Assembly (NCBI GenBank): GCA_028289585.1
Contig: JANQPI010000026.1
Coordinates: forward strand, 248,001-312,000
DNA: 64,000 nt
Source of the DNA: Candidatus Zixiibacteriota bacterium
GTDB lineage: Bacteria; Zixibacteria; MSB-5A5; GN15; FEB-12
Direction: 5' to 3'
Part shown: piece after piece, positions 1-64,000 of the stretch
Layout: each line of letters starts with the position of its first letter
How positions within the stretch are numbered: the first letter of the stretch is position 1
Notes under the pieces: generated by a model
Told to the model about the DNA's origin: nothing
The model's input: the letters and a program-made list of their open reading frames with translations, nothing else
Databases searched by the model: none
Position numbers and translations under genes: made by a program

Positions 1-1689
1 ACGGGCTGTCGGTTCAAGTTGGGCGGCCCGCTCGTAGGCATCGCGGGCGCTCGCGGTATCACTGATCGCCCGGTAACACTGGCCGAGATTCCAGAGGATA
101 CGCCAACTGTCAGGTTGTACGTCCGTAGCGCGGGTCAGCAGTTCAATAGCAACCCGGTAGTTACCGGTGTTTCGTTCAATGATGGCGAGATTGTTCAGTG
201 CCGACGCGTAATTGGGACGCAATACCAGTGCGAGCTTGTAATCCCGTTTGGCAGCGTCAATCGAATCAAGGCGGGTGAGGGCTTTGGCTCGATTGTAGTA
301 TGCGCTGGCCGATTCTTCTAGTTTAACGAGGCGGTTGTATACAGCGTAGGCTGAGTCGTGCCGGTCGAGATCGCTGTAGGCTCCACCGAGGTTTATGAGT
401 CCCGCACTATTGGTCGGCTCAAGACTGATCAGCTCCCGGTAAACTGCTGCGGCATCGCGAATCCGATCCTGGCGACGGTACGTAAGGCCGAGGTTGAAGC
501 GCGCCTTACTGTTCTGTGGATCAAGCACAACTGCGCGTTCATACAAAGCGGCTGCCGAGTCGAGCTCGTTGCGTGCGGAGTAGAGGAGTGCCAGATTGTA
601 CACCGCACGGGTGTAGGCCGGATTGGCAATCAGCGCGCGCTGGTACGCACCCAGAGCCGCGGTCGTGTCGCCTCGACGCTGATAGATCAGTCCTAGATTG
701 AAGTGCGATTGATAGTGCGTCGAATCTACCGCGATCGATGCCTGATATGCATCGATCGCAGCAACAGCATTCCCCAATCGAGATTCCACAACGCCAAGGT
801 TGTACCAGTAACGCTTCCAGTGTGGCCGGATTTCGAGTGCTCGTCGATAGGCTGATGCCAAGCGGTCGTCGGTGTTGAGATCTTCGTACAACGTGATGAG
901 GTTTCGATACACCTTGATCTTCTTGAGACCAAGTGCTTCCGCCTTTTCGAAAGCCGCTGCGGCATCCTCTCGCTCTCCGCGATCGCGAAGGATGAGTCCG
1001 CGATTGAAGTGGGCCTCGGCAAAGGCGGGTCGTAACCGAATCGCCTCGGCATAGTGAGCCAATGCTGAGTCAGGCTGATCGGTACGCGCAAACATGAGCC
1101 CGAGATTGTAAATAGCTGCGGCACTCGCAGTCGATCGCTTGATATCGAGCGCTGAGCGAAACCAGACAATGGCACTGTCGTAGCGGTCAAGGCGTGCAAA
1201 CAACAACCCAAGATTGTAACGGGGCGGGTAGTACGAGGCGCGCAAGCGAGCTGCCCGACGGTAACTCTCTTCCGAATCGGCATAGCGGTTCAGATGCTGC
1301 TGAGCCAGTCCCAGGTTGTACCAGGCGCGCGCGTAAGTCGAATCCAGGCTGAGCGCCGAGTCGAGCAGCGTAACCGCATCGGTATACCTGCCGTTACGAA
1401 CGAGTACCACGGCGCTATCGTTGCAGGCGACCGCTTCCGGCGAGGAACTCAAGTTCTGATCGTAGTCATCGACATCTGCCAGAAGAAGACCGTCGGTGTC
1501 TTGGTCGGCAACGAGCGCAAACTCAGATTCAGACTCGTCGTCGGCGGAAACCGAACGGACCGAGTCGAAGACGGCAGGGGTGATGGTGATCACGGCCTCG
1601 CGAACTTTCAGGCTCGACTCCCCGGTGACAATCGCGTAGGCAAAGACCGCGACCGCAAGCAGGCCGGCGACGATGTTAATGAGACGCAT
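1..1689 (-). CDS. TPR-repeat protein, 3' part cut by the window edge
   Basis: The frame is open from an ATG at 1689 down to base 1, giving 563 visible residues with no stop, so the C-terminus lies outside the window. Residues 1-20 (MRLINIVAGLLAVAVFAYAIV) form a signal anchor. From about residue 85 onward there are about 13 tandem tetratricopeptide repeats, visible as the recurring W/Y/F-N-L-G-L-x-Y and A-x-x-x-Y-x-x-A-L-x-L-x-P signatures. TPR arrays are protein-protein docking scaffolds; the partner cannot be read here. The start overlaps the end of the upstream ATP-grasp gene by 14 bases, so it is probably the third gene of that operon. A periplasmic or membrane-tethered scaffold for the ATP-grasp and 7TM proteins is an inference. 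The partner family in related clusters is often a RimB-like protease; here a TPR protein holds that place. Confidence 0.85.
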   Translation of the reverse strand, partial: MRLINIVAGLLAVAVFAYAIVTGESSLKVREAVITITPAVFDSVRSVSADDESESEFALVADQDTDGLLLADVDDYDQNLSSSPEAVACNDSAVVLVRNGRYTDAVTLLDSALSLDSTYARAWYNLGLAQQHLNRYADSEESYRRAARLRASYYPPRYNLGLLFARLDRYDSAIVWFRSALDIKRSTASAAAIYNLGLMFARTDQPDSALAHYAEAIRLRPAFAEAHFNRGLILRDRGEREDAAAAFEKAEALGLKKIKVYRNLITLYEDLNTDDRLASAYRRALEIRPHWKRYWYNLGVVESRLGNAVAAIDAYQASIAVDSTHYQSHFNLGLIYQRRGDTTAALGAYQRALIANPAYTRAVYNLALLYSARNELDSAAALYERAVVLDPQNSKARFNLGLTYRRQDRIRDAAAVYRELISLEPTNSAGLINLGGAYSDLDRHDSAYAVYNRLVKLEESASAYYNRAKALTRLDSIDAAKRDYKLALVLRPNYASALNNLAIIERNTGNYRVAIELLTRATDVQPDSWRILWNLGQCYRAISDTASARDAYERAAQLEPTAR

Positions 1690-2554
1690 CACGGAGCACC
1701 TGGCGCAGTCCGCGCCCGTTGGCAAGTTGGATCGCCAGTCCTGGTCGGGCGTTGACTTCAATGATCACCGGACCCAAACGACTGTCGAGAACAAAGTCGA
1801 CCCCAACGTACCCGAGTCCGACGAGTTCCGGTATTTGGCGGGACATCTCCAGAATGGAATCGAATCCGGGAATGACGTGACCCGACAATGGCTGTTGCGA
1901 CTCGGGATGTTTCTCCACGATACGATTTCGCCAGCAGCCGAGTGTCGTGCGACCGGTGTCGATGTCGATCCCAATCCCTAAGCCTCCCTGGTGCAGGTTC
2001 GCCTTACCGCCAGAGCGTGCGGTCGGAAGTCGCAGCATTGCCATCACAACGCGATCCCGGTGAACAATGGTGCGGAGATCAGCGACTCCCGAGACATCGT
2101 TGGGGAGGAGGCGCATGATCGCTTCTACGTTCGATAGTTTGTGCTCAAGAATTGCGGCGTCGGCGATGTTATCGATTGAGTAGGCACCATTCATGATGCG
2201 CTTGATATGCATTTCGACATACAGTGAGCCGGGCGGAGCATCGCTCATTGACCAACCCTCGTCGTCGCGGCGCACAAAGCCGATCCCCTGACCACCGAAA
2301 CCGCGACTCGGTTTCAGAACGAATGCATCGACATCGGCAGGGATGCGTTTCGCCCAACCCCGTAGGGACTCCGGGCCGGTGACAACGTGGTAGGTGGCAG
2401 GGATCGGAAGACCGTTTGCCGCAAGGAGGTCTTTCGCGCGAAGCTTGTCGTCGATATTGGGAAAATTCTGTCGCGGATTTTCCGGATAGATGTACTCAAG
2501 GTTGCGGGCATTAATACCCAGAACCGCCATTGATTGTCGCAGCCAGCTACTCAT
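1676..2554 (-). CDS. RimK-like alpha-L-glutamate ligase-related ATP-grasp protein
   Basis: A 292-residue ATP-grasp protein. It begins with the segment NARNLEYIYPENPRQNFPNIDD followed by DKLRAKDLLAANGLPIP, which is the hallmark N-terminus of the family called alpha-L-glutamate ligase-like protein. The nucleotide-binding loop is seen in FVLKPSRGFGGQGIGF, and the C-terminal metal-binding motif in FVLDSRLGPVIIEVNARPGLAIQLANG. ATP-grasp ligases join a carboxylate to an amine through an acyl phosphate; the substrate of this family is not established. It lies 9 nt downstream of the inactive-transglutaminase/7TM gene, the association typical of this family in proteobacteria. The ATG at 2554 is preceded only by a weak GGTGA, consistent with translational coupling. 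Cytoplasmic; no signal peptide. Confidence 0.88.
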   Translation of the reverse strand: MSSWLRQSMAVLGINARNLEYIYPENPRQNFPNIDDKLRAKDLLAANGLPIPATYHVVTGPESLRGWAKRIPADVDAFVLKPSRGFGGQGIGFVRRDDEGWSMSDAPPGSLYVEMHIKRIMNGAYSIDNIADAAILEHKLSNVEAIMRLLPNDVSGVADLRTIVHRDRVVMAMLRLPTARSGGKANLHQGGLGIGIDIDTGRTTLGCWRNRIVEKHPESQQPLSGHVIPGFDSILEMSRQIPELVGLGYVGVDFVLDSRLGPVIIEVNARPGLAIQLANGRGLRQVLRDASH

Positions 2555-2563
2555 TCGTCACCA

Positions 2564-4138
2564 TTACGATATTGACCGTGCCAGCAGATGGCGGAAACGG
2601 ATGAACTCAGAGAGGCGGAAACCAGCATACCGCCCGATCCAGAGCGAGATCGCAACGGCAATCAGCAATGTCTCGGGAAAGCCAAGGACGATCGTTTGCA
2701 GTGCCGACCACTCCATGACCAGGAAGGAGAGGGCGGCAACGACCGACGTCAGCGCGGAAACCCGTAGCGCGTCGCGCAGCGAGTATTCCTCGGTGATCAG
2801 CGAGAATCGTTCCACGGTCAGGGTCAGAATGACGATCGGGAAGAGGGCGACACGAGCGAGGTCAACGAGCCCTCGATCGACGCCTACCGCCGTAATGACC
2901 AGCATTAGGACCACAATCCCCGTCAATATGATCGCCAGGCGCGGCGTGTGTAGTAGCTGAAGGCGGGCCAGAGCCGCTCGCAGGAGAGCGCCGAAACCGA
3001 TAATGAGGATGAACAGCAACAATCCAATCCCGAGACCGGTGTCGCGAAAGCCGATCGCGATCAGCGCTGGCATAAATGTACCGAACGTCTCGATCCCGAG
3101 CACATTGCGGCAGAAGACGACCACAAGAATACCGAAGGGGAGCATCAGGATAATGCTCAGGAATTCCAGTGAGATTGCCGCTTTGCGAAAATCGTCCCAG
3201 ACCGAGAGGATATTGAGAGGATGATCGGGGAGCGCGGCAAGGGCCGCCTGTGACGTAATCAACCGCTGCTTGACGGTGAAAGAGTACTGGAAGTTGATAT
3301 CCTGGGTGTGACTCAAGACCGGTGACTCACCGTAGTACAAAATCAGATAGTGGCTGGGTAGGTATCCGAAGTAATTGTTGGTGGGGCAGAACGGTACCCA
3401 GTGCCCGGCCAACCAGAGTTCGACCCAGATGTGCGTGGCTCGGGTTTCACCATCTTGCAGTATCTTCCCGCCCACCAGTCGTGCCGGTATGCCTATTTGC
3501 CGGGCGAGGGCGGCCATGACCCGCGATTTGCCACCGCACGACGCCTCACCGAGTTTCAAGGCGGTGAGTGCATCAGTCGTTCCGGAGTAGCGGACGTAGT
3601 GCATCGTATCCGTGACGAAATCAAACATCGAACGAGCATTGGCCAACCATGTCCGATTAGGAGAAAGACGAAGTCGATCGCGCAGGGCGACGATCTCCGG
3701 TGCGTTTGATTGGACCATGCTATCGGCAACCAGGTAGCCGGCAACGGCACGGGGAATAGATTGCACGGTGGGCAACGAGGAATCGATTGTGAAGCGCTGC
3801 GGAGTCGTGATGACGGTTGCGGTGTACCCCAGTGTACGACTGCCGTTGACCGCCTGACCGGTCCACTGGCCGGTGCGATTGCCTCCACGGTTGCTAACCG
3901 TAAACCGAAAATCTCCGGAACTGAACGTTTCATCGGAAATCGATTGACTGGTGATCGTCCGCGGAAGCGCCAAGCTCACACCAATGTTCGAACCATGACC
4001 GTCGAACTCCATCACCGTTTCTAACAGGTAGCTCTTGATCGGCTCGACCGCCGACTGCGTATAACCCAACTCAACGATCTTGTAGAATGCGATGGCGGCG
4101 GCGATCAGAATCAGAACCGGCGGTAGAACCCGCGCCAA
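2564..4138 (-). CDS. Inactive transglutaminase-like domain fused to seven membrane helices
   Basis: A 524-residue protein. Residues 1-20 form an N-terminal membrane anchor (VLPPVLILIAAAIAFYKIV), followed by an extracytoplasmic transglutaminase-like domain to about residue 290, then about seven hydrophobic helices from about 310 to 510. The transglutaminase core shows the nucleophile Cys in GEASCGGKSRVMAALARQIG and the His in THIWVELWLAGHWVPF. The usual Asp of the V-D-P motif is replaced: the sequence reads FCPTNN. This matches the family named inactive transglutaminase fused to 7 transmembrane helices, which travels with the ATP-grasp gene that follows. The chosen start is TTG at 4138; a Shine-Dalgarno AGGAGG lies too far upstream to fit it, so the start is uncertain. 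A promoter is visible at 4230-4259. Confidence 0.85.
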   Translation of the reverse strand: MARVLPPVLILIAAAIAFYKIVELGYTQSAVEPIKSYLLETVMEFDGHGSNIGVSLALPRTITSQSISDETFSSGDFRFTVSNRGGNRTGQWTGQAVNGSRTLGYTATVITTPQRFTIDSSLPTVQSIPRAVAGYLVADSMVQSNAPEIVALRDRLRLSPNRTWLANARSMFDFVTDTMHYVRYSGTTDALTALKLGEASCGGKSRVMAALARQIGIPARLVGGKILQDGETRATHIWVELWLAGHWVPFCPTNNYFGYLPSHYLILYYGESPVLSHTQDINFQYSFTVKQRLITSQAALAALPDHPLNILSVWDDFRKAAISLEFLSIILMLPFGILVVVFCRNVLGIETFGTFMPALIAIGFRDTGLGIGLLLFILIIGFGALLRAALARLQLLHTPRLAIILTGIVVLMLVITAVGVDRGLVDLARVALFPIVILTLTVERFSLITEEYSLRDALRVSALTSVVAALSFLVMEWSALQTIVLGFPETLLIAVAISLWIGRYAGFRLSEFIRFRHLLARSIS

Positions 4139-4202
4139 GTGCCAGGATGTTCGGCGGGCGGTGAGGGGCAGGTCGAGCCTCCTAGAATGCGGATTCGCGT
4201 TG

Positions 4203-4222
4203 TCGTCTCATCAGCGAGACGA
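4203..4222 (-). promoter_or_regulatory. Inverted repeat at the predicted transcription start of the 7TM operon
   Basis: TCGTCTC and GAGACGA form perfect 7-bp arms around a 6-nt loop. They lie directly downstream of the -10 box at 4230-4235, so they cover about +1 to +20 of the transcript. The element may be an operator or a stabilising 5' stem-loop; the sequence does not distinguish these. Confidence 0.5.
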
Positions 4223-4229
4223 GACACCT

Positions 4230-4259
4230 ATAATACGGTAACGCGATACGCGATTCCAA
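4230..4259 (-). promoter_or_regulatory. Sigma-70-type promoter for the transglutaminase/ATP-grasp operon
   Basis: On the minus strand TTGGAA (4254-4259) and TATTAT (4230-4235) are separated by 18 nt. It is about 92 nt upstream of the 7TM gene start. The plus strand also reads TATAAT at 4229-4234, but without a -35 box at a usable distance. The remaining part of the 412-nt gap 4139-4550 shows no coding signal. Confidence 0.6.
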
Positions 4260-4550
4260 ACCGTTCATGTCGTTATTGTACACCCGTACGTTCAGTTTGT
4301 CGTTATTCTGTATCACGATTGGATGCTTTGGACGAACCCGGGTCTGGTAACAGAGCCAGCAAGCCCGAACCCGCTTTCACCGGTAGGCGAGCTCCTTAAG
4401 ATCATTCACCCGATCCGTAAATCCAGGGAGCGGTGTCGCACGGGTGGCAATCCGGGCGTCGTTACCATGAGCGGCGATGATAAGCCGGGTACCGTTTTAT
4501 AGCCCCCTTATCGTAGTTATTGACAATCAACTCAGGAATGGAGAAGTCAG

Positions 4551-4946
4551 ATGACAACCTCAACAGAAACACAACTTGCTGTTGCTCAAGAGCTTGTTGA
4601 GCTCTGTCGCAAGGGTGAGAACCTTGCTGCGTTGGAAACCCTTTACAGCCCGGAGATCGTTAGTGTCGAAGCGGAACCGATGCCTGGAGCCGAAAGTCGC
4701 GAATCTGTTGGTCTGGAGGCGGTCATCGCTAAGAACAAATGGTGGTTCGAGAATCATGAGCTGCACGGCGGCACGGTTGAAGGTCCGTTTCCGCATGACG
4801 ATCGCTTCATCGTCATGATGTCCTACGACGTTACCCCCAAAGCCGGACCGCTGGCTGGTCAGAGAATGACCTTCGCCGAAGCCGGGCTGTATACGATCGC
4901 GGACGGCAAGATCGTCCGGGAGGAATTTTTCTACGGCGGCAAATAA
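4551..4946 (+). CDS. SnoaL-like / NTF2-fold small protein
   Basis: A 131-residue soluble protein of the NTF2-like superfamily (SnoaL-like branch). The N-terminal helical part (QLAVAQELVELCRKGENLAALETLYSPE) and the beta-rich part ending in LYTIADGKIVREEFFYG are typical of polyketide-cyclase-like and ketosteroid-isomerase-like proteins, which form a cone-shaped pocket for small molecules. Length is normal for the family. The start ATG follows GGAGAAG at good distance. It is a single-gene unit with a weak terminator after it. The ligand and reaction cannot be predicted from sequence, as members of this fold differ widely. Confidence 0.8.
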   Translation: MTTSTETQLAVAQELVELCRKGENLAALETLYSPEIVSVEAEPMPGAESRESVGLEAVIAKNKWWFENHELHGGTVEGPFPHDDRFIVMMSYDVTPKAGPLAGQRMTFAEAGLYTIADGKIVREEFFYGGK

Positions 4947-4967
4947 CCGAGCCAGGTGATTTCTGCT

Positions 4968-5003
4968 AACGCCTGGGAGCGGTAGTGCTTCGGGGCGTTT
5001 CTT
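4968..5003 (+). terminator. Weak intrinsic terminator after the SnoaL-like gene
   Basis: AACGCC (4968-4973) pairs with GGCGTT (4994-4999), followed by TCTTTT. An inner GAGC/GCTT pairing shortens the loop. The stem is short, so confidence is moderate. The remaining 5004-5229 stretch has no recognisable gene. Confidence 0.45.
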
Positions 5004-5243
5004 TTAATCAGTCCGACTCCACCGTTGATCGATAATGAAAACTACCTTCGGTTTGCACACCTTTTGTGCATTTCAGCGGCGTTGTCGGAGATGTCAAACA
5101 GATGCTAACTGGTTATCTAACAACGGTTTCTTTAGCGTACGCGCGGGTCGGTGAGAAATCGGAGCGGCCTGACTCCCTTGATCGTGATTTGGCACGTGAT
5201 CTGCAGTATCAATGGTGTCACACCAACGTGGAGGGCTATGCTT

Positions 5244-5894
5244 ATGCGGAAATGGATTCTCCGCACCATCGCCGTGGCCGTTGCCTTCGGGCTCGTCTGG
5301 CCGCCTCTCTCATGGGGCTTCGGCGCCTTTACCGTTACCCAGGCAACGATTACCCCGCAGCTGTCTGGGGACTACCGGGTCGAGATTTATGTCGACTGGG
5401 ATCGAACACCGATCTCGGCATTTACCACCGACCGGAGCTTCGATTCGCCCGAGTTCAGCCCAACCTGGCGCGGCAATGCCGATCCATACCTGACACGCTT
5501 TGCAACGAGCGGGTTCGGCTCGATGTCGAACTTCACGGCCGAATATGGCTACGATCGCTGGACCGATCCGACCATGGAGGCGCCGGAATGGCACTCCCAG
5601 GGTTATGGCCATTCACCCGGTTCGCTCGGCTCGTACTTCGCGTTCGATTTCAGCACCCCATTCCTGGTCGACGAGCCGATTAGCTTCGAGTACAGTGCCA
5701 TGATCGACTATGTCTCCCCGGTCGTCCGCTTCGATCAGAACGGCTATCCGGTTGAGCAATACGGCGATTGGCTGGGACAATCTGAATCGAGCGGCCAGTT
5801 CACGGCGACGGTGGTGCCTGAGCCGACCACCCTTGTTCTGGTGGGTCTGGGCTTGATGGGAGCCGGACTCTTGCGGAGGCGGATTTTGGCCTAA
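5244..5894 (+). CDS. PEP-CTERM sorting domain surface protein
   Basis: A 216-residue exported protein. The signal peptide is MRKWILRTIAVAVAFGLVWPPLSWG; the last 25 residues carry the PEP-CTERM tripartite signal, with VVPEPTTLVL, a hydrophobic segment and the basic end GAGLLRRRILA. Such proteins are recognised by an exosortase and released or anchored at the cell surface. The middle part (about 25-185) is aromatic and acidic and matches no family I can name. The ATG at 5244 is preferred because GGAGG at 5230-5234 is 9 nt away; the ATG at 5238 is only 3 nt away. No exosortase gene is in the window. A second PEP-CTERM protein is at 12832. Confidence 0.82.
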   Translation: MRKWILRTIAVAVAFGLVWPPLSWGFGAFTVTQATITPQLSGDYRVEIYVDWDRTPISAFTTDRSFDSPEFSPTWRGNADPYLTRFATSGFGSMSNFTAEYGYDRWTDPTMEAPEWHSQGYGHSPGSLGSYFAFDFSTPFLVDEPISFEYSAMIDYVSPVVRFDQNGYPVEQYGDWLGQSESSGQFTATVVPEPTTLVLVGLGLMGAGLLRRRILA

Positions 5895-5902
5895 AGATTG
5901 AT

Positions 5903-5932
5903 TTGGCTAAGACCGAATTTTAGACGTATATT
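5903..5932 (+). promoter_or_regulatory. Leaderless-type promoter for the cysteine-rich exported protein
   Basis: TTGGCT (5903-5908), 18-nt spacer, TATATT (5927-5932), then only 7 nt to the ATG at 5940. Transcription would begin at or within a base or two of the start codon. No Shine-Dalgarno is seen. Confidence 0.5.
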
Positions 5933-5939
5933 GGTTGTG

Positions 5940-6353
5940 ATGGAAAATAGGCTTTCCAGACTGATTCGTCGTTGTTGCGCGATGTTGGCTGTCACCGCCC
6001 TGGTAGTTACGTGGTTACCAGTCGTGCCGTTGGCCGCCTGCGAGGTAGCGATCTGCGACCTCAGTTCGCCGACGCCGGTCGAGGCGGGCTGCTGCTGCTG
6101 TGTTGAGAACGAATGCGCCTGCGACCCGGAGGTTAATCTCCCTCCACAGTTGATGGAGTGCTGTAACCTCACCTCGCCAGCTGTCGTTCCCGAGCGGGCT
6201 CCGCAGACGGACCAGACATCCGACGCTCCGGCAGCCAATGCTGCCGCGACGAGCCACCCCCTTGCCACCAGTGCCGGACCCTCTCCGGCTGTATCCGCGA
6301 GCGCTCCACCGGGCGTTCATTGCTGTATCTCCAGCACCATTCTCCTGATCTGA
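5940..6353 (+). CDS. Small exported cysteine-rich protein of unknown function
   Basis: A 137-residue protein I do not recognise. Residues 1-34 form a signal peptide (MENRLSRLIRR, then the hydrophobic AMLAVTALVVTWLPVVPLAA). The mature start is very rich in Cys: CEVAIC, then GCCCCVENECACDPE, then ECCN, with a final HCCISS near the C-terminus. The stretch between about 75 and 125 is low-complexity Ala/Pro/Ser/Thr. The ATG at 5940 has no Shine-Dalgarno but a good -10 box 7 nt upstream. It lies 83 nt before a second, more striking cysteine-rich exported gene, which suggests a shared role in metal or redox handling outside the cytoplasm; this is inference. An upstream in-frame start at 5898 is less likely because it would precede the promoter. 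Confidence 0.6.
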   Translation: MENRLSRLIRRCCAMLAVTALVVTWLPVVPLAACEVAICDLSSPTPVEAGCCCCVENECACDPEVNLPPQLMECCNLTSPAVVPERAPQTDQTSDAPAANAAATSHPLATSAGPSPAVSASAPPGVHCCISSTILLI

Positions 6354-6436
6354 TACCGAACCGACGCTTGGTTCTCCGGTTGCCTGCTCCACGCTAGTGG
6401 GCACGCAACACAGTTGTATCAGAAAGGAAATGATTC

Positions 6437-6799
6437 ATGTTGAAAAAGATGATTCTGATTGCTTTGCCGGTTCTCGGCATTGGCGCGCTTATCCTGGCGT
6501 TTGGATTCACGACGTCACCGGAAGCGGTCACGATAGCCGGCACGGGAACCGCGACCTGTTGCGCAACAACCGCTGCGACAACCACCGGTGCCTGCGAATG
6601 CGACGACTGCGATTGCTGCGATTGTGTCGATTGCACGTGTGTCGATTGCGACTGCTGCCCCTGTGGCACAACCGCTGTTGCCGCCACAGTGGTTACGGCG
6701 GTCGAAACGTCAAACCCAGCGTGCGACTGCACCGACTGCAAATGCTGTACATGTGACCCCTGCACCTGCGACAATTGCGAGTGTTGCGCCTGCGCCTAG
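6437..6799 (+). CDS. Membrane-anchored or exported protein with four 13-residue cysteine repeats
   Basis: A 120-residue protein with an N-terminal hydrophobic segment (LKKMILIALPVLGIGALILAFGF) and 26 cysteines after it. Two 24-residue blocks, about 52-75 and 94-117, have identical Cys spacing: CxCxxCxCCxCxxCxCxxCxCCxC. Each block is itself two units of CxCxxCxCCxC offset by 13 residues, so there are four copies. Between cysteines the residues are mostly Asp, Thr, Val and Pro. No His or Met ligands stand out. The density suggests a thiolate metal-cluster protein, functionally like metallothionein but outside the cytoplasm and with a spacing I do not recognise from known metallothioneins. The ATG follows AAAGGAA. 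A strong terminator at 6825 ends the unit. Function is unproven. Confidence 0.75.
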   Translation: MLKKMILIALPVLGIGALILAFGFTTSPEAVTIAGTGTATCCATTAATTTGACECDDCDCCDCVDCTCVDCDCCPCGTTAVAATVVTAVETSNPACDCTDCKCCTCDPCTCDNCECCACA

Positions 6800-6824
6800 G
6801 CGGTATCACTCAACCGTGACTCTG

Positions 6825-6853
6825 AAGAGGCTGCCCGACGGGCAGCCTCTTTG
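6825..6853 (+). terminator. Strong intrinsic terminator after the cysteine-repeat gene
   Basis: GAGGCTGCCC (6827-6836) and GGGCAGCCTC (6840-6849) form a 10-bp stem with loop GAC, extended by AA/TT, followed by a short T-run. The sequence TATATT begins immediately afterwards. Confidence 0.85.
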
Positions 6854-6866
6854 TATATTCGCCAGC

Positions 6867-7616
6867 ATGTTTACGTTCACTAACTCGGTGGCACTGATAA
6901 CGGGTGGATCACGCGGCATTGGTCGGGCTGTCGCCCGGGCGTTCACCAGCGCCGGCGGCACGGTGGCTATCAATTATCATCAAGATCATGAGGCAGCCGA
7001 GAGTGCAGTAGGGGATATCGTTGCCAACGGCGGGCGGGCACAGGCGTGGTCAGCCGATGTGGCAAACCGTTCAGCGGTTCGTGATATGGTGGCAGCTATT
7101 CGGGATACGTTCGGGCGGATCGACTACGTCGTGACCTCGGCCGGTATCTGGTCGGCCAACCGACTCGTCGAGTTTAACGAGGAGCGATTCGAGTCGACGC
7201 TTCGAACCAACATCCACGGTACGCTCTGGCCGATCCTCGAGGCACAATCGGCTCTTGCGGCGGCTCGGGGTGCAATCGTGACGATCGGATCAACCGCCGG
7301 CCAACGGGGTGAGGATGATTACTCCCCTTATGCGCTCAGCAAGGGCGGAGTGCATGCGCTGACAAAGTCACTTGCGGTCGAACTGGCTCCGGAGATCCGG
7401 GTCAACTGTGTCGCACCGGGCTGGGTCCGCACCGATATGACCGACGACGCCCTGACCGGCGAACGCGTATCCCGAGCACTTCGCGGAATTCCGCTTGGTC
7501 GCATTGCCGAGCCCGAAGATCTCGCTGGTCCGATTCTCTTTCTGCTGAGCGAGCACGCCCGGCACATTACCGGAGAAATCCTCAATGTGAACGGGGGCTC
7601 GGTACTGTGTGGGTAG
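6867..7616 (+). CDS. Short-chain dehydrogenase/reductase (FabG-like)
   Basis: A 249-residue classical SDR oxidoreductase. It has the nucleotide-binding TGGSRGIGRAVA at residues 12-23, the stabilising SAG (in VVTSAGIW), the catalytic Ser in TIGSTAG and the YxxxK motif in YSPYALSKGG. The C-terminal part reads LGRIAEPEDLAGPILFLLS...ITGEILNVNGGS, as in FabG-type 3-oxoacyl-ACP reductases. It is likely NADP(H)-dependent, but the substrate is not clear because there is no fatty-acid gene next to it. The ATG at 6867 is chosen by homology. It has no Shine-Dalgarno; TATATT (6854-6859) lies 7 nt upstream, so it may be leaderless, although no clear -35 box is seen because the region overlaps the terminator. 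Confidence 0.9.
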   Translation: MFTFTNSVALITGGSRGIGRAVARAFTSAGGTVAINYHQDHEAAESAVGDIVANGGRAQAWSADVANRSAVRDMVAAIRDTFGRIDYVVTSAGIWSANRLVEFNEERFESTLRTNIHGTLWPILEAQSALAAARGAIVTIGSTAGQRGEDDYSPYALSKGGVHALTKSLAVELAPEIRVNCVAPGWVRTDMTDDALTGERVSRALRGIPLGRIAEPEDLAGPILFLLSEHARHITGEILNVNGGSVLCG

Positions 7617-7625
7617 GCTGGGTAG

Positions 7626-7820
7626 CTAACTGCGATGGCCGAGGAGACGGGCCGGGAGAAGGATGACTGCCCGGAGGAGGGCAAAGAGCCCCTCAACGGC
7701 GACACCCACCAATCGGAATGGCAGCAGCAGGAGCCAGACGATAGGGAAGAGTAGCAGTGCCAGAAGCGCAATCGGCCCGGCGATAACGAATAGAATGACC
7801 CACAACAAAAATGCGACCAT
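7626..7820 (-). CDS. Small hydrophobic membrane protein
   Basis: A 64-residue protein made of two hydrophobic helices (AFLLWVILFVIAGPIALLALLLFPIVWLLLLPF, then VGVAVEGLFALLRAVILLPARLL) with a basic C-terminus (GHRS). It is not a family I can name; similar short proteins are widespread. The ATG at 7820 has AAGGAG seven nt upstream, which supports real translation. It converges on the SDR gene with only 9 nt between the two ends. Confidence 0.65.
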   Translation of the reverse strand: MVAFLLWVILFVIAGPIALLALLLFPIVWLLLLPFRLVGVAVEGLFALLRAVILLPARLLGHRS

Positions 7821-8015
7821 GCGCAATCTCCTTATCTACACCTTCTATACGGCAACCACCGGTCCGGTATTCATGATTTCTCGACCGATGTTCCGATTTG
7901 GGACGCGGGCCTTAACGTTGCGCTCACGTGGCCGACGTCGCATGTTCCGGGAGTATAAGGTGACGAAAAGCAGACCCGAGGAACAACCGGCACGGTCCGG
8001 TTGGGAGGATCTTCG

Positions 8016-9173
8016 ATGGCGGTGTTAATTCGCGAAGAACTGGAAACGCTAATCGGTCCGCAGGACGGTCCGTGCATTTCGATCTATCAGCCAACGCATC
8101 GCCGTGGCAAAGAGATCGATCAAGATCCGATCCGCTTCAAGAACCTGTTACGTGACGCCTCCGACACCCTTGAGCAACATGGACATCGAGGTGGCGATAT
8201 CTCGCGATGGCTCGAACCGGCCCGCAGGCGTCTCGATGATGGCGGATTCTGGCGGCATCAGTCGGACGGGTTGGCGGTGTTCATTACACCGGATTCTTAT
8301 CGCGAGTACCGTCTGCCGCTGAACTTCCCCGAACGCGCGGTGGTGGCTAATCGCTTCTATGTAAAGCCGCTTGTCCCGTTGATAACCGGAGACGGCCATT
8401 ACTACGTTCTGGTCTTCTCGCAGAAGGAGCTGCGGCTGCTCCATGGGTCTCGATTGGCGCTCGGAGAAATCGATCTTGGTGGTGTGCCAACGTCGCTCAC
8501 CCAGTTGTTGGCGAGCGAAGAGTATCAGAAGCAGCTGCAGTTTCACACCGGTACGCCCGGCCGGGGCGGTCAGCGCGATGCGGTACGTTTTGGCGCCGGA
8601 GATTCCGAGGCCGATCGTAAGCAAATCATTCTCAAGTATTTCCGTCGTATCGACGGTGCTCTGGTTGATCTGCTCCGTGAAGAGGCGGCACCTTTGGTGT
8701 TGGCCGGAGTCGAATATCTCTTTCCCCTTTTCCGTGAGGCGACGCGCTACCCGCACGTGCTCGAGACCACGATTCCCGGCAATCATGATGACACGTCGAC
8801 TGAAGAACTGCATCGATTGGCCTGGGAGCGGGTCAGCCCGCACTTCCGCGCTGTCGAATTGGAATCGTGGGAACGGTTCCAGGAATTAACGGGAACGGGT
8901 AGCAACCTTGCCACCAAGGAGTTTGACGAGGTCATCCGGGCGGCCATGACCGGCCGGATCGACACGCTGTTGGTTGCGCGTGGAGAGCAGCGCTGGGGGC
9001 GGTATGATCCAACGACCGACTCGGTGACCGTCGTCGATGAGCAGACGGCGGAATCGACCGACCTTCTCGACCTGGCGGTCGTTAACACGTTGACCAAGCG
9101 CGGCAAAGTGTATGTCATGGGAGCTGAGCGTTTCACACCCGATGCACCGGCCCGGGCAATTCTTCGCTACTAG
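8016..9173 (+). CDS. Bacterial archaeo-eukaryotic release factor-like (baeRF) protein
   Basis: A 385-residue soluble protein. The N-terminal PCISIYQPTHRRGKEIDQDPIRFKNLL and the later YYVLVFSQKELRLLHGS and AAPLVLAGVEYLFPLFREAT segments correspond to the baeRF families related to archaeal and eukaryotic release factor aRF1/eRF1, probably family 7. The C-terminal region (GRIDTLLVARGEQRWGRYDP, ALVDLLREE) resembles the L7Ae-like domain. These proteins are predicted to act at the ribosome, but their function is untested. The ATG at 8016 follows GGGAGG and is preferred to an in-frame ATG at 8001. The gene is followed by a lipoprotein gene after 24 nt, which may be cotranscribed. Confidence 0.72.
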   Translation: MAVLIREELETLIGPQDGPCISIYQPTHRRGKEIDQDPIRFKNLLRDASDTLEQHGHRGGDISRWLEPARRRLDDGGFWRHQSDGLAVFITPDSYREYRLPLNFPERAVVANRFYVKPLVPLITGDGHYYVLVFSQKELRLLHGSRLALGEIDLGGVPTSLTQLLASEEYQKQLQFHTGTPGRGGQRDAVRFGAGDSEADRKQIILKYFRRIDGALVDLLREEAAPLVLAGVEYLFPLFREATRYPHVLETTIPGNHDDTSTEELHRLAWERVSPHFRAVELESWERFQELTGTGSNLATKEFDEVIRAAMTGRIDTLLVARGEQRWGRYDPTTDSVTVVDEQTAESTDLLDLAVVNTLTKRGKVYVMGAERFTPDAPARAILRY

Positions 9174-9197
9174 TGAGATGTATGACAGGAGATGACG

Positions 9198-9740
9198 GTG
9201 AACGTTCTCAGAGGAGTTGCCCGCTCAGCTGCGGTGCTGGGTGTTAGTGTCGGACTGACGGCTTGTGGTACAGCGGACCCGGAATCGACTGATTCTGGAG
9301 CGGATAGCGAAACTACTGAGCAGCGTGTCGTGCGAACAAACGAAATCGACAAGATTTCGTGGCTCACCGGTCGCTGGCGAATGGACCAACCAGACCGTAC
9401 CGCCTACGAGGTATGGGAACGGACGTCACCGACGATTATGGCGGGGAAGAGTTTCACCGTGAGAAACGACTCCACGATCTTCGCCGAGGATTTACGCATC
9501 GATCAATCGCTGACCGGATTGACCTATATTCTCTTTCCCCAAGCCGGTACTGACAATCCAGAATTGCCGTTTGAATTGACGTTCCTGGAGGACGATTCGA
9601 TCGTCTTTCTCAATCCGACGATCGAGTTTCCCAACCGCATTCGCTACTGGCAGCCGACATCCGATTCTCTCCTGGTGCGCGTTGAAGGGACACAGAACGG
9701 CGTGCCCACCTTTGTCGACTTCAGTTACATCCGCGACTAG
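9198..9740 (+). CDS. Lipoprotein with DUF6265-like domain
   Basis: A 180-residue lipoprotein. The signal peptide ends in the lipobox LTAC followed by GTADPES. The mature domain begins with ISWLTGRWRMDQPDRTAYEVWERTSP and continues with FELTFLEDDSIVFLNP and FPNRIRYW, typical of the small lipocalin-like DUF6265 family. Ligand and function are unknown. A GTG at 9198 is preferred as start, since GGAG is 6 nt upstream; the ATG at 9192 abuts the Shine-Dalgarno. Its stop overlaps the stop region of the convergent hydrolase gene by 4 nt. Confidence 0.7.
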   Translation: MNVLRGVARSAAVLGVSVGLTACGTADPESTDSGADSETTEQRVVRTNEIDKISWLTGRWRMDQPDRTAYEVWERTSPTIMAGKSFTVRNDSTIFAEDLRIDQSLTGLTYILFPQAGTDNPELPFELTFLEDDSIVFLNPTIEFPNRIRYWQPTSDSLLVRVEGTQNGVPTFVDFSYIRD

Positions 9741-10534
9741 CGCGTTCCGCCCAGGGTCTCGTTGAAGAAATCTGTCATCGCCTGGTAAGCCCGGCCCGCG
9801 ACCACGGCATCGTACTGAGCGCCGGAGGCGATGCCGCCCTGGGCGGCTGGGTTGGTGAACGAGTGGACGGCACCACCGTACGTAATGAGCTGCCAGTCAA
9901 CGCCCGCTGCTTCCATTTCGGTTTCAAATGATTCTCGTGCTTCGGCGGATACGTACGGATCGATCGCACCGTGCAGGGCAAGGACCGATGCGGTGACATT
10001 GGAGGCATCAGGTTTGGGGGTATCGAGGTTGCCGTGGAATGACACGACTGCGGTGACCTCGGCCCCCGATCGCGCCAGCTCCAGAACGGCGGTTCCACCG
10101 AAGCAGAACCCGATTGCCCCGGTCGCCTCTGGGTTAACGCGATCGTGTTGCTTGAGTCGATCGAGTCCGGCAGCTACTCGTGCCGCAAAACGAGCCCGAT
10201 CGGCGTACCATTTGCCAGCTTCAGCGCCCGCCTCATCGTTCGTAGTCGGCCGAACGCCCTGGCCGTAGACATCGATCGCCAGGGCGACGTAACCAAGTTC
10301 GGCCAGCTGCCGGACTCGGTCGGCCTCGAAGCCATTGGCGCCCTTGTAGCCCTTCCAATCGTGAACCACGATCACGCCCGGCTGCGGGCCAGGCTTTGTG
10401 TTGTCATAGGCAAACAAACCTTCGAGCTGTGTCCCGTCGTGCTCATAGGTGATTGCTTCGGTAACGATTTCGGCTCGGAGCAGACCGGCTGCCGCAACGA
10501 TACTGGCGAGGGCGAAAAACTGTGTCGCTTTCAT
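9737..10534 (-). CDS. Exported dienelactone hydrolase family protein
   Basis: A 265-residue alpha/beta hydrolase of the dienelactone hydrolase family. An N-terminal signal peptide (MKATQFFALASIVAAAGLLRA) directs it across the membrane. The catalytic triad is visible: Cys in IGFCFGGTAVLE, Asp in HGAIDPYVSAEA and His in GGAVHSFTNP. Related enzymes hydrolyse lactones or carboxylic esters; the substrate here is unknown. There is no neighbouring aromatic-degradation pathway. Conserved V-H-D-W-K-G in the oxyanion region supports the family. It is divergently arranged with the 10741 gene. Confidence 0.86.
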   Translation of the reverse strand: MKATQFFALASIVAAAGLLRAEIVTEAITYEHDGTQLEGLFAYDNTKPGPQPGVIVVHDWKGYKGANGFEADRVRQLAELGYVALAIDVYGQGVRPTTNDEAGAEAGKWYADRARFAARVAAGLDRLKQHDRVNPEATGAIGFCFGGTAVLELARSGAEVTAVVSFHGNLDTPKPDASNVTASVLALHGAIDPYVSAEARESFETEMEAAGVDWQLITYGGAVHSFTNPAAQGGIASGAQYDAVVAGRAYQAMTDFFNETLGGTR

Positions 10535-10740
10535 TGATCACTATCCGTCGTCTGAATGTGTGCTGTCATATCTCCCGGCACCGAAATGTGACCAGCGCGG
10601 CCATGTTTCTCCTTGCCAGGAGGGTGGACGTGGCGATTGTTTAGGTGTGGGCGGCCACTCTCGGCCGATACCAATGGGACAATCAACCGCGAATAGCAAT
10701 CGAATCTTGCGGCTGGGCCGCACAACGACAGGAGCGAATA

Positions 10741-11307
10741 ATGAGGGGTTATCGAAGCGGATTACTTGTAGGCCTGCTGTTGGCCATGGCGACCGGAGTT
10801 GCCGCCGACAACCACGAACAGGGCGAGGCGGCGATGCCGGAAATGGGCCCGCCGTCGGAGATGGAACACGTGAAGTGGATGGTTGGCGATTGGGATGCCA
10901 AGATGCAGTATCGCATGGCGCCTGATTCCGCATGGATCGAGAGCGACGCCAAGAGCACGACGATGCTTGATGTGGGTGGTGCCATCCTGCGGACCACCTA
11001 CACCGGTACCATGATGGGCATGGATATGGTTGGCATGGGAACACTCTTCTACGATCGCGAGATGAAGCACTGGGTCTCGACGTGGATCGACAACATGTCA
11101 GCTCGCCAATCGGTCTATACCGGTGGACCTCGGGAGGACGGTGTGATTGAACTGGCCGGCGAGGATATGTACCAGGGCGTGACATACCCCGTGAAGATGG
11201 AGGTGACCAAGACCTCCGACGATGCCTACACGTGGCAGATGTTCATGACGGTTGACGGTGAGAACTGGTTCCCCTCGATGGCGATCGAGTACACTCGCAC
11301 CAAATAG
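10741..11307 (+). CDS. DUF1579 domain exported protein
   Basis: A 188-residue protein with a signal peptide (MRGYRSGLLVGLLLAMATGVAA). The mature part carries the DUF1579 pattern: MEHVKWMVGDWDAKMQY, then TTMLDVGGAILRTTYTGTMMGMDMVGMGTLFYD, W-V-S-T-W-I-D-N and SVYTGGPREDG. DUF1579 proteins are small beta-barrel-like exported proteins with no established reaction. The ATG has AGGAG six nt upstream. A strong terminator follows at 11334. Confidence 0.82.
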   Translation: MRGYRSGLLVGLLLAMATGVAADNHEQGEAAMPEMGPPSEMEHVKWMVGDWDAKMQYRMAPDSAWIESDAKSTTMLDVGGAILRTTYTGTMMGMDMVGMGTLFYDREMKHWVSTWIDNMSARQSVYTGGPREDGVIELAGEDMYQGVTYPVKMEVTKTSDDAYTWQMFMTVDGENWFPSMAIEYTRTK

Positions 11308-11333
11308 GTTAACCGTTCGAGGAAATGATTGAG

Positions 11334-11370
11334 CGGCCCGTTACCCGTACTGGTGACGGGCCGTTTGTTT
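11334..11370 (+). terminator. Bidirectional-looking intrinsic terminator between convergent genes
   Basis: CGGCCCGTTACC (11334-11345) pairs with GGTGACGGGCCG (11352-11363) with one G-T pair and a 6-nt loop, followed by TTTGTTT. It separates the DUF1579 gene from the convergent PLP-enzyme gene, overlapping the latter's stop codon. Confidence 0.8.
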
Positions 11371-12571
11371 AGTTGAGCAGCCCAACCTGCTTCATGCAGC
11401 TCTCGATCCGTTCCCAGGTTCGCTCGATGTCCTGATCGAGGCCAACGGACATGCGGACCATTCCACCCGTCAATCCCATCTCCTGCTGTGTTGCTTCCGG
11501 GATTTCCGAGGATGTTGAATGGGCCGGTGCAGAGAAGAGGGTCTTGAAGTAGCCAAGCGAGACGGCGAGGTACCCGACTTTGGCTTCCTGCATTGCAACC
11601 ATCAGGCGGTCGGCTGTCGCCTGATCACCGGCATTGATCACCAGCATCCCGCCGTAGCCGTAATCAGTGTTGAGCATGCTTGTGATGCGCTGGTGCTGAG
11701 GATGGTCGGGCAGACCCGGGTAGTGGATGGTCAATCCGGCCTCATGCATGCGTGTCGCCAGATAGAGGGCATTCTTGGAATGCTGACGGATGCGCAGATG
11801 CAGAGTATGAAGGTTCTTGAGAATCGAGGCCGAGCGAAGCGAATCGAGCACCGGACCGAGGAGCATCGTGGCTCCCGAATTGACATTGCCGACCTCGTCG
11901 GAAAACTCTTTCGACGAGCAGATGACACCGGCGACACAGTCGCTGGTACCGTTGATGAATTTAGTCAGGGAATGTAAAATGATATCGGCGCCGTGTTGGG
12001 CCGGGGCTACCGAGAGTGGCGCGAACGTGTTGTCGACGAGAAGCTGAGCACCGACACGAGACGCAATCTCTTTGAGCCGTGGAATATCGGGTACCTGAAG
12101 CAGTGGGTTGCTGATCGTTTCACAGTAAACGACTTTCGTCTTCTCCGTCACCGCGTCGGCGACCATGTCGGCATTCGACATGTCGACGAACCGGACTTTG
12201 ACACCGAAACGGGGCAGGAAGTTCGCCAGAAAGGCGTACGTTCCGCCGTAGATTGTCCATCCCGACACGACCTCGTCACCTGCGGAACAGAGCTGCATGA
12301 TCGACGACGTAATGGCCGCCATCCCCGACGCGGTTACGTGGGCTGCTTCGGTTTGCTCGATGCGGGCAAGAGCGTCGCAGAGGTACTTGTTACTCGGATT
12401 CCAGGCTCGGGAATAGAGGAAGCAGCCTTCGATTTCGTGATCGAACACCTCTTCCATGGTATCGGGTGACATAAATGTGTAGGTGGATGAATCGGTGACG
12501 GACGGATTCACATCGCCATACTCCCCGAACACCCACAGATCTTGAATCTCAGAAGCCGGACAGAACGCCAT
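11369..12571 (-). CDS. PLP-dependent Cys/Met metabolism enzyme (methionine gamma-lyase-like)
   Basis: A 400-residue fold-type I PLP enzyme of the Cys/Met metabolism family. The PLP lysine is in ILHSLTKFINGTSDCVAG; the phosphate-binding and ring-stacking region is ASGMAAITSS with Y in GWTIYGGTYAFL, and the N1-binding Asp is in LLVDNTFAPL. The C-terminal end VRMSVGLDQDIERTWERIE is also typical. Members eliminate or replace the gamma-substituent of homocysteine, cystathionine or methionine; the exact reaction cannot be fixed by eye. The N-terminus is longer than in cystathionine lyases and resembles methionine gamma-lyase relatives. The ATG at 12571 follows AGGAGG; upstream in-frame starts lack one. 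Single-gene unit. Confidence 0.88.
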   Translation of the reverse strand: MAFCPASEIQDLWVFGEYGDVNPSVTDSSTYTFMSPDTMEEVFDHEIEGCFLYSRAWNPSNKYLCDALARIEQTEAAHVTASGMAAITSSIMQLCSAGDEVVSGWTIYGGTYAFLANFLPRFGVKVRFVDMSNADMVADAVTEKTKVVYCETISNPLLQVPDIPRLKEIASRVGAQLLVDNTFAPLSVAPAQHGADIILHSLTKFINGTSDCVAGVICSSKEFSDEVGNVNSGATMLLGPVLDSLRSASILKNLHTLHLRIRQHSKNALYLATRMHEAGLTIHYPGLPDHPQHQRITSMLNTDYGYGGMLVINAGDQATADRLMVAMQEAKVGYLAVSLGYFKTLFSAPAHSTSSEIPEATQQEMGLTGGMVRMSVGLDQDIERTWERIESCMKQVGLLN

Positions 12572-12775
12572 GAGGAGCCTCCTGAAGCGAATGGTCTTCT
12601 GCATACATAGCGTGCCGCTGCAGGGAAGTCCAGACCGGGACCTGACCAAGAGTTGAACAGACCCGCAGATTGTTTTCCAGTCTGCACGGTGGTGTCAAAC
12701 AGGGTGGCGTTGTCGGGTGGTAAGTCGTTGTCCGGCAGCCATCTCTTTTGCCGCCGAGTTGGTCCGTGCTTTGCA

Positions 12776-12803
12776 TTGGATCGGTGTGACGACCTCGTAT
12801 ATC
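12776..12803 (+). promoter_or_regulatory. Candidate promoter for the second PEP-CTERM gene
   Basis: TTGGAT (12776-12781) and TATATC (12798-12803) are spaced by 16 nt, 28 nt before the GTG start at 12832. Confidence 0.45.
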
Positions 12804-12831
12804 CACCAACCTATTTGCCAAAGGAGGACAC

Positions 12832-13530
12832 GTGAAACGCACATTTGTCGGCCTCGTCGCCGGTGTCGCGTTGTTGATTGTCCTGCTACCACTCGAGGGA
12901 TCGGCGTTTACCTTGACCGGCACGAACATCAACGGGTTCGTGGCCTGGGACCGCGGCGGTGATGTCGTGGAAACGTTTGACCTTGACCCCCGACTCGGCG
13001 TCGAGGCGACAGGGCGGCAGTTCAATTTTGCGGCCGGACTAATGTTTGATGTCACCTATGATCCAACTTATCCCGGCATCCATGACGTGGTTGCCGAACC
13101 GGAGCACAAGTGGCTTGTGACCGGATCGGTCTCCGGGCTTCATCTGCCCTGGTCCGATCACCCGCTCGATCTGGAGTTCAGTCATCCGGCGAGCTACGGA
13201 GATTTCCTGGGGGCGGCGCATCACCTGTCGAGTTTCGTCCATCCCCATCTCCCGCAGGATCTTTACTATGCCTGCGATGTGACCTGGACATCGGCCACGA
13301 CCGCCATCGCTTCATTCGGCTTGGCCGGTAATCTCGATCCGGCCTGTCTGCCGTATGGAACACCGGATCAGTTCTATCACCAGTTCCATTCCGACGCGGA
13401 GTTTCGACTCTCCGTTGATCCGTACGACGGCGACGTTCCGCAGGATCCGATTCCGGAGCCGATGACCATGTTGCTCTTTGGGGCCGGCCTCGCCGGTCTG
13501 GGCGTGATTCGTCGGAAGCGAGCCAGCTAG
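12832..13530 (+). CDS. PEP-CTERM sorting domain surface protein
   Basis: A 232-residue exported protein. Residues 1-25 form the signal peptide (KRTFVGLVAGVALLIVLLPLEGSA). The C-terminus carries DPIPEPMTMLLFGAGLAGLGVIRRKRAS, a typical PEP-CTERM signal for exosortase processing. The body (about 26-205) begins with FTLTGTNINGFVAWDRGGDVVETFD and is beta-rich and His/Asp-rich; no enzymatic motif is visible. The GTG start has AAAGGAGG five nt upstream. A strong terminator follows. It shares the sorting tail with the 5244 protein but not the body. Confidence 0.82.
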   Translation: MKRTFVGLVAGVALLIVLLPLEGSAFTLTGTNINGFVAWDRGGDVVETFDLDPRLGVEATGRQFNFAAGLMFDVTYDPTYPGIHDVVAEPEHKWLVTGSVSGLHLPWSDHPLDLEFSHPASYGDFLGAAHHLSSFVHPHLPQDLYYACDVTWTSATTAIASFGLAGNLDPACLPYGTPDQFYHQFHSDAEFRLSVDPYDGDVPQDPIPEPMTMLLFGAGLAGLGVIRRKRAS

Positions 13531-13558
13531 TCGCTGTCTCTGAGATCCGTGATTACAA

Positions 13559-13584
13559 CGGCCCGGCGTTCCCGGGCCGTTTTT
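13559..13584 (+). terminator. Strong intrinsic terminator after the PEP-CTERM gene
   Basis: CGGCCCGG (13559-13566) and CCGGGCCG (13572-13579) form a perfect 8-bp stem with a 5-nt loop, followed by TTTTT. Confidence 0.85.
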
Positions 13585-13665
13585 CTTATGGCGCCGGTCG
13601 GGGGGGCGCTCTACCCTGTGGCGAAGTGAACGTATGAGATGCCGACTCCTCGGAGGTTGTAACCT

Positions 13666-14310
13666 ATGGCCACACGCCCGATTATCGCTGCCCTGCTGAT
13701 CCTGCCGCTCATTGCCTGTGGCGGTGGAGAAGACTCCGCCGAACCTGCTTCCGAGACCGAACCCACCGCATCAACAAGTGGGGCAGTCTTTGCCGAAAGC
13801 CACGCCGATGTCACCCTCGACGGCACCGGCTTCACACTGGCGGGAGTCACGTTTACGCCCCCCGGGACCTGGGAATCAGTACCGGCTGGAGGGATGCGTG
13901 CCGCCGAATACTATCTGCCGGCGATAGGCGGGGATAGCGATTCGGCTAGTCTGGTCGTGTTCTTCTTTGGCGCCGGCGGCGCCGGTGGAACCGAGGCCAA
14001 CATCACCCGCTGGATTAGTCAGATTGCTCAGGACGAGGGCGCCGCACCGCCACTTCGAGGCACCGCGACAGTCGACGGTATGCCCCTGAGTTGGGTTGAG
14101 CTCGGCGGTTCGTACAACCCCGGTATGGGCGGCGGCATGGCGGCCGGCGGACCGCGGGAGGGCTACCATCTCGTAGGTGCCGTTTTGGAAGCACCCGGAG
14201 GTGCGCTTTACCTGAAACTTACTGGCCCTAAGGAGACCGTTCTGGCGATGGCTCCCGGCTTTGTCAAGATGGTCATGACGGCGAGTCAGGCTCGCGTCAT
14301 GGATGGCTGA
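13666..14310 (+). CDS. Lipoprotein of unknown function
   Basis: A 214-residue lipoprotein. The signal peptide MATRPIIAALLILPLIAC contains the lipobox LIAC at 15-18, followed by GGGEDSAEPASETEPTAS, a flexible acidic linker. The mature domain (about 50-210) is Gly-rich, with FTPPGTWESVPAGGMRAAEYYLP, SLVVFFFGAGGAGG and YLKLTGPKETVLAM. It resembles small uncharacterised proteins related to photosystem PsbP-like folds, but I cannot assign it firmly. The ATG follows CGGAGG at good distance. It stands 145 nt upstream of the sigma factor gene on the same strand. Confidence 0.7.
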   Translation: MATRPIIAALLILPLIACGGGEDSAEPASETEPTASTSGAVFAESHADVTLDGTGFTLAGVTFTPPGTWESVPAGGMRAAEYYLPAIGGDSDSASLVVFFFGAGGAGGTEANITRWISQIAQDEGAAPPLRGTATVDGMPLSWVELGGSYNPGMGGGMAAGGPREGYHLVGAVLEAPGGALYLKLTGPKETVLAMAPGFVKMVMTASQARVMDG

Positions 14311-14393
14311 GAAGCCTCTACGGGAGAAAGCCGCACGATCGATTCTGACGCTTGTTTGCCGCATCGTTCGCTGTTACTCTCAGCACTTGTTTG

Positions 14394-14422
14394 TGAACGG
14401 AACCCCAAACCCGATTGTCTAA
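14394..14422 (+). promoter_or_regulatory. Possible ECF-sigma-type promoter
   Basis: TGAAC (14394-14398) and GTCTAA (14417-14422) are 18 nt apart, similar to the GAAC / CGTC-TA boxes of ECF promoters. It lies 33 nt before the sigma factor start, so autoregulation is possible. Evidence is by pattern only. Confidence 0.3.
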
Positions 14423-14455
14423 GCCGCAGGGGTTCAGGAGAGGAAACGGTAGCCG

Positions 14456-15022
14456 GTGAGTCACGACGACGAAGCTGAGATCATTACCCGGGCGCTGAGC
14501 GGAAATCAGCAGGCGTATACCGAGTTAGTCGAGCGTCATCGGCAGGCTGTCTTTCACGTCATCAATCGTATCGTTCGTAACGACGACGCCGCCAACGACC
14601 TCGTTCAGGAGACGTTCATGAAGGCGTTTTCGTCGTTGGCCAGCTACCGCTCCGAGTACCGCTTTTCCACCTGGCTGTACAAAATCGCCGCCAATGCCTC
14701 AATCGACCATCTCCGCAAGAAGCGGATCCAGGCGCTGTCGCTGGATCGACCATTTGCGACCGAAGATGGTGAGGTCGAGCTGGAGGTTCCGGACTATTCA
14801 TTTCATCCGGAGCGAGATCTGGAGCGGAAGCTCACGTCGATTTCGATCGAGGAGGCGATCAACTCCCTTCCGCCCAAGTATCGGGAGGTGATTATCTACC
14901 GGCATACCGAGGATAAATCCTACGAGGAGATTGCCGATCAATTGAGTATCCCGGTCGGAACGGTGAAAGCCCGTATTTTTCGGGCTCGTGAGCTTCTGAA
15001 GAAGAAACTCCGGCACCTGTAA
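14456..15022 (+). CDS. ECF sigma factor (RpoE-like)
   Basis: A 188-residue sigma-70 family factor with only regions 2 and 4. Region 2 is seen in YTELVERHRQAVFHVINRIVRNDDAANDLVQETFMKAFSSLASYRSEYRFSTWLYKIAANASIDHLRKKR, region 4 in INSLPPKYREVIIYRHTEDKSYEEIADQLSIPVGTVKARIFRARELLKKKL. Such factors direct RNA polymerase to envelope-stress or extracytoplasmic-signal promoters. The GTG start follows AGGAGAGG. The next gene begins 20 nt later on the same strand. No anti-sigma gene with a zinc-binding HxxxCxxC motif is visible next to it, so its control is unclear; the downstream membrane proteins are candidates. Confidence 0.93.
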   Translation: MSHDDEAEIITRALSGNQQAYTELVERHRQAVFHVINRIVRNDDAANDLVQETFMKAFSSLASYRSEYRFSTWLYKIAANASIDHLRKKRIQALSLDRPFATEDGEVELEVPDYSFHPERDLERKLTSISIEEAINSLPPKYREVIIYRHTEDKSYEEIADQLSIPVGTVKARIFRARELLKKKLRHL

Positions 15023-15042
15023 CCCCCGCGCCGGGCACTGCT

Positions 15043-16017
15043 ATGTCCCGATTGCGCGTTCGACAACTCATTCTCGCCACGATCGTTCTTATCTCGATTG
15101 GGCTCTCGTCTAGCCGGGCTGGCGAGTACGCCTTTGGCCTCGACTCCACGTTGCTGGTGGCGGATGACCCTCATATCAAGCTCGATTGGCTCGCCGGTGA
15201 TGTCGTTGTCCGCGTCGGTTCGACCGATGCGATCCGTATCGAGGCGATCCGGCGCATCGACGCGCTCACGCATCGGGAGGCGGCGGAGATTGCCGAACAA
15301 CTGCCGATACGGATTCATCGCCAGGGCAACAAAGTCACTCTCGGAGCTGACTATCTCCGCATCGAGAAGCGTCGCGGTGGCTTCTGGAACAAACTGCTCG
15401 GCAAAGCGGAGACCCAGGTCTTTGCTCGCATTGATTGGCAGCTTACCGTTCCTCCCTCCACGTCACTGGAGATCGCCGTCGAAACCGGTCGGGTTGCGGT
15501 CGATGGTCTTCGTGGCGATGTGTCAATCAACGCTGAACTGACAGAGATTGCGGTAGCATCGCTGGAAGGTAGCCTGGATATCAACGCCACGTCGTCGGTG
15601 ACCGATATCTCACTCGTGATTGGAGATGTCACAATTAGGCAGACCAGCGGTGATGCAAATCTGGCGTTAATCGAGGGGGACATCCGCATTCGCACGCAGG
15701 CAGCCGATATCACGGTTGGTCAGGAGCGGGGCGCGCTTGATATCGAAACGAAGTCCGGTGACGTTGACGTTTCGACAGCACTCGACTCGGAGCGAGACCT
15801 CTTCATCGTTACCGAATCAGGCAATATCACCCTCGAGGTTCCGGAGTACGCATCCGGAGATTTGCACATTAAGTCGGGTGTTGGCGATATCACGACGGAA
15901 ATGCCCCTGCGGATCGAAGACGTGTCCAGGCGCGAAATCAGCGGACAATTCGGTCATGGCGGTATCCTCGTTGAGCTTCGTTCCGGCTCGGGCAAAGTTA
16001 CTATCGCCCAATTCTGA
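15043..16017 (+). CDS. DUF4097-type beta-strand repeat exported protein
   Basis: A 324-residue protein with a signal peptide (RQLILATIVLISIGLSSSRAGE) and a beta-solenoid-like body with short repeats: VAVDGLRGDVSINAEL, IAVASLEGSLDINATS, DISLVIGDVTIRQTSGD, ANLALIEGDIRIRTQ, DIETKSGDVDVSTAL, and LHIKSGVGDITTEMP. This is the DUF4097 family pattern, in which repeats carry G-D/N-I/V-x-I/V. These proteins often lie next to sigma and anti-sigma genes and are proposed to sense the envelope; the mechanism is unknown. It lies 20 nt after the ECF sigma gene, so it probably shares its transcript. Confidence 0.8.
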   Translation: MSRLRVRQLILATIVLISIGLSSSRAGEYAFGLDSTLLVADDPHIKLDWLAGDVVVRVGSTDAIRIEAIRRIDALTHREAAEIAEQLPIRIHRQGNKVTLGADYLRIEKRRGGFWNKLLGKAETQVFARIDWQLTVPPSTSLEIAVETGRVAVDGLRGDVSINAELTEIAVASLEGSLDINATSSVTDISLVIGDVTIRQTSGDANLALIEGDIRIRTQAADITVGQERGALDIETKSGDVDVSTALDSERDLFIVTESGNITLEVPEYASGDLHIKSGVGDITTEMPLRIEDVSRREISGQFGHGGILVELRSGSGKVTIAQF

Positions 16018-16041
16018 GATTCTTTCGTATACTGAGCCGTC

Positions 16042-17451
16042 ATGATGCGACGGGTATGCACATCACTCAATCAGTTCGTGCGGCAGCTCCTCGGCATTGC
16101 GGGAATCGCGCTTCTGGCTTGCGCTCCGGCTGCCAGAGCCGACACGTTGCTACCGTCTGATCTCTCTGCTGATTCTGGCGTACTACTGGTCGATACGCTG
16201 GCCAGTCCCGAGAGCGAGCAACTGAAGTCTGATTTGACGCAGACTGACACGATGCCGGTGGGGCCGATGCCCCCCAGCGAGTTCTCATTCCCTTCCGAAC
16301 GAGAGTACGGCGACGTGCTGATCTTCGAAGAGATAGAACTGTCGTTATCTGGCATGACAGGGATCGATACACTGGGTGATCGCTGGCGCTATGATTTTGA
16401 TGAGCAGCGTTTCTACCGCGATCTGGAACGGTCCGAGGAGGATCGGGAATGGGAGATCGCAGCATCGGTCGAGGACCGCGCGACCGAACGCAAAGAAGTT
16501 ACCACCGGACAGCAGTCATTGGTTGTCGGCTACGACGAATACGTCGAAGGGGATGTTATCGTTCTCGGACGCGCGACCATCCGAGGCTGGGTTCAGGGTG
16601 ATGTCCAGTCTCTAACCGGGCGGGTGATTGTCACCTCGACGGGGCGGATCGACGGCGATATCCGGGCTCCGGAGATCGTTGCTGACTCCGATGCAATTGT
16701 CAATGGCCGTCAGATCATCACGGACTCTTACGTCTTTGGACTCGAACGGTTTCTTCCCGGACCGTTTACGCTCCTCATCATCGCGACCATCCTCCTGACC
16801 GTCATCACGTTTGTTGTCAGTACGCTGATGCCGACCGCGATGAACAACTTGACCAACTGCGTGCGGCGCTATCCCGGGCGGACACATGCGGTTGGTATGT
16901 TGATTCTCTTAACGGCACCGATCCTCGCGTTGGTCGCGCTGGTGACGATTGTCGGAGTCCTTCTGGTACCGTTTATTCCGCTCCTCTATCTCTTCGCTCT
17001 GATCCTCGGGATCATCGTCATGGGCCGCCGTATTGGCGAGGCGATTCTCGGCTGGATTCTGGGGCAGTCACCTCGACCGATCGTCGCGGCGTACTTCGGT
17101 GTTTCGGTCTATCTTTCCTTTTGGTGGGGGACCTGGGCCTTGCAATCGGCCACCGGCCCGCTTGGCACGGCGTTTGGCATCGCCTCGTTGATTGTTATGA
17201 CCACGGTGTCAATCCATCCGCTGTTAACCGGTATCGGCGCATCGGTCCTTACCCGGCTTTTTGGTCGCCGGCCGTTTGTCTCGTTCACCGATCGTCAGTT
17301 CGAGGACCGGGAGCAGGTACCGGCTCCGGCGCCACCGCCGTTGCCGGAGTCACCCCCTATTTCTCCTCGTCATTCGGTGCCACTTTCCGGCGATGAAATC
17401 GCCTCGGCGCGCCGCTCGGGCCCCCCCGATTTAGCGCCACCCCAGCAATAA
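16042..17451 (+). CDS. Bactofilin-like domain fused to multi-pass membrane region
   Basis: A 469-residue protein: signal peptide to about residue 33 (ends ACAPAARA), an acidic linker, then a polymer-forming, bactofilin-like beta-helix (about 160-230) visible as GDVIVLGRATIRGWVQGDVQSLTGRVIVTSTGRIDGDIRAPEIV. From about 245 to 400 there are at least five hydrophobic helices. The C-terminal 60 residues are Pro-rich with Arg. Bactofilins form cytoskeletal filaments; here the domain would lie outside the membrane, as the signal peptide and helices suggest. The ATG at 16042 has no Shine-Dalgarno, but TATACT is at 16028-16033, 8 nt upstream, so it may be leaderless, or cotranscribed from the sigma gene. 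A second in-frame ATG follows at once. Confidence 0.75.
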   Translation: MMRRVCTSLNQFVRQLLGIAGIALLACAPAARADTLLPSDLSADSGVLLVDTLASPESEQLKSDLTQTDTMPVGPMPPSEFSFPSEREYGDVLIFEEIELSLSGMTGIDTLGDRWRYDFDEQRFYRDLERSEEDREWEIAASVEDRATERKEVTTGQQSLVVGYDEYVEGDVIVLGRATIRGWVQGDVQSLTGRVIVTSTGRIDGDIRAPEIVADSDAIVNGRQIITDSYVFGLERFLPGPFTLLIIATILLTVITFVVSTLMPTAMNNLTNCVRRYPGRTHAVGMLILLTAPILALVALVTIVGVLLVPFIPLLYLFALILGIIVMGRRIGEAILGWILGQSPRPIVAAYFGVSVYLSFWWGTWALQSATGPLGTAFGIASLIVMTTVSIHPLLTGIGASVLTRLFGRRPFVSFTDRQFEDREQVPAPAPPPLPESPPISPRHSVPLSGDEIASARRSGPPDLAPPQQ

Positions 17452-17523
17452 GCGAATCCTATTGCCATTCCTCTCGTATCTCTAGGCAGCCAAGTCGAAG
17501 CCAACGACAGTGAGGAGAGAGCT

Positions 17524-18390
17524 ATGAGCACAAAGCGACTGCTGGGTGTCTCGCTACTGGCGGGACTGATGCTGACCGCCTCGGTATCAGCACAAAGTGA
17601 GCGAGAGGAACGGACGATCGACGGTGAGGGGGCCGAACGGTTGATCATTTCCGGTGAGCTCGCCGCCGGCGTCTTCGATTTTCAGGTAGGCGAACCGGAC
17701 GGCGTGGCCCAGGTCGAAGTCGAGTACGACCGCCGCATCGTACGACCGTACATCGAGTATCGGACCCGAGGTACCACCGGCTATCTCGACCTTGAAGCCG
17801 ATTTCCGTCGGTCACGGTGGGATAATGATTCGGAGAACGAGTGGCTCGTAACCCTCAGCCGCTCGATTCCGTGTGAACTGGATCTGGAAGCCGGTGCGAC
17901 TGAATCGCGTTTCGAACTCGGGGGTCTTCCGCTAGCCCGGCTTGATCTCGATCTGGGGGCGTCGGAAGCGGTAATCTCGTTTGATGAGCCGAACCCAACG
18001 CGGTGCTCGGAGATCTCAATCGATGTCGGTGCGGCGTCTATCGAATTGTGGCAGCTGGGCAACGCCAATGTCGAAGAAGTCATGATCGATGCCGGTGCGA
18101 GCTCCATTTTGCTCGATCTGACCGGTGAATACACCGAGCCGATGTATGTCGATCTCGAAATCGGGATGGGCGCGGCTGAGATTCTGCTACCGGAGGGCAT
18201 CCCGGTACGGATCGAAGGTGACGACGACGGTTGGTTCTCTTCGGTTGACATCGATGATCGCGACCTGCGGCGCACTCGATCCGGATACGAGTCGGAGGAC
18301 TATGCCGATGCCGAGGTTCGAATCCTGCTCCGCTTCGAGGTTGGGATGGGTTCAATTGACGTTCGTTTTCGCGCCAACAAGCAGGGGTGA
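17524..18390 (+). CDS. Toast-rack / DUF2154-like exported protein
   Basis: A 288-residue exported protein. The signal peptide is MSTKRLLGVSLLAGLMLTASVSAQ. The body has repeated beta segments with alternating acidic residues: LDLEAGATESRFELGGLPLARLDLDLGASEAVISFDEP, ISIDVGAASIELWQLGNANVEEVMIDAGASSILLDLTGE, and IEIGMGAAEILLPEGIPVRI. This is the toast-rack pattern found in DUF2154 and LiaF-like proteins. LiaF relatives are involved in cell-envelope stress sensing in Firmicutes; its role here is unknown. The ATG follows GGAGAG. A strong terminator at 18427 ends the unit. Confidence 0.75.
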   Translation: MSTKRLLGVSLLAGLMLTASVSAQSEREERTIDGEGAERLIISGELAAGVFDFQVGEPDGVAQVEVEYDRRIVRPYIEYRTRGTTGYLDLEADFRRSRWDNDSENEWLVTLSRSIPCELDLEAGATESRFELGGLPLARLDLDLGASEAVISFDEPNPTRCSEISIDVGAASIELWQLGNANVEEVMIDAGASSILLDLTGEYTEPMYVDLEIGMGAAEILLPEGIPVRIEGDDDGWFSSVDIDDRDLRRTRSGYESEDYADAEVRILLRFEVGMGSIDVRFRANKQG

Positions 18391-18426
18391 TCTCCCCTTC
18401 ACGCGTTAGCCACCAGCAAGTCTGGA

Positions 18427-18453
18427 ACCGCCCGCACGTCGGGCGGTTTTTTT
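18427..18453 (+). terminator. Strong intrinsic terminator after the toast-rack gene
   Basis: ACCGCCCG (18427-18434) pairs with CGGGCGGT (18440-18447), loop CACGT, with a run of seven T. Confidence 0.88.
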
Positions 18454-18561
18454 GTGTGACCCTGGCACTCCCGGGGTACAATATAACAACTACCGGAGCG
18501 CTTCGCGTGCCGGGGATTGAGCTGTTCTAACCCTGATCTAAGACTGGTGGCAGACCTAACT

Positions 18562-19941
18562 ATGATGCGACCTCGACTCCGTTTCCCTTTGATCACCGCA
18601 CTCTTGTGTCTCGTGTTGACCCCGCTCGGGTGGTCAGACTATCAGGCGCAGGTTTACGAGGCCCGCGATCGCGTCCTCCCCTCACTGGTCCACATTCAAC
18701 CGGTGGTCCAAGACTTCAACACCGGGGAGATGCGTAAACTGGCCCAGGTTGGTTCCGGCGTGATCTTCCATCCCGATGGCTATGTGGTCACGAATTATCA
18801 TGTTGCCGGCAACGCAACGCGTATCATTTGCACGCTCAATGACAAGGAGCAGGTAACCGCCGAACTCGTTGGCGGTGATCCGCCGACCGATCTCGCCGTT
18901 ATCAAACTGAATCTCGATGAATACGATGGTGAGATTTCCGTCGCCGAGTTCGGCCGGTCCGCGGACCTTCAGGTCGGCCAGCAGGTGTTGGCGATGGGGT
19001 CCCCGCTGAGCCTGGCACGTTCAGTGACTGCCGGTGTCATTTCGACACGCGATCGGTATTTTGCGGCTGACATTCGCCTCCCTTCGGGAGAGCGAACCGG
19101 TCGCTACAATTTGTGGATTCAGACTGATGCGGCGATCAATCCCGGAAATTCGGGCGGTCCACTCGTTGATCTCGCGGGCCAGGTCGTTGGGATCAACTCT
19201 CGTGCTGCCTTCCTTGCGAACAACGTAGGCTTCTCTATTCCGGTCGATATCGTCCGCGCCGTAGCTGAGGAGTTGATTGCCAACGGTTCGGTAACGCGTA
19301 GCTGGATAGGTGTCCAGGCTCAGGCGTTGCAGGAACTGGAGTCGTACTTCGGTGCCTCACGCGACAACGGTGTGCTGATCGCGTCAGTTGATCCGGGGTC
19401 TCCAGCGGCGACGTCGATGCTGCGTGCGGGCGACATCATCACGGCGATTGATGGGATTCCCGTCTCGGCTCGGTACGTGGAAGAATTGCCGGCGTTCTAC
19501 AATCTGATCGCCAGCCATGCACCGGGTGCGGAAATGTCACTATCTGTCTTACGAGACAGCGCGACGTTTGCTGTATCGGTCGTACCTCGGGCTCTGGGTG
19601 ACCTGCTCGGCGACGACTTCGAGGTGGCTCGCTGGGAATTCACGGTCAAGGGCATCACTCACCAGATGCAGATTGAGAATCAGTTACCGGATTCGAACGG
19701 CGTCATGGTGATCGGCGTCAAGCCGGTCGGGGCGGCCGATCAGGCCGGGATTCGCCGGGGTGATGTCGTTCGGGCAGTCAATCGAGAGCCGGTCGCTGCG
19801 CTTGTCGACTTTGCCGACCGCTACACGCAACTCGCCGATGTCGGAGGGGATCGCGTGTTCATTACGCTCTGGCGAGCCGGGGCCACACGATACGCCGTTA
19901 TCAAACTCGATGATCTTGGAGAGTTGGGGGTGACCGAATAA
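18562..19941 (+). CDS. HtrA/Deg-type serine protease with two PDZ domains
   Basis: A 459-residue protein: signal peptide (about 1-25, MMRPRLRFPLITALLCLVLTPLGWS), a trypsin-like domain to about residue 240 and two PDZ domains (about 250-345 and 375-450). The catalytic triad is visible: His80 in VVTNYHVAG, Asp110 in PPTDLAVIKL and Ser197 in NPGNSGGPL. HtrA proteases degrade or refold damaged periplasmic proteins. The start is chosen at the ATG pair 18562/18565, with a weak GGTGG upstream; an in-frame start at 18517 would add 15 unlikely residues. The next gene starts on the last base of the stop codon (TAATG), so the two are coupled, and the second looks like a catalytically dead paralogue. Confidence 0.92.
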   Translation: MMRPRLRFPLITALLCLVLTPLGWSDYQAQVYEARDRVLPSLVHIQPVVQDFNTGEMRKLAQVGSGVIFHPDGYVVTNYHVAGNATRIICTLNDKEQVTAELVGGDPPTDLAVIKLNLDEYDGEISVAEFGRSADLQVGQQVLAMGSPLSLARSVTAGVISTRDRYFAADIRLPSGERTGRYNLWIQTDAAINPGNSGGPLVDLAGQVVGINSRAAFLANNVGFSIPVDIVRAVAEELIANGSVTRSWIGVQAQALQELESYFGASRDNGVLIASVDPGSPAATSMLRAGDIITAIDGIPVSARYVEELPAFYNLIASHAPGAEMSLSVLRDSATFAVSVVPRALGDLLGDDFEVARWEFTVKGITHQMQIENQLPDSNGVMVIGVKPVGAADQAGIRRGDVVRAVNREPVAALVDFADRYTQLADVGGDRVFITLWRAGATRYAVIKLDDLGELGVTE

Positions 19942-21350
19942 TGTCGCTGAATAAGCTGCTGATAGTCGTTGGGTTGGCGGCAACTCTTTCCACCACGGTT
20001 TCTGCCCAACGGTTTGACTTTGACCGTCTGTCTCGTGCTGCCGAGAACTATACCGTTATTCTCGATATCCAGATCGAACTGTCATTTGGTGTTCAATCAA
20101 CTGAACAACAGGAACGGGTCCTTGGTACTGTAGTGCGCGATGACGGTTTAGTGTTGTTCGACGGTTCGTTTCTTGATGCCGGATCGGAGTTCGGTTTCGC
20201 CGGTGGGCTTACCGTCCGGACAACCCCGACGTCGATCACGGTAACAACGCTGGAGGGAACCGAGCTGGCCGCAGAGTACGTGGGGATGGATCGGACTTCG
20301 CGCCTCGGCTTTGCACGCATTTTAGAATCCAATGACGAGTTTGTCCCCGTTCGTTTCACCCGTACGCAGCGCTTCACGATCGGCAGCTGGGTGGCGATCT
20401 ATACGTTACTGCCGGATTACGTCGTGCCCCCGATTGCCGCTGACATTGGTATGATTTCGGCACTCCTGAGCGAACCCGAACCGTTTCCGTTGATTGTGGG
20501 CTTCTCGCCGATTCAGGTCGGAGGAGTCCTTTATGACGAGCGGATGAATGCGGTCGGCGTCCTGGGTAACCTCCCAGAGCCGATCGCCGGGTCAATCGAT
20601 CCGGCGGGTTTTGGTGCCGGACCGAGTTTCCCGCTTCTGGGCATTGTCCAAGGGGATCGTCTTCAGCGACTGGTCGACGATCCACCGATGCGCGGTGAGG
20701 TCGATCGCGGCTGGCTCGGAATAACACTGCAGGCCTTAACGCCGGATATCGCGAACTTCCTCCAGCTCCCCGTTGAAAGCGGCATCATCGTCAATGATGT
20801 CGTCGCCGGTTCCCCGGCCGATCAGGCGGGACTGCAAACGGGGGATGTGATCTATGCGATCGATGGTTTCCCCGTACCGGTTGATCGTGAAGAGCGCTTG
20901 CCGGTTTTCCAGCGGCGCATTTCGGAGATGGGGCCGGGGGCCGATGTCTCATTTGATGTCTACCGGACGAGCCAGGACACGTTGACTGCCGTGGTCGTCG
21001 ACGCGACGCTTGCGGATGCACCGATGAGCGCCTCCGATGCGCCCGAGTACGAAAACTCTCTGCTTGAATTCACCGTTCGTGAACTTGTCTTCGCCGACTT
21101 TATGGCCAACAACCTCGATCGCGACACCTTCGCCGGAGCCGTTGTTTCCAAGCTGGAGTCGGGAGGGCCAGCGTTTGTGGGTGGTCTCCGTATTGGTGAC
21201 GTAATTCAGCGGATCGGAACGGAGGATATCGCTTCCATCGGAGATGCCGAAACGGTGCTCGAGAGCGATCGTCTCCGCGAGGCGGACGAAGTCATCTTCT
21301 TTGTCTGGCGCGCCGGCCGAACCTTGTTCGTCAATGTCAAGGTGACCTGA
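19941..21350 (+). CDS. HtrA-like protein without catalytic triad (pseudoprotease), two PDZ domains
   Basis: A 469-residue protein with a signal peptide (MSLNKLLIVVGLAATLSTTVSA), a protease-like domain and two PDZ domains (about 255-350 and 380-465). The layout matches the upstream HtrA, but the catalytic residues are gone. The His region reads GLVLFDGSFLD where the active copy has GYVVTNYHVAG; the Asp region reads TSRLGFARIL in place of TDLAVIKL; the Ser region reads SPIQVGGVLYD in place of NPGNSGGPL. PDZ motifs remain: RGWLGITLQAL, GSPADQAGLQTGDVIYAIDG, GGLRIGDVIQRIG. The loss of all three residues in an intact reading frame suggests a regulatory or scaffold partner of the active protease. 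It overlaps that gene's stop by one base. Confidence 0.85.
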   Translation: MSLNKLLIVVGLAATLSTTVSAQRFDFDRLSRAAENYTVILDIQIELSFGVQSTEQQERVLGTVVRDDGLVLFDGSFLDAGSEFGFAGGLTVRTTPTSITVTTLEGTELAAEYVGMDRTSRLGFARILESNDEFVPVRFTRTQRFTIGSWVAIYTLLPDYVVPPIAADIGMISALLSEPEPFPLIVGFSPIQVGGVLYDERMNAVGVLGNLPEPIAGSIDPAGFGAGPSFPLLGIVQGDRLQRLVDDPPMRGEVDRGWLGITLQALTPDIANFLQLPVESGIIVNDVVAGSPADQAGLQTGDVIYAIDGFPVPVDREERLPVFQRRISEMGPGADVSFDVYRTSQDTLTAVVVDATLADAPMSASDAPEYENSLLEFTVRELVFADFMANNLDRDTFAGAVVSKLESGGPAFVGGLRIGDVIQRIGTEDIASIGDAETVLESDRLREADEVIFFVWRAGRTLFVNVKVT

Positions 21351-21375
21351 TCCGCTCCTTATCAGCTTGGTGGAC

Positions 21376-21416
21376 CACCGCCCGGACGAAGCCTTGACAG
21401 TTTCACCCGGGCGGTG
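21376..21416. repeat. 10-bp inverted repeat enclosing the -35 box
   Basis: CACCGCCCGG (21376-21385) and CCGGGCGGTG (21407-21416) are perfect complementary arms. The 21-nt loop holds the TTGACA box, and the second arm occupies the promoter spacer. There is no T-run, so it is not a standard terminator; it may be an operator or the terminator of the HtrA pair. Confidence 0.6.
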
Positions 21417-21423
21417 CTATATT
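21394..21423 (+). promoter_or_regulatory. Strong sigma-70 promoter for the cohesin-like protein gene
   Basis: TTGACA (21394-21399) and TATATT (21418-21423) are separated by 18 nt. A leader of about 180 nt precedes the start codon at 21613. Confidence 0.75.
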
Positions 21424-21612
21424 GCATTCGTCTGCACAGTCAATGAGATAGAACGCGCCTCAAGAAGGACCACGAACACCTCTGTAAATCGCTATTGTTG
21501 AATGGCTTACGCCAAAGTAGCACGTCCCGCTCGGGCCGCCGATGGAAAGGCACGCCGGTTGCGCCTCAGCGAGTAGGTTTACATGTCTCGTGGTGGAAGA
21601 GAGGAAAGAGGT

Positions 21613-22470
21613 ATGCGTAAAGCACTCTCCATTGGACTCCTGATCATCGGTTTCCTGATTTGCGGGCCGGGTATCGCTCTCGGCTACACCGGTGTCGTTA
21701 CCGTCGACAACGTGGTGGCGAAAGCGGGCGAGACAGTCCTGGTCGACATTTTTCTCAGCAGCAGCGATGTTCCCCTCGCCGGGTTCGATTTGCCGATATT
21801 GTTCGACGCCGATGTCTTCGAAGTCGAATCAGTATCGTTCGTCGGCTCATTGTTCGAACAGAACTACACGCTCCTGTTTTCGCAGTGGACTCTCAGTGGT
21901 CCGAGTCCCGATTCCGACACGCTGCGCATTTCCGCACTTCCCGACTTCAACCTCGCTCAGGTCTTTCCGGTTAGCGCGACCTCCGGTCTGTTGGCACGCG
22001 TTGAGCTGACCGTTAAGATGACGGCCGCGCCGGGGACGTATACGATTGACTCGGTCAACTACATTCGGGATATCGGTGGGGTGCTGCTTCCGACCCAGGT
22101 GAACTTTAGCGACACGATCGGCTTCACGCTGCTTCCGGACTTTGTCGGAGGTTCGGTCACCGTTCAGACACCGACCGACGTCGATGACGAACCCTCGACG
22201 CTCCCGTTCTCCTTTGCGCTGGAGCAGAACTACCCGAATCCGTTTAACCCGGCCACCGTCATCACGTTTACGCTTCCAACGTCGGGGTATACGACTCTGA
22301 CGGTGTACAACGTGCTCGGACAGCAGGTCGCTGATCTCGTCAGTCGACAGATGGCGGCGGGTGTCCATGAAGTGACCTGGAACGCTTCCGGCCAACCGAG
22401 CGGGGTCTATTTCTACCGCCTGGGGCACGCCGATGGGGTCCAGACGCGCAAAATGCTGCTCGTCAAATAA
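21613..22470 (+). CDS. Cohesin-like surface protein with FlgD-like/T9SS-type C-terminal module
   Basis: A 285-residue exported protein. Signal peptide MRKALSIGLLIIGFLICGPGIALG. The mature N-terminal domain (about 27-190) looks like a cohesin: GVVTVDNVVAKAGETVLVDIFLSSSDVPLAGFDLPILFDADVFEVESVSF, with a later LARVELTVKM. The C-terminus (about 205-285) is a FlgD-like Ig/T9SS type A sorting module: FALEQNYPNPFNPATVITFTLP, LTVYNVLGQQVADLV, SGVYFYRL, RKMLLVK. Cohesins bind dockerins, and two dockerin proteins are in this window (24988, 38336), but no binding can be shown from sequence. The ATG follows AAGAGG. The true sorting route in this lineage is not certain. Confidence 0.78.
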   Translation: MRKALSIGLLIIGFLICGPGIALGYTGVVTVDNVVAKAGETVLVDIFLSSSDVPLAGFDLPILFDADVFEVESVSFVGSLFEQNYTLLFSQWTLSGPSPDSDTLRISALPDFNLAQVFPVSATSGLLARVELTVKMTAAPGTYTIDSVNYIRDIGGVLLPTQVNFSDTIGFTLLPDFVGGSVTVQTPTDVDDEPSTLPFSFALEQNYPNPFNPATVITFTLPTSGYTTLTVYNVLGQQVADLVSRQMAAGVHEVTWNASGQPSGVYFYRLGHADGVQTRKMLLVK

Positions 22471-22498
22471 ACTGCACTCTCGGTCCTGCCGATGATTA

Positions 22499-22535
22499 CA
22501 GGGACAGCCGGTGTTCGGCTGTCCCTGTTGTTGTT
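22499..22535 (+). terminator. Hairpin terminator after the cohesin-like gene
   Basis: CAGGGACAGCCG (22499-22510) pairs with CGGCTGTCCCTG (22516-22527), 12 perfect base pairs with a 5-nt loop, followed by TTGTTGTTC. The T-run is interrupted, so readthrough into the kinase gene 10 nt later is possible. Confidence 0.65.
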
Positions 22536-22545
22536 CGAGAGGACT

Positions 22546-24246
22546 ATGGCGCCAACAACCCCGACAGCTCCGCCCAGCCAAGAGATCCGGATCGGTGATT
22601 ACCTGGTTACCGGCAAGATTGGCCAGGGCGGCATTGCCGAGATCTACCGGGGCCGCCAGGTTTCGCTGGGGCGTGATGTCGCCATCAAAGTACTCTCAGC
22701 GCAACTGTCGTCGGAGCGCGAAATCGTCCGCCGTTTCGAGCGCGAATCGATGGTTATCGCGCGGTTATCCCATCCCAATATCGTTTCGGTGATCGATCGT
22801 GGCACTGCCGGCGGCCGGTACTACTTCGTGATGGAGTATGTCAATGGGTCGTCGTTGCGCGAGGTGATCGACTCCGACAAAGTATCTCTGAAGACAAAGA
22901 TCGAGATGCTGGTTCAGGTGCTCAAAGCCCTCGACTACGCACATAAGAACGGCGTGATTCATCGCGATATCAAACCGGCCAACATCCTGATCGACCGCCA
23001 GGGCAACGCCCGTGTGGCGGATTTCGGCATCGCCCAGATCGTCGGCACGCCGGATTCGGAAGTGACCTCCTCGGACGTGATCATGGGGACAGTCGCGTAC
23101 ATGTCTCCTGAGCAGAAAGTCTCCTCGACCAACGTTGATGCGACCACCGATCTCTATGCGATTGGCATCATTCTCTACGAAATCCTTCTCGGCAAGAAAC
23201 CGATGGGCCGTTTCAAGATGCCGTCCGAGGAGTTGCCGGACCTCGATCCTGCCTGGGATGAGGTTGTCCAGCGCTGTCTGGCTCCCGAACCGAAGGACCG
23301 GTATCCAAATGCCGAGGAACTCAAACACGCTATTCTCGACATCATCGCCGCGACCGACCGCCAGCCGGCTGGTGAGTTTCAGATTGGCGGCGTCGACGGC
23401 TTCGCCGGTAAGTGTCGACATCTTGATACGATCAAGGAGACGCGGTTCTCGTCCACTATTCTGGTCGAGAATCGCAGTAACAAGCGGCTATATGTTATCA
23501 AGAAACACGCCAAGGGGGAGGTTGGGCGCAAGGAGGCGAAGCTCTTGGCGAGCCTCCGGCACCGCAACATCATCGGTATCCTTGGTGCCGGCGGCGACAC
23601 GCGCTCCACGGTCATCATAACCGATTATGCCGCGGGGGGCTCGCTGGCCGATCGCATGGTCCGTAAGTATGACTGGCGGAAGGCGATGGTGATTGCCGGC
23701 CAGATTGCCGAAGGATTGTCGTTTGCCCACACGAATGGCATTGTCCATGGCAACCTTCGACCGTCTAACATCCTCTTTGATCGTAGTGAGACGGTCAAGC
23801 TAACTGATTTCGGGATGCCCCAGCACTACGATGGGGTGAAACAGCGCAACTGGTATGCTCCGCCGGAGCATAAAGCTTCCAAAGCCGGCGATGTCTACGC
23901 TGTCGGCGTTGTGCTGCATCAACTTATCACCGGCCGCAACCCTCAGTACGACCACGGTGACAATCTCCGGCTGGACGACGTCGAGCGTCAATTGCCAGAG
24001 ATGGTGCAGACGATGCTCCGCACGTTACTGGCGATTCGGGTACCACATCGCTATGCGACGATGGCGGATTTCCTGACCGACCTCAGTCAGTTTGAGGAGC
24101 AGCTTGCGGCCCAGGCGGTCGCACCGCCGTCCCGAACTCCCGTTGAGACCCAAGAGGCCCCACTGTGGAATCGCTATCTTGTTATCGGGGGAGTAGTTAG
24201 CCTTCTGGTCGTTATTCTTGTTACCCTCCTGTTGATCTTTTCTTAA
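22546..24246 (+). CDS. Ser/Thr protein kinase with a second, pseudokinase domain and C-terminal membrane helix
   Basis: A 566-residue protein with two kinase-like domains and a C-terminal helix. Domain 1 (about 16-270) is intact: glycine loop GKIGQGGIAEIYRG, Lys48 in VAIKV, HRD at 139-141 (HRDIKPANILI), DFG at 159-161 and SPE in MSPEQ. Domain 2 (about 285-530) has no glycine-rich loop and reads HGN instead of HRD at 401-403 (HGNLRPSNIL), but keeps a Lys near 319, DFG (421-423) and APPE. It is thus probably inactive. The C-terminal segment RYLVIGGVVSLLVVILVTLLLIF anchors it, with the kinase on the cytoplasmic side and almost no extracellular part. The start at 22546 follows GAGAGGA. The PP2C phosphatase at 48063 may be its antagonist, which is inference. 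Confidence 0.9.
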   Translation: MAPTTPTAPPSQEIRIGDYLVTGKIGQGGIAEIYRGRQVSLGRDVAIKVLSAQLSSEREIVRRFERESMVIARLSHPNIVSVIDRGTAGGRYYFVMEYVNGSSLREVIDSDKVSLKTKIEMLVQVLKALDYAHKNGVIHRDIKPANILIDRQGNARVADFGIAQIVGTPDSEVTSSDVIMGTVAYMSPEQKVSSTNVDATTDLYAIGIILYEILLGKKPMGRFKMPSEELPDLDPAWDEVVQRCLAPEPKDRYPNAEELKHAILDIIAATDRQPAGEFQIGGVDGFAGKCRHLDTIKETRFSSTILVENRSNKRLYVIKKHAKGEVGRKEAKLLASLRHRNIIGILGAGGDTRSTVIITDYAAGGSLADRMVRKYDWRKAMVIAGQIAEGLSFAHTNGIVHGNLRPSNILFDRSETVKLTDFGMPQHYDGVKQRNWYAPPEHKASKAGDVYAVGVVLHQLITGRNPQYDHGDNLRLDDVERQLPEMVQTMLRTLLAIRVPHRYATMADFLTDLSQFEEQLAAQAVAPPSRTPVETQEAPLWNRYLVIGGVVSLLVVILVTLLLIFS

Positions 24247-24987
24247 GCACGCCTCAAAGTTGCGAGAACGGCTGTTGCTAACGGCGCAGATTCTGTGTCG
24301 ATACGCACTCCCGCGCATCGGTACCTGTGCACTCAAGAGTGTCGTGTGATCGTTATGAACTCGCCCGTCTATTTGGTTGCGCGCGTGAAGGTTAGTTGCG
24401 CGGATCGGACAGCAGTACGACCGGTCCGTTCCCATTTTTCCGTTGACAATTTTGCCGCTGCCGGGTAGCTTCGTCACACGTAAGGGAACCCCGTCTATTC
24501 GTATGTTTGTGGACCACGGGGCGCCTTGCAGATAGGTACTGGCAAATGAGAAGCGGTCCCCTCGCAACCGACTTCTCCAAACAGTCAGACAGCAAGACGT
24601 AATGGGATTGGGATAGTCCGCTAAGCGGATTGTAGGTATGCCATCTCTGGTAACGAAAGTTAGACATTACCTATCCTACCTCACAACCGCCCCGGCTGAC
24701 CGGTCACATGATGTCAGTTTGGAATCGTAATCGTAGTCCTATGCTTTACAATACGTGCAAGTGGAACCGTAGATCCTTCAAAGACCAGGGCGATCGTCCG
24801 TTCGCGTTCGCTAGCGCGAAGGCGTCCGGAAAGGAGGCAATTCGACTGAGAGAGTAACAATCCGATGGCCCGGAGCTGGTGTGGTGTACTTGGGTTCCGG
24901 CTATCGAAAGCTTGAAAGTGTGTTAACGTTAGTTTGTCGGCGGCTTGACCGCTGGCATAAGTCCAAGAGTTGTGAAAGGAGAAAGAA
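24247..24987. other. 741-nt intergenic region upstream of the major surface protein gene
   Basis: No convincing gene lies here, though it precedes a gene with very strong codon bias. I see a short hairpin TCCGC-taa-GCGGA near 24620, an imperfect hairpin TTCGCG...CGCGAA near 24805, a strong GGAGG at about 24831 not followed by a normal start, and a possible 16-codon ORF at 24865-24915 with a poor Shine-Dalgarno. A TTTACAAT near 24745 could be a -10 box. None is firmly supported. Confidence 0.4.
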
Positions 24988-27900
24988 ATGTTGAAACGCA
25001 TTTCTTCGCTTCTCGTAACCGGCGCTTTCGCCGTCGTCCTTCTCGCGCAGCCGCTGATGGGTGCGATGAAGCCGACCTCGACGCAGGCGGATGAGTTCGA
25101 GAAGTTCAACAACCTGATCCAGCAGGGTCAGCTCCAGCGTGCCGTCAAGGTCGTTGATGAGTCGACTCTCGGGTCCGACGCGACGCGGCACTTTGTCCGC
25201 AGCAATATCGGTCGGACCTGGTCCCCGACGGGTGCTGCCGCCCCGGGCGCTGCGATCTTCCCGACCAATGAAGACTGGGCGTATTCCCAGAAAGACCGCC
25301 AGGTCGATTGGTCAGTTGGTACCGACGGTGTGGTTCGTGTCCACTTCGTAGGTAACAACAAGACGACGACCACGCAGAGCACCGATGGTTCGGGCTACTG
25401 GTACAACTACTACGACGCCACCAATGGTACGTGGCCGAATGGTGTTGGCGCCGGTGCCGGTTCGGTTGTTCAGGCGACCGACGGTACCGAGACCGGCCTC
25501 TGGCCGAACTCGGCGATCAACCCGAACAATGGTCAGATCGTTCTCTACGGTTCGGACGACCTCCCGCCGTTCGGCGCGGGCGTTGGTCCGTCCAACTTCG
25601 AAGCCAAGATGTACTTCCAGACTTCCGACGGTGGTACGTTCTGGGGCTTCGGTCAGTCGATCCCGCCGTCCCAGCGTTTCCTGGGCGACACCGATTCGCT
25701 GTCCGTGCTCTACCAGCATCCGCAGATTGACATCAACGTCGTTGGTGCCGATACCGTCATGCACGTTCTCGCGCACACCAACTTCCTTGACGTCTTCCCG
25801 GCGCTGACCGGCGCCGATGGCCCGATCCTTCACTACTATCGCCGCGTCCTGACTCCGGGCGTTGTCGGCCCGGCCGCTTGCTCGGACTGGGGTGATGCGC
25901 TTGGTGATACGACCTGCTGGAGTGGTCCGACGGTCATCGATACCGCTGGTTACCGTGGTACGCTCGCCGCCTCGCCGTTTTCCTCGAAGGTCGGTATTGC
26001 GTGGCTGAAGTACACGGCGACGGCGTTTGCGAATGACCAGGCCTCTGACCAGGACGTCTTCTTCATCGAGTCCGCTGACGGTGGTGTCACCTTTGGCGCC
26101 CCGCAGAACGTGACCAACTACGACCGTGTTAACGGTTCGGGCCTCACGAACGCTGGTCCGTTCATTGAGACCCACTCGATTTACTCGTCCGACGATGAGT
26201 TCCACGTTCTCTGGAACGCGAACCCATGGCCGGCCGGTGTGTATGATTCTGCCAGCTTCTTCTTTGGCGACTTCTCCTCGTCGATCTACCACTGGGGTAC
26301 CGCCCAGGGTGTGGTCAGCCGTGTGAAGAACGCCGACTGGGGCCTGCAGTTCAACATTCCGATCTGTGGCTTTGGTGGTACGAACTCGCTGTACGTGTCG
26401 TTCTTCTCGATTTCCGAGTGTGACGGCAACCTGTACACGATCTGGTCGCAGGTTCAGGACGTGGTCAACACGGCCGACGTCAATGACCCGGCGAACATCA
26501 TCGACGACTGCGCCTCCGGCCTCCCGCCGGGCTCGAACACCTCGGGTGTAAACGACGCGGTCTTCCTCGCGAACGAGGAGCTCTGGATTTCGGTTTCGAG
26601 CACGCTCGACGGTGTCCTCTGGGATCCGGCGCGTAACATCTCGAACACCTACACGCCGGCCTGTGACTCGGCTGGCTTTGGTGGTGTCTGTATGGCCGAG
26701 ACGAAGGCGACGATGGCTCGCTACGGTCAGGATATCACCGGTCTCGACTTCACGCAGACCGAAGCGGCCGCGGCCGAGTTCGATCCGACTGGCAGCTATG
26801 CGGGTAGCAACTACCTCCACGTGCTGTATGTCGACGATCGCTACCCGGGCGAGGGTGTCTTCGCGCGTGGTCCGATCTCCGAGAACGCTCTCACCTGGGT
26901 CCGCCTCGCGTGCATCGATCCGGTTGTGGCGTCGATTATCTCGGCCTCGCCGACCTCGTTGGCGTTCCCGAACTATGCGACGCACGGCGTTCAGCTCAAC
27001 TTCCCGGTTACCATCACCAACGATGGTAACGATGTCCTGAACATCACGAGCCAGACGATCACGTTGCTCGGCTCGACCCCGGGTGGCGCGATTGCGACCA
27101 GCCCGGCTGGTGCCTTCTCGGTTCCGGCGGGTGTTGGCAATGTTGCGACGCTGACGGTTCAGCTCAACCCGGGTGGCGCGATCAACTCGCCGGGCACCGT
27201 TGTTGAGCTCGCCGGTTCGATTGATCTGGCGAACAACTCGTCGAACAACCCGAACGTTACGATCTCGATCAACACGGTCGTCGCTGACACCGTCATCGAG
27301 GTTGAGTTCGATACGATCGCCACGCCGAGCACCGCTCTTGCGGTCTCGTCGATCGGTGGTCACGGTGTCGGTACGGTTGTTGCCGGTGGCGTCAACCTTG
27401 ACTACACCGCTACGGGTGGTGACTGTGATGCGAACGCGTCCACGTACGTCTTCGACGGTGGTCCGTTTGTGATCACGGGTGTCGGCGGTACGCCGCTCTA
27501 CACGACCGGCCTGTTCAACCAGTCGATCGCCGATACGACCGCGTTCAAGCGCATCGCGGGTACGTCGCCGGCGTCGGTTGCCGGTCCGAACTACGATGGC
27601 TATGTCACCGGTGTCTTCGTGAACCGTGACTCGACCATCGGTATCTCGCGTGAGTGGTTTGCTCCGGATGCCACCAGCGGTGCTAACGACACGGCACAGT
27701 ACGTGATCTCCTGCACGCGCTTCTACAACCTGACCGGTTCGGCGATCAACAACGTCATCGTCGGTGAAATCATCGACTGGGATATCCCGTCCGCTCAGGG
27801 CTCGAACAACCGTTCGGGTCTCACCGGTGGTATCGTTTATCAGCAGGGTATCGACACTAACGATGCCGTTGAGTGTCAGCCGTTCGCCAACCGCTTCGGT

Positions 27901-28524
27901 GGTTCGGACGTCCTCGGTTGGTACTACACGTCCGCGTTTGCTGGCGATACGTGTGTCAACAACACCGAGCGTGGTCAGTATGCCTCGCTGAACGCCTCGC
28001 AGCTCTTCCCGGGCTCGTCGAGCAACGGTGATCTTGACACCATCCTGCCGAACATCGCGGCGATCGGTCTGGCCGAAGCGGCTAACACCGATACGCTCGA
28101 TCAGCATATCACGACCTTCTACGGGTCGACCAATAACGCTGACTTCACGGGCGGTACCGGTTACACGCTCCCGGTTGGCGATACGCTCGTCGTTTACACG
28201 GCCTATGCGACCGTCAAGAACGGCTCGGCTGCCGATCTCGGTACCGCGCTGACGGATGCTTGCACCTGGTACAACGACAACATCCGCCCGGGTTGCTCGG
28301 TCTGCGGTTGCTGCGTTGGCTCGACCGGTGACGTCAACTGTGACGGTTCGGTTGGTCTGCCTGACCTTTCGACCCTCATCGACCACTTGTTCATCACCTT
28401 CACGCCGCTCTGCTGTGACGGCGAGGGTGACGTCAATGCCGATGGTTCGGTTGGTCTGCCTGACCTTTCGACCCTCATCGACAACCTCTTCATCACCTTC
28501 ACCCCGCTCCCGCCGTGTGCGTAA
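24988..28524 (+). CDS. Large exported dockerin-domain surface protein
   Basis: An 1178-residue exported protein. The signal peptide is MLKRISSLLVTGAFAVVLLAQPLMGA. The N-terminal half (about 70-640) contains beta-propeller-like sequence with sialidase/BNR-like pieces such as FFIESADGGVTFGAPQNVT and MYFQTSDGGTFWGFG. Around 650-760 is an ASPM/choice-of-anchor-D type Ig-like domain (SPTSLAFPNYATHGVQLNFPVTITNDGNDVLNITSQ). The C-terminus has two dockerin-type calcium loops, GDVNCDGSVGLPDLSTLID and GDVNADGSVGLPDLSTLID. Codons are extremely restricted, so it is probably one of the most abundant proteins of the cell. AAAGGAG six nt upstream gives a strong start. A strong terminator follows. Its target ligand is unknown. 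Confidence 0.82.
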   Translation: MLKRISSLLVTGAFAVVLLAQPLMGAMKPTSTQADEFEKFNNLIQQGQLQRAVKVVDESTLGSDATRHFVRSNIGRTWSPTGAAAPGAAIFPTNEDWAYSQKDRQVDWSVGTDGVVRVHFVGNNKTTTTQSTDGSGYWYNYYDATNGTWPNGVGAGAGSVVQATDGTETGLWPNSAINPNNGQIVLYGSDDLPPFGAGVGPSNFEAKMYFQTSDGGTFWGFGQSIPPSQRFLGDTDSLSVLYQHPQIDINVVGADTVMHVLAHTNFLDVFPALTGADGPILHYYRRVLTPGVVGPAACSDWGDALGDTTCWSGPTVIDTAGYRGTLAASPFSSKVGIAWLKYTATAFANDQASDQDVFFIESADGGVTFGAPQNVTNYDRVNGSGLTNAGPFIETHSIYSSDDEFHVLWNANPWPAGVYDSASFFFGDFSSSIYHWGTAQGVVSRVKNADWGLQFNIPICGFGGTNSLYVSFFSISECDGNLYTIWSQVQDVVNTADVNDPANIIDDCASGLPPGSNTSGVNDAVFLANEELWISVSSTLDGVLWDPARNISNTYTPACDSAGFGGVCMAETKATMARYGQDITGLDFTQTEAAAAEFDPTGSYAGSNYLHVLYVDDRYPGEGVFARGPISENALTWVRLACIDPVVASIISASPTSLAFPNYATHGVQLNFPVTITNDGNDVLNITSQTITLLGSTPGGAIATSPAGAFSVPAGVGNVATLTVQLNPGGAINSPGTVVELAGSIDLANNSSNNPNVTISINTVVADTVIEVEFDTIATPSTALAVSSIGGHGVGTVVAGGVNLDYTATGGDCDANASTYVFDGGPFVITGVGGTPLYTTGLFNQSIADTTAFKRIAGTSPASVAGPNYDGYVTGVFVNRDSTIGISREWFAPDATSGANDTAQYVISCTRFYNLTGSAINNVIVGEIIDWDIPSAQGSNNRSGLTGGIVYQQGIDTNDAVECQPFANRFGGSDVLGWYYTSAFAGDTCVNNTERGQYASLNASQLFPGSSSNGDLDTILPNIAAIGLAEAANTDTLDQHITTFYGSTNNADFTGGTGYTLPVGDTLVVYTAYATVKNGSAADLGTALTDACTWYNDNIRPGCSVCGCCVGSTGDVNCDGSVGLPDLSTLIDHLFITFTPLCCDGEGDVNADGSVGLPDLSTLIDNLFITFTPLPPCA
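28345..28481 (+). repeat. Duplicated dockerin segment, 38 identical bases twice
   Basis: Bases 28345-28382 and 28444-28481 are identical over 38 nt, 99 nt apart, and the flanks are also similar. They encode the two dockerin loops. This could be a recent duplication, gene conversion or strong codon bias acting on a conserved protein repeat. Confidence 0.75.
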
Positions 28525-28570
28525 GCAGGTGAATGCCTGATGATCAGGTAGTCATTCTTCGATGACTCTG

Positions 28571-28602
28571 GCGGCCCGACGAAAGTCGGGCCGCTTCTTT
28601 TT
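28571..28602 (+). terminator. Strong intrinsic terminator after the dockerin gene
   Basis: GCGGCCCGAC (28571-28580) pairs with GTCGGGCCGC (28585-28594), loop GAAA, followed by TTCTTTTTT. Confidence 0.9.
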
Positions 28603-28679
28603 TGCTATGGACTCGGATGTAGCTGGTCGCGGGCAGCGATAGTCGATTGCGATGTGGGGATGAACGAGTAGGAGAAGTG

Positions 28680-29510
28680 TTACTTCGGACCGAACGATTC
28701 GTCGTCAGAGGGGAACGATCGTCTCTTGACGTCGTCGGCGTACGATGCAACCGCCTCGATAATCGTGGCGCGGAGATCCGCGTACTTGCGAACAAACGTG
28801 AATGATTCATCATTCGGGGAGAAGCCGAGTAGATCGTTGATGACCAACACCTGCCCGTCGCAGTCCGTACCGGCACCAATACCAATAGTCGCACTCTGCG
28901 TTAGCGCTGCCGTGATCTCCGCGGCGACTGATCGTTCGACCAGCTCCAACACGATCATCGGGCAGCCGGCCTCCTCAAGGGCCAGCGCGGACTCCTTGAG
29001 GTAGGTTGTCGAGACCTTGGTACGTCCCTGGACACGATGACCGCCGAAGCGATGAATCGACTGGGGTGTCAGCCCGACATGCCCGACGACGGGGATGCCG
29101 CTTGCGACAATTGCTTTAACTCGTTCCACCATTTCAATGCCACCCTCGAGCTTCACCGCTTCGGCATGACCCTCTTTCAGGAATCGCGTTGCGTTCTCAA
29201 CGGCAGTCGCATGAGACGACTGGTAGGAGCCGAATGGCATATCGGCGATGAGGAAGGCGCGTTCGACAGCACGGGCAACGGCGGCCGTATGGGCGACCAT
29301 CAGATCCATGCTGATTGGGAGTGTTGTGGCGTGACCGTGCATGACATTGCTGACCGAATCGCCAACCAGGATTGTATCGATACCGGCGGCGTCCACCAGG
29401 TGGGCCATCGTGTAGTCGTAGGCCGTGACCATCGTTATCGGCTCACCCGAACGTTTGAGCTTCGCAATGCGGGTGAGTGTCGTCTTGCGGGTACGCGAGG
29501 GTCGAGACAT
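28680..29510 (-). CDS. panB: 3-methyl-2-oxobutanoate hydroxymethyltransferase
   Basis: A 276-residue enzyme that transfers a hydroxymethyl group from 5,10-methylene-tetrahydrofolate to 2-oxoisovalerate, giving ketopantoate, the first step of pantothenate synthesis. Family motifs are clear: MVTAYDYTMAHLVDAAGIDTILVGDSVSNVMHGHATTLPISMD, FLIADMPFGSYQ, AVKLEGG, PVVGHVGLTPQS and TIGIGAGTDCDGQVLVINDLLG. The metal-binding Asp and Glu residues and the catalytic Glu (VLELVE) are kept. The ATG at 29510 is chosen by homology; it lies 4 nt after the upstream kinase stop and has no Shine-Dalgarno, consistent with coupling. It is the last gene of a six-gene operon; panC is not in the window. Confidence 0.95.
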   Translation of the reverse strand: MSRPSRTRKTTLTRIAKLKRSGEPITMVTAYDYTMAHLVDAAGIDTILVGDSVSNVMHGHATTLPISMDLMVAHTAAVARAVERAFLIADMPFGSYQSSHATAVENATRFLKEGHAEAVKLEGGIEMVERVKAIVASGIPVVGHVGLTPQSIHRFGGHRVQGRTKVSTTYLKESALALEEAGCPMIVLELVERSVAAEITAALTQSATIGIGAGTDCDGQVLVINDLLGFSPNDESFTFVRKYADLRATIIEAVASYADDVKRRSFPSDDESFGPK

Positions 29511-29514
29511 AGCG

Positions 29515-30165
29515 TTAGTCGCTTCGCAGTTCACCGGCCGGGGAGTAGTATGTTTTCCCCGACAGCGGTTCGTTGAGTTTTCGTATCAGGTCGTCGAAGT
29601 GCTCGGGGTTGGCGACGAAGTCGATAGCGTCGGTCTTGACCACGAGCAGGGGGGTCTCGGCATAATGAAAGAAGAAGTAGTCGTACGCTTTGTTCAATCG
29701 TTCGATGTAATCGTCATCGATCGGCTTCTCAAAGTCCAGACCACGCTTACGAATACGTTGCATCAGTGTCGCGGTCGATGCCTGGAGGTAGATTACCAGA
29801 TCAGGCTTAGGGATGTCGCGTGCCAGAACGGGGGCAATGCGATTGTAGAGCGCCAGTTCCCGTTCGGTCAGGTTCACCTCCGCGAAGATCGCATCGCGAG
29901 CAAAGAGATAGTCAGCGACAATGCGGCTCTGAAACAGATCGCGCGTGGTCATCTCCTGCTGTTGCTGGAAGCGGCTGATCAGGAAGAAGAGCTGACAGGA
30001 GAGCGCCCAGCGCGGACGATTGCGATAGAAGTCAGTCAGGAACGGATTATCGAGAAACCGTTCGTTGACTGGCGTCGCGTCCAGGCGCTTGGCCAGCATG
30101 GCAGCAAACGTCGTTTTCCCCGCACCAATGACCCCTTCGACCGCTATGTACTGGGGATCAGTCAT
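29515..30165 (-). CDS. Deoxynucleoside (deoxyadenosine/deoxyguanosine-type) kinase
   Basis: A 216-residue enzyme of the deoxynucleoside kinase family, which phosphorylates deoxynucleosides with ATP. The P-loop is in IAVEGVIGAGKTTFA. The later PVNERFLDNPFLTDFY, QLFFLISRFQQQQEM and SRIVADYLFARDAIFAEVNL segments form the nucleoside site, and DLVIYLQASTATLMQRIRKRGLDFEKPIDDDYIERLNKAYD is the conserved lid. The start at 30165 is chosen because GGAG is 7 nt upstream; it overlaps folK by 8 nt. The ending is typical and full-length. Its placement behind folB and folK is a recurrent arrangement, often annotated as a folK-dgk neighbourhood. Confidence 0.88.
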   Translation of the reverse strand: MTDPQYIAVEGVIGAGKTTFAAMLAKRLDATPVNERFLDNPFLTDFYRNRPRWALSCQLFFLISRFQQQQEMTTRDLFQSRIVADYLFARDAIFAEVNLTERELALYNRIAPVLARDIPKPDLVIYLQASTATLMQRIRKRGLDFEKPIDDDYIERLNKAYDYFFFHYAETPLLVVKTDAIDFVANPEHFDDLIRKLNEPLSGKTYYSPAGELRSD

Positions 30166-30661
30166 CACCATGCTCCGAAGAGTACCGAATGACTCGTTCC
30201 ACCATAGCACTCGTTATCAGTTCCCGGTATGACTGATCAGTAACCGGGTCACGCAACTCGGGGGCAATATCCAAAAGCGGTACCAGCACGAATGGCCGTT
30301 CGGTCAGTCGGGGGTGTGGGACGATGAGATCGTTTCGTTCAATGCGGGCCGAGCCGTAAATCAGCAGATCGATGTCAATCGATCGCGATCGATGGTCACC
30401 TTTACTGCGACGCCCATGGGCAATTTCAATTTCGCTCGTATACATTAAAAGATCACCCGGTGGCAGAGCCGTGTCGACCGCGATGACCTGATTGAGAAAC
30501 GTAGTGCCATTATCGGTCAAGCCAACCGGCTCCGATTCGTAGATTGGTGAGCTGGCATAAATATCGATGAGCTCATGGGTTTCAATATCGTTACAGGCAC
30601 GGCGGAGAGACGCCGCGCGATCGCCCAGGTTTGATCCGAGCCCAAGGTAGGCGCGGATCAT
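30158..30661 (-). CDS. folK: 2-amino-4-hydroxy-6-hydroxymethyldihydropteridine pyrophosphokinase
   Basis: A 167-residue folate-pathway enzyme that transfers pyrophosphate from ATP to 6-hydroxymethyl-7,8-dihydropterin. It starts with AYLGLGSNLGDRAASLRRA; the later FLNQVIAVDTALPPGDLLMYTSEIEIAHGRRSK and SRSIDIDLLIYGSARI, then VPHPRLTERPFVLVPLLDIAPEL are the HPPK signatures, including the DIDLL metal-binding pair. Normal length. It overlaps folB by 4 nt (ATGA), so translation is coupled. Confidence 0.95.
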   Translation of the reverse strand: MIRAYLGLGSNLGDRAASLRRACNDIETHELIDIYASSPIYESEPVGLTDNGTTFLNQVIAVDTALPPGDLLMYTSEIEIAHGRRSKGDHRSRSIDIDLLIYGSARIERNDLIVPHPRLTERPFVLVPLLDIAPELRDPVTDQSYRELITSAMVERVIRYSSEHGDD

Positions 30662-31020
30662 GAGGTCACCGGCCGTTCGACTGCAACTTCCGACGCCGCA
30701 ATCGTTCCGTCGACGGGCGGATGCAGCTTGCGCACCCGAACCCGCACGGTGCGGGCGCTGGTGCGGTTCAGGAGGTGATTGGCGATCTCATGGGCCAGAG
30801 CTTCGAGCAGGTGGCGACGCTGGCCGCGCATGACCTGTTCAGCCAGCGCGTAGACATGGCTATAATCAATCGTATCGGCGACGTCGTCCGACTCGCCGGC
30901 TTGTCGCAGATCGAGGCCGAGTTCACAGTCCACCTCATACTGGCGGCCGGTCGCTTGTTCGGCCGAACTGTCACCATGAAAGGCGTAGAACTGCATCCCG
31001 GTAACGCGAATCCAGTCCAT
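30658..31020 (-). CDS. folB: Dihydroneopterin aldolase
   Basis: A 120-residue FolB protein, which cleaves 7,8-dihydroneopterin to 6-hydroxymethyl-dihydropterin and glycolaldehyde. The family pattern reads MQFYAFHGDSSAEQATGRQYEVDCELGLDL, then SDDVADTIDYSHVYALAEQ, LLEALAHEIANHLL and VRVRVRKLHPPVDG, which carries the catalytic Lys. Folds as a T-fold oligomer. The ATG at 31020 overlaps the stop of the aminotransferase gene by one base (TGATG); longer upstream frames are not needed. Product is passed to FolK, encoded next. Confidence 0.93.
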   Translation of the reverse strand: MDWIRVTGMQFYAFHGDSSAEQATGRQYEVDCELGLDLRQAGESDDVADTIDYSHVYALAEQVMRGQRRHLLEALAHEIANHLLNRTSARTVRVRVRKLHPPVDGTIAASEVAVERPVTS

Positions 31021-32177
31021 CAGGCGCTCCGCCCGAACAGTAACGGAGAACGGAGTCGTTCGGTAGCCGCCTCGACCGCCGAAGGATCGGCGGCCAGCGA
31101 CAAACGAAGGTAGTTGTTGGCGGCTTCGCCGAATGCCAGCCCGGGCATGACCAGAGTCGCGTACCGTCGTGAAAGCCATCGTGCGGCGCGCATTGAGGTG
31201 ACTCGCCGGTTGAGTCGTGTCCAGAGAAAAGGAAGCGCTGGTTGGTCATCGACCGATAGTCGCTGCGACTCCGCCAGACGGCTGAGACGCTCGCGGCGGG
31301 TTGCCAGCGTTTGACGAACCGTGTCGATGGAGGAGTTGTCCATCGCCGCCATCACGTCAGCCACAGCGCCCGCCGACCAATACGGCGGTACCAATCGCTG
31401 GACGTCGCGAAGCGCTGCCAGGGCGTCGCGGTTACCGACTGCGAATCCGATCCCGTTTTGCGGAGTACCGAAGAGGTAGGCCGCATTATAGAGCTCAATG
31501 CCAACTCGCTCAAAGCTGTCAATTTGCGACAGAGTAGCTGTGTCGTCGTCTGCAATTTGGCAAAACGCGGCGTCGGAAATCACGAGTGTATTGGATCGTG
31601 CTGCCTGCTCAACCAGAAAAGCCAGTTCGGCCCGGGTCATCGCGTGGCCGGTCGGATTGTGAGGTTGGTTAAGAATCAGCAGTCGCGCCGATCGTCCCAG
31701 GGCACCGTCCAGACACTCAAAATCGGCTCGCCAGTGCTGTTTGTGGTCGATCGGATAGGTAACGGGCTCGCCGCCGGCCGCCACAATCGCGCGACGATAC
31801 GAGGGAAGGCCGACCGACGGAATCAAGGCGACTTCCGTGCGGTCGAGGAGACCGAGACAGGTCGCGGTGAGGGACGACGTTATCCCACCAGTGATGAGAA
31901 TTTCGGTCGACGGTGATAGCCGCGTCCCGTTTCGGGATTCCAGCCACTCGCCGAACCGGTCTGTTACTTGGCGTAGGAGTTTGTCATCAGCAGGGCTTCC
32001 GGGAGAGGAAACCTTAGCATCAGAAACCACGGACGACCACCGGAAGCGGGCGAGATCGATCGTGGGGACCTGGCGAGGAAGCAGCGAGCGCGGCTCGCGC
32101 AGGTATTCGTCCAGAACAGGTGGCATCTGGTACAGCCGATTGGCTCGTTCCAGGATAATGCGTTTCCCGGGCGGCAT
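31020..32177 (-). CDS. Aminotransferase class I/II-like protein lacking the PLP lysine
   Basis: A 385-residue fold-type I aminotransferase-like protein. The conserved parts are ILITGGITSSLTATCLGLLD, NQPHNPTGHAMTR (NPTG motif), LVISDAAFCQI (PLP N1 Asp) and a final Arg in NYLRLSLA. The expected lysine loop is HS-x-SK-x-x-x-x-G-x-R-I-G, but here it reads YNAAYLFGTPQNGIGFAVG, with Tyr at the Lys position and Gly at the Arg position. No other Lys is near. It therefore cannot form the usual internal aldimine and may be a pseudoenzyme or use another chemistry. It lies between an aldolase-like gene (overlap TAATG) and folB (overlap TGATG), so it belongs to the operon; its function is unknown. Confidence 0.8.
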   Translation of the reverse strand: MPPGKRIILERANRLYQMPPVLDEYLREPRSLLPRQVPTIDLARFRWSSVVSDAKVSSPGSPADDKLLRQVTDRFGEWLESRNGTRLSPSTEILITGGITSSLTATCLGLLDRTEVALIPSVGLPSYRRAIVAAGGEPVTYPIDHKQHWRADFECLDGALGRSARLLILNQPHNPTGHAMTRAELAFLVEQAARSNTLVISDAAFCQIADDDTATLSQIDSFERVGIELYNAAYLFGTPQNGIGFAVGNRDALAALRDVQRLVPPYWSAGAVADVMAAMDNSSIDTVRQTLATRRERLSRLAESQRLSVDDQPALPFLWTRLNRRVTSMRAARWLSRRYATLVMPGLAFGEAANNYLRLSLAADPSAVEAATERLRSPLLFGRSA

Positions 32178-32836
32178 TACTTGGCGTCGTCCCAGGTAGC
32201 ATCGAGACGTTGACGCATCGCGTTCAACCGGTCGAAATCCTCTCCCGGAATCTGATTGACGGCACCGAGCATACGGGCGTGGTGGACAATCGTAGCGAGA
32301 TGTTCAACCTGTTCGTGGCGATGCACCGCTTCGTCGACCGATCGTCCGCAGGTGAGCAGTCCATGATTCCGGAGCAGCCACGCTGACGCAGTATCAATCG
32401 TTGGTTCCAGCGACTGGGGCACCGCCTCCGTGCCCGGTGGGGCATAGTCGGTGAGTGGAATTGGCCCGACAAAAACGACGATCTCGGGGAGGACATCATC
32501 GGGAAGGGCCTCACCGGCGACAGCAAAGGCCGTGGCGTACGGCGGATGAGAATGGATGACAGCGGCAACCTCGGGACGTCGTCGGTAGACCTCCAAGTGC
32601 ATGGCAAGTTCAGTCGACGGCGTGCCTCGTCCCTGAACGACCGTCCCGGCGGCATCGACAACCACCAGGTCGTCGGCCACCATTGATCCCTTGGCGACAC
32701 CTGATGGTGTAACCAAGATCCGGCCATCGGCAAGCCGGGCCGAAAGGTTTCCATCGGTTCCCGCGACAAACCGTCGGTGCGCGAGCATCTCGCCGACGGA
32801 GACCAGTTTTTGGCGGAGGGCAAACGGCGATTGCAT
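32177..32836 (-). CDS. Class II aldolase/adducin-family protein
   Basis: A 219-residue zinc aldolase-like protein related to L-fuculose-1-phosphate aldolase. Residues include TDGNLSARL and RILVTPSG for phosphate binding, the catalytic Glu in GTPSTELAMHLEVYR, the zinc-binding HSHPPYATA pair and the third His in LLRNHGLLTCG. All catalytic groups are kept. The physiological substrate may be a sugar phosphate or methylthioribulose phosphate. It is the first gene of the operon leading to folB, folK, the kinase and panB; a direct part in folate or pantothenate synthesis is not established. No Shine-Dalgarno precedes its ATG at 32836. Confidence 0.88.
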   Translation of the reverse strand: MQSPFALRQKLVSVGEMLAHRRFVAGTDGNLSARLADGRILVTPSGVAKGSMVADDLVVVDAAGTVVQGRGTPSTELAMHLEVYRRRPEVAAVIHSHPPYATAFAVAGEALPDDVLPEIVVFVGPIPLTDYAPPGTEAVPQSLEPTIDTASAWLLRNHGLLTCGRSVDEAVHRHEQVEHLATIVHHARMLGAVNQIPGEDFDRLNAMRQRLDATWDDAK

Positions 32837-32976
32837 GAACGCGCCAACGTAACCGGCAGGCGGGGCAAAGTCAATCTCGTCGCCCGCTTGCGGTTGTCAT
32901 CCGGGATCAGAAATGGCTGAATCAAATCGGGTCGATTGAGCGTTAAAAGAGTGGAAGAAGAAACGGGCCACAGGCC

Positions 32977-33005
32977 TTGACAAGATACTCCGGATTGCCA
33001 ATTAT
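32977..33005 (+). promoter_or_regulatory. Promoter for the 33035 HtrA gene
   Basis: TTGACA (32977-32982), 17-nt spacer, AATTAT (33000-33005). The start codon is 30 nt downstream, with AAGGAG before it. Confidence 0.6.
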
Positions 33006-33034
33006 CCTTGGCTAGGCCGGTTGAAGGAGTCTCC

Positions 33035-34549
33035 GTGTCATATCTCCACAAGACGACAACGTGGCTGGTTATCCCCGGCCTCGCGGTGATTGCTATTCTC
33101 CTGGGGGCATTTGTCGCGGGGTCACTGCGCCCGGTTGAACCGGCTCGTTCGACACCTGAGTCGCCCACCCCGGCTGTTCCTCCGGTTGTTGAGGCGCTCC
33201 CCGCCTCGCAGACCTCAGGCTACCCTGTCGTTCGACGTGATGGCTCTGACGAATATGAATCGCCGTTTGTGGCGGTCGTGGAGACATTCCAGAACGCCGT
33301 CGTGAACGTATCAGCACGCTCGAGTAATCAGGAAACGCCCTGGTGGTTCCGTGATCGTGATCGTGGCGCCTCGTCCGGTTCCGGGTTCTTCTTCCGACCG
33401 GATGGGTATGTTTTAACCAATGCCCATGTTGTGCGCGACGCCACCCGACTAACCGTTCGGACCGCGTCTGGCTACGAGTACGACGCCCGTCTGGTCGGCG
33501 CCGATCCGATGACCGATTTGGCTGTCCTCAAGGTTGAGCCGGAAGAGGAGATTGTAACGATCCCCTTTGGCACCTCAGACGACCTCAAAGTAGGGGACTG
33601 GGCGATTGCCATCGGCAACCCGTTCCCGCAGCAGGGTCTCGATCGGACGGTAACGGTCGGTGTTATATCGGCGACCGGGCGAAGCAACCTTCGATTCGGA
33701 TCGGAGACACCGCGGTATCAGAATTACATCCAGACCGACGCGTCGATTAACCCCGGAAACTCGGGCGGTCCGCTGCTCAATCTTCGCGGAGAGGCGATTG
33801 GCGTAAACTCCGCGATCTCTTCACCGACCGGATCATCGGTTGGTATCGGTTTCGCCATTCCGATCGATATGGCCAAAGCGATCGTTCCTGATCTCATCGA
33901 GTTCGGGCAGGCGCAACGAGGGTGGCTGGGTGTCTGGCTCTCCAACGTGACAGAGCGTGAAGCGAAACGACAACGTCTGACGCAGGTAGCCGGGGTGCGG
34001 ATCGACTCGGTGATGGCCAATTCACCAGCCTCCGTCGCCGGAATCCGTCGGGGGGATGTCGTGGTTAACTTCAATGGCCAGGATGTTCGGAATTCGAATC
34101 AGTTTTCGGTTCTTGTGTCGACCGTCAAAGTCGGCGAGGCGGTTCCAATTGGAGTCCTCCGCAACGGTCAGGAAGTGGCACTGGAGGCGGTGGTCGGCGA
34201 CCAGAACAACACGGCGCAGATCGCGCGCAGTGAGTCGGGGAGCAACCGCGATGTCACCGAGGAACGGTGGCTCGGCATGGAGCTCGTTGAATTTACAACC
34301 CAGCTTGCGAGTGAGATTGGGGTGAAGCACATCGATGGAATCTACGTCAACGGCGTCGATCCGGGTTCAACGGCTTATCGGGCCGGTGTGACCGAGGGGA
34401 CGATCGTGATACAGCTTAACAACCAGGTAATCGGATCGCTGGGTGAAGCGCGACGAGTGATTGGACAATTGGGTACCAGTCCCGATGCCGTTCCTCTCCT
34501 CGTGTTGGAACCGGATGGTTCGGTGGCCCGGAAAGTGCTTCGACCGTAG
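33035..34549 (+). CDS. HtrA/DegQ-type serine protease, membrane-anchored, two PDZ domains
   Basis: A 504-residue protease. An N-terminal helix (TWLVIPGLAVIAILLGAFVAGSL) anchors it in the inner membrane, with a Pro/Ser/Glu-rich linker. The trypsin-like domain has His131 (VLTNAHVVRDA), Asp161 (PMTDLAVLKVEP) and Ser243 (NPGNSGGPL). Two PDZ domains follow, with IRRGDVVVNFNGQDV and RAGVTEGTIVIQLNNQ. It handles misfolded periplasmic proteins. The GTG at 33035 is chosen because AAGGAG is 8 nt upstream; an in-frame TTG at 33008 would precede it. It is divergent from the aldolase operon and is followed by the sigma factor gene after 109 nt. Confidence 0.93.
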   Translation: MSYLHKTTTWLVIPGLAVIAILLGAFVAGSLRPVEPARSTPESPTPAVPPVVEALPASQTSGYPVVRRDGSDEYESPFVAVVETFQNAVVNVSARSSNQETPWWFRDRDRGASSGSGFFFRPDGYVLTNAHVVRDATRLTVRTASGYEYDARLVGADPMTDLAVLKVEPEEEIVTIPFGTSDDLKVGDWAIAIGNPFPQQGLDRTVTVGVISATGRSNLRFGSETPRYQNYIQTDASINPGNSGGPLLNLRGEAIGVNSAISSPTGSSVGIGFAIPIDMAKAIVPDLIEFGQAQRGWLGVWLSNVTEREAKRQRLTQVAGVRIDSVMANSPASVAGIRRGDVVVNFNGQDVRNSNQFSVLVSTVKVGEAVPIGVLRNGQEVALEAVVGDQNNTAQIARSESGSNRDVTEERWLGMELVEFTTQLASEIGVKHIDGIYVNGVDPGSTAYRAGVTEGTIVIQLNNQVIGSLGEARRVIGQLGTSPDAVPLLVLEPDGSVARKVLRP

Positions 34550-34658
34550 GAACTGATTACGGACATATGGGTTAGAAGGGGTTCCGCGGCTCGCTTGGCG
34601 ACCGCGGCCTGTGTGATGATAGGATTATCCAACCACCAAGAGGAGAGCGCAACGAACC

Positions 34659-35513
34659 GTGGCTAAACAGTCCCTTAAGTATCGCGATGAGGATCGATCA
34701 CTCGATCTCTACCTTCGCGAGATCGGGGAAACTCCACTCATTACTGCCGACGAAGAGGTGCGATTGGCGCGCCGGATTAAGCAGGGCGATAAACGGGCCC
34801 TGGAGAAATTGACCAAAGCCAATCTGCGTTTTGTGGTGTCGGTGGCTAAACAGTATCAGAATCAGGGTCTTTCGCTCGCCGATTTGATCAACGAGGGTAA
34901 CATCGGTTTGATCAAAGCCGCTAAGCGATTCGACGAGACCCGCGGCTTCAAGTTCATCAGTTATGCCGTCTGGTGGATCCGTCAGGCGATTCTCCAGGCT
35001 TTGGCCGAGCAGAGTCGTATTGTCCGTTTGCCTCTCAATCGTGTGGGCACGCTCCACAAGATCGGCAAGATTTCGAGCCAACTCGAACAGGACCTGGGTC
35101 GGGAACCGTCTCCCGAAGAGATCGCCGCTAAACTCGAACTCTCCGAAGGCGAAGTGTCTGATACGCTCAAGATCTCTAACTCACATCTGTCGCTCGATGC
35201 TCCCTTTTCGCAGTCTGAGGACAATTCGCTGATTGACATCCTTGAGGATGAGTTTCAGCCCTCGCCTGATGAGGCGCTCCTACAGAACTCGCTGCGTACC
35301 GAGATTGAGAAAGCGCTCGACACGCTATCTGCCCGTGAGGCTGAGGTAATCAATCTCTACTTCGGGCTCAATGGCGAGAAGGCATTGACGCTGGAGGAGA
35401 TTGGCGCCCGTTTTTCGCTAACCCGGGAACGTGTGCGTCAGATCAAGGAGAAGGCGATTCGTCGGCTCCGTCACGCGTCACGTAGCCGTAGCCTCCGCGC
35501 CTATCTCAACTAA
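34659..35513 (+). CDS. RNA polymerase sigma factor, SigA/RpoD type without region 1.1
   Basis: A 284-residue primary-type sigma factor. Region 1.2 ([31 protein letters not shown]), region 2 ([57 protein letters not shown]), region 3 ([21 protein letters not shown]) and region 4 ([52 protein letters not shown]) are all present. Region 1.1 and the non-conserved insert of RpoD are missing, as in Bacteroidetes and other FCB lineages, where such short factors are the main sigma factor. The GTG start has GAGGAG eleven nt upstream. It may thus be the housekeeping factor that reads the sigma-70-type promoters in this window. Confidence 0.92.
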
Positions 35514-35540
35514 CCGCGCAGTTTACAGAGACGAACGTTT

Positions 35541-35567
35541 AGCGCCGTCCCTTTTCAGGGCGGCGCT
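35541..35567. terminator. Hairpin between convergent sigma factor and glycosyltransferase genes
   Basis: AGCGCCGTCCC (35541-35551) pairs with GGGCGGCGCT (35558-35567) apart from one bulge; loop TTTTCA. The T-run is poor on both strands. Confidence 0.55.
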
Positions 35568-35571
35568 ATTG

Positions 35572-37221
35572 CTATGGGGTCAACAGGATTGCCTGGAGAG
35601 AATCCGTGTCCAGCCCCAGTGAGTCGGCGGTTGCCTTGCGGAAGAACACTCCCGACGAAATCGTGCGTCGGAGGCGATCGCTGGCATAGCGATCGACATA
35701 CGCTTCGATCGGCAGGTAGTCGGAGTACAGTCGGCCATCGACATCCCACTGCGAGCGCATCGTGAACGAACCATGGGTCGCAATGTACGTCGGTTTCAAC
35801 TCTTCGAAGACGTACTGATAGAATCGGTCCATGTTCCAGCGGTCATGTTTCCAGTGATTGCGACGATGGCGCGCAATGACAGAATCGGCCAAACCGGCCA
35901 GGTCGTAGACCGTCAGGTCGGAATAGAGAAGTGCCCCACCAAGATCCGGCACGAGAAGCGAAGCGGAATCGAGGCCAAGGCGGTCGGTCCAGTCATTGAT
36001 ACGGTGACCAAAGTTGTTGGCGATTCGTTCGAGCGGGACTGTTGGATTCTCCGAGAACGTGGCCATCCGCTCTGTATTGTGCGTAATGGCAGTCCACAGG
36101 AGTATCAGGCCGAGTGCCCCACCGATCAGCCGCACTGACCAGTGTTGGACAGTCGTCACGACGAGTCGGGCCCAGACCACGACCAGCCACCCGAGCCCGA
36201 GACCAAACACCGGTGTGGCAAACCGAAACTCCCGCATCCAGTCGACCGGCAACATCGCATAGACGACGAGACCGAGAACGGTCATCACCGCCAGCGAGCG
36301 AAGGGCCCGGGGAACGCCGCACTGTAGTGATGACCACAGTCCCCAGCTTCCCAGCAGAATGACTGGTAGAATCATTGCCGGTCCGGCGACAGCGGCGAAG
36401 AGGTCGCGAAGTTTTGAGAGTCCCTGTTTCTCTAGGTAAACAACTTCTAGCAAGTCGCTGCTCGCCAAGCCGCCTTTGGCGTAATACGGCATCGGCCACC
36501 ACTCGCCGAAGTAGCTAACGCGAAAGGCCAGGAAGAGGCTGTAGCCAAGAACGAAGACTCCTCCCGAGATGAGCCATGTGCGCCACGTTGATCGAAGCGT
36601 TACGGCTTTCAGACCGTCATGGGCGAGTCCGGCGAGAGGGACCGCGAGTGTCCAGAGGATCCCATCAGGACGAGTGAATGCAAGTGCGAGGCAGACTACG
36701 CCAAGGGCAATCGGACGAAACGTTGATCTCGTTATCTCGCGTGTCAGGAGGATGAGGAGCAGGAAGTAGAGGGGGTTCTCAAGACCTGACGTCGTCCAAA
36801 TCGCAAAGCCCGTCTGCGTACCGACGGCCACCAAGGCAAGGAACGGGATGACCAGTCGGCTCGAGGCGGCTTCAGCCAACGGTCGATAGAGAAGTGCGGC
36901 GGCACCACCAAGGAGCAGCAGACTGAAGAGTTTGCCGATGATGTACGGATCGAACAGCCCCAACCAGACAAGGGGGGCGACAATCAATACCCAGGTTGTA
37001 TTGGAGTAAGCCTCAATGGGATCGGCTCCCGGCTGAGGAACGAGGCCATGCCCAAGAGCGAGCGATCGACTAAAGGCGAACGATATTCCGGCATCATCGA
37101 TCAACCAGTCGCGCAACGGCCAGGCCGTGAAGGCGGCAACCGCCACAAAGAGACCGGCGGCGGTTATTTCCCGCCAGTGGTTGCCGATCCACGTTCCCGC
37201 TCGTGTCGCCCAGCTCCCCAT
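35572..37221 (-). CDS. Multi-pass GT-C fold glycosyltransferase
   Basis: A 549-residue integral membrane protein with about 10-12 hydrophobic helices and a soluble C-terminal domain of about 150 residues. The N-terminal loop carries the catalytic acidic motif DWLIDDAGISFAFSRSLALGHGLVPQPGADPIEAYSNTTWVL, characteristic of GT-C enzymes that use lipid-linked sugar donors; this form resembles arabinofuranosyl transferase AftB relatives. It probably adds a sugar to an envelope glycan or protein on the outer face of the inner membrane; donor and acceptor are unknown. The ATG at 37221 has no Shine-Dalgarno but a promoter (37230-37258) that ends 8 nt before it. Confidence 0.8.
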   Translation of the reverse strand: MGSWATRAGTWIGNHWREITAAGLFVAVAAFTAWPLRDWLIDDAGISFAFSRSLALGHGLVPQPGADPIEAYSNTTWVLIVAPLVWLGLFDPYIIGKLFSLLLLGGAAALLYRPLAEAASSRLVIPFLALVAVGTQTGFAIWTTSGLENPLYFLLLILLTREITRSTFRPIALGVVCLALAFTRPDGILWTLAVPLAGLAHDGLKAVTLRSTWRTWLISGGVFVLGYSLFLAFRVSYFGEWWPMPYYAKGGLASSDLLEVVYLEKQGLSKLRDLFAAVAGPAMILPVILLGSWGLWSSLQCGVPRALRSLAVMTVLGLVVYAMLPVDWMREFRFATPVFGLGLGWLVVVWARLVVTTVQHWSVRLIGGALGLILLWTAITHNTERMATFSENPTVPLERIANNFGHRINDWTDRLGLDSASLLVPDLGGALLYSDLTVYDLAGLADSVIARHRRNHWKHDRWNMDRFYQYVFEELKPTYIATHGSFTMRSQWDVDGRLYSDYLPIEAYVDRYASDRLRRTISSGVFFRKATADSLGLDTDSLQAILLTP

Positions 37222-37229
37222 GCAGGCCG

Positions 37230-37258
37230 ACGATACCGCTTGCCCCCGGTTGCTGCAA
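37230..37258 (-). promoter_or_regulatory. Leaderless-type promoter for the glycosyltransferase gene
   Basis: On the minus strand TTGCAG (37253-37258), 17 nt, TATCGT (37230-37235), then 8 nt to the ATG at 37221. Confidence 0.45.
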
Positions 37259-37295
37259 TTCTATATTGCCTCGCCCGTGGTTACCCCGGGTGACT

Positions 37296-37379
37296 GCCGA
37301 GGTGGTGAAATTGGTAGACGCGCTGCGTTCAGGGCGCAGTCCTCGCAAGGGGGTGCGGGTTCGAGTCCCGCCCTCGGCA
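37296..37379 (+). tRNA. tRNA-Leu(CAG)
   Basis: An 84-nt class II tRNA. The acceptor arms GCCGAGG (37296-37302) and CCTCGGC (37372-37378) pair fully. The anticodon stem CTGCG/CGCAG encloses loop TTCAGGG with anticodon CAG. A long variable arm is present, and the T loop reads GGTTCGAGTCC. CCA is not encoded. Confidence 0.97.
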
Positions 37380-37402
37380 TTACTTTCTCCGCATTGAATC
37401 CG

Positions 37403-38230
37403 TCAATCGAGTTCGAGTGACTCCTGCAAGGCAGGATGACGATACCGAGCGCCGCCGGTGATCACGGTCAGGTTGGGTTCAATTTCGACCGTACCGGCCC
37501 AGTGAGTGTGTCCACATAGGACGATAAATCGTCGATTAGGATGACCGAGCGCGGCCGCCCGAATGACATCTCCCGTCGCTCCACACCCCAGATGCGGCAG
37601 CATCAACGGATGCGGAGTTTTGCCCTTGTACCAGCAGGCTTCCTCGAACGGTGGAACGTGGGTGGCCACCACAATGGTTTGGTAGTCGACAGCCGCCTCC
37701 GCGAGGCTAACTTCAAGCGCAGTGGCACAGTCATTCGCAAGATCAGTCATGATCCGATGGCGTTCCTGCTTAGCGGCATCTGATAACCGTGAGCCATCAC
37801 GTGACGACGGTTGGAAGTCCTCAATCAGCAGGTAGTCGCTCAGCAGAATCGGCGAGGCGACATAGTCCCCGAAGCGGCCGTCGGCCCAACCGTCGTGCCC
37901 GACCAGAGCGCATGTACTGGAAAGGGACACCACCGATCCCTCACCAAGATACGTAATCGGCAGCGATCGGTCGGTCAGTGCCTTGATATCGGTCCGCGTT
38001 TCGTCGACAGATGCCAGGTAGTAGTCGTGATTTCCCAGAACAAACGACAACGGCCGGCGAATAGAGTAGTAGATCTGCTCCAGATAGGTGGCGACCGTGG
38101 GAGCTTCGCCGATGTCACCCGTGATGACGAGGTGATCGAAATCTGCCGTTGCGAGTTCGGAGATGAAGTGGGCGCGTTCGTCAGGTCGCAGAAAATTGAG
38201 GTGAATGTCGGTTAGCCAGGCGAGTGTCAC
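37403..38230 (-). CDS. Calcineurin-like metallophosphoesterase
   Basis: A 275-residue phosphoesterase. The metal-binding motifs appear in order: WLTDIHLNFL (D-x-H), VITGDIGEAP (GD), FVLGNHDYY (GNHD), VVATHVPPFEE (H) and IVLCGHTHWAG (GHTH). These bind two metal ions and hydrolyse phosphomono- or diesters; the substrate is unknown. The start is uncertain: GTG at 38230 (then TLAWLTDIH) is likely, since a longer frame would run through the terminator stem at 38285-38316. No Shine-Dalgarno is seen. Cytoplasmic, single gene. Confidence 0.85.
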   Translation of the reverse strand: MTLAWLTDIHLNFLRPDERAHFISELATADFDHLVITGDIGEAPTVATYLEQIYYSIRRPLSFVLGNHDYYLASVDETRTDIKALTDRSLPITYLGEGSVVSLSSTCALVGHDGWADGRFGDYVASPILLSDYLLIEDFQPSSRDGSRLSDAAKQERHRIMTDLANDCATALEVSLAEAAVDYQTIVVATHVPPFEEACWYKGKTPHPLMLPHLGCGATGDVIRAAALGHPNRRFIVLCGHTHWAGTVEIEPNLTVITGGARYRHPALQESLELD

Positions 38231-38280
38231 GAGGCCGATGATACGTCGAGCGACGGTTACGACCAAGAACTGTGAGTAAG

Positions 38281-38316
38281 AAAAAGCCGCCCACAATCGA
38301 TAAGACTGGGGCGGCT
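38281..38316 (-). terminator. Intrinsic terminator for the LVIVD/dockerin gene
   Basis: On the minus strand AGCCGCCC (38309-38316) pairs with GGGCGGCT (38285-38292) over a 16-nt loop, followed by TTTTTC. Confidence 0.75.
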
Positions 38317-38335
38317 CGTGTTTCGAGTCGTTACG

Positions 38336-40354
38336 CTACAAGCAGCTGGGTAGCGGTGAGAAGGTTACGAATAAATTGTCGATCAGGAACGAGAGGTCCG
38401 GCAGGCCGACCTGACCGTCGGCGTTGACATCCGCCTCACCCTCGCAGCAGAGATCCGTGAAAGTGATGAACAGATTGTCAATGAGGGTGCTCAGGTCGGG
38501 GAGACCGACGGAACCATCGCAATCGACATCACCCGTCGAGCCCGCACAGCAGCTAAGCGAGAACCGGGCGGTGACGTTGTCGGCTAACAGCGGTGCCGTG
38601 CGGTCATCAATGGTGAAAATCGGGTCGAACCCATCGACCGGTTCGATCCGGAACTGGGCCGTATCGAACCCGAGATCAACAGCGAACATTGTGAAGTGCA
38701 GATTCACGATCGTATGTGTCCCCGGTGGGATCGGTGCTGCTGAGTAGATATCGATAACAGCGCGGTTTGATTGACTAACGATGTTCGAGTCCAGCGCCCC
38801 GTCGGTGATCAGACCGGCGGTCGAGGCCGAGTCGAACGAGACCGGGAGTCCGCCGACGCCCCAGCTGAAGGGCAGGGTGTAGCCGATTGCCGGGATGTGC
38901 TGTGCCAGGACAACCGGCACGACAAACGACTGTCCGAGGTCGGCCGCAAACTCAGAGCTTGCCACTGACAGTGTTTCGGCATGCGCGATGATGAAGTTCG
39001 TCAACTCCTCGGTGAACGTACCGTTGCTCCGAGTGACATCGAGCGAGGGAGAATAGAGACCGGCCTCGTTGTAGGTGTAGAGGACATCCTGCGTGCTTGC
39101 CGAACCACCGTCGTCGAAGTCCCATGCGAACGACGTTGCATTACAGCCGGTACCTTCGAAGTCGACAGTCAGCGGTGCGGGGCCGATTGTTGTATCTGCT
39201 TTGATGCCGGCCGGGGCGAAGATGAAGAGATCACCGCTGACATTCGATCCGAAGATTTTGCCAGATGACGTGTACGGGAAGGCACCCCAGGCGCCGGAGA
39301 AACCGGGGCTCTCAGTCGCCGGCCAGGTATCGAAGCGGTCGACTTCGACCGGATTACTCAGATTAGAAACGTCGAAGGCTGCCATGCCTGACTCGTAGTG
39401 GGCAACAATGACAGTTGTGTCGTCGAGCCCGACAAAGGCATTGTGCGCGAGGTTCGAGGGGGCGAGGTAGTTGCCGACGAGCTGAATGTTATCGAGATCG
39501 GCGATATCCCATACCTTGACGGTCTTGAATGCGGTCTCCTCGGTTGTCACGGCGAAGCGGCGATCTTTCGACACCCAAATCTGATGGACAAAACCGGGAT
39601 TGGGGACAGAGATCGTACGGACACGAACCGGATTGTCTGGATCGGTGCAATCCCAAATCGACCAGAACGGGTCGAACGCTTCACAGACCCAAGCGGTATC
39701 ATTGTCCACGTAGAGGTCGTGGCAGCCGGTTGAACCGAATCCACGTTGGGTTGGGTTTTCGGGGTTGACGCTCGGATCAAGGATTCGAAAGCCGTTGTTC
39801 TGCGAGGCAAGGTAGATGAGCCCGGAGGTCGTATCAATCGCGATGTTGTGCCAATTCGTAAACGGGGTAGTGGCGCGTTGACCGACATAGCGAACCCGAT
39901 CGGGCAGATTCGTCATGTCAAAGATACGAATGCCACGACCGGCACCGGAACACTCGGTGACCGCGTAGGCATAGCCGTTGAGGGTCTTAAAGTCTCGCCA
40001 GATACCGCCCTGGCCGCACGGGTCGTTGTGGCGGAAGATGATTTCCCGGCGGGTCACGTTATAGAAGACGACCTGGTCGAACAGGCCCATGATCGCATAC
40101 TCGTTCCCCTGTGGATCCTCCCAGCCCCAGATGTCGTTTCCACTCTGGCTGCTCGTGGTCAGGTCGACCTGTTCGTGAAGACAGAAAAAGTCACCGGTAG
40201 CCGCGGCACTGGCAGCCGATTGCATCGGTTGCGACCGGTTTTGCCACGCTTCCCACTCGGCGAGAATAGCGTCGATTCGAGATTCGTCATAAGGAACGGC
40301 GAAGGCCGTGGCCGTAACGCACAGCATAAACAGACTACGGAGAAGGTGGCGCAT
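38336..40354 (-). CDS. Choice-of-anchor B (LVIVD-type) propeller protein with PKD and dockerin domains
   Basis: A 672-residue exported protein. Signal peptide MRHLLRSLFMLCVTATAFA. The first about 350 residues match the choice-of-anchor B family, a beta-propeller of LVIVD-like repeats (YAVTECSGAGRGIRIFDMTNLPDRVRYVG, VKVWDIADLDNIQLVG, GMAAFDVSNLSNPVEV). A PKD domain (about 375-455; PLTVDFEGTGCNATSFAWDFDDGG) follows. Residues about 465-600 form a cohesin-like or Ig-like module. The C-terminus has two dockerin calcium loops (GDVDCDGSVGLPDLSTLID and ADVNADGQVGLPDLSFLID). It is anchored by dockerin in the same way as the 24988 protein. The start at 40354 is supported by the signal peptide; a sigma-70 promoter is at 40412-40440. 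Confidence 0.8.
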   Translation of the reverse strand: MRHLLRSLFMLCVTATAFAVPYDESRIDAILAEWEAWQNRSQPMQSAASAAATGDFFCLHEQVDLTTSSQSGNDIWGWEDPQGNEYAIMGLFDQVVFYNVTRREIIFRHNDPCGQGGIWRDFKTLNGYAYAVTECSGAGRGIRIFDMTNLPDRVRYVGQRATTPFTNWHNIAIDTTSGLIYLASQNNGFRILDPSVNPENPTQRGFGSTGCHDLYVDNDTAWVCEAFDPFWSIWDCTDPDNPVRVRTISVPNPGFVHQIWVSKDRRFAVTTEETAFKTVKVWDIADLDNIQLVGNYLAPSNLAHNAFVGLDDTTVIVAHYESGMAAFDVSNLSNPVEVDRFDTWPATESPGFSGAWGAFPYTSSGKIFGSNVSGDLFIFAPAGIKADTTIGPAPLTVDFEGTGCNATSFAWDFDDGGSASTQDVLYTYNEAGLYSPSLDVTRSNGTFTEELTNFIIAHAETLSVASSEFAADLGQSFVVPVVLAQHIPAIGYTLPFSWGVGGLPVSFDSASTAGLITDGALDSNIVSQSNRAVIDIYSAAPIPPGTHTIVNLHFTMFAVDLGFDTAQFRIEPVDGFDPIFTIDDRTAPLLADNVTARFSLSCCAGSTGDVDCDGSVGLPDLSTLIDNLFITFTDLCCEGEADVNADGQVGLPDLSFLIDNLFVTFSPLPSCL

Positions 40355-40411
40355 GATCTGATTCTCAGTTTTTGGGTTGGGGACTACGGACGTATGGAAC
40401 AGTACAGATTG

Positions 40412-40440
40412 TATATATAGTTCCATTTCGATTTAGTCAA
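40412..40440 (-). promoter_or_regulatory. Sigma-70 promoter for the LVIVD/dockerin gene
   Basis: On the minus strand TTGACT (40435-40440), 17 nt, TATATA (40412-40417), inside a TATATATA run, about 58 nt before the start. Confidence 0.65.
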
Positions 40441-40502
40441 CCGTCAAGGTCGGTTATGCCGATTGGCTGTCGCCAATCAAGGCACCTTGCCAGAGATAAT
40501 TC

Positions 40503-40531
40503 TTGCATTTTGTCGCATGACCGAATATTAT
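40503..40531 (+). promoter_or_regulatory. Leaderless-type promoter of the Lrp-family gene
   Basis: TTGCAT (40503-40508), 17-nt spacer, TATTAT (40526-40531), then 5 nt to the ATG at 40537. Transcription should start at or very near the start codon; no Shine-Dalgarno is present. Confidence 0.6.
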
Positions 40532-40535
40532 TCGG
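40521..40535 (+). promoter_or_regulatory. Candidate Lrp autoregulatory operator overlapping the -10 box
   Basis: CCGAAT-ATT-ATTCGG is a 6-3-6 dyad that covers the -10 box and runs up to one base before the ATG. Lrp/AsnC regulators often bind 15-bp dyads in their own promoters, so self-repression is likely; not tested. Confidence 0.5.
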
Positions 40536-40536
40536 C

Positions 40537-41016
40537 ATGAGTGATGTTCAGATCGATGCAATCGACCGTCAAATCCTGGGATTTCTTCAAGATAACGCCC
40601 GAATAACAAACGCGGAAATTGCGGAGCGATTAGGCATGGCCGCCTCGGCTACTCATGAGAGACTTCGCAAGCTCGAACGCCGGGGATTCATTCAAGGCTA
40701 TGAGGCAGTCCTGAATGCGCGTGATCTCGGCTATGGGTTGATTGCCTATTGCTTCGTTCGGACCAACGAGGGGGCGCGTGATACGGTTGGCAATGCCCTA
40801 ACCGCACTGGAGGAAGTCCAGGAAGTACACATCGTTGCGGGCGAGGACTGTTATCTTGCCAAGGTACGGGCGCGCGACACCGCGCATTTGTGGCGGGTGC
40901 TGCAAGACCGTATTGGTTCGATAGCGGATGTCACCACCACTCGTACGACGATCGTCATGCAGACGTTCAAGGAGTCCCAGCGCGTCCCGCTCAACGGGGA
41001 CGCACCGGCCGACTAG
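40537..41016 (+). CDS. Lrp/AsnC family transcriptional regulator
   Basis: A 159-residue regulator. The N-terminal helix-turn-helix is QIDAIDRQILGFLQDNARITNAEIAERLGMAASATHERLRKLERRGFIQGYEAVL; the C-terminal RAM/AsnC ligand domain is seen in VQEVHIVAGEDCYLAKVRARDTAHLWRVLQDRIG and VTTTRTTIVMQTFKE. Such proteins form dimers and octamers and respond to amino acids. It lies 7 nt from the convergent end of the ABC operon and opposite to the LVIVD/dockerin gene, so it might control the shared intergenic region. The ATG at 40537 follows directly on promoter and dyad. Confidence 0.93.
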   Translation: MSDVQIDAIDRQILGFLQDNARITNAEIAERLGMAASATHERLRKLERRGFIQGYEAVLNARDLGYGLIAYCFVRTNEGARDTVGNALTALEEVQEVHIVAGEDCYLAKVRARDTAHLWRVLQDRIGSIADVTTTRTTIVMQTFKESQRVPLNGDAPAD

Positions 41017-41023
41017 CGTTCCA

Positions 41024-42832
41024 CTACCCGGCCGGTTTCGCACCTACCGTTTCTGCTAACTGGTATCGTTTGTAGACGCGCGCATACGTACCCCCGGCTG
41101 CCATCAGATCCTCGTGTTGCCCAGATTCAACCAGACGACCTGCGTCGAGAACGTGGATATAGTCGGCACGCTCCAGCGTATCGGGTCGATGCGTGATAAC
41201 GACTGCCGTCATGTCAGGCAACACATCGTGCAGACGATCCCAGAGCATCGCCTCCGTCCGCGAATCAAGTGCCGACGTACAGTCATCAAGGACCAGCAGT
41301 TTTGGTTTTCCGGCCAGCGCCCGAGCGAGCGAAAGCCGCTGCTTCTGTCCTCCGGAGATTGACACGCCACGCGTACCGATCTGCGTTTCCAGACCATTCG
41401 GAAATCGGGCAATCTCATCCTTGAGCTGAGCGATGCTGATCGCCCATTCAATGGTGGCATCGGCGATCTCGTCGCGTCCGAGAACGATGTTGTTGCGCAC
41501 AGTGTCGGAGAACAGCACCGGCTCCTGTGGGACGTAGCCGATGATGCTTCGCAACTCTGCCAACGAATACTCGTTCAGGTTGCGTTCATTGAGCCGCACG
41601 ACACCGGATGACGGATCGACCAGACGTGGAATCAGATTGATCAGCCACGTCTTGCCAGCACCGACCGTACCGACAATCGCGACAGTCCGACCCGGATCGA
41701 CTGTAAAGGAAACATTGTCGAGCACTGGTCTCTCAGAGGTACCCAGGTTAAGGGAGACCGCGTCGAATGCTAGCAGTGCACCTCCGGTGGACGGTCGTGT
41801 GGCCGTTCCCGTATCGGCAACCTGGGCTGGAACGGACTCCATCTCCCGAAGTCGATTGATCGAAACACCAGCCTGCCGCGACTTAACCAGGAACTGACCA
41901 ATGTCAAACATCGGCCAGACCAGCCACATGACGTAGTAAAGGAACGACGACAGATCACCGATGGTGAGGTTTCGTGACCCGATCATCACCGCTGCGCCAA
42001 TGAGCACAATGACCAATCCGAATTGCCAGATGTAGCCATACATCGCGTCGACCAACTGCGTGATCTTCACGGCTGAGATTTCAGCACGGCGCCGATCGCG
42101 CGCAGTCTCTTCAAAGCGGTCGCGTGACGATGGTTCGCGATTGTACGATTTCACCACCCGAATCCCGGAGAAGACTGCCTCCATGAGATCCTGGAAACGA
42201 GAGATCCGGGCCTGGAGGGTATCGTATCGTGCGTCAAGACGGGTTCCCGTCTGCATGAAGATGATGACCACAAAGGGAAGCGGTCCGACCGTAATGAGGG
42301 TCAGCCAGGGATCGATTTGCAGCATCATGGCAATGATGAAGACCACGAACATCAACGCTTCGTAGAAGCGAAAGATGCCCGAGCAGGCAAACCAGGAGAG
42401 CTTCTCCGCCACGTCATCAGTCAATCGCGTAATGACATCGCCCGATCGGAACCGGTTAAAGAAGTTCGGTCCCTTGGTTGTGATCTGGTCGAACCCCGTC
42501 TGACGGAAATGGTATTCCAGGCGGCAGTTCATCCAGGCACGGTGCGACTGAACGAATGCATATATGAGGATCGAGACAACTCCGAGCACGAGAAACGCCA
42601 CGCCAAACGTATCGATCAGCGGGAGGCCGAGCGCTTTGCCAGCGTCAACGATCTGGCGACCGATCCAGCCGGTCGGGGTATCGCCAGTTCGTACGGCGTC
42701 GATTGCATAGCCGACCAGGCTCGGCAGGATTGAATGCAAGGCTGCCTGAAGCGGTGTCAACAGCACCAAGACCGCGAGGACGTACTTATACGGTCGGTAA
42801 TACTCCCAGAGCCATCGCCAGTGTTTATACAT
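41024..42832 (-). CDS. ABC exporter half-transporter with degenerate catalytic site (BmrC/TM287-like)
   Basis: A 602-residue half transporter with six transmembrane helices (about 15-320) and a nucleotide-binding domain (about 350-590). Walker A is GTVGAGKT, the signature is SISGGQKQRL, Walker B reads LLVLDDCTSALD, where Asp replaces the catalytic Glu, and the switch His is in ITHRPD. The D-D pair marks the degenerate-site subunit of heterodimeric exporters such as TM287/TM288 and BmrC/BmrD. Its partner gene is upstream and overlaps it by 8 nt (ATGTATAA), so the two are coupled. Likely substrates are drugs or lipids. The ATG at 42832 is used; a longer frame runs into the partner gene. Confidence 0.92.
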   Translation of the reverse strand: MYKHWRWLWEYYRPYKYVLAVLVLLTPLQAALHSILPSLVGYAIDAVRTGDTPTGWIGRQIVDAGKALGLPLIDTFGVAFLVLGVVSILIYAFVQSHRAWMNCRLEYHFRQTGFDQITTKGPNFFNRFRSGDVITRLTDDVAEKLSWFACSGIFRFYEALMFVVFIIAMMLQIDPWLTLITVGPLPFVVIIFMQTGTRLDARYDTLQARISRFQDLMEAVFSGIRVVKSYNREPSSRDRFEETARDRRRAEISAVKITQLVDAMYGYIWQFGLVIVLIGAAVMIGSRNLTIGDLSSFLYYVMWLVWPMFDIGQFLVKSRQAGVSINRLREMESVPAQVADTGTATRPSTGGALLAFDAVSLNLGTSERPVLDNVSFTVDPGRTVAIVGTVGAGKTWLINLIPRLVDPSSGVVRLNERNLNEYSLAELRSIIGYVPQEPVLFSDTVRNNIVLGRDEIADATIEWAISIAQLKDEIARFPNGLETQIGTRGVSISGGQKQRLSLARALAGKPKLLVLDDCTSALDSRTEAMLWDRLHDVLPDMTAVVITHRPDTLERADYIHVLDAGRLVESGQHEDLMAAGGTYARVYKRYQLAETVGAKPAG

Positions 42833-44630
42833 TTGCCAGGTCCCCCTTCCGCGGCTTGAACTGCAGATGGAAGAGTCGTGCGTAGTAGCCATCCTGAAGC
42901 ATGAGATCAACGTGTGAGCCGCGTTCGATGATTTCCCCGTTACGCAGAACGAGGATCTGATCAACATCGAGGATTGTTGACAGACGGTGCGCGATGATCA
43001 ACGACGTGCGACCAGCCATCAGTTTCTTCAGCGCTGCTTGAATCGAACGTTCGGTTTCCGGATCGACCGACGACGTCGCCTCATCGAGGATCAACAGGTC
43101 AGGATTGAACGCGAGGGCTCGGGCAAACGAGAGGAGCTGCCGCTCACCCCGTGAGAAGTTGCTCCCCTTCTCGCTGATTGCTGTCGCGTAACCCTCGGGC
43201 AGCCGTTCGATAAACGAACCGGCCGCCACGGTATCTGCAGCCCGGCGAATCTGTTCCTCGGTGATCGTTTCGCTGCCCAGTGAAATGTTCTCCGCAACCG
43301 ACCCCGGAAAGAGAATGATATCCTGAAGAACCAGAGCCATGTGGTCACGAAGATCCTCGCGCGTCATCGTACGCAGATCAACACCATCGACTGTGATGCG
43401 ACCCTTCTGCGGGTCGTAGAAGCGCAACAGAAGCGAGATTACGGTCGTCTTACCGCCACCAGTTACCCCAACCAAAGCGACACGCTTGCCTCGTGGAATC
43501 TCGAACGTGGCGTTCTTGAGTGCGAAGTTGTCGTCGTCGGTGTAGGAGAACGACACATCTTCGAAGCGGATTGCATCGTTGAGCCCCGGCCATACGACCG
43601 GCTTGATCGGATCAGTCACTCGCGGCTGTGTCCCCAGGAGGCTGTAGATGCGTCGGGCTCCGGCGAGTCCTTTCTGGACATTACCGAGCTGTTCGGAGAC
43701 CCGGAAGATCGGCTCGAACGACTTCATGATCAGAATGAGGAAGAGGACGATCTGTCCCGGGGTCAATCCGAAACGGAAGCCCAGGTAAAGCAGGATCGCG
43801 ATCTTAATGTACTCGAACAGGAAGAGCACATTAAAGAAGAGCGTCGCCGCTATATGGACAAAGCGATCCTCGTTAAACTTAGCCTGATTTGCCTCTTGAA
43901 CGGCTGACCGTGCGTATCGCCCCCGATGGAAAATCTGAATGATCGACATCCCGTGAAGGAATTCGGTCAGCGTACCGGTGAGCGTAGACGTTCGCTTGCG
44001 TACCGCGAGGTAGCGATGTGACGTTACCTTGTGGTACACGTAAACCAGAATCGCCGAGAGCGGCATCGACAGAAACAGAATTCCCGCGAGTGCCGGTGAC
44101 GTCCAGGCCATGATTCCGTAGATACCGATGACCAGGAGCAGATCACCGATCAGGAGCACTACCGTGTTCGTGAACATCAGCCGGAGCGATTCGGAGTCCG
44201 ATTCAACCCGCGCGAGCAGCCGGCCGACGGGATTGCGATCGAACCAGGCAACGTCGAGTTTTAGAATATGGTGGAACAGCTGTCGCTTTAACGTCAGCAT
44301 CAAATCCTGTCCGATAATCTCAAGCTGCACCCGCTGGAGATACGTTGCCACCATCGAGAGCAGCATGAAGAGGAGAATCAGTCCGGCTGCCACCAGCAGG
44401 GCATTCATCGCCCCCGGCGCCAAGGCATTACCAACCAGTTCGGTCAGTGGTCCATCGATCGTCTGTTGTAGGAGAATCGGCCAGTAGAGGGCGAGGCCGG
44501 TTGCGGCGAGCATTAAAAGCAGGCCGACAAAGAGACGACCGCGGTGCTCATTGAGCAGCGGGGTCAGTCGGCGGATCGCCTGGCCGATTGAAATGTCACG
44601 TTCGATTGTATCGTCAACGTCGTGTGTCAC
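42825..44630 (-). CDS. ABC exporter half-transporter, partner with canonical Walker B (BmrD/TM288-like)
   Basis: A 601-residue half transporter: six transmembrane helices (about 30-330) and a nucleotide-binding domain (about 360-590). Walker A is GVTGGGKTT, Walker B LLILDEATSSVD with the canonical Glu, switch His in IAHRLST. The signature is NFSRGERQLL instead of LSGGQ, which faces the partner's non-catalytic site; this complementarity is expected for an asymmetric heterodimer. The GTG at 44630 has AAAGGA 8 nt upstream. The 250-nt leader holds a 24-codon ORF and an intrinsic terminator, suggesting attenuation. The neighbouring TolC fusion gene, divergently transcribed, might supply an outer-membrane exit. 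Confidence 0.93.
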   Translation of the reverse strand: MTHDVDDTIERDISIGQAIRRLTPLLNEHRGRLFVGLLLMLAATGLALYWPILLQQTIDGPLTELVGNALAPGAMNALLVAAGLILLFMLLSMVATYLQRVQLEIIGQDLMLTLKRQLFHHILKLDVAWFDRNPVGRLLARVESDSESLRLMFTNTVVLLIGDLLLVIGIYGIMAWTSPALAGILFLSMPLSAILVYVYHKVTSHRYLAVRKRTSTLTGTLTEFLHGMSIIQIFHRGRYARSAVQEANQAKFNEDRFVHIAATLFFNVLFLFEYIKIAILLYLGFRFGLTPGQIVLFLILIMKSFEPIFRVSEQLGNVQKGLAGARRIYSLLGTQPRVTDPIKPVVWPGLNDAIRFEDVSFSYTDDDNFALKNATFEIPRGKRVALVGVTGGGKTTVISLLLRFYDPQKGRITVDGVDLRTMTREDLRDHMALVLQDIILFPGSVAENISLGSETITEEQIRRAADTVAAGSFIERLPEGYATAISEKGSNFSRGERQLLSFARALAFNPDLLILDEATSSVDPETERSIQAALKKLMAGRTSLIIAHRLSTILDVDQILVLRNGEIIERGSHVDLMLQDGYYARLFHLQFKPRKGDLANV

Positions 44631-44671
44631 GGCGTTTATCCTTTGCTATCTGAGATGTGGTAAGGCGGCCG

Positions 44672-44709
44672 TAAACGAAAACAGCCGCTCGGTTCGGTGA
44701 ACGAGCGGC
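44672..44709 (-). terminator. Leader terminator (candidate attenuator) of the ABC exporter operon
   Basis: On the minus strand GCCGCTCG-TTC pairs with GAA-C-CGAGCGGC (44684-44709) with loop ACC and one bulge, followed by TGTTTTCGTTT. It lies between the leader ORF and the first exporter gene, 54 nt before its start. Confidence 0.75.
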
Positions 44710-44740
44710 CGGGGATAGACAAACCTGCGATGCCTCTATA

Positions 44741-44815
44741 CTAGGCGGGGGAAAGCCTCCGGCAGCTCATCCAGACTCGAGCCAGCCCGATCGGGGATGC
44801 GGGGTGGTTGATCAT
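44741..44815 (-). CDS. Putative 24-residue leader peptide of the ABC exporter operon
   Basis: An ATG at 44815 opens a 24-codon frame ending in TAG at 44741. The peptide begins MINHPASP and ends RRLSPA. GAGGAGG (plus-strand 44827-44833) lies 11 nt upstream, a strong though slightly distant Shine-Dalgarno. The bases of codons 16-20 (44768-44757) can pair with the 5' arm of the downstream terminator (44703-44714): 10 Watson-Crick pairs with two mismatches. So an antiterminator could form when a ribosome stalls early in the frame, while a ribosome that completes it would block the pairing. In Bacillus subtilis the related bmrCD exporter operon is known to have such a leader, BmrB. The peptide sequence has no similarity that I can claim. 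Confidence 0.55.
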   Translation of the reverse strand: MINHPASPIGLARVWMSCRRLSPA

Positions 44816-44885
44816 GACGGGAACTGCCTCCTCGACGATTCAGTGATCGTCAACTAGCGGTGAATACTTCCTTACCAGCGAGGCG

Positions 44886-44914
44886 AGGGTAGGGCAAAGC
44901 GCACGAAACGTCAA
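44886..44914 (-). promoter_or_regulatory. Candidate promoter for the leader-ORF/ABC exporter transcript
   Basis: On the minus strand TTGACG (44909-44914), 17 nt, TACCCT (44886-44891). This would give a leader of about 250 nt that includes the 24-codon ORF and terminator. Confidence 0.45.
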
Positions 44915-44983
44915 CGAAATTCTGCGGTACAGTGTCACTTCCTTAGAACAAACTGCTGCGACGCCAATGCCGTCACTGGAGAC

Positions 44984-45012
44984 TTGGCCTAACCCGTGCA
45001 CCCATCTATACT
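44984..45012 (+). promoter_or_regulatory. Leaderless-type promoter of the substrate-binding/TolC fusion gene
   Basis: TTGGCC (44984-44989), 17-nt spacer, TATACT (45007-45012), then 7 nt to the ATG at 45020. No Shine-Dalgarno is present. Confidence 0.6.
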
Positions 45013-45019
45013 TACCGCC

Positions 45020-47368
45020 ATGCAACGAAGATTCGGTGTGCTCATTCTTAGTCTGTTGGCTTTCTCCGGACCGGTGACGGCCGACAAGTCACTGGCGACC
45101 GACGCGTCGGTTCGGTTAGCGTTTTATGAGGCGGGGCCGTATTTCACCAACTCGATTCTCCGTCAGGCGATTCGTGATCAGATTGACGCGCTGGCGCCGA
45201 ATCCGAAGCGATTTGTCATCGATGCGGAGTCGTACTACAGTGCCGAGTGGGATCGACAAACGTCGCAACGCATCGCGACGACGATCTCCAACCGAACCGA
45301 AGATCCGATCGACATCGTGGTCACACTCGGTCCGTGGGGTGTCGAGGATCTTCTGGCCGCCGGGTACTCTGGAGCAATTGTCGCCGTTGATCGGATCGGA
45401 CCGATCGCCGAGGGACTTGCGGATAATCGCGGACAGCCGATCGCGTCTAACCTGACGCTCACCGCTCGTCCGGAGAAGATCAGCATCGACCTGTCGTCGA
45501 TTGCATCGCTTACAGACAAGAAACGCATCGGCGTAGTCGCGTTCCCCAGTGGGGAGAATCGAGAGAACCTCGCCTCCGCTATCGAGCGGTTGGGGTGGAC
45601 AGTTTGGATCGGTGAGGGAACCGATAACCGCGGGACATATGCGCCGATCGTGGCGATTGAGTCGATCCTCGATTCGGTCGACGTAATCTATGCGCCAAAT
45701 CTCTGGGGGATGCGCCTGGAGGCGGTTCGTGACATCGCCCGCCGTCTCGCCGAAGCAGGAATGCTGTTCTTTGTCGGCGACGGACGGTTTGCCGTTGAGC
45801 GGGGAGCACTGGCGAGTGCGACACGTCAGACGATCTTCGGGAGTGCGGCAACGGTGGCGTGGAAGATTGGTCGGATCGCCGATGGTATCGTTCCCGCTGA
45901 TCTCCCGACAATGTTTCGGGATCATTACGGCTGGACGATCAACGCCGAAACACAGTTTCGGCTCGGGCTCGCCATACCGACTGCAATTCTGTCCGAGGCT
46001 GAGGTGATTGGAACGCCCGCACCTACTGCCGACATTGAGACGCTGACTGATTTGGTTCAGGCAGCGGAGGCAACGTCCGGTGATGTACTGGCTGCGCGCG
46101 AGCGCGTAGCGGCGGCGCGAGCGATTACCGATGCGATTAGCGCCGGCCGCCGGCCGCAATTGACCGGATTCGGTTCAGTTGGGTACATCGACGATAACGC
46201 GGTTGACAATTCTGGTGGCCGGTTTGAAAACTCCCGCTGGGATCTCGGGGTACGTCTCGCTCAACTTCTGTATGCCCCTGAAATCACGCGCGCGATTGCC
46301 CGGGCCGAAAGCGGTCGTGATCGCCAGGCGGCCGCTGAGGAACGTTTGCGCGTAACACTACGTCAGGCAATTGCAGCGGCATATCAGGCGATCTTCGTGG
46401 CACGCGAGCGGGCAGTTATTGCGACGGGACACCGACTCGTGATTGAGCGACAATTTGCGGCAGCCAACGGGCGGTATCGTGTAGCACGCGACAATCCGGT
46501 TCAACTGTTGTTCTGGCGGCAGCAGTTCGATCGGGCACTGATTGCAGCCGCACAGGCACGGCAGACCGCACTCGATGCAGAGTTCGTCCTTAAGGCTTTG
46601 GTCGGCCGCCCACCCGATTATCCACTCGCTCTTGATCCGACACCCTATGCCGCCATCGGCGTTGCCGGTGCACTTGGCCAATTGAGCGTCGTGGCACCGA
46701 CCGATTCCGCCGCCAACGCGGTCGCGACGTGGTTGGCGCAGCAAGCGGTCGATCGCTCGCCCGACGTTATCGAATCGGATTTCTATCGCGACTCCCTTGC
46801 TTTTGCCGCGCAAACGGCCCGGCGGTGGTGGCGGCCGAAAATCGGATTGCAGGCAGAGTTTGCGCTGACCGATTCGCTCGCTGAGCGTCCGGGGTTCGAT
46901 CCGCAACTGCCGACCTGGTGGGTGGGGGCGACCGTTGAACTACCGCTCTGGTTGGGGGGGAGTCGCTCACGCCGAGCGAAGGCAATCGGCCTGCAGCAGT
47001 CGGCGGTCGAGTTCGAGCGAGATGCGCTCCGCGCGCGCGTGGCGGGGGAGGTGTCGGTGGCGTTTAACGCTATCGTCGCCCGGTTGAATGCGTTGCCGCG
47101 CTATAATCGGCAGTTACAGGCGTCAGTGACGATGATCGAGGAAGGCGTCCTGGAATACGAGCGCGGAACACTGACGCTGGCCGACCTGGTCGCGATCCTC
47201 GAATCGGCGCGAGCCGTGCGTTTAGAGGAGCTGGCGTTACGCGATGAGATCCACGCCGCTGCGAATGATCTGACGTATTATCTCGCTGCGGATTGGGCGA
47301 CCGAGGTTGCCGCAACGCCGCTGACTGAAATTGTCGATCAGTTGCGCGCGTGGAGGTCGAACCGGTAG
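45020..47368 (+). CDS. Periplasmic binding-protein-like domain fused to TolC-type outer-membrane efflux protein
   Basis: A 782-residue exported protein. The signal peptide is MQRRFGVLILSLLAFSGPVTA. Residues about 25-335 look like the ABC_sub_bind family of periplasmic binding proteins: IDIVVTLGPWGVEDLLAAGYSGAIVAVDR, KRIGVVAFPSGENRENLASAIERLGW, VDVIYAPNLWGMRLEAVRDIARRLAEAGMLFFVGDG and INAETQFRLGLAIPTAILSEAEVIG. Residues about 345-770 form a TolC-like barrel/tunnel domain with coiled-coil segments (RRPQLTGFGSVGYIDDNAVD, LLYAPEITRAIARAES, ALDAEFVLKALVGR, VGATVELPLWLGG, LEYERGTLTLADLVAILES). Thus a binding module is joined to an outer-membrane exit duct. It is divergent from the ABC exporter, so a joint role is possible. 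Not a fusion I recall as common. Confidence 0.8.
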   Translation: MQRRFGVLILSLLAFSGPVTADKSLATDASVRLAFYEAGPYFTNSILRQAIRDQIDALAPNPKRFVIDAESYYSAEWDRQTSQRIATTISNRTEDPIDIVVTLGPWGVEDLLAAGYSGAIVAVDRIGPIAEGLADNRGQPIASNLTLTARPEKISIDLSSIASLTDKKRIGVVAFPSGENRENLASAIERLGWTVWIGEGTDNRGTYAPIVAIESILDSVDVIYAPNLWGMRLEAVRDIARRLAEAGMLFFVGDGRFAVERGALASATRQTIFGSAATVAWKIGRIADGIVPADLPTMFRDHYGWTINAETQFRLGLAIPTAILSEAEVIGTPAPTADIETLTDLVQAAEATSGDVLAARERVAAARAITDAISAGRRPQLTGFGSVGYIDDNAVDNSGGRFENSRWDLGVRLAQLLYAPEITRAIARAESGRDRQAAAEERLRVTLRQAIAAAYQAIFVARERAVIATGHRLVIERQFAAANGRYRVARDNPVQLLFWRQQFDRALIAAAQARQTALDAEFVLKALVGRPPDYPLALDPTPYAAIGVAGALGQLSVVAPTDSAANAVATWLAQQAVDRSPDVIESDFYRDSLAFAAQTARRWWRPKIGLQAEFALTDSLAERPGFDPQLPTWWVGATVELPLWLGGSRSRRAKAIGLQQSAVEFERDALRARVAGEVSVAFNAIVARLNALPRYNRQLQASVTMIEEGVLEYERGTLTLADLVAILESARAVRLEELALRDEIHAAANDLTYYLAADWATEVAATPLTEIVDQLRAWRSNR

Positions 47369-47372
47369 TCGC

Positions 47373-47792
47373 TTACCAAATGGGATGTCTGGTTGCCCAT
47401 TTCATCCAGAACTGTGTGGCAAGGCCGAGAGGGAAGATGATCGGGAGAGACAACACGAAGTAGATTGACCCAAAGTATCCAAAGATTCCCCAGAACTGCA
47501 ACAGTTTCAACGGATCTGCGTGGAAAGCGGGATCGAAAAACAGTAAGTAGAAGCCGCCGACCGCAAGCGTCATCAATCCCGTAAGGTACGGCATGACAAC
47601 GGCCGCAACGAGATTCATCCTCCGTCTTGCCTGCAGATACCAGTTTCGGAATGTGACCCCGGCAAGAATAGCAGCCGTTATCGCGAGGATGGCAAGAGGC
47701 CAGGCCTGAGCAATGTTACCACCAGTGACAATAGCAAACGCCGTTGTCCAGATCGGACCAACAGCGGCGGAGGCGAGAACGAGACGAAGCAT
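47373..47792 (-). CDS. Small four-helix membrane protein of unknown function
   Basis: A 139-residue hydrophobic protein with about four transmembrane helices (LRLVLASAAVGPIWTTAFAIV, AWPLAILAITAAILAGVTF, MNLVAAVVMPYLTGLMTLAVGGFYLLFF, FGYFGSIYFVLSLPIIFPLG). I do not recognise the family. AAGGA lies 9 nt before the ATG, which supports it as real. It ends 4 nt from the convergent TolC fusion gene. Confidence 0.7.
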   Translation of the reverse strand: MLRLVLASAAVGPIWTTAFAIVTGGNIAQAWPLAILAITAAILAGVTFRNWYLQARRRMNLVAAVVMPYLTGLMTLAVGGFYLLFFDPAFHADPLKLLQFWGIFGYFGSIYFVLSLPIIFPLGLATQFWMKWATRHPIW

Positions 47793-47882
47793 GCAACAGA
47801 TCCTTGTGACTCATTTCACAATCTAGAACCGCCAGAAAACGACAGCGGTTCCGTGATTCGTATTGGCCTGTCTCAAAAAAAG

Positions 47883-47956
47883 TACGCCCGGGAGGATTCG
47901 AACCCCCAACCTTCTGATCCGTAGTCAGATGCTCTATCCAGTTGAGCTACGGGCGC
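47883..47956 (-). tRNA. tRNA-Arg(ACG)
   Basis: A 74-nt tRNA. Acceptor stem GCGCCCG/CGGGCGT with a G-U first pair, D arm GTAGCTCAACTGGATAGAGC, anticodon stem TCTGA/TCAGA with loop CTACGGA (anticodon ACG), T arm GGGGGTTCGAATCCTCC. CCA is not encoded. Confidence 0.97.
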
Positions 47957-48062
47957 ATCAGAAATGCCCAGTACCCACCAACGGCGGGTCGGGCGAGCGA
48001 CGAATATGGCGCCGGAGCGCAGTCGACGCAATCAGAAATCGGATTTTGGGGAGGCGAGCAGT

Positions 48063-49061
48063 CTAGAGGTAGAAGTAGATGATCAGGACCATAACGATCG
48101 CGAAGAAGGCGAAGATACTGTAGAGTGCGGCGCTTGATCCGCCCGAACGCTCCGGTGTCTCGGTTTCGCCGGTCTCCTCCTGTGCCGCTTCGTCGGCGAT
48201 GCGATCGAGCCAGGCATCCTCCGCGGTCAGCAGCTCCGGCGACTCCTCAGCAAGGGTGAAAACCTCGACCTCGGGAATCGGAGAACCGTCGACTGAATCG
48301 ACATAGACTGCGACGGCCGAACTGTTGTCGGCACCCCCCTTACCGTTGGCCATTTCGATGAGGGTATCGACCAGCTTGCTCGGATCCGGATAGTTATCGG
48401 CGACGGCTCGACTGATCTCCTCATCATCGACAAAGCCACAGATACCGTCGGAGCAGATCATGTAGAGATCGTCGGGCTGCATCTTGATCAGTTTGTAATC
48501 GACCTCGACGTTTTCCCGGACACCGAGAGCACGCGTGATGACATTCTTGCCAACGAGGGAGTTCGCCTCTTCGGCAGTCAGTTGCTGCTGTTCCTGGATC
48601 TCCTCGATCCAGGAGTGATCGCGCGTGAGCGGCGAGAGTTGGCTGTTGCGCCAGAGATAGGCACGGGAGTCGCCAACATGAGCGATCGACAGGACGTCGG
48701 CCTCAACGGCGAGCGCGACAATGGTCGTTCCCATCCCCTGCTTGCTGCTGTCGGATGTCGCCGAACGGTAGATCGCGCGATTGGCGAGTCGGATACCTTT
48801 GAGCAGCAGCTCGCCAGAGGGGGGGAGGACTTTGGGGATCTTGGTCGGCGTGTCGTTCAGGAGGGCATCGAAGTACTTAGTGAACACAGTCTGCAGCGTA
48901 TTGGCGGCAGTCATCGAGGCCACTTCGCCCGCCTGATGTCCCCCCATGCCATCGCAGACTGCAAAGACCTTGTTTTTCTCATCGACGTGAACGGTGTCCT
49001 CGTTTCCGGAGCGCACCAATCCGACGTCGGTCTTACCCGCTACTCGAAGCTTACTTGACAC
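48063..49061 (-). CDS. PP2C-type Ser/Thr protein phosphatase with C-terminal membrane anchor
   Basis: A 332-residue phosphatase. PP2C motifs in order: GKTDVGLVRSGNEDTVHVDEK, VFAVCDGMGGHQAGEVAS (metal-binding DGMGG), GMGTTIVALAVEADVLSIAHVGDSRAYLWRN, PLTRDHSW, ITRALG, DLYMICSDGICGFVDDEEI and GGADNSSAVAVYV. A Glu/Thr-rich linker leads to the C-terminal helix ALYSIFAFFAIVMVLIIYFYL, which anchors it with the catalytic part in the cytoplasm. It removes phosphate from Ser/Thr and is the likely antagonist of the kinase at 22546. GTG at 49061 is chosen by family alignment; an in-frame TTG at 49121 would add 20 residues. Neither has a clear Shine-Dalgarno. Confidence 0.9.
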   Translation of the reverse strand: MSSKLRVAGKTDVGLVRSGNEDTVHVDEKNKVFAVCDGMGGHQAGEVASMTAANTLQTVFTKYFDALLNDTPTKIPKVLPPSGELLLKGIRLANRAIYRSATSDSSKQGMGTTIVALAVEADVLSIAHVGDSRAYLWRNSQLSPLTRDHSWIEEIQEQQQLTAEEANSLVGKNVITRALGVRENVEVDYKLIKMQPDDLYMICSDGICGFVDDEEISRAVADNYPDPSKLVDTLIEMANGKGGADNSSAVAVYVDSVDGSPIPEVEVFTLAEESPELLTAEDAWLDRIADEAAQEETGETETPERSGGSSAALYSIFAFFAIVMVLIIYFYL

Positions 49062-49161
49062 CGCACATCTCGATTTCGCATTGGGGGCCTCAGCATAGCC
49101 CGATTCGGGGGAACCGAGCAAGCTCTATATCGCTATCGGCATGGTCAGCGACCAGCACAAC

Positions 49162-49193
49162 AAAAAGCCGCGTTCTCTAATCAGAACGCGGCT
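49162..49193 (-). terminator. Intrinsic terminator of the 334-residue surface protein gene
   Basis: On the minus strand AGCCGCGTTCT (49183-49193) pairs with AGAACGCGGCT (49166-49176) over a 6-nt loop, followed by TTTTTG. Confidence 0.85.
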
Positions 49194-49221
49194 TGTGAAT
49201 CGTTATCCGGTCAGCGACAGG

Positions 49222-50226
49222 CTATTTCAGGAGAACCATCTTGCGCACCTGAGAGCCGAGTTCGCTCGACAGGCGGTAGAAATAGACGCCGCTGGGGCGA
49301 TTGCGCGCATTCCACTCAATCTCGTGTTCGCCCGCGGGGCGAAGCCCAAGATCGAAGCGTTCGACTGACTGACCGAGAACGTTGTAGATCTCAATCGTGA
49401 CATCGGCTCGTTCATCCAGCGAGAAGGCGATTGTCGTGGTCGGGTTGAACGGATTCGGATAGTTCTGGTAGAGCGCAAACGCGGTCGGTAAGCCGGTGAA
49501 CGGATCATCGACGTCGGTCACGGTAAAAAACAGCTGCACATCGCCAGTGATCGTAACCGTCGTGTCGAACCGTGACTGTACCTGGTAGGAGATCGTGATC
49601 ACCGTATCGCCACCACCCAGGAAGGTCGGCGTCTCGATGTCGAAGTAGACCGTCGCGGTGACGCCGGAATCGACCGGGAAGTCATCGGTCGGCAGCTGAA
49701 TGAAATTCGGGTTATCGGCATCGGCGGTCACAATCAATTTGTCGTTGATGTTTCCGTCGTTCCGCAACTCGATTTCAAAGCGCACGGTGTCGTCGAATGT
49801 CCCGGCCTTGGCAACGGGAAGCACCAGAGCGGTGAGTGCAGCGGTACCGCTGGCCGACAGTTGCACCGACCGAAACTCGCGATCGACCCACGTCGTCGTG
49901 CCAGTGGTCGTTGCGACACGGCCGTTGATGGTAAAGGTGATGGTATCACCGTCTTCGGCCCCTTCGTCAACATCTGTCGTGAAGTCATCATCTCCGTACA
50001 CCGGCATGAAGCCGTAGGCACCGGCCGTTGTCACGACGAATCGCCCACACAACACCCCATCCGGATCGAACGCCTCAATGACGGATCCCACCGGTAGCGG
50101 CTCACCGTTGAAGGTCGACGCGGGGTCGGAGAAGGTACAGGCAAACGGTGTCGGGATGACATCGTCGGCCGATCCAGTAACAGCGACCGCAGTCGCCAGA
50201 ATGAGGATGGAGAGCAATCGTTTCAC
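49222..50226 (-). CDS. Exported surface protein with GFMPVY module and FlgD-like/T9SS-type C-terminus
   Basis: A 334-residue exported protein. Signal peptide MKRLLSILILATAVAVTGSA. Residues about 25-115 form a module with FNGEPLPVGSVIEAFDPDGVLCGRFVVTTAGAYGFMPVYGDDD and DGDTITFTINGRVATT, also found twice in the neighbouring giant protein. The middle is an Ig-like or CARDB-like domain (DNPNFIQLPTDDFPVDSGVTATVYFDIE). The C-terminus has FALYQNYPNPFNPTTTIAFSL, IEIYNVLGQSVERF, SGVYFYRL and RKMVLLK, a T9SS type A-like sorting module. GTG at 50226 has GAGGTGG seven nt upstream. Confidence 0.8.
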   Translation of the reverse strand: MKRLLSILILATAVAVTGSADDVIPTPFACTFSDPASTFNGEPLPVGSVIEAFDPDGVLCGRFVVTTAGAYGFMPVYGDDDFTTDVDEGAEDGDTITFTINGRVATTTGTTTWVDREFRSVQLSASGTAALTALVLPVAKAGTFDDTVRFEIELRNDGNINDKLIVTADADNPNFIQLPTDDFPVDSGVTATVYFDIETPTFLGGGDTVITISYQVQSRFDTTVTITGDVQLFFTVTDVDDPFTGLPTAFALYQNYPNPFNPTTTIAFSLDERADVTIEIYNVLGQSVERFDLGLRPAGEHEIEWNARNRPSGVYFYRLSSELGSQVRKMVLLK

Positions 50227-50247
50227 AGTACTACCACCTCAGGTAGA

Positions 50248-50282
50248 GAAAAACTCCGGCCGGGTTACTGCCCGGCCGGAGT
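50248..50282 (-). terminator. Strong intrinsic terminator of the giant surface protein gene
   Basis: On the minus strand ACTCCGGCCGGG (50271-50282) pairs with CCCGGCCGGAGT (50253-50264), 12 perfect bp with a 6-nt loop, followed by TTTTTC. It lies between the two surface-protein genes, so they have separate 3' ends. Confidence 0.88.
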
Positions 50283-50301
50283 TGGTATTCCAGGATACTG
50301 C

Positions 50302-53300
50302 TTACTTCAGCAGCATCATCTTCCGGGCTTCAGTCCAGCCGTTGGCGGCGGTAAGGCGGTAGAAGTACACGCCCGAGGCCACCGAATTGCCGGCCAGATC
50401 ACGTCCATCCCAGACGACTTCCTGCTGACCAGCCTGAGCAAGACCATCATACGGTACTGCAACCAGCTTGCCGAGGACATTATAGACTTCCAGGCGGACC
50501 TGCGAAGCGGTCGGGACCGAGAAGCTGATCGTCGTCGTCGGGTTGAACGGGTTCGGGTAGTTCTGCTCGAGGGCGAACGTCAGCGGGAGATCCTCGCCAC
50601 CGGTGCCGGTCGAGAGATTGGCTACCTCAATCCGAATGCCGTTTTCTGACCAGTCGAAGCGCTCTTCGGTTTCGACGCCGTCGACCGAGAGATAGAACTG
50701 ATCGCCAGCGCTGAGACCACGCTCATTGGCATCAGTCGCGCCGTAGACCGGCATGAAGCCGAACGTACCCTCGTCACGAAGCGTGAAGCTTCCCGCCACG
50801 GTACCGTCTTCGGCATGAGCCTTAATCGTGGCGCCCGCGGAAACGGTGGCACCATCGAGTTTCAGATTAGATGCATACACGTTCACCCAGGATGTTGTCG
50901 GCGTTACGCCGGCAACGGCCGTGGAGATGTTCGGACGGGACGAACGCGAATTCGGGTTGATCGCGATCGAGGCTGGGACGCCGTTGCCGCCATCAAGCGG
51001 ATAGACGAGTTCGTCGTTGTCGCTCACCTTCAGCCAGTAGCCGTTGCAACGGGAGAGTTCGGTCAGCGTGTTGAAGACCTCTGAACCCGGCGCGTAGATT
51101 TCGAGACCATCGATCGGATCGAAACCGTAGGCGTACAGGAGCGTCTCGTCGAGCGACGCCAGAGCGTCAACCGGAGCGAGCGGTCCATCCGGGAGATACG
51201 AGACGAGGTTCCAACCGGTCGTTACCGGGATCGGGGTATTCGCCGGAATCGGCATACCTGCGATCTCAAGCGTGACCTGGCAACCCTCTTTAACGCGGAT
51301 CCAGTAGCCCGAGAAGCCATCGACATTCCAGAGCGTCGAGAACTGCGGGAGATCCGGATCAAACGTCAGACCACCCTGCTCAAAGCCGAGGACGACGTCG
51401 ATGCAATCAAGGTAGTCAGCGAGAACCGCTTCAATGTCAGTGGTCGCGGTCATGACCGGCCAGGAGACGAGGTTCCAACCCTCAAGAAGCGGGCAGATCT
51501 CGACGACATTGGCGCCAGCCTCAAGGCAGACCTCGACTTGATCGTACTCGGCCGGATAGATGATGTCACCAGTGGTCATGGCGTTAACGCCGTTGACCTG
51601 GAAGGTGATCGACTCACCGGTGCGAGCACCGTTGTCCTGGAAGTTGTCGTTGGCGCGGTAGACCGGCATGAAGCCGTACTGTCCCGCCTCGGTCACTTCG
51701 AACTGACCAACCAGGAGATTGCCCGGGGTGCGCGCTTCAACAATCGAACCGACCGGCAGCGGCTCGCCGCGGAACGTGTTCTGATCGCAGAAGTAGTCGA
51801 CCCACTCGGACGTCGGGACGAGATCCTCAAGCGGACGCAGGACCAACTTCACACCCTTCTCACCGAAGTTCAGGTCTTCGAGCAGGGCCGGGTAGTAGCC
51901 TTCCGCGAACGCATAGAGCGCGAACGGTACCGCGGTGAAGTCGGCGAAGGCGAAGCTACCGGTCGAACTGGAGAGCTTCTCCTCAATCGGCGAACCGACC
52001 GGGAAGTCAGCCCACAGCTGGACGGTGGCACCTTCGATCGCGTTGTCTTCCGGATCAACGACGTAGCCACAGACGAAGTTGGCTGTCGTATCGACGACGA
52101 TACCGCCGTCGATCGTGACCGGCATCGACGAGTCGGTCATCATATTGACGACCTGGGCGTTGACAGCGGTGATCGGATAGAACCCACCCGGAGCCTCACA
52201 GCGAATCGAGAAGGTCACGTTGGCGAGCACGCCCGCGTCGGATCCGATCATGCCGTTGCCGGCGATCGAGAAGAAGTCGCCCGAGTCATCGTGGAAGAAC
52301 GTCGGGTTGTTACCCTCAAGCAGGGTACCTTCAAATGAGATCGTTTCAAAGACAACGTTGCTGTTGGCGTAGTTGAACGCCGCGCTCAGGTCGATGATGT
52401 CCGAGCCGCTGTTCTTCGAGATCGGCACGGTCACCATCATGCCCGGAACCGCCGGAACGGTTGCGACCGTGAGCGTATCGATTGACGGCGGAACAACTTC
52501 CTGAACAACAACGGTCAGGCAGAACTGAATACTGTCAGTGCAGCTGTATACGAACTCCGGATCGGTAACGATGTCAGCGCAGAACGTATAGGTGCCAGCG
52601 GTATCGAAACGCTGGTTAAGCCCAACAATCAGTGAATCAGGGGTCGAGCCGACGTTAGGTTCGACATTGAGAACCATCCCGCTGGCAATATAGAAGAGTT
52701 CGGTCTGCGGATCCGAAGATGTGAGAGACAGCGTACGCGTGTACTCGATGCTGTCACCCTCGTTGATCGTAATCGTGTCGGCAGTAAAGTCGAGGACGAA
52801 CTCCGGACACTCAAGCACGACCAGCGTGACCGGAACGGCCAACGGCGAGTTAGCAGCGGCGTCGGCGTAGACTACGACGGTATCGATATACGCACCGGCG
52901 GATAAGCCGTCAGAATCAACTTCGACCGTGACGGTCGCCGGTGTCGTGCTGCCGTCGGCAGAGACACTGGTGACCCAACTGCTGCCATTAAGAACGAAGA
53001 GACTGTCGATCGTCAGCTCATCCGTAGTCGTCGACGAAACAACGAAGTCGTCGCTCTGTGTCGGTGTGGACACGCCTTCAAACGCTTCAAACGACAGCGA
53101 TGTCGGATCGGCCGAGAGATTGGCAACCTCCACGAACGGCGGCAGCACGATGCCTTGGCCACCACCCGGGAGGAAGAGCACGAGAGCGAAGTTACGGTCA
53201 ACCGTGCGGTGGACCGGATTAGTCGGAATCGGGTTCGAATCCGGATTCAGGAATCCAGACGCCAAGATAATACCAGCGCCACCCCCCAACGTTGACAGGG

Positions 53301-56300
53301 CGGCTTCGAACGAGGCAACGATAGTGGAGCTGTCGTTCCAAAGAGTGACATCGAGCACATAATCAGCGGCCGGAACCGACTGGTACGGCACGATGTCACT
53401 AAAGGTGGCATCATTAACCAGTGTACCGACGCCGCGCGCGATGATATCGACAGTCGGAGCGTCGGTGACGCCATGACCGGCTGCGAATGTGAAGACAGAG
53501 TCGTTGATCGCCTGGCGTTCGGCGGGAGTCAGAACCAAGAGCGAGAAGTCGGTGCTGCGTCCGTCCGGATTCGGCAGGTACGCACTCGGCGTGACCAGAC
53601 CGTTCGCGATAAGCGCGTAGGCGGTATTGGCCATCAGATTAAACGTATCGGTATAGACGACCGAACCGGGGTAGTCACCACCGGCCGGCGTGATCTCGAC
53701 GATCAAATCGGTGTTAGCCGGAACGGAATCGTCGAACGCCGTCGCGGTGCGGAAATCAACACCGGTTTGGTACGGGGCGCCATTGACCCAGATGTCAACC
53801 GACGTCGCGGCCTCATCGGCCGAGTTATGAATGATCTGCAGTGAAGCGAATTCGACAACCTCTTCTGCCGGCAGAACGATACCCGGGCCACCGGCCGGGG
53901 TGTGCAGAACGAGCGCGAACTCATTACCAACCTGGCGAGCTGCCGGGTTCGACGGAATCGGGTTCGAGTCCGAACTGAGGAAGCCCGAGGCGAGGATGAC
54001 ACCAGCCGCACCACCAAGGGCGGACAGGTCAGCCTCGAACGAGGCAACGACGGCGTTGTTGTCGCTGCCCAGCGTGACATCGAGCGTGTACGCCTGTGCG
54101 CCCACGGACTGATACGGAGTGACATCGCCAAAGGCTGCGTTATCAACCAGTGTCGCGACGTCACGTGCAACGACATCCACGGTCGGAGCGTCGGTGACAC
54201 CATGACCGGCGGCAAATGTAACTGAATCAAGAGCCGTAGCGGTTGTCACCGCCGGCGTCACGACCAGCAGCGAAAACGCGGTCGAGCGACCATCGGGGTT
54301 CGGGAGGTAGTTACCGGGCGTGATGAGACCGTTCGCGATAACGACGTACGACTCATTGGCCGCCAGGTTAAACGTATCGGTGTAGACAACCGACGCGGGG
54401 TAGTCACCACCGGCCGGAGTAATCTCGACAATCAGATCGGTGTTAGCCGGGACAGAATCGTTGAACGCGGTCGCAGACCGGAAGTCGAGTCCGGTCTCAA
54501 ACGGCGAACCGTTGACCCAGATATCAACCGACGCAGCGGCCTCATCGGCCGAGTTGTGGATGATCTGCAAAGAGGCAAACTCAGGCGTTGCGACCGGCGT
54601 GACTTCGAGTGTCACGACAATCCACTGATCACCATTGAAGTCGACAGAAGGCGTCAGGATACGGATTGAATCGGTATACGTGCCGGCATCGAGGCCCGCG
54701 ATGTCGACCGAGACGGTGACGTCAAACGGCGTGTTGTTGCCGGGTGGCGAGACCGAAAGCCACGGTGCTGATTCGAGCACCTGCACCGGGACAGAGCCGC
54801 CATTCTTTTCGGAAACGCTCAGCGTCTGATCGGCCGGATTCGCTCCGCCCTCCTCAGCGGTGAACGCCAGGCTCTGCGGCGCGACGACCAGCTCGGTCGG
54901 AAGCGCGGCCGCCGGAAGAACGGCGCTTGAGCCATCGGACAGATGCAAAACGAGAGCAAAGCCTTCGCCGCGAGCGATCGGGTTGCCCGGACCATCAAGG
55001 AAGCCGGACGCAACGACGATCCCGGCGCCACCACCCAGACCACTCAGGTCGGCGGTAAACGACGCAACGACGTTGGTCGGGTCATCGGCGGTGGAAACAT
55101 CGAGCGTGTACGACTGTGCATTGACCGACAGATAGTCGGAGATGTCGCCGTAGCCCACCGAATCAAGCAGGGTGGCGACACCACGCGCGGTGATATCGAC
55201 GAACGGGGCATCGGTGGCACCATGGACACCGATGAAATCAACATTACTGGCGCCGTTTTCACCCGCTTCGCGCGTACCCGTCGCCCACAGCATGAAGCTG
55301 ATATCGCGGCCATCCGGGTTGGCGATGAAATTCGACGGATCAAGGACACCGTTTGCGATGACCGCGTAGGTGCCGGCCGGCAGGTTGAACGTATCCGTGG
55401 CAACGACGTCGCCCGGGTAGGCGCCGCCAGCCGGAGTGATCTCTACGATCAGATCGGTATTCGTTGGGACCGAGCGGTACTCGGTGGCCGTCCGGAAGTC
55501 GAACGACGTTTCAAACGGAGAACCGTTGACCCAGATATCAACGGACGCGGCGGCCGGATCGGCCGCGTTGTGGATGATCTGGAGGCGTGCTGCCTCATCA
55601 AGGGTCAGCGTGACTTCAACATTCTGCGGCGAACCGTCAGCTCCCGCGGAGGTAACGACGACGGTATCGACATAGGTGCCGGCGGCAAGCCCATCGGTGT
55701 TGAAGGTCAGGCCAACTGTCTGCGGAGTCGTCCCGTTGGCAATGTCGGGCGCCAGCCACGCAGCAGAGTTACTGACGGTAAACGCAATAGCGCCGCCGCC
55801 AGCCTCAGTGACATCGAAGGATGTCGGATCAACTGCGCCGCCAACCAGCCCGGAGGCCGCGATTGCGTTGGTCGAAACGGCCAGCGTGGCACTCGGGGCA
55901 TTCGGGTCGGTAACGACATAGCCACCCTCACCCGGTTCCCAGACCGGATTGTATCCGGCGTTGGTCAGCGTGACAAATTCGAACGCCGACCCACCCACAG
56001 TAACGGTGTCAATGGTTACCTGGTCGTTGACTGTCCATCCAGGAGCGGAGAAGTAATAGGTCGCAAACGGATAGCGGTTGTCGGGGTCGGGCTGGATGCC
56101 GTTACTCGACAGTCGGAAACCAGCCATCTGGAACTGCTGCTTCGAGTTGGTCGAGTCCAGTCGATTGTTGACATAAACGAATCGCTGGAAGTCGAGGTCA
56201 GCTTCCACCTCATCTGACGTAACAGCGGAATCCATCTGCAGCAGCGGATTGTCCCAGCTGAAGGCGAGACCTACCGATCCAACAGGATTGGAGTCGATCT

Positions 56301-56466
56301 TGCCAAACAGCTGAACGACCATCGTCGGAGTAGCATCACCGGCATCGGGCGGTGTAATCACCATCGCCACGGTATCCGGCAATCCTTCGTCCTGGGCCAG
56401 TACATTTGCTGGGGCGAGCATAAGCACTCCCAGGAAGAGACTGGCGAGGAGCATTCGAGCTTTCAT
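50302..56466 (-). CDS. Giant multidomain surface protein (BACON-like, DUF4397, cohesin-like, GFMPVY and sorting modules)
   Basis: A 2054-residue exported protein. Signal peptide MKARMLLASLFLGVLMLAPANVLAQ. In order: cohesin-like N-terminal domain (about 30-190); BACON-like domain (about 195-290); DUF4397 (about 293-520: LQIIHNAADPAAASVDIWVNGSPFETS, LIVEITPAGG, YPGDVVATDTFNL); BACON-like (about 530-630); two more DUF4397 units (about 640-1120); BACON-like; beta-rich domain; cohesin-like (about 1340-1480); carboxypeptidase-regulatory-like (VCGYVVDPEDNAIEGATVQLW); a GFMPVY module; a long beta domain with WNLVSWPVM and WNLVSYLPD; a second GFMPVY module (about 1860-1955) and a FlgD-like/T9SS-type end (ALEQNYPNPFNPTTTISFSV, VYNVLGKLVAVPY, SGVYFYRL, RKMMLLK). 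No enzyme motif is visible. GGTAGG precedes the start. It probably forms a long surface fibre. Confidence 0.82.
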   Translation of the reverse strand: MKARMLLASLFLGVLMLAPANVLAQDEGLPDTVAMVITPPDAGDATPTMVVQLFGKIDSNPVGSVGLAFSWDNPLLQMDSAVTSDEVEADLDFQRFVYVNNRLDSTNSKQQFQMAGFRLSSNGIQPDPDNRYPFATYYFSAPGWTVNDQVTIDTVTVGGSAFEFVTLTNAGYNPVWEPGEGGYVVTDPNAPSATLAVSTNAIAASGLVGGAVDPTSFDVTEAGGGAIAFTVSNSAAWLAPDIANGTTPQTVGLTFNTDGLAAGTYVDTVVVTSAGADGSPQNVEVTLTLDEAARLQIIHNAADPAAASVDIWVNGSPFETSFDFRTATEYRSVPTNTDLIVEITPAGGAYPGDVVATDTFNLPAGTYAVIANGVLDPSNFIANPDGRDISFMLWATGTREAGENGASNVDFIGVHGATDAPFVDITARGVATLLDSVGYGDISDYLSVNAQSYTLDVSTADDPTNVVASFTADLSGLGGGAGIVVASGFLDGPGNPIARGEGFALVLHLSDGSSAVLPAAALPTELVVAPQSLAFTAEEGGANPADQTLSVSEKNGGSVPVQVLESAPWLSVSPPGNNTPFDVTVSVDIAGLDAGTYTDSIRILTPSVDFNGDQWIVVTLEVTPVATPEFASLQIIHNSADEAAASVDIWVNGSPFETGLDFRSATAFNDSVPANTDLIVEITPAGGDYPASVVYTDTFNLAANESYVVIANGLITPGNYLPNPDGRSTAFSLLVVTPAVTTATALDSVTFAAGHGVTDAPTVDVVARDVATLVDNAAFGDVTPYQSVGAQAYTLDVTLGSDNNAVVASFEADLSALGGAAGVILASGFLSSDSNPIPSNPAARQVGNEFALVLHTPAGGPGIVLPAEEVVEFASLQIIHNSADEAATSVDIWVNGAPYQTGVDFRTATAFDDSVPANTDLIVEITPAGGDYPGSVVYTDTFNLMANTAYALIANGLVTPSAYLPNPDGRSTDFSLLVLTPAERQAINDSVFTFAAGHGVTDAPTVDIIARGVGTLVNDATFSDIVPYQSVPAADYVLDVTLWNDSSTIVASFEAALSTLGGGAGIILASGFLNPDSNPIPTNPVHRTVDRNFALVLFLPGGGQGIVLPPFVEVANLSADPTSLSFEAFEGVSTPTQSDDFVVSSTTTDELTIDSLFVLNGSSWVTSVSADGSTTPATVTVEVDSDGLSAGAYIDTVVVYADAAANSPLAVPVTLVVLECPEFVLDFTADTITINEGDSIEYTRTLSLTSSDPQTELFYIASGMVLNVEPNVGSTPDSLIVGLNQRFDTAGTYTFCADIVTDPEFVYSCTDSIQFCLTVVVQEVVPPSIDTLTVATVPAVPGMMVTVPISKNSGSDIIDLSAAFNYANSNVVFETISFEGTLLEGNNPTFFHDDSGDFFSIAGNGMIGSDAGVLANVTFSIRCEAPGGFYPITAVNAQVVNMMTDSSMPVTIDGGIVVDTTANFVCGYVVDPEDNAIEGATVQLWADFPVGSPIEEKLSSSTGSFAFADFTAVPFALYAFAEGYYPALLEDLNFGEKGVKLVLRPLEDLVPTSEWVDYFCDQNTFRGEPLPVGSIVEARTPGNLLVGQFEVTEAGQYGFMPVYRANDNFQDNGARTGESITFQVNGVNAMTTGDIIYPAEYDQVEVCLEAGANVVEICPLLEGWNLVSWPVMTATTDIEAVLADYLDCIDVVLGFEQGGLTFDPDLPQFSTLWNVDGFSGYWIRVKEGCQVTLEIAGMPIPANTPIPVTTGWNLVSYLPDGPLAPVDALASLDETLLYAYGFDPIDGLEIYAPGSEVFNTLTELSRCNGYWLKVSDNDELVYPLDGGNGVPASIAINPNSRSSRPNISTAVAGVTPTTSWVNVYASNLKLDGATVSAGATIKAHAEDGTVAGSFTLRDEGTFGFMPVYGATDANERGLSAGDQFYLSVDGVETEERFDWSENGIRIEVANLSTGTGGEDLPLTFALEQNYPNPFNPTTTISFSVPTASQVRLEVYNVLGKLVAVPYDGLAQAGQQEVVWDGRDLAGNSVASGVYFYRLTAANGWTEARKMMLLK
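53697..55575 (-). repeat. Three near-identical DUF4397 DNA segments inside the giant gene
   Basis: About 53697-53835, 54424-54562 and 55440-55575 repeat the same encoded stretch with long shared DNA runs, for example ACCGTTGACCCAGATATCAA in two of them and CATTGACCCAGATGTCAACC in the third. Each encodes the IIHNxADxAAxSVDIWVNG part of a DUF4397 unit. The repeats are close enough to permit recombination. Confidence 0.75.
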
Positions 56467-56827
56467 TACCTACCTTACCTCCACGGTTTGATAGCAGTTA
56501 GTGTTAGGGAACGTACTGCCAAGAAATAGCCATAGGCAGACCAAGGTTCCCCGACATTCATTGTCGCATTGCTTTTTTTGTGAGGAATTAACGGTCGTTG
56601 CGGCGTACTCGGATAGGAGCGTGATGCTATCCTAAGCAGAACAATCCGAGATCAGCAATCCCTGCGTTCCGCACGAGCGGTACCGCGTCTTCCTGCTCTA
56701 TCTATTCAGCAGGCCGATGGCCTACCTGCCTTTGCTAGGTCCGAAATGTTAGATACGTATTATGAGCGACCTGCAAAAACCCTCCGCAGGTTTGACCGCG
56801 AGGAATATACCCGGAACCGACTATCTG
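56467..56827. other. 361-nt intergenic region between divergent/convergent units, no gene
   Basis: It holds the upstream region of the giant surface-protein gene; a strong Shine-Dalgarno (GGTAAGGTAGG) is directly before its ATG on the minus strand. A T-rich run near 56573-56580 and possible boxes TTGGCA...TAACTG are seen, but I cannot fix a promoter. No ORF is supported. Confidence 0.5.
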
Positions 56828-57220
56828 TCAAGGTGCTTCCCCCCGTTTCTCCCGGTGCCAACGGTGGTTGTGCACCGATGCAACAGCGGTCAGCCCGAGT
56901 ACCCCACCGACCAGATCCGCGATCCAGTCGGCCGGATCGGAGGACCGTCCGGGGATGAGCATCTGATACCATTCGTCAGCGGCTGCGAACACCGCGATGG
57001 CGACCCCGAGGACAATCCCATGAAGCCACGTAAGTCGCTGGGATGCCGGATGTTGCCAGCCTGCGAAGGCTCCGAGAACACCGTAGATCAGGAAGTGGGC
57101 GAGTTTGTCGGCATGGGGGAAAAGGGGAGGCCCCGGATGGACCTGGGGTATCGACGACAGTCCCAGAATCACCAGGCACCATATAATGAGACCGAACTGA
57201 CGGTAGCGACGGATAATCAT
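56828..57220 (-). CDS. VanZ-like family membrane protein
   Basis: A protein of about 130 residues, four hydrophobic helices. The pattern FGLIIWCLVILGLSSIPQVHPGPPLFPHADKLAHFLIYGVLGAFAGW, then VLGVAIAVFAAADEWYQMLIPGRSSDPADWIADLVGGVLGL with the conserved H-x-x-x-Y and D-E-x-x-Q...R-x-x-D-x-x-D pattern, is that of the VanZ-like family. Its best known member contributes low-level teicoplanin resistance; most members have no known function. The start is uncertain between ATG at 57220 and GTG at 57226, both without Shine-Dalgarno. Confidence 0.8.
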   Translation of the reverse strand: MIIRRYRQFGLIIWCLVILGLSSIPQVHPGPPLFPHADKLAHFLIYGVLGAFAGWQHPASQRLTWLHGIVLGVAIAVFAAADEWYQMLIPGRSSDPADWIADLVGGVLGLTAVASVHNHRWHREKRGEAP

Positions 57221-57470
57221 GGTCACTGGGGAATCAGAAAAAGATGTTGCCGGAGAGCTATCGGGGTCGCTATACTCTTTCGCGTAACTATATAAGTAGC
57301 CATCCGGCAACCATCTAGCGTATTTGTAGTGCTTTTATGGCGGTTGTGACCGCCACCGTTGTTGGACCGGCTACCCCACATGTATTGTCTGCCGTGTTCA
57401 CGGTGTTGTCGCTTCCGCGCCCTATTCTCGATCGATTCGTAGACCGGCAGAGCAGAGGTAAGGTGGTCAT

Positions 57471-59624
57471 ATGGCCCGCGACTCGTATCCTGTCTGGCTG
57501 ATGCCGGGCATTCTTATTGGTGCCATCGTTGGGGCACTCGTTGGGTTCTTCTATCCAGCGGTTATGCTCAACCTCGGATGGCTTGGTAACATCTTCGCTC
57601 TTGGCGTGCAACTGATCGCTCTCCCGCTGCTTGCTGCCACGATCGTAATATCGTTCTCAAAGTTGGGAGAGTGGCAGCGACTTGGCGGACTGATAGGAAA
57701 GCTCGCGCTGTTCGTGGTTGCAACGGCTGGGCTTGCCTCCGTCGCTGCTCTCGCCCTCGTACTGACGTTTCGTCCAGGACTAGGGGGAGCGGTGTTACCG
57801 GATCTGACCGCCGCATCCGGGGCATTCTCAACCTACCTTGGCCCGTTTCAGCCACCGGTACCTGATTCGGTCGCCACGACGATCTTTGAGGCTGATCTCT
57901 TCTGGATTCTGGTAACGTTGGCATTACTGGCATTTGGCATGTTTCGTCTGAATAGCCGTCAGAAGACTCTCTACAATCTCGCGGTTGAGGTCCAACAAAT
58001 CACCATCGCCATTTTGCGAGCGGTGGCGATCGTCGCTCCGATTGGCGTCTTCGCGTTGATCGGTGCTGCCGTTGCTGGCAATCGGACGTCGCTCTTCTTC
58101 CTTGGCGATATCGGGAGTTACGTTCTGACCGTGCTTGTTGGTTTTGCCGTTCTGGCGCTCATCATTTATCCTCTCGCGCTTGTCCTTTTTGCGGGTGGAT
58201 CGCCATTTGCGCAACTGAGTCGACTTGGACCGGCCGCCAGCGTTGCGTTTGCAACGTCATCGTCGGCGACCGCAGCGCCGTTTACCTTCCAGGCTCTGAA
58301 TGACTCCGACGCGATTCGCCCCTATGCTTCCGGAACGATCTTGCCGCTGGCGATCACGGTGAACGTTGCTGCGACGCTGCTCTACTTAATCGCGGCGGCG
58401 TCGTTTGCAGCCCTTGCCTCGGGGACTCCGCTAACCCTGGCTCATTGGGCGGTGATCATTGGTGGTGGTTTCGTGTTGTCATTTGGGCTTTCCGGTCTGC
58501 CAACCGCCGCGATCGCTGTCGCCCCCGTTCTGCTGACGACGGCTGGATTTCCGATTGAGGGTCTGGCGGTTGTTCCAATTTTGCTCGCAACCGACTGGTT
58601 ACTCGATCGCTTCCGCGCGGTCGTTAACGTGTGGGGCGATGCCGTCGCGTGTGCCGTGCTGAACGATGCCCGCGAATTTTCGCGTCCAGCGTCGCGGGAA
58701 CGGACGACCCGTCCCGAACGACTTGAAGGGCGTTCCCGTTTGGTCGGCGATGCGCCACGTTCGGAACCAACACGAGAACGATCTGGATCCGCCCGTCCGC
58801 CGCGAAGTCGAGGCGATCGCCCGGAGCGACGGTCATCCGACCGTAGCCGTGACCGCGAAGCGCTGCCTCGTCGCGATCGTGACCGAGATCGTGACCGTGA
58901 CAGGCATACGGACGCCTCGCCAGCGGAATCGCCGTTTGCGATCTCGGAGGAGTCGGCACCATCCCTTGATATCGTTACCGGACTGCCACAGTCGACCAGT
59001 ACGGATCAGGGTGAACGCAATCGTTCCAGTTCGGCTGGGCGGGAGCGGGATAGTCGTGACCGACGCACTGGTCGTGGACCACGGCGTACCGAATCGGCGG
59101 AGACGAGACGTCGAGATCGTTCCGACGACAGTCCTCGCCGTTCCGAGCGATCGGCACCGCCAACCGGAACACCCGGTCCCGATCTCGACAAGATCGCGGT
59201 AGCGACCAATTTCATGCGGTCATCAGAGGCTTCACCCGAGACCGAATCGGAAGTCAAGCCGCTCCTCGTCGAAGGTCCTCCCGACGTTCCGCCGGCGTCT
59301 GTAGATCAACCGACGCCGGTTTCACATCGTGAGACCGATGCCCCCGCTCGGACTGCCGAACCGGAAGCGCCGATTGCGAGTGAACCTCGAGTCTCGGAAG
59401 ATGCTGAGGTGCCGACCGATGACGATGCTCCGGTCACTGCCGCCGATGACGTGAAGTCGTCGTCCTCGCGAGCGTTCGGTCGTTCCCGAGCCCGTCGTGG
59501 CGCCGCGTTACGCCAATCTGATGGGGACAAGTCGAACACCGAATCAGCAACTGCGACGGAGACTCGGAGTGACGATTTCACAACCGAGGGAGCGTCGTTT
59601 GGTCGGGGGAAGCGCCGCAAGTAG
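57471..59624 (+). CDS. SLC1/DAACS-type symporter with long charged, disordered C-terminal tail
   Basis: A 717-residue protein. Residues 1-400 are a membrane transporter resembling the dicarboxylate/amino acid:cation symporter family: ATSSSATAAPFTF corresponds to the re-entrant loop HP1, GLPTAAIAVAPVLL to HP2, and DWLLDRFRAVVNVWGDAVACAVL to the TM8 signature with N-V-x-G-D. The usual NMDGT of TM7 reads NVAAT, so the sodium site may be altered. Residues about 405-717 are strongly charged and low-complexity: many Arg-Asp and Arg-Glu pairs, Ser and Pro, then a Glu/Pro/Ala/Asp stretch and a basic end GRGKRRK. Such a tail is absent from typical symporters. The ATG follows AGGTGG. The substrate is unknown. 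Confidence 0.82.
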   Translation: MARDSYPVWLMPGILIGAIVGALVGFFYPAVMLNLGWLGNIFALGVQLIALPLLAATIVISFSKLGEWQRLGGLIGKLALFVVATAGLASVAALALVLTFRPGLGGAVLPDLTAASGAFSTYLGPFQPPVPDSVATTIFEADLFWILVTLALLAFGMFRLNSRQKTLYNLAVEVQQITIAILRAVAIVAPIGVFALIGAAVAGNRTSLFFLGDIGSYVLTVLVGFAVLALIIYPLALVLFAGGSPFAQLSRLGPAASVAFATSSSATAAPFTFQALNDSDAIRPYASGTILPLAITVNVAATLLYLIAAASFAALASGTPLTLAHWAVIIGGGFVLSFGLSGLPTAAIAVAPVLLTTAGFPIEGLAVVPILLATDWLLDRFRAVVNVWGDAVACAVLNDAREFSRPASRERTTRPERLEGRSRLVGDAPRSEPTRERSGSARPPRSRGDRPERRSSDRSRDREALPRRDRDRDRDRDRHTDASPAESPFAISEESAPSLDIVTGLPQSTSTDQGERNRSSSAGRERDSRDRRTGRGPRRTESAETRRRDRSDDSPRRSERSAPPTGTPGPDLDKIAVATNFMRSSEASPETESEVKPLLVEGPPDVPPASVDQPTPVSHRETDAPARTAEPEAPIASEPRVSEDAEVPTDDDAPVTAADDVKSSSSRAFGRSRARRGAALRQSDGDKSNTESATATETRSDDFTTEGASFGRGKRRK

Positions 59625-59675
59625 CTGATACCGATCCTAGTTGACGGAGCGATCCAGGGTGAGCACACTACCAAG

Positions 59676-60167
59676 ATGATTATGACACGTTTCGTCGTTG
59701 TGCTCTTTGTCGTTGTTGCGGTCACAACCGGTTGCTCGACCGATGAAGACGTGAACCAATCCCCCCCGGCCAACCGCCTAGGCAATCAATCAGTCGTTAC
59801 CGGAGTGGTTGAGTTCCGATCCGGTGATTGGATGCCCGGGCCAGGAGGTCCCACGGGAACGTCGGAGCCGGTCGAGCGGACGCTTCGGTTCTATGAACCG
59901 ACCGGCTTTGATCAAGTTACCCCCCACGATGAACTCGGGGGCGGGTTCTTCTCCGCCGTCGAAACCGACGTTGTCGGAACGGCGGTCTCCGATGCCTCGG
60001 GTCGTTTCGTCCTCGCCCTGTCACCCGGTACATACTCGCTGTTCATTGAGGAAGCTGGTACCTTGTACTCACCGCGAAGTGACAGCCGGATCTTCTGGCC
60101 GGTCGTTGTAGAGGAGAGTCGACCGACTGAGCTTGAGGTCATAATCGACTACGCCGCGGCGTATTGA
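59676..60167 (+). CDS. Lipoprotein with carboxypeptidase-regulatory-like fold
   Basis: A 163-residue lipoprotein with lipobox VTTGC (signal MIMTRFVVVLFVVVAVTTGC). After a short linker, the body reads VVTGVVEFRSGDWMPG, then VVGTAVSDASGRFVLALSPGTYSLFIEEAGTLY and FWPVVVEESRPTELEVIIDY. The phrase T-A-V-S-D-x-S-G-R-F-V-L-x-L-x-P-G-T-Y-S-L is typical of carboxypeptidase-regulatory-like Ig folds. Function is unknown. No clear Shine-Dalgarno is seen; the second ATG at 59682 is an alternative start. It lies 51 nt after the transporter gene. Confidence 0.72.
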   Translation: MIMTRFVVVLFVVVAVTTGCSTDEDVNQSPPANRLGNQSVVTGVVEFRSGDWMPGPGGPTGTSEPVERTLRFYEPTGFDQVTPHDELGGGFFSAVETDVVGTAVSDASGRFVLALSPGTYSLFIEEAGTLYSPRSDSRIFWPVVVEESRPTELEVIIDYAAAY

Positions 60168-60316
60168 CGCCGATTTCGCGGAACAAACACAGCCGAGGAT
60201 GCATATAGCTGATAACAGTGCACGCAATGGGACGGGGGCACGCCGCGACATCCTAACCGGGCTGCACGGGAGCAGCGATCCTGGCGAAACGCCGGGGTAA
60301 GGACGGGTTATCATTT

Positions 60317-61186
60317 ATGAACTTCATGAAAGTTGCATTTCTCATGGCGCTGCTGATCGCGCTCTTCATGGGGATTGGCTATCTTGTCGGTGGTCAAGCC
60401 GGCATGATGATTGCATTCATCTTCGCTGTGGTGATGAATTTCGGCAGCTATTGGTTTTCCGATAAGCTGATTCTTAAGATGTATCGCACGCGGCCGATTA
60501 CCGAGAACGATAATCCGCGATTGTATCGGGTCGTTCGTCGGGTGTCGACCGCCGCTAACATTCCCATGCCGAAAGTTGCGATCATTCCAACCCGAGCGGC
60601 GAACGCGTTCGCAACCGGGCGAAACGTTCAGAACGCAACGGTTGCCGCCTCCGAGGGACTGCTTGAGATGCTCAATGAGGACGAACTTGAAGGTGTCATG
60701 GGTCATGAGGTGGCCCACGTCGTCAATCGGGATATGCTGATCGGTACGATTGCCGCCACATTTGCCGGAGCGATCGGCATGCTGGCGTCGATGGCACAGT
60801 GGGCTGCGATTCTTGGCACAGGCCGCTCAGACGAGCGGGGTGGCAGTGCGATCGGATTACTCGTAACGGCGATTGTGGCGCCATTGGCTGCGATGGTCCT
60901 GCAGACCGCTATCTCCCGTCAGCGGGAGTACAAGGCCGATGCGGTGGGGGGCAGCCTGACCGGTAAATATCTGCCACTTGCCAATGCCCTCCGAAAGTTG
61001 CACAATGCGCCGGTGCAGATGGCGATGCAGGGACAGGCGCAAATGGCGACGGCCAATCTGATGATTGCGAACCCATTGGCCGGTCGCGGTCTCGCCAATC
61101 TTTTTTCGACCCATCCCCCATATGAGGAACGCGTGCGCCGGTTACAGGAATTGGCGCAGACAGCCCCGTATAAAGGTTATGCCTGA
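60317..61186 (+). CDS. htpX: HtpX-type membrane zinc metalloprotease
   Basis: A 289-residue M48 family protease of the inner membrane. N-terminal helices: VAFLMALLIALFMGIGYLV and MMIAFIFAVVMNFGSYWF. The catalytic motif HEVAH is in GVMGHEVAHVVNRD, and the third zinc ligand Glu in SRQREYKADAVGG. Two more helices lie at about 155-195. C-terminal THPPYEERVRRLQ is typical of the family. HtpX degrades misfolded membrane proteins and works together with FtsH in stress control. The ATG at 60317 is used; an alternative is at 60326. The 149-nt upstream leader is GC-rich with possible secondary structure. Together with the HtrA copies it points to strong envelope quality control. Confidence 0.93.
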   Translation: MNFMKVAFLMALLIALFMGIGYLVGGQAGMMIAFIFAVVMNFGSYWFSDKLILKMYRTRPITENDNPRLYRVVRRVSTAANIPMPKVAIIPTRAANAFATGRNVQNATVAASEGLLEMLNEDELEGVMGHEVAHVVNRDMLIGTIAATFAGAIGMLASMAQWAAILGTGRSDERGGSAIGLLVTAIVAPLAAMVLQTAISRQREYKADAVGGSLTGKYLPLANALRKLHNAPVQMAMQGQAQMATANLMIANPLAGRGLANLFSTHPPYEERVRRLQELAQTAPYKGYA

Positions 61187-61252
61187 CGATCAACCTCCTG
61201 ACCGAACCGGTCATAGTAGCCCGCCCCGCCGCGCTTTGGAGCGTGTCTAGCG

Positions 61253-62623
61253 GTGGGGCAATCAATCTGGATTGAATTCACCGCTATCGCGTTGCTGATT
61301 CTCGGCAATGCGTTTTTCGCGCTGGCCGAATTCTCAGTCGTCGCCAGTCGCCGGGCGCGTCTTGCCGAGCGTGTTAAGCGTGGTTCCAAAGGAGCCAAGC
61401 GGGCGCTTGCTCTGCGGGAACGGGCCGAGCGCTTCCTGGCATCTTCGCAGGTTGGGATTACGCTCTTCGGTGTCTTCGCTGGTGTTCTCGGTGGTGAGGC
61501 GGTCGTCGATTGGTTAACACCGTATCTGGCTGCAATACCGATCGAGGTCGTTACCGAATCGGCCCGGTCGATTGCCATTGTGACGGTCGCCGTCGCCATC
61601 ACGGTTGTCTCGGTCACGATCGGTGAACTGGTTCCGAAGTATCTCGCCCTGGCGCACCCCGAGCGCTTCGCCAGCCTGGTGGCGCCGCCGATGTCGATCA
61701 TCGTCATTCTCAGCGCTCCGTTTGCTGCTGCGCTATCCGGATTGGCGCGGGGAGTGGTTTGGCTGTTTGGCGTTCGCAAAGAGGATGAACACGACGCGGT
61801 GTCGGAAGCCGAAATCGATCAGATGATCGTGGAGGGGACCGAACGTGGCATCTTCGATGAGACCGAACAGCGACTCGTGCACTCGGTGTTTGAGTTTGCC
61901 GATTCGACCGTGCGTCGGGCGATGCAGCCGCGTCCCGATGTCATTGCCGTGGCCAAAGATGACCCACCGGAGCGGGTTCTGCAGCTCGTCGCCGACGAAG
62001 GCTACTCCCGTTATCCGGTCTACAGTGATACGATTGATACCGTTGTTGGTATTCTTAATGTGAAAGATCTGTTTACGGCGTTGCGCCATGAGCCGAACGG
62101 CGAGGAGCGCCGAACCGGGCGCAATGGCAACGGTACGGTAACGTCGGTCCAGGACATCATGCGCGAACCGTATTTTGTTCCGGAGTCAATGCCGTTGGCC
62201 AAACTGCTCGTCGAGTTTCAGCGGGGGAAAAACCACCTGGCGATTGTTCTCGATGACTACGGCGGTACCGCTGGAATCATCACTCTTGAGGATGTGCTCG
62301 AAGAGCTGGTTGGTGAGATCAAAGATGAACATGACGAGGAGTCGGCACCGGTCGCCCGACAATCTGAACACGTGGTCTATGCCGACGGTGCGGTCTGGCC
62401 GGGTGAGGTGAACAACCTGATGCAATGGGAACTGCCGGAGGAGGATGTCGACACCCTGGCGGGACTCTATATCGACCATTCCGGACAAATCCCTGATAAG
62501 ATGGATTCAACGCAGGTCGGTGACGTCTTACTAACTGTGCTCGAAAAGGACGGTCATCGGATCAAACGAATGAAGCTCGAACGCGTCGTCTTTGGCGACG
62601 ATGAAACAGATGACAACGACTAA
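61253..62623 (+). CDS. CNNM/hemolysin-C-type membrane protein with CBS and CorC_HlyC domains
   Basis: A 456-residue protein: DUF21/CNNM membrane domain with about four helices (1-165: FTAIALLILGNAFFALAEFSVVASRRARL, ASSQVGITLFGVFAGVLGGE, TIGELVPKYLAL), two CBS domains (about 215-340: MQPRPDVIAVAKDDPPERVLQLVADEGYSRYPVYSDTIDTVVGILNVKDL and DIMREPYFVPESMPLAKLLVEFQRGKNHLAIVLDDYGGTAGIITLEDVLEEL) and a C-terminal transporter-associated domain (VYADGAVWPGEVNNLM, DVDTLAGLYIDHSGQIPD). Such proteins are linked to magnesium or cobalt efflux. GTG at 61253 has GGAG at about 13 nt upstream. The DedA-like gene overlaps its 3' end by about 23 nt. Confidence 0.9.
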   Translation: MGQSIWIEFTAIALLILGNAFFALAEFSVVASRRARLAERVKRGSKGAKRALALRERAERFLASSQVGITLFGVFAGVLGGEAVVDWLTPYLAAIPIEVVTESARSIAIVTVAVAITVVSVTIGELVPKYLALAHPERFASLVAPPMSIIVILSAPFAAALSGLARGVVWLFGVRKEDEHDAVSEAEIDQMIVEGTERGIFDETEQRLVHSVFEFADSTVRRAMQPRPDVIAVAKDDPPERVLQLVADEGYSRYPVYSDTIDTVVGILNVKDLFTALRHEPNGEERRTGRNGNGTVTSVQDIMREPYFVPESMPLAKLLVEFQRGKNHLAIVLDDYGGTAGIITLEDVLEELVGEIKDEHDEESAPVARQSEHVVYADGAVWPGEVNNLMQWELPEEDVDTLAGLYIDHSGQIPDKMDSTQVGDVLLTVLEKDGHRIKRMKLERVVFGDDETDDND

Positions 62624-63299
62624 GTCGTCCGCATCAACCAAATCGAATCCGCTGACCGCTCCGCTCCGCTGGTTACGATCACTCTATGCCTGGGTGCTCG
62701 GATGGGGTAAGTCAAAGTACGGCATGTGGGCACTGTTTCTGATCGCACTCGCGGAATCGTCGTTCTTTCCCATACCGCCCGATGTCCTGTTGATCGCGCT
62801 CACCATGGGGGCGCACAAGAAGTGGGCGCGCTTTGCCGTGGTGTGCTCGATTGGCTCGGTGCTGGGGGGAATCATTGGCTATGCGATCGGCTATGGAGCG
62901 TATGACGTTGTCGGTCAGCCGATGTTGGGTTTCATCGCCTCGCTTTCCGGCACCGATCCGGATACTTTGCTCCAGACTGCGGATCACTGGTTCAATGAGA
63001 AAGAGATCCAGGGCATGAAGGTAGGTGCCTGGGCGGTGGGGCTGGCCGGATTCACTCCGATTCCTTACAAGGTGTTCACGATCGCTGCCGGTTTCTTCCA
63101 CATGGATTTCCTCGTCTTTGTGATCGCCTCAGCGATTTCGCGAACCGCTCGATTCTTCCTGGTGGCAGGACTGATTGGGCTACTCTATGACCGGTACGGT
63201 GATCGTATCCAGGTCTTCATCGACAAATACTTTGATTGGCTGGCGCTTGCCTTCGCGGTGCTCCTGATCGGTGGATTTGTGTTGATCGGGATGATTTGA
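62601..63299 (+). CDS. DedA/YqaA-family membrane protein
   Basis: A protein of about 232 residues (SNARE-associated/DedA superfamily, YqaA branch). The core reads GMWALFLIALAESSFFPIPPDVLLIALTMG, then FAVVCSIGSVLGGIIGYAIGYGAYDVVG and VGLAGFTPIPYKVFTIAAGFFHMDFLVFVIASAISRTARFFLVA, with the family's E-x-x-x-x-P-x-P-x-x and G-x-x-x-x-P-x-K-x-x motifs. DedA proteins are linked to lipid flipping and membrane homeostasis. The start is uncertain: ATG at 62601 or 62610, both inside the preceding CBS gene. Coupled translation is likely. Confidence 0.88.
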   Translation: MKQMTTTKSSASTKSNPLTAPLRWLRSLYAWVLGWGKSKYGMWALFLIALAESSFFPIPPDVLLIALTMGAHKKWARFAVVCSIGSVLGGIIGYAIGYGAYDVVGQPMLGFIASLSGTDPDTLLQTADHWFNEKEIQGMKVGAWAVGLAGFTPIPYKVFTIAAGFFHMDFLVFVIASAISRTARFFLVAGLIGLLYDRYGDRIQVFIDKYFDWLALAFAVLLIGGFVLIGMI

Positions 63300-63322
63300 T
63301 GCCTCCCCGGGAATCATAACCG

Positions 63323-64000
63323 ATGCATCACCATGATCACCACGTAGGCAGCGATAATCTGACCGCGAGACGCCTCGGGTGGGCGATTGCGGTGAATGCT
63401 CTGATCGTCGTTGCGGAACTCGTCGGGGGCTGGGTCACCGGATTTCTCGCCCTGACCGCGGATGCTATTCATAATGCGTCCGATGTGGCGGCACTGATTA
63501 TTGCGCTGCTCGCGCTGAAAGCAACCGCGCTCCCCGCGACCAAGCGTTCAACCTTCGGATGGCAACGCGTCGAGGTGTTAACCGGGTTTGTCTCTGCTGT
63601 CACTCTGCTTGTGATCGCGGTCTTTATCGTCATTGAGGCGATTGAGCGTTTCGCCAATCCAGTGCCGCTCCGGCAGCCCGGTCTCCTGCTAACGATCGCG
63701 CTGGTCGGTCTGATAGGAAACGTCGTTGCCGTCCTGCTGCTGCACCGCTCTCGTGATCAATCCCTCAATATGCGAGCCGCGTGGCTGCATCTGGTTTTTG
63801 ATACGCTTTCCTCGGTAATCGTTATTCTGGGCGGAGTGCTGGTCTACTTCACCGGCATCAGCTACGTCGATCCGATTCTGTCGCTGGTCATTGCCATCAT
63901 GCTGGTCTGGTCGTCGTACCAGGTGATCCGTGAGGCGACGTTCGTTCTCCTTGAAGCGGTTCCCTCGCGAATGAACTACGACGACGTTGCCAACGCGATT
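63323..64000 (+). CDS. Cation diffusion facilitator (CzcD-type zinc transporter), cut by window end
   Basis: Frame open from ATG at 63323 to the window end, 226 codons without a stop. It starts with a His cluster (MHHHDHH) of likely metal-binding character. Six helices follow, including LTADAIHNASDVAALIIALLAL (metal-site motif H-N-x-S-D in TM2) and AAWLHLVFDTLSSVIVILGGVL (H-x-x-x-D in TM5). The visible end VLLEAVPSRMNYDDVANAI begins the cytoplasmic domain. The family exports Zn, Co or Cd in exchange for protons. It lies 23 nt after the DedA gene. The C-terminal domain is outside the window. Confidence 0.92.
   Translation, partial: MHHHDHHVGSDNLTARRLGWAIAVNALIVVAELVGGWVTGFLALTADAIHNASDVAALIIALLALKATALPATKRSTFGWQRVEVLTGFVSAVTLLVIAVFIVIEAIERFANPVPLRQPGLLLTIALVGLIGNVVAVLLLHRSRDQSLNMRAAWLHLVFDTLSSVIVILGGVLVYFTGISYVDPILSLVIAIMLVWSSYQVIREATFVLLEAVPSRMNYDDVANAI

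Follow-up and report, generated by a model that had tools for sequence, protein, structure and literature searches.

A Tandem Cysteine-Repeat Protein with Metallothionein-Like Features in Candidatus Zixiibacteriota and Its Scattered Bacterial Counterparts

The Repeat Gene and Its Neighborhood

The stretch of DNA analyzed here, hereafter the window, covers 64 kb of one contig of a Candidatus Zixiibacteriota genome (3.15 Mb, 55 contigs, 99.6% complete). It carries a gene for a small protein with regularly repeated cysteines, surrounded by the following features:

5151–5894: gene for a protein with a PEP-CTERM-like C-terminus (named by eye)
5940–6353, plus strand: gene for an exported-looking Cys-rich protein of 137 aa, with 14 Cys and a CCCC cluster (ORF and Cys-density scan)
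6437–6799, plus strand: gene for the repeated-Cys protein (ATG-initiated ORF, 120 aa, 26 Cys)
6437–6520, plus strand: hydrophobic N-terminus MLKKM-ILIALPVLGIGALILAFGF of the repeat protein, a putative export signal or membrane anchor (Kyte-Doolittle)
6593–6664, plus strand: Cys block 1, CECDDCDCCDC-VD-CTCVDCDCCPC, 12 Cys (motif positions)
6665–6721, plus strand: 19-residue linker GTTAVAATVVTAVETSNPA between the Cys blocks (sequence inspection)
6722–6793, plus strand: Cys block 2, CDCTDCKCCTC-DP-CTCDNCECCAC, 12 Cys (motif positions)
6824–6852, plus strand: strong RNA hairpin, stem of 13 bp, separating the repeat gene from the SDR gene (folding compared with shuffles)
6867–7616: gene for an SDR-type oxidoreductase, downstream of the repeat gene (named by eye)

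By ORF and motif mapping, we confirmed the four-fold cysteine repeat that the initial annotation of this DNA had described, with 26 cysteines in 120 residues and two 24-residue blocks. The motif CxCxxCxCCxC starts at 6593, 6632, 6722, and 6761 in the ORF, and no other copy exists in the six frames of the 64-kb window. These four units make up the two blocks, with a step of 39 nt (13 residues) inside each pair, and all 12 cysteine positions are identical between the blocks; a CC pair is also present at residues 41–42. When the mature part of the protein (80 aa, 26 Cys) was shuffled 200,000 times, at least one unit arose 10,097 times and four units never. When the codons of the two blocks are compared, the cysteine codons differ at 0, 0, and 4 of 12 places for codon positions 1, 2, and 3, respectively, all changes being synonymous, while the other codons differ at 6, 5, and 6 of 12. 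The thiols are conserved and the residues between them drift, which is the pattern expected from selection on the thiols.

It is very improbable that 6437–6799 is a low-complexity ORF due to chance or decay, with the true gene on the opposite strand or no gene at all. The opposite strand is open over 126 aa (6394–6774, minus strand), synonymous codon use favors the plus frame only weakly (0.046 vs. −0.027, two neighbor genes reaching 0.115 and 0.107), and the motif was found nowhere else among 132 genomes of the phylum; this reading is countered by the purely synonymous differences among the cysteine codons, by the presence in the plus frame of both an AAGGAA Shine-Dalgarno sequence 7 nt 5′ of the ATG and a hydrophobic N-terminus, and by a second exported-looking Cys-rich gene adjoining on the same strand.

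The composition of residues 29–120 is metallothionein-like (no His, no aromatic residue, 15 acidic residues, and 1 basic residue), and the repeat protein has the sequence features of metallothioneins in the broad sense: small size, dense cysteines arranged as CxC, CC, and CxxC, and a scarcity of aromatics and His. The membrane segment noted initially ahead of the Cys blocks is borne out by its hydropathy, the best 19-residue Kyte-Doolittle mean being 2.6, beginning at residue 6; it suggests export, either as a signal or as a membrane anchor. AlphaFold, run without an alignment, gave no confident fold (mean pLDDT 46). Downstream of the gene, the region 6800–6868 folds at −30.6 kcal/mol (z −4.34), a value that none of 200 shuffles equaled. 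The hairpin at 6824–6852 is probably the transcript end; a terminator scan made no call there, and its T run is weak.

The upstream gene 5940–6353, which the initial annotation of the repeat had passed over and which makes a gene pair of it, is separated from the repeat gene by 83 bp on the same strand, and its product also starts with a hydrophobic segment, placed behind arginines. Because these two genes contain the only ORF stretches of the whole window with at least nine Cys in 40 residues, their adjacency is notable. The upstream protein has one weak second match in its own genome, at a place that shows no Cys-rich gene. Homologs of the downstream SDR gene (candidate orthologs, with flanks of about 1.5 kb) were covered at 19 loci; one of these (L188) has a Cys-rich stretch nearby, which lacks the motif. 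Further along, the protein encoded at 8001–9173 resembles the AOC03_06830 family ribosome hibernation factor, under the cut-off of the model.

No metal gene was recognized by eye among the ORF translations beside the repeat gene, and the window contains no CueR-like operator at up to three mismatches. The genome encodes a single P1B ATPase of the copper type that exceeds the cut-off, about 105 kb away on the contig that contains the window; it encodes no CsoR-family repressor and no CueR above cut-off. Lacking both an upstream CueR-like operator and a CueR above cut-off in its genome, the window gene does not qualify as a member of a CueR regulon.

Occurrence of the Spacing in Other Bacteria

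No model of Pfam, NCBIfam, or PHROGs matched the repeat protein, and the metallothionein families of Pfam and NCBIfam (SmtA/BmtA type and others) gave no match at E-values up to 10. A protein search of plasmid and phage collections, with the low-complexity filter on, was equally negative, and a sequence search of the PDB returned weak, meaningless matches only. Within the phylum, the strict pattern (spacer codons not starting with T) occurs in 1 of 132 genomes, that of the window itself, and is absent from the other 131. A protein search yielded matches at E-values up to 1 in 15 of 61 genomes, those other than the protein itself being all weak (best 0.004). A looser motif search matched 30 of 80 genomes and was rejected, as the matches were mostly CTG/TTG runs, probably the antisense of Gln repeats; three loci (L019, L021, and L032) matched with letters other than such runs.

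Beyond the phylum, the eight-cysteine form CxCxxCxCCxCxxCxC was found at 38 loci of a species-level genome collection. By eye, 16 of these seemed plausible as genes of small or exported Cys-rich proteins and were kept; they come from Verrucomicrobia, Lentisphaerae, Riflebacteria, Proteobacteria, one Bacillota, one Berkelbacteria, and one entry labeled only "uncultured bacterium", along with a doubtful Streptomyces protein tail. The same inspection set aside the remaining 22, which lay in another frame, were of low complexity, or were unclear; two of them (L065 and L081) may be real genes. A second pattern form was present in 6 of 395 genomes from the family of the Lysobacter locus and in 8 of 288 genomes from the class of a Verrucomicrobia locus, three being new in each case, while a reversed control pattern gave none in either set. 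Pattern searching, a check of the kind suggested in the initial annotation, recovered the same spacing in scattered bacteria. The annotation had also named absence from all related genomes as a sign of a chance ORF, and this expectation is half borne out: the motif is confined to one genome in its phylum, yet distant lineages have it.

Fifteen loci of a viral collection carry the pattern, seven of which share one 36-residue frame. On one viral contig (L097, 6985–9624), an 880-aa phage tail protein contains an internal run of CDCCDCEPCDCC repeats of the same kind; it matches phrog_3558 at its N-terminus and adjoins Dit and the tape-measure protein. In Riflebacteria-type loci (L052, L080, and L085), we observed a long exported-looking protein in which a His-rich stretch and the same Cys module are followed by many KCGKC-like repeats and which is, judging from these sequences, a second exported Cys-rich type.

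The tandem 13-residue cysteine period is common to the window protein and the collected bacterial CxCCxCxxCxC-repeat proteins. Many of these relatives consist of a single 12-Cys domain, of which the window protein seems to be a duplicated version. In an alignment of 18 proteins (excluding L052, L068, L080, L082, L085, and L097), every invariant column is a cysteine, which, together with the synonymous-only changes of the cysteine codons, supports the selection on the thiols put forward initially. The non-Cys residues of the window protein agree with the position preferences of the relatives no better than chance (permutation p 0.19); homology is therefore unproven, and convergence is possible.

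Gene order bears on this question in the eight loci taken from Verrucomicrobia and Lentisphaerae (L050, L051, L163, L164, L165, L166, L168, and L169). In five of them, the motif gene is directly preceded by a gene for a short exported-looking Cys-rich protein, these proteins forming one family in L050, L163, and L168 and another in L164 and L165. The motif proteins have a hydrophobic N-terminus in 7 of the 8 loci (15-residue mean 1.9–2.6), the protein of L169, as delimited, being without one. The window pair follows the same plan, an exported-looking Cys-rich gene and then the repeat gene, and its upstream protein has no detectable homology to the Verrucomicrobia companions. There is slightly less than an even chance that the window protein is unrelated to the distant proteins with its spacing, whose copper context would then be uninformative about it. 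The nonsignificant similarity beyond the cysteines (p 0.19) and the patchy distribution favor such convergence, against which stand the shared 13-residue period, the same 12-Cys block size in many members, and the common plan with an exported Cys-rich companion upstream; convergence would be compatible with the metallothionein-like reading of the window protein developed below.

Some of these loci show another short exported-looking protein, of the form CPVM...YVCCGGCV, whose gene precedes that of the companion (L163 4546–4806, L050 5903–6148, and L168 4665–4862). It has no convincing Pfam or NCBIfam match and recurs in a copper-like cassette of Verrucomicrobia. Locus L168 also encodes a CsoR-family repressor, for which the best NCBIfam model is the copper sensor RicR, below cut-off.

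CueR-Type Regulators beside Proteobacterial Motif Genes

CueR is a sensor of Cu(I), Ag(I), and Au(I). In six of the seven proteobacterial loci taken (L073, L158, L159, L160, L161, L162, and L167), a gene for a MerR-family regulator is divergent from the motif gene and adjoins it; L162 is the exception, with about 4.4 kb between the two. The regulator of L167 matches in two pieces in different frames and is perhaps a broken gene. All four regulators scored (L159, L161, L073, and L162) exceed the NCBIfam cut-off for CueR, and the ZntR, MerR, and CadR models stay well under their cut-offs for the same proteins. Proteins with the same spacing and no hydrophobic N-terminus occur beside CueR-type regulators.

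A dyad, TTGACCTTgCCAnnGGGGCAAG, lies upstream of the proteobacterial motif genes, degraded in some. As the operator consensus had first been derived from the loci themselves, we repeated the search with published operators, over 8–11 kb for each locus and with five simple block shuffles per locus as controls. When the CueR operator of Pseudomonas aeruginosa mexPQ served as outside query (PMC12833586), all seven loci had their best site immediately 5′ of the motif gene. In six, this site is oriented toward the motif gene at a distance of 65–76 bp from its start; in L159, it is oriented toward the regulator, and the runner-up points to the motif gene at 72 bp. The score of L167 (15) does not exceed that of the shuffles (16). 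The copZ2 operator gave a less uniform orientation: the top site is directed toward the motif gene in three of the seven loci, in another three it sits on the opposite strand of that intergenic region, and L162 shows a tie between the region upstream of the motif gene and that upstream of the regulator itself. Both the operator form and the match to the CueR equivalog model fit what is described for the CueR regulons of gamma-proteobacteria in the available sections of two reports (PMC1526738 and PMC12833586); among the CueR targets given there, copZ1, copZ2, mexPQ-opmE, copA1, copA, cueO, and PA3515-3519, none is by name a Cys-repeat protein.

In two loci, a DUF3703 (PF12487) gene directly follows the Cys-repeat gene (L162 5731–6054 and L167 792–1178). 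Since the two DUF3703 proteins occupy the same place and are only about 38% identical, a role in copper or soft-metal handling is suggested; a text search covering part of the literature found no mention of DUF3703.

By analogy, the proximity of distant same-spacing genes to CueR-type regulators and CueR-like operators supports the metallothionein-like role initially proposed for the window protein. It also bears on another reading, in which the protein would be exported and rich in disulfides, serving as a structural, surface, or binding protein, with its cysteines oxidized in the envelope and holding no metal. We consider this improbable: the exported-looking N-terminus, the disulfides that an oxidizing envelope could form, the even number of cysteines, and the absence of any recognized metal gene beside the repeat gene and of a copper regulator above cut-off in the genome all agree with it, but same-spacing proteins devoid of a hydrophobic N-terminus adjoin CueR-type regulators, and on general knowledge vicinal CC pairs and a CxC every few residues fit metal–thiolate clusters better.

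Relation to Known Metallothioneins and Proposed Role

The initial annotation knew of no described metallothionein with this spacing, a claim that is too broad with regard to the core of the pattern. In the part of a report on Tetrahymena metallothioneins available to us, CXCXXCXCCK is the 10-residue building block of subfamily 7a (PMC1808422), and its spacing equals that of residues 1–9 in the window unit. Proteins of subfamily 7a resemble the window protein in being modular repetitions, unusually long and Cys-rich, but combine CXCXXCXCCK, which closes each module, with C2X6 units (PMC1808422). The window protein, in contrast, is bacterial and exported-looking and consists only of tandem CxCxxCxCCxC with a 13-residue period. 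It contains the CxCxxCxCC spacing four times, followed by D, P, T, or A and never by K, and inspection of its cysteine positions revealed none of the C2X6 motifs or CCC clusters of subfamily 7a. Neither the full CXCXXCXCCXC pattern nor its tandem 13-residue arrangement was found in a text search covering part of the literature, and a search of similar coverage for metallothioneins in connection with CueR, export, and diversity found no description of a bacterial class like the window protein. The core CxCxxCxCC motif was therefore already known from Tetrahymena, while the tandem bacterial arrangement is apparently undescribed and may represent a distinct class.

To our knowledge, the bacterial metallothioneins described so far act in the cytoplasm. 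According to the portion available of a review (PMC7558416), few of them have been described; SmtA and MymT are, like the window protein, small and Cys-rich, and both hold metals by thiolates, MymT serving copper resistance. SmtA has a zinc-finger fold (PMC7558416), whereas residues 29–120 of the window protein contain no His. The same source presents Csp1 as an exported protein with many cysteines that stores Cu(I), which recalls the many cysteines and exported look of the window protein; Csp1 carries a Tat signal and has a pre-formed four-helix bundle (PMC7558416), unlike the dense tandem cysteine repeats of the window protein, for which no confident fold is predicted (pLDDT 46) and no Pfam model matches.

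We regard it as fairly probable that the repeat gene encodes an exported, two-domain, metallothionein-like thiolate protein for Cu(I) or soft metals, for which we infer both metal binding and export. The N-terminal hydrophobic segment would carry the protein across or into the inner membrane; outside, each 12-Cys block would wrap a metal–thiolate cluster, and the acidic residues between the cysteines would keep the protein soluble. The likely ligands would be Cu(I) and other soft metals and, by the stoichiometries of other metallothioneins, the capacity of a 12-Cys block might be about 6–8 Cu(I) or 4 divalent ions. Together with the upstream CCCC protein, the repeat protein may buffer metal in the cell envelope or sequester it there. 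We likewise infer the identity of the metal, the cooperation of the two genes, and common descent with the distant same-spacing proteins.

A protein of the same kind might bind Zn/Cd, Hg, or another soft metal instead of Cu, which we find somewhat unlikely. The related Tetrahymena subfamily 7a, built on CXCXXCXCCK, is induced more by Cd than by Cu, as far as the sections available indicate (PMC1808422), and the window's own genome has no copper sensor above cut-off, facts that suit a metal other than Cu. The four proteobacterial regulators examined speak against it, as they score as CueR, a sensor of Cu(I), Ag(I), and Au(I), and not as ZntR, CadR, or MerR.

On a larger scale, and with slightly more doubt than confidence, we propose that a bacterial metallothionein class built on the 13-residue CxCCxCxxCxC module is thinly scattered among bacteria, comprising cytoplasmic forms in CueR regulons and exported forms with an exported Cys-rich partner. 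The window protein would be one of the exported forms, with a duplicated 12-Cys domain, acting as an envelope copper store or trap. Such a class would have its own spacing and no entry in the family libraries searched; some lineages would link it to CueR, and in others its members would look exported. If it is real, it would add to the known means by which bacteria hold copper and would make it testable whether a thiolate-cluster protein stays reduced and metal-loaded in the cell envelope.

Follow-up and report, generated by a model that had tools for sequence, protein, structure and literature searches.

The exporter genes and their leader

The window (64,000 nucleotides of a Candidatus Zixiibacteriota contig, the whole of the stretch analysed) contains on its minus strand two genes for the subunits of an ABC exporter. 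The first (42825..44630) encodes a BmrD/TM288/TmrA-like subunit with the Walker B sequence LILDEAT and a degenerate signature, SRGER, and the second (41024..42832) a BmrC/TM287/TmrB-like subunit with the signature SGGQK and the Walker B sequence LVLDDCT, which lacks the catalytic Glu; the start of the second gene is likely the ATG at 42832, so that the two genes overlap. Sequence identity between the two proteins is 26%, and solved bacterial relatives of both include the heterodimers TmrAB, BmrCD (YheI/YheH) and TM287/288. On the basis of these motifs and matches the pair is predicted to contain one degenerate and one catalytic site and to be an asymmetric exporter of the BmrCD/TmrAB/TM287-288 type, putatively for multiple drugs, in agreement with an earlier note on this DNA that had placed an asymmetric ABC exporter here. 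A divergent gene on the plus strand (44996-47368) encodes a protein with a C-terminal outer-membrane efflux part (TolC-like, OEP) and an N-terminal portion of ∼340 residues without family match, an unusual fusion adjoining the exporter.

Between the divergent gene and the exporter lies a leader in which the promoter, the 24-codon reading frame with GAGGAGG in front of it and the 11-bp terminator with its U-tract, all listed in the earlier note, are found by direct reading of the sequence exactly where they had been placed, each on the minus strand. The promoter-like sequence (44886..44914) consists of TTGACG at 44914-44909, a 17 nt spacer and a weak -10 box, TACCCT, at 44891-44886. It does not appear in the output of a standard promoter scan; its position, approximately -70 from the leader ATG, is that of the TTGACA/TATAAT-type sites in relatives, which mostly end 68-89 nt 5' of the leader start and score at least 9/12 in 40 of 47 leaders. 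No enrichment of promoter-like sites was obtained when the stretch between terminator and gene was scanned in the relatives' leaders and, taken with the sites upstream of the leader, this disfavours transcripts that start downstream of 44684, the contrary case raised in the earlier note.

The leader reading frame, MINHPASPIGLARVWMSCRRLSPA followed by a stop codon (44741..44815), is preceded by the Shine-Dalgarno sequence GAGGAGG (44827..44833). The intrinsic terminator hairpin (44684..44709) has 11 bp, one bulge and a stability of -15.7 kcal/mol; it reads GCCGCTCGTTC-ACC-GAA(C)CGAGCGGC from 44709 to 44684, followed by TGTTTTCGTTT, with the U-tract TGTTTTCGTTTA occupying 44672..44683, and it begins 31 nt past the leader stop, that is, outside of the leader coding region. 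In what follows regions 1 to 4 denote, in order of transcription, the segments that can pair with one another. Region 2 (44757..44772) lies within the reading frame and region 3 (44703..44714) beyond it, and 44768-44757 (GAGCTGCCGGAG) can pair with 44714-44703 (CCCCGGCCGCTC) at 10 of 12 positions, precisely as had been claimed, to give an antiterminator. The 44709-44703 part of region 3 also belongs to the 5' arm of the terminator, in which it pairs with region 4. A third pairing, absent from the earlier note, joins region 1 (GGCAGTTCCC, 44819..44828) to region 2 through 44828-44819 and 44772-44761, with a duplex energy of -15.7 kcal/mol, so that region 2 alternates between regions 1 and 3. 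Region 1, which would act as an anti-antiterminator, sits in the 5'UTR at the leader Shine-Dalgarno sequence and would therefore be covered by an initiating or early-stalled ribosome. Three features expected of a leader-peptide attenuator are present, namely a short ORF with a Shine-Dalgarno sequence upstream of the terminator, in the window as in relatives, an intrinsic terminator before the first gene and an antiterminator that overlaps the ORF and is mutually exclusive with the terminator.

Conservation of the helices and of the leader reading frame

Each of 60 related genomes contains a match to the first exporter protein, and in most of them the best match is ∼50-63% identical. Exporter orthologues of the same family and order, at 50-63% identity, share the leader layout: a TTGACA/TATAAT-type promoter comes first, then an ORF of 20-31 codons that holds region 2 in its last part, then a terminator. 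Region 3, the 5' arm of this terminator, has a choice of two partners, region 2 or the 3' arm (region 4). In most relatives regions 2 and 3 read CGCGGCGGG and CCCGCCGCG, and region 4 is CGGCGGG followed by a U-tract. The window copy, with GAGCTGCC, GGCCGCTC and GAGCGGC in regions 2, 3 and 4, is an outlier in sequence in which the pairings are retained.

In an alignment of 48 leaders 89.5% of the cells in the antiterminator (2:3) are paired, with 38 two-sided changes as against 12.8 in shuffles (0/500), and slid versions of this helix do not come near the real pairing. The corresponding values for the terminator (3:4) are 87.5% and 23 versus 8.4 (0/500), the columns of region 3 covarying with its two partners, regions 2 and 4. 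We rely on these counts rather than on an alignment of all matches to the covariance model described below, which contains weak antisense matches. RNAalifold applied to the 48 leaders returned the terminator alone because a single structure cannot hold both helices, and pairs were counted on named structures in its place.

An alignment-free comparison, in which the duplex energy between a leader's own regions is set against that obtained with regions swapped in from other leaders (one leader per genus, n=49), gives -14.1 for native versus -11.8 for swapped 1:2 pairs, -18.6 versus -15.4 for 2:3 and -16.9 versus -14.5 for 3:4, each 0/10000; the test favours 2:3, as the positions of regions 2 and 3 had been chosen for the complementarity between them, a selection that does not enter into 1:2. 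An earlier set of leaders gave 0/5000 for 1:2, and the control pairings 1:3, 2:4, 1:4 and ORF-body:2 were null among the 49. Conservation of the alternative pairing in relatives, to which the earlier note had tied its proposal, is thus borne out by both covariation and native-versus-swapped energies.

Two smaller hairpins are not claimed as defined parts of the leader. One, right after region 2 (columns 24-35), is 57% paired with weak support (24/500), and the other, at the stop codon, has moderate covariation support. A palindrome, TGTGA-N6-TCACA, lies over the leader stop between regions 2 and 3 and is exact in 19 of 78 leaders (L025, L023 and L014, for example); it could fold into a hairpin or serve as a DNA site of the CRP/FNR kind. 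In one genus, represented by L041 (G026 contig 101), the leader ORF ends before region 2 is reached and a weaker terminator follows, so that by its sequence this leader appears to be a degenerate or altered attenuator.

The reading frame, whose conservation had been set in advance as a test of the proposal, is likewise maintained. Its geometry is found in 74 of 78 leaders, compared with 9.2 expected when the interior is shuffled and the Shine-Dalgarno sequence, start and region 2 are kept, these leaders having been collected by RNA similarity and the ORF looked for only afterwards. Starts lie at a median of 49 nt 5' of region 2 and stops 27 nt past it. Among related leaders of equal length substitutions before region 2 number 100, 102 and 118 at codon positions 1, 2 and 3, counts that are not independent since leader pairs share members; the lack of a codon-position bias indicates that the amino acids there are not kept. 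The N-terminal part of the peptide is not conserved, and the C-terminal RGG overlaps region 2 and is inseparable from the RNA signal. As judged from these comparisons, and for the part upstream of region 2 at least, it is translation, not the peptide, that appears to be conserved.

The proposed switch and its alternatives

The leader carries a complete 1:2 / 2:3 / 3:4 attenuator, observed in its pairings, their covariation, the ORF geometry, the promoter position and the association with the exporter; that the switch operates in cells, with translation-inhibiting compounds as the natural signal, we infer. In the folding models, which assume equilibrium, the ribosome is represented by masking its footprint. 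Without a ribosome 1:2 and 3:4 coexist in the window leader, and a footprint at codon 3 lowers the terminator pairs from 10.9 to 0.2, with 10.7 antiterminator pairs, a switch that is found in 0 of 400 dinucleotide shuffles of the leader in which the terminator was kept. In many relatives placing a ribosome at codon 3 is not enough for the antiterminator to outcompete the terminator at equilibrium (mean pairs 2.5 for 2:3 and 7.1 for 3:4), so that there the switch must be kinetic. Across the family RNA that ends at region 3 readily forms the antiterminator, and once region 4 exists the terminator often wins at equilibrium; transcription timing therefore matters. For RNA ending at region 3 without a ribosome, 2:3 is preferred over 1:2 at equilibrium (8.3 versus 1.3 pairs), and 1:2 would matter only if it formed first and were slow to open.

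We consider it very probable that the locus is a ribosome-mediated transcription attenuator of the BmrB kind, which controls a heterodimeric exporter and is induced by early stalling of ribosomes. RNA polymerase would start at ∼44880 and produce a leader RNA carrying the 24-codon ORF, in which three helices compete: 1:2, between the 5'UTR/Shine-Dalgarno sequence and the last part of the ORF, the antiterminator 2:3 and the terminator 3:4. If the leader is not translated, 1:2 would form and leave region 3 free for region 4, and transcription would stop at ∼44680. During free translation the ribosome would cover region 2 and reach the stop codon, blocking 2:3, so that 3:4 forms and termination again results. 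When the ribosome is held at the start or within the first codons, a translation inhibitor being one possible cause, it would sit on region 1 and leave region 2 free to pair with region 3 once it is made; no terminator would then form and the exporter genes would be transcribed. The most likely role of the leader and its competing hairpins is hence to turn the exporter on when ribosomes stall, as they would with antibiotics.

Were the leader peptide instead a drug- or metabolite-specific arrest peptide of the ErmCL, MsrDL or TnaC type, in which a particular nascent chain arrests translation in the presence of one compound, one might expect the bias that is seen toward a single frame in region 2, read as R/C-G-G in 62 of 66 leaders with the core motif, and the steady placement of the stop codon 24-27 nt after region 2, which makes the last ten residues alike (RGGxGVS-like). 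The frame bias may, however, be inherited, four leaders read region 2 as A-A-G and yet keep the RNA pairing, and no codon-position bias is seen for the residues that precede region 2. Moreover, a ribosome arrested close to the stop codon would prevent 2:3 from forming and promote termination, which is the opposite of induction, and we regard an arrest peptide as improbable. An amino-acid attenuator of the trp type, sensing shortage of one aminoacyl-tRNA, would have the same layout, as illustrated by the trp and phe/DAHP leaders of the same class considered below, but none of 49 leaders has the same residue three or more times in a row before region 2, no hungry codon is shared, and the downstream gene is an exporter rather than a biosynthetic gene. 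This explanation is extremely unlikely.

A ligand-binding riboswitch or a protein-bound attenuator could draw on the palindrome, a possible CRP/FNR-type site, although it is missing from most leaders, the hairpin there has no more than moderate covariation support, no Rfam family matches, and a riboswitch would leave the conserved ORF geometry unexplained; we hold such a device to be very unlikely, if not quite to the degree of the trp-type attenuator. That the element is a plain terminator which sets a low constant expression, the alternative pairing being a coincidence, is compatible with a terminator and U-tract in front of the gene; it is almost certainly wrong given compensatory changes across regions 1, 2, 3 and 4 together.

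The ribosome-mediated attenuator that we favour would be functionally similar to BmrB of Bacillus subtilis, whose leader must be translated and which is induced by lincomycin, erythromycin and chloramphenicol (PMC4191407). As in B. subtilis (PMC4191407), a leader ORF, a terminator, an antiterminator and an anti-antiterminator precede a heterodimeric, here putatively multidrug, ABC exporter, and the exporters are of the same class, YheI/YheH being among the solved relatives of the window pair. BmrB, however, has 53 codons and a terminator inside the ORF (PMC4191407), whereas here there are 20-31 codons and the terminator mostly lies 20-30 nt after the stop; because the terminator is outside of the leader coding region the present leader is not assigned as a BmrB homologue, and its signal is a proposed one. 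The BmrB anti-antiterminator is predicted only, with a role called unclear (PMC4191407), while 1:2 is here backed by covariation. The two share logic only and no common RNA family was found, which, with a MAG of candidate division GN15 as the nearest named genome, fits the earlier suggestion of an independent example in a distant lineage. Rfam gave no match in the window leader at E up to 10 and none at gathering scores in the leaders of 8 relatives, and a literature search for Zixibacteria and riboswitch found no paper.

In the literature compared, Bacillus subtilis is where control of a multidrug ABC exporter by a leader peptide has been demonstrated. The present leader would add a second case, from an uncultured candidate phylum, that is unrelated to the first, conserved much more widely and backed by covariation in its anti-antiterminator; it would suggest that drug-responsive exporter attenuators have evolved repeatedly, would provide RNA catalogues with a new family, and predicts that environmental bacteria of this lineage meet translation inhibitors often enough to retain the switch. 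The patAB attenuator of Streptococcus pneumoniae similarly places predicted hairpins of all three kinds, terminator, antiterminator and anti-antiterminator, in front of an ABC exporter encoded by two genes but, in the parts of that report consulted, no leader peptide or ribosome dependence is reported (PMC4319486). The E. coli-type trp attenuator has the same 1:2 / 2:3 / 3:4 logic and a leader ORF; it differs in that the present leaders have no codons for one amino acid and place region 1 in the 5'UTR at the Shine-Dalgarno sequence rather than in the ORF. Finally, the toiL uORF of E. coli topAI resembles the proposed switch in being a leader ORF by which several classes of ribosome-targeting antibiotics are sensed, with stalling at different codons, but its targets are translation and Rho-dependent termination rather than an intrinsic terminator (PMC12121999).

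Distribution of the leader and related attenuators

A covariance model of the leader matches 96 of 132 genomes of the phylum, from many families, at E ≤0.01, where matches near the threshold will include chance ones. The arrangement is conserved throughout a whole class of related bacteria. The window copy, though a training sequence, is unreported at E 0.01 in the whole-genome scan and has an E of 1e-5 in a scan of the locus. Twelve matches from other genomes were inspected, 11 of them strong, and both exporter genes lie directly downstream; the inspected strong matches from other families precede the same gene pair.

Weaker matches include a trp leader and a Tyr/Phe-rich leader. The former, MNFSVSHNNIPGSARNWWWWSIPDTGSG (L091, G040 contig 126, minus strand, ∼3903-3735), has four Trp codons and a terminator, followed by an anthranilate synthase gene, and by its sequence is taken to be a classic Trp attenuator in an uncultured lineage. 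The latter, MNRFATTADVYYYQYFGLFTQPRAGVNPPH (L093, G131 contig 8, minus strand, ∼2385-2235), contains YYYQYFGLF and an attenuator, and the gene after it encodes a fused chorismate mutase / prephenate dehydratase / DAHP synthase. These two leaders serve as positive controls, suggesting that the lineage uses leader-peptide attenuation of the same layout; within this class the trp and phe/DAHP leaders have hungry codons and the exporter leaders lack them. A general sensor of translation stress may conceivably have been derived within the lineage from an amino-acid attenuator, a free-running ORF replacing the hungry codons and the 1:2/2:3/3:4 pairing scheme staying that of the trp and phe/DAHP leaders, although we think this rather unlikely; if true, any early ribosome stall would open a drug response built in across the class.

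Two genomes have a second copy of the leader. In G027 a strong copy (L096, contig 1, near 818225) is followed by a gene that matches exporter residues 3-231 only, and the full exporter operon is present elsewhere in that genome. In G025 (L090, contig 233) the second copy precedes a relative of an exporter subunit, 44% identical, that is cut by the contig end.
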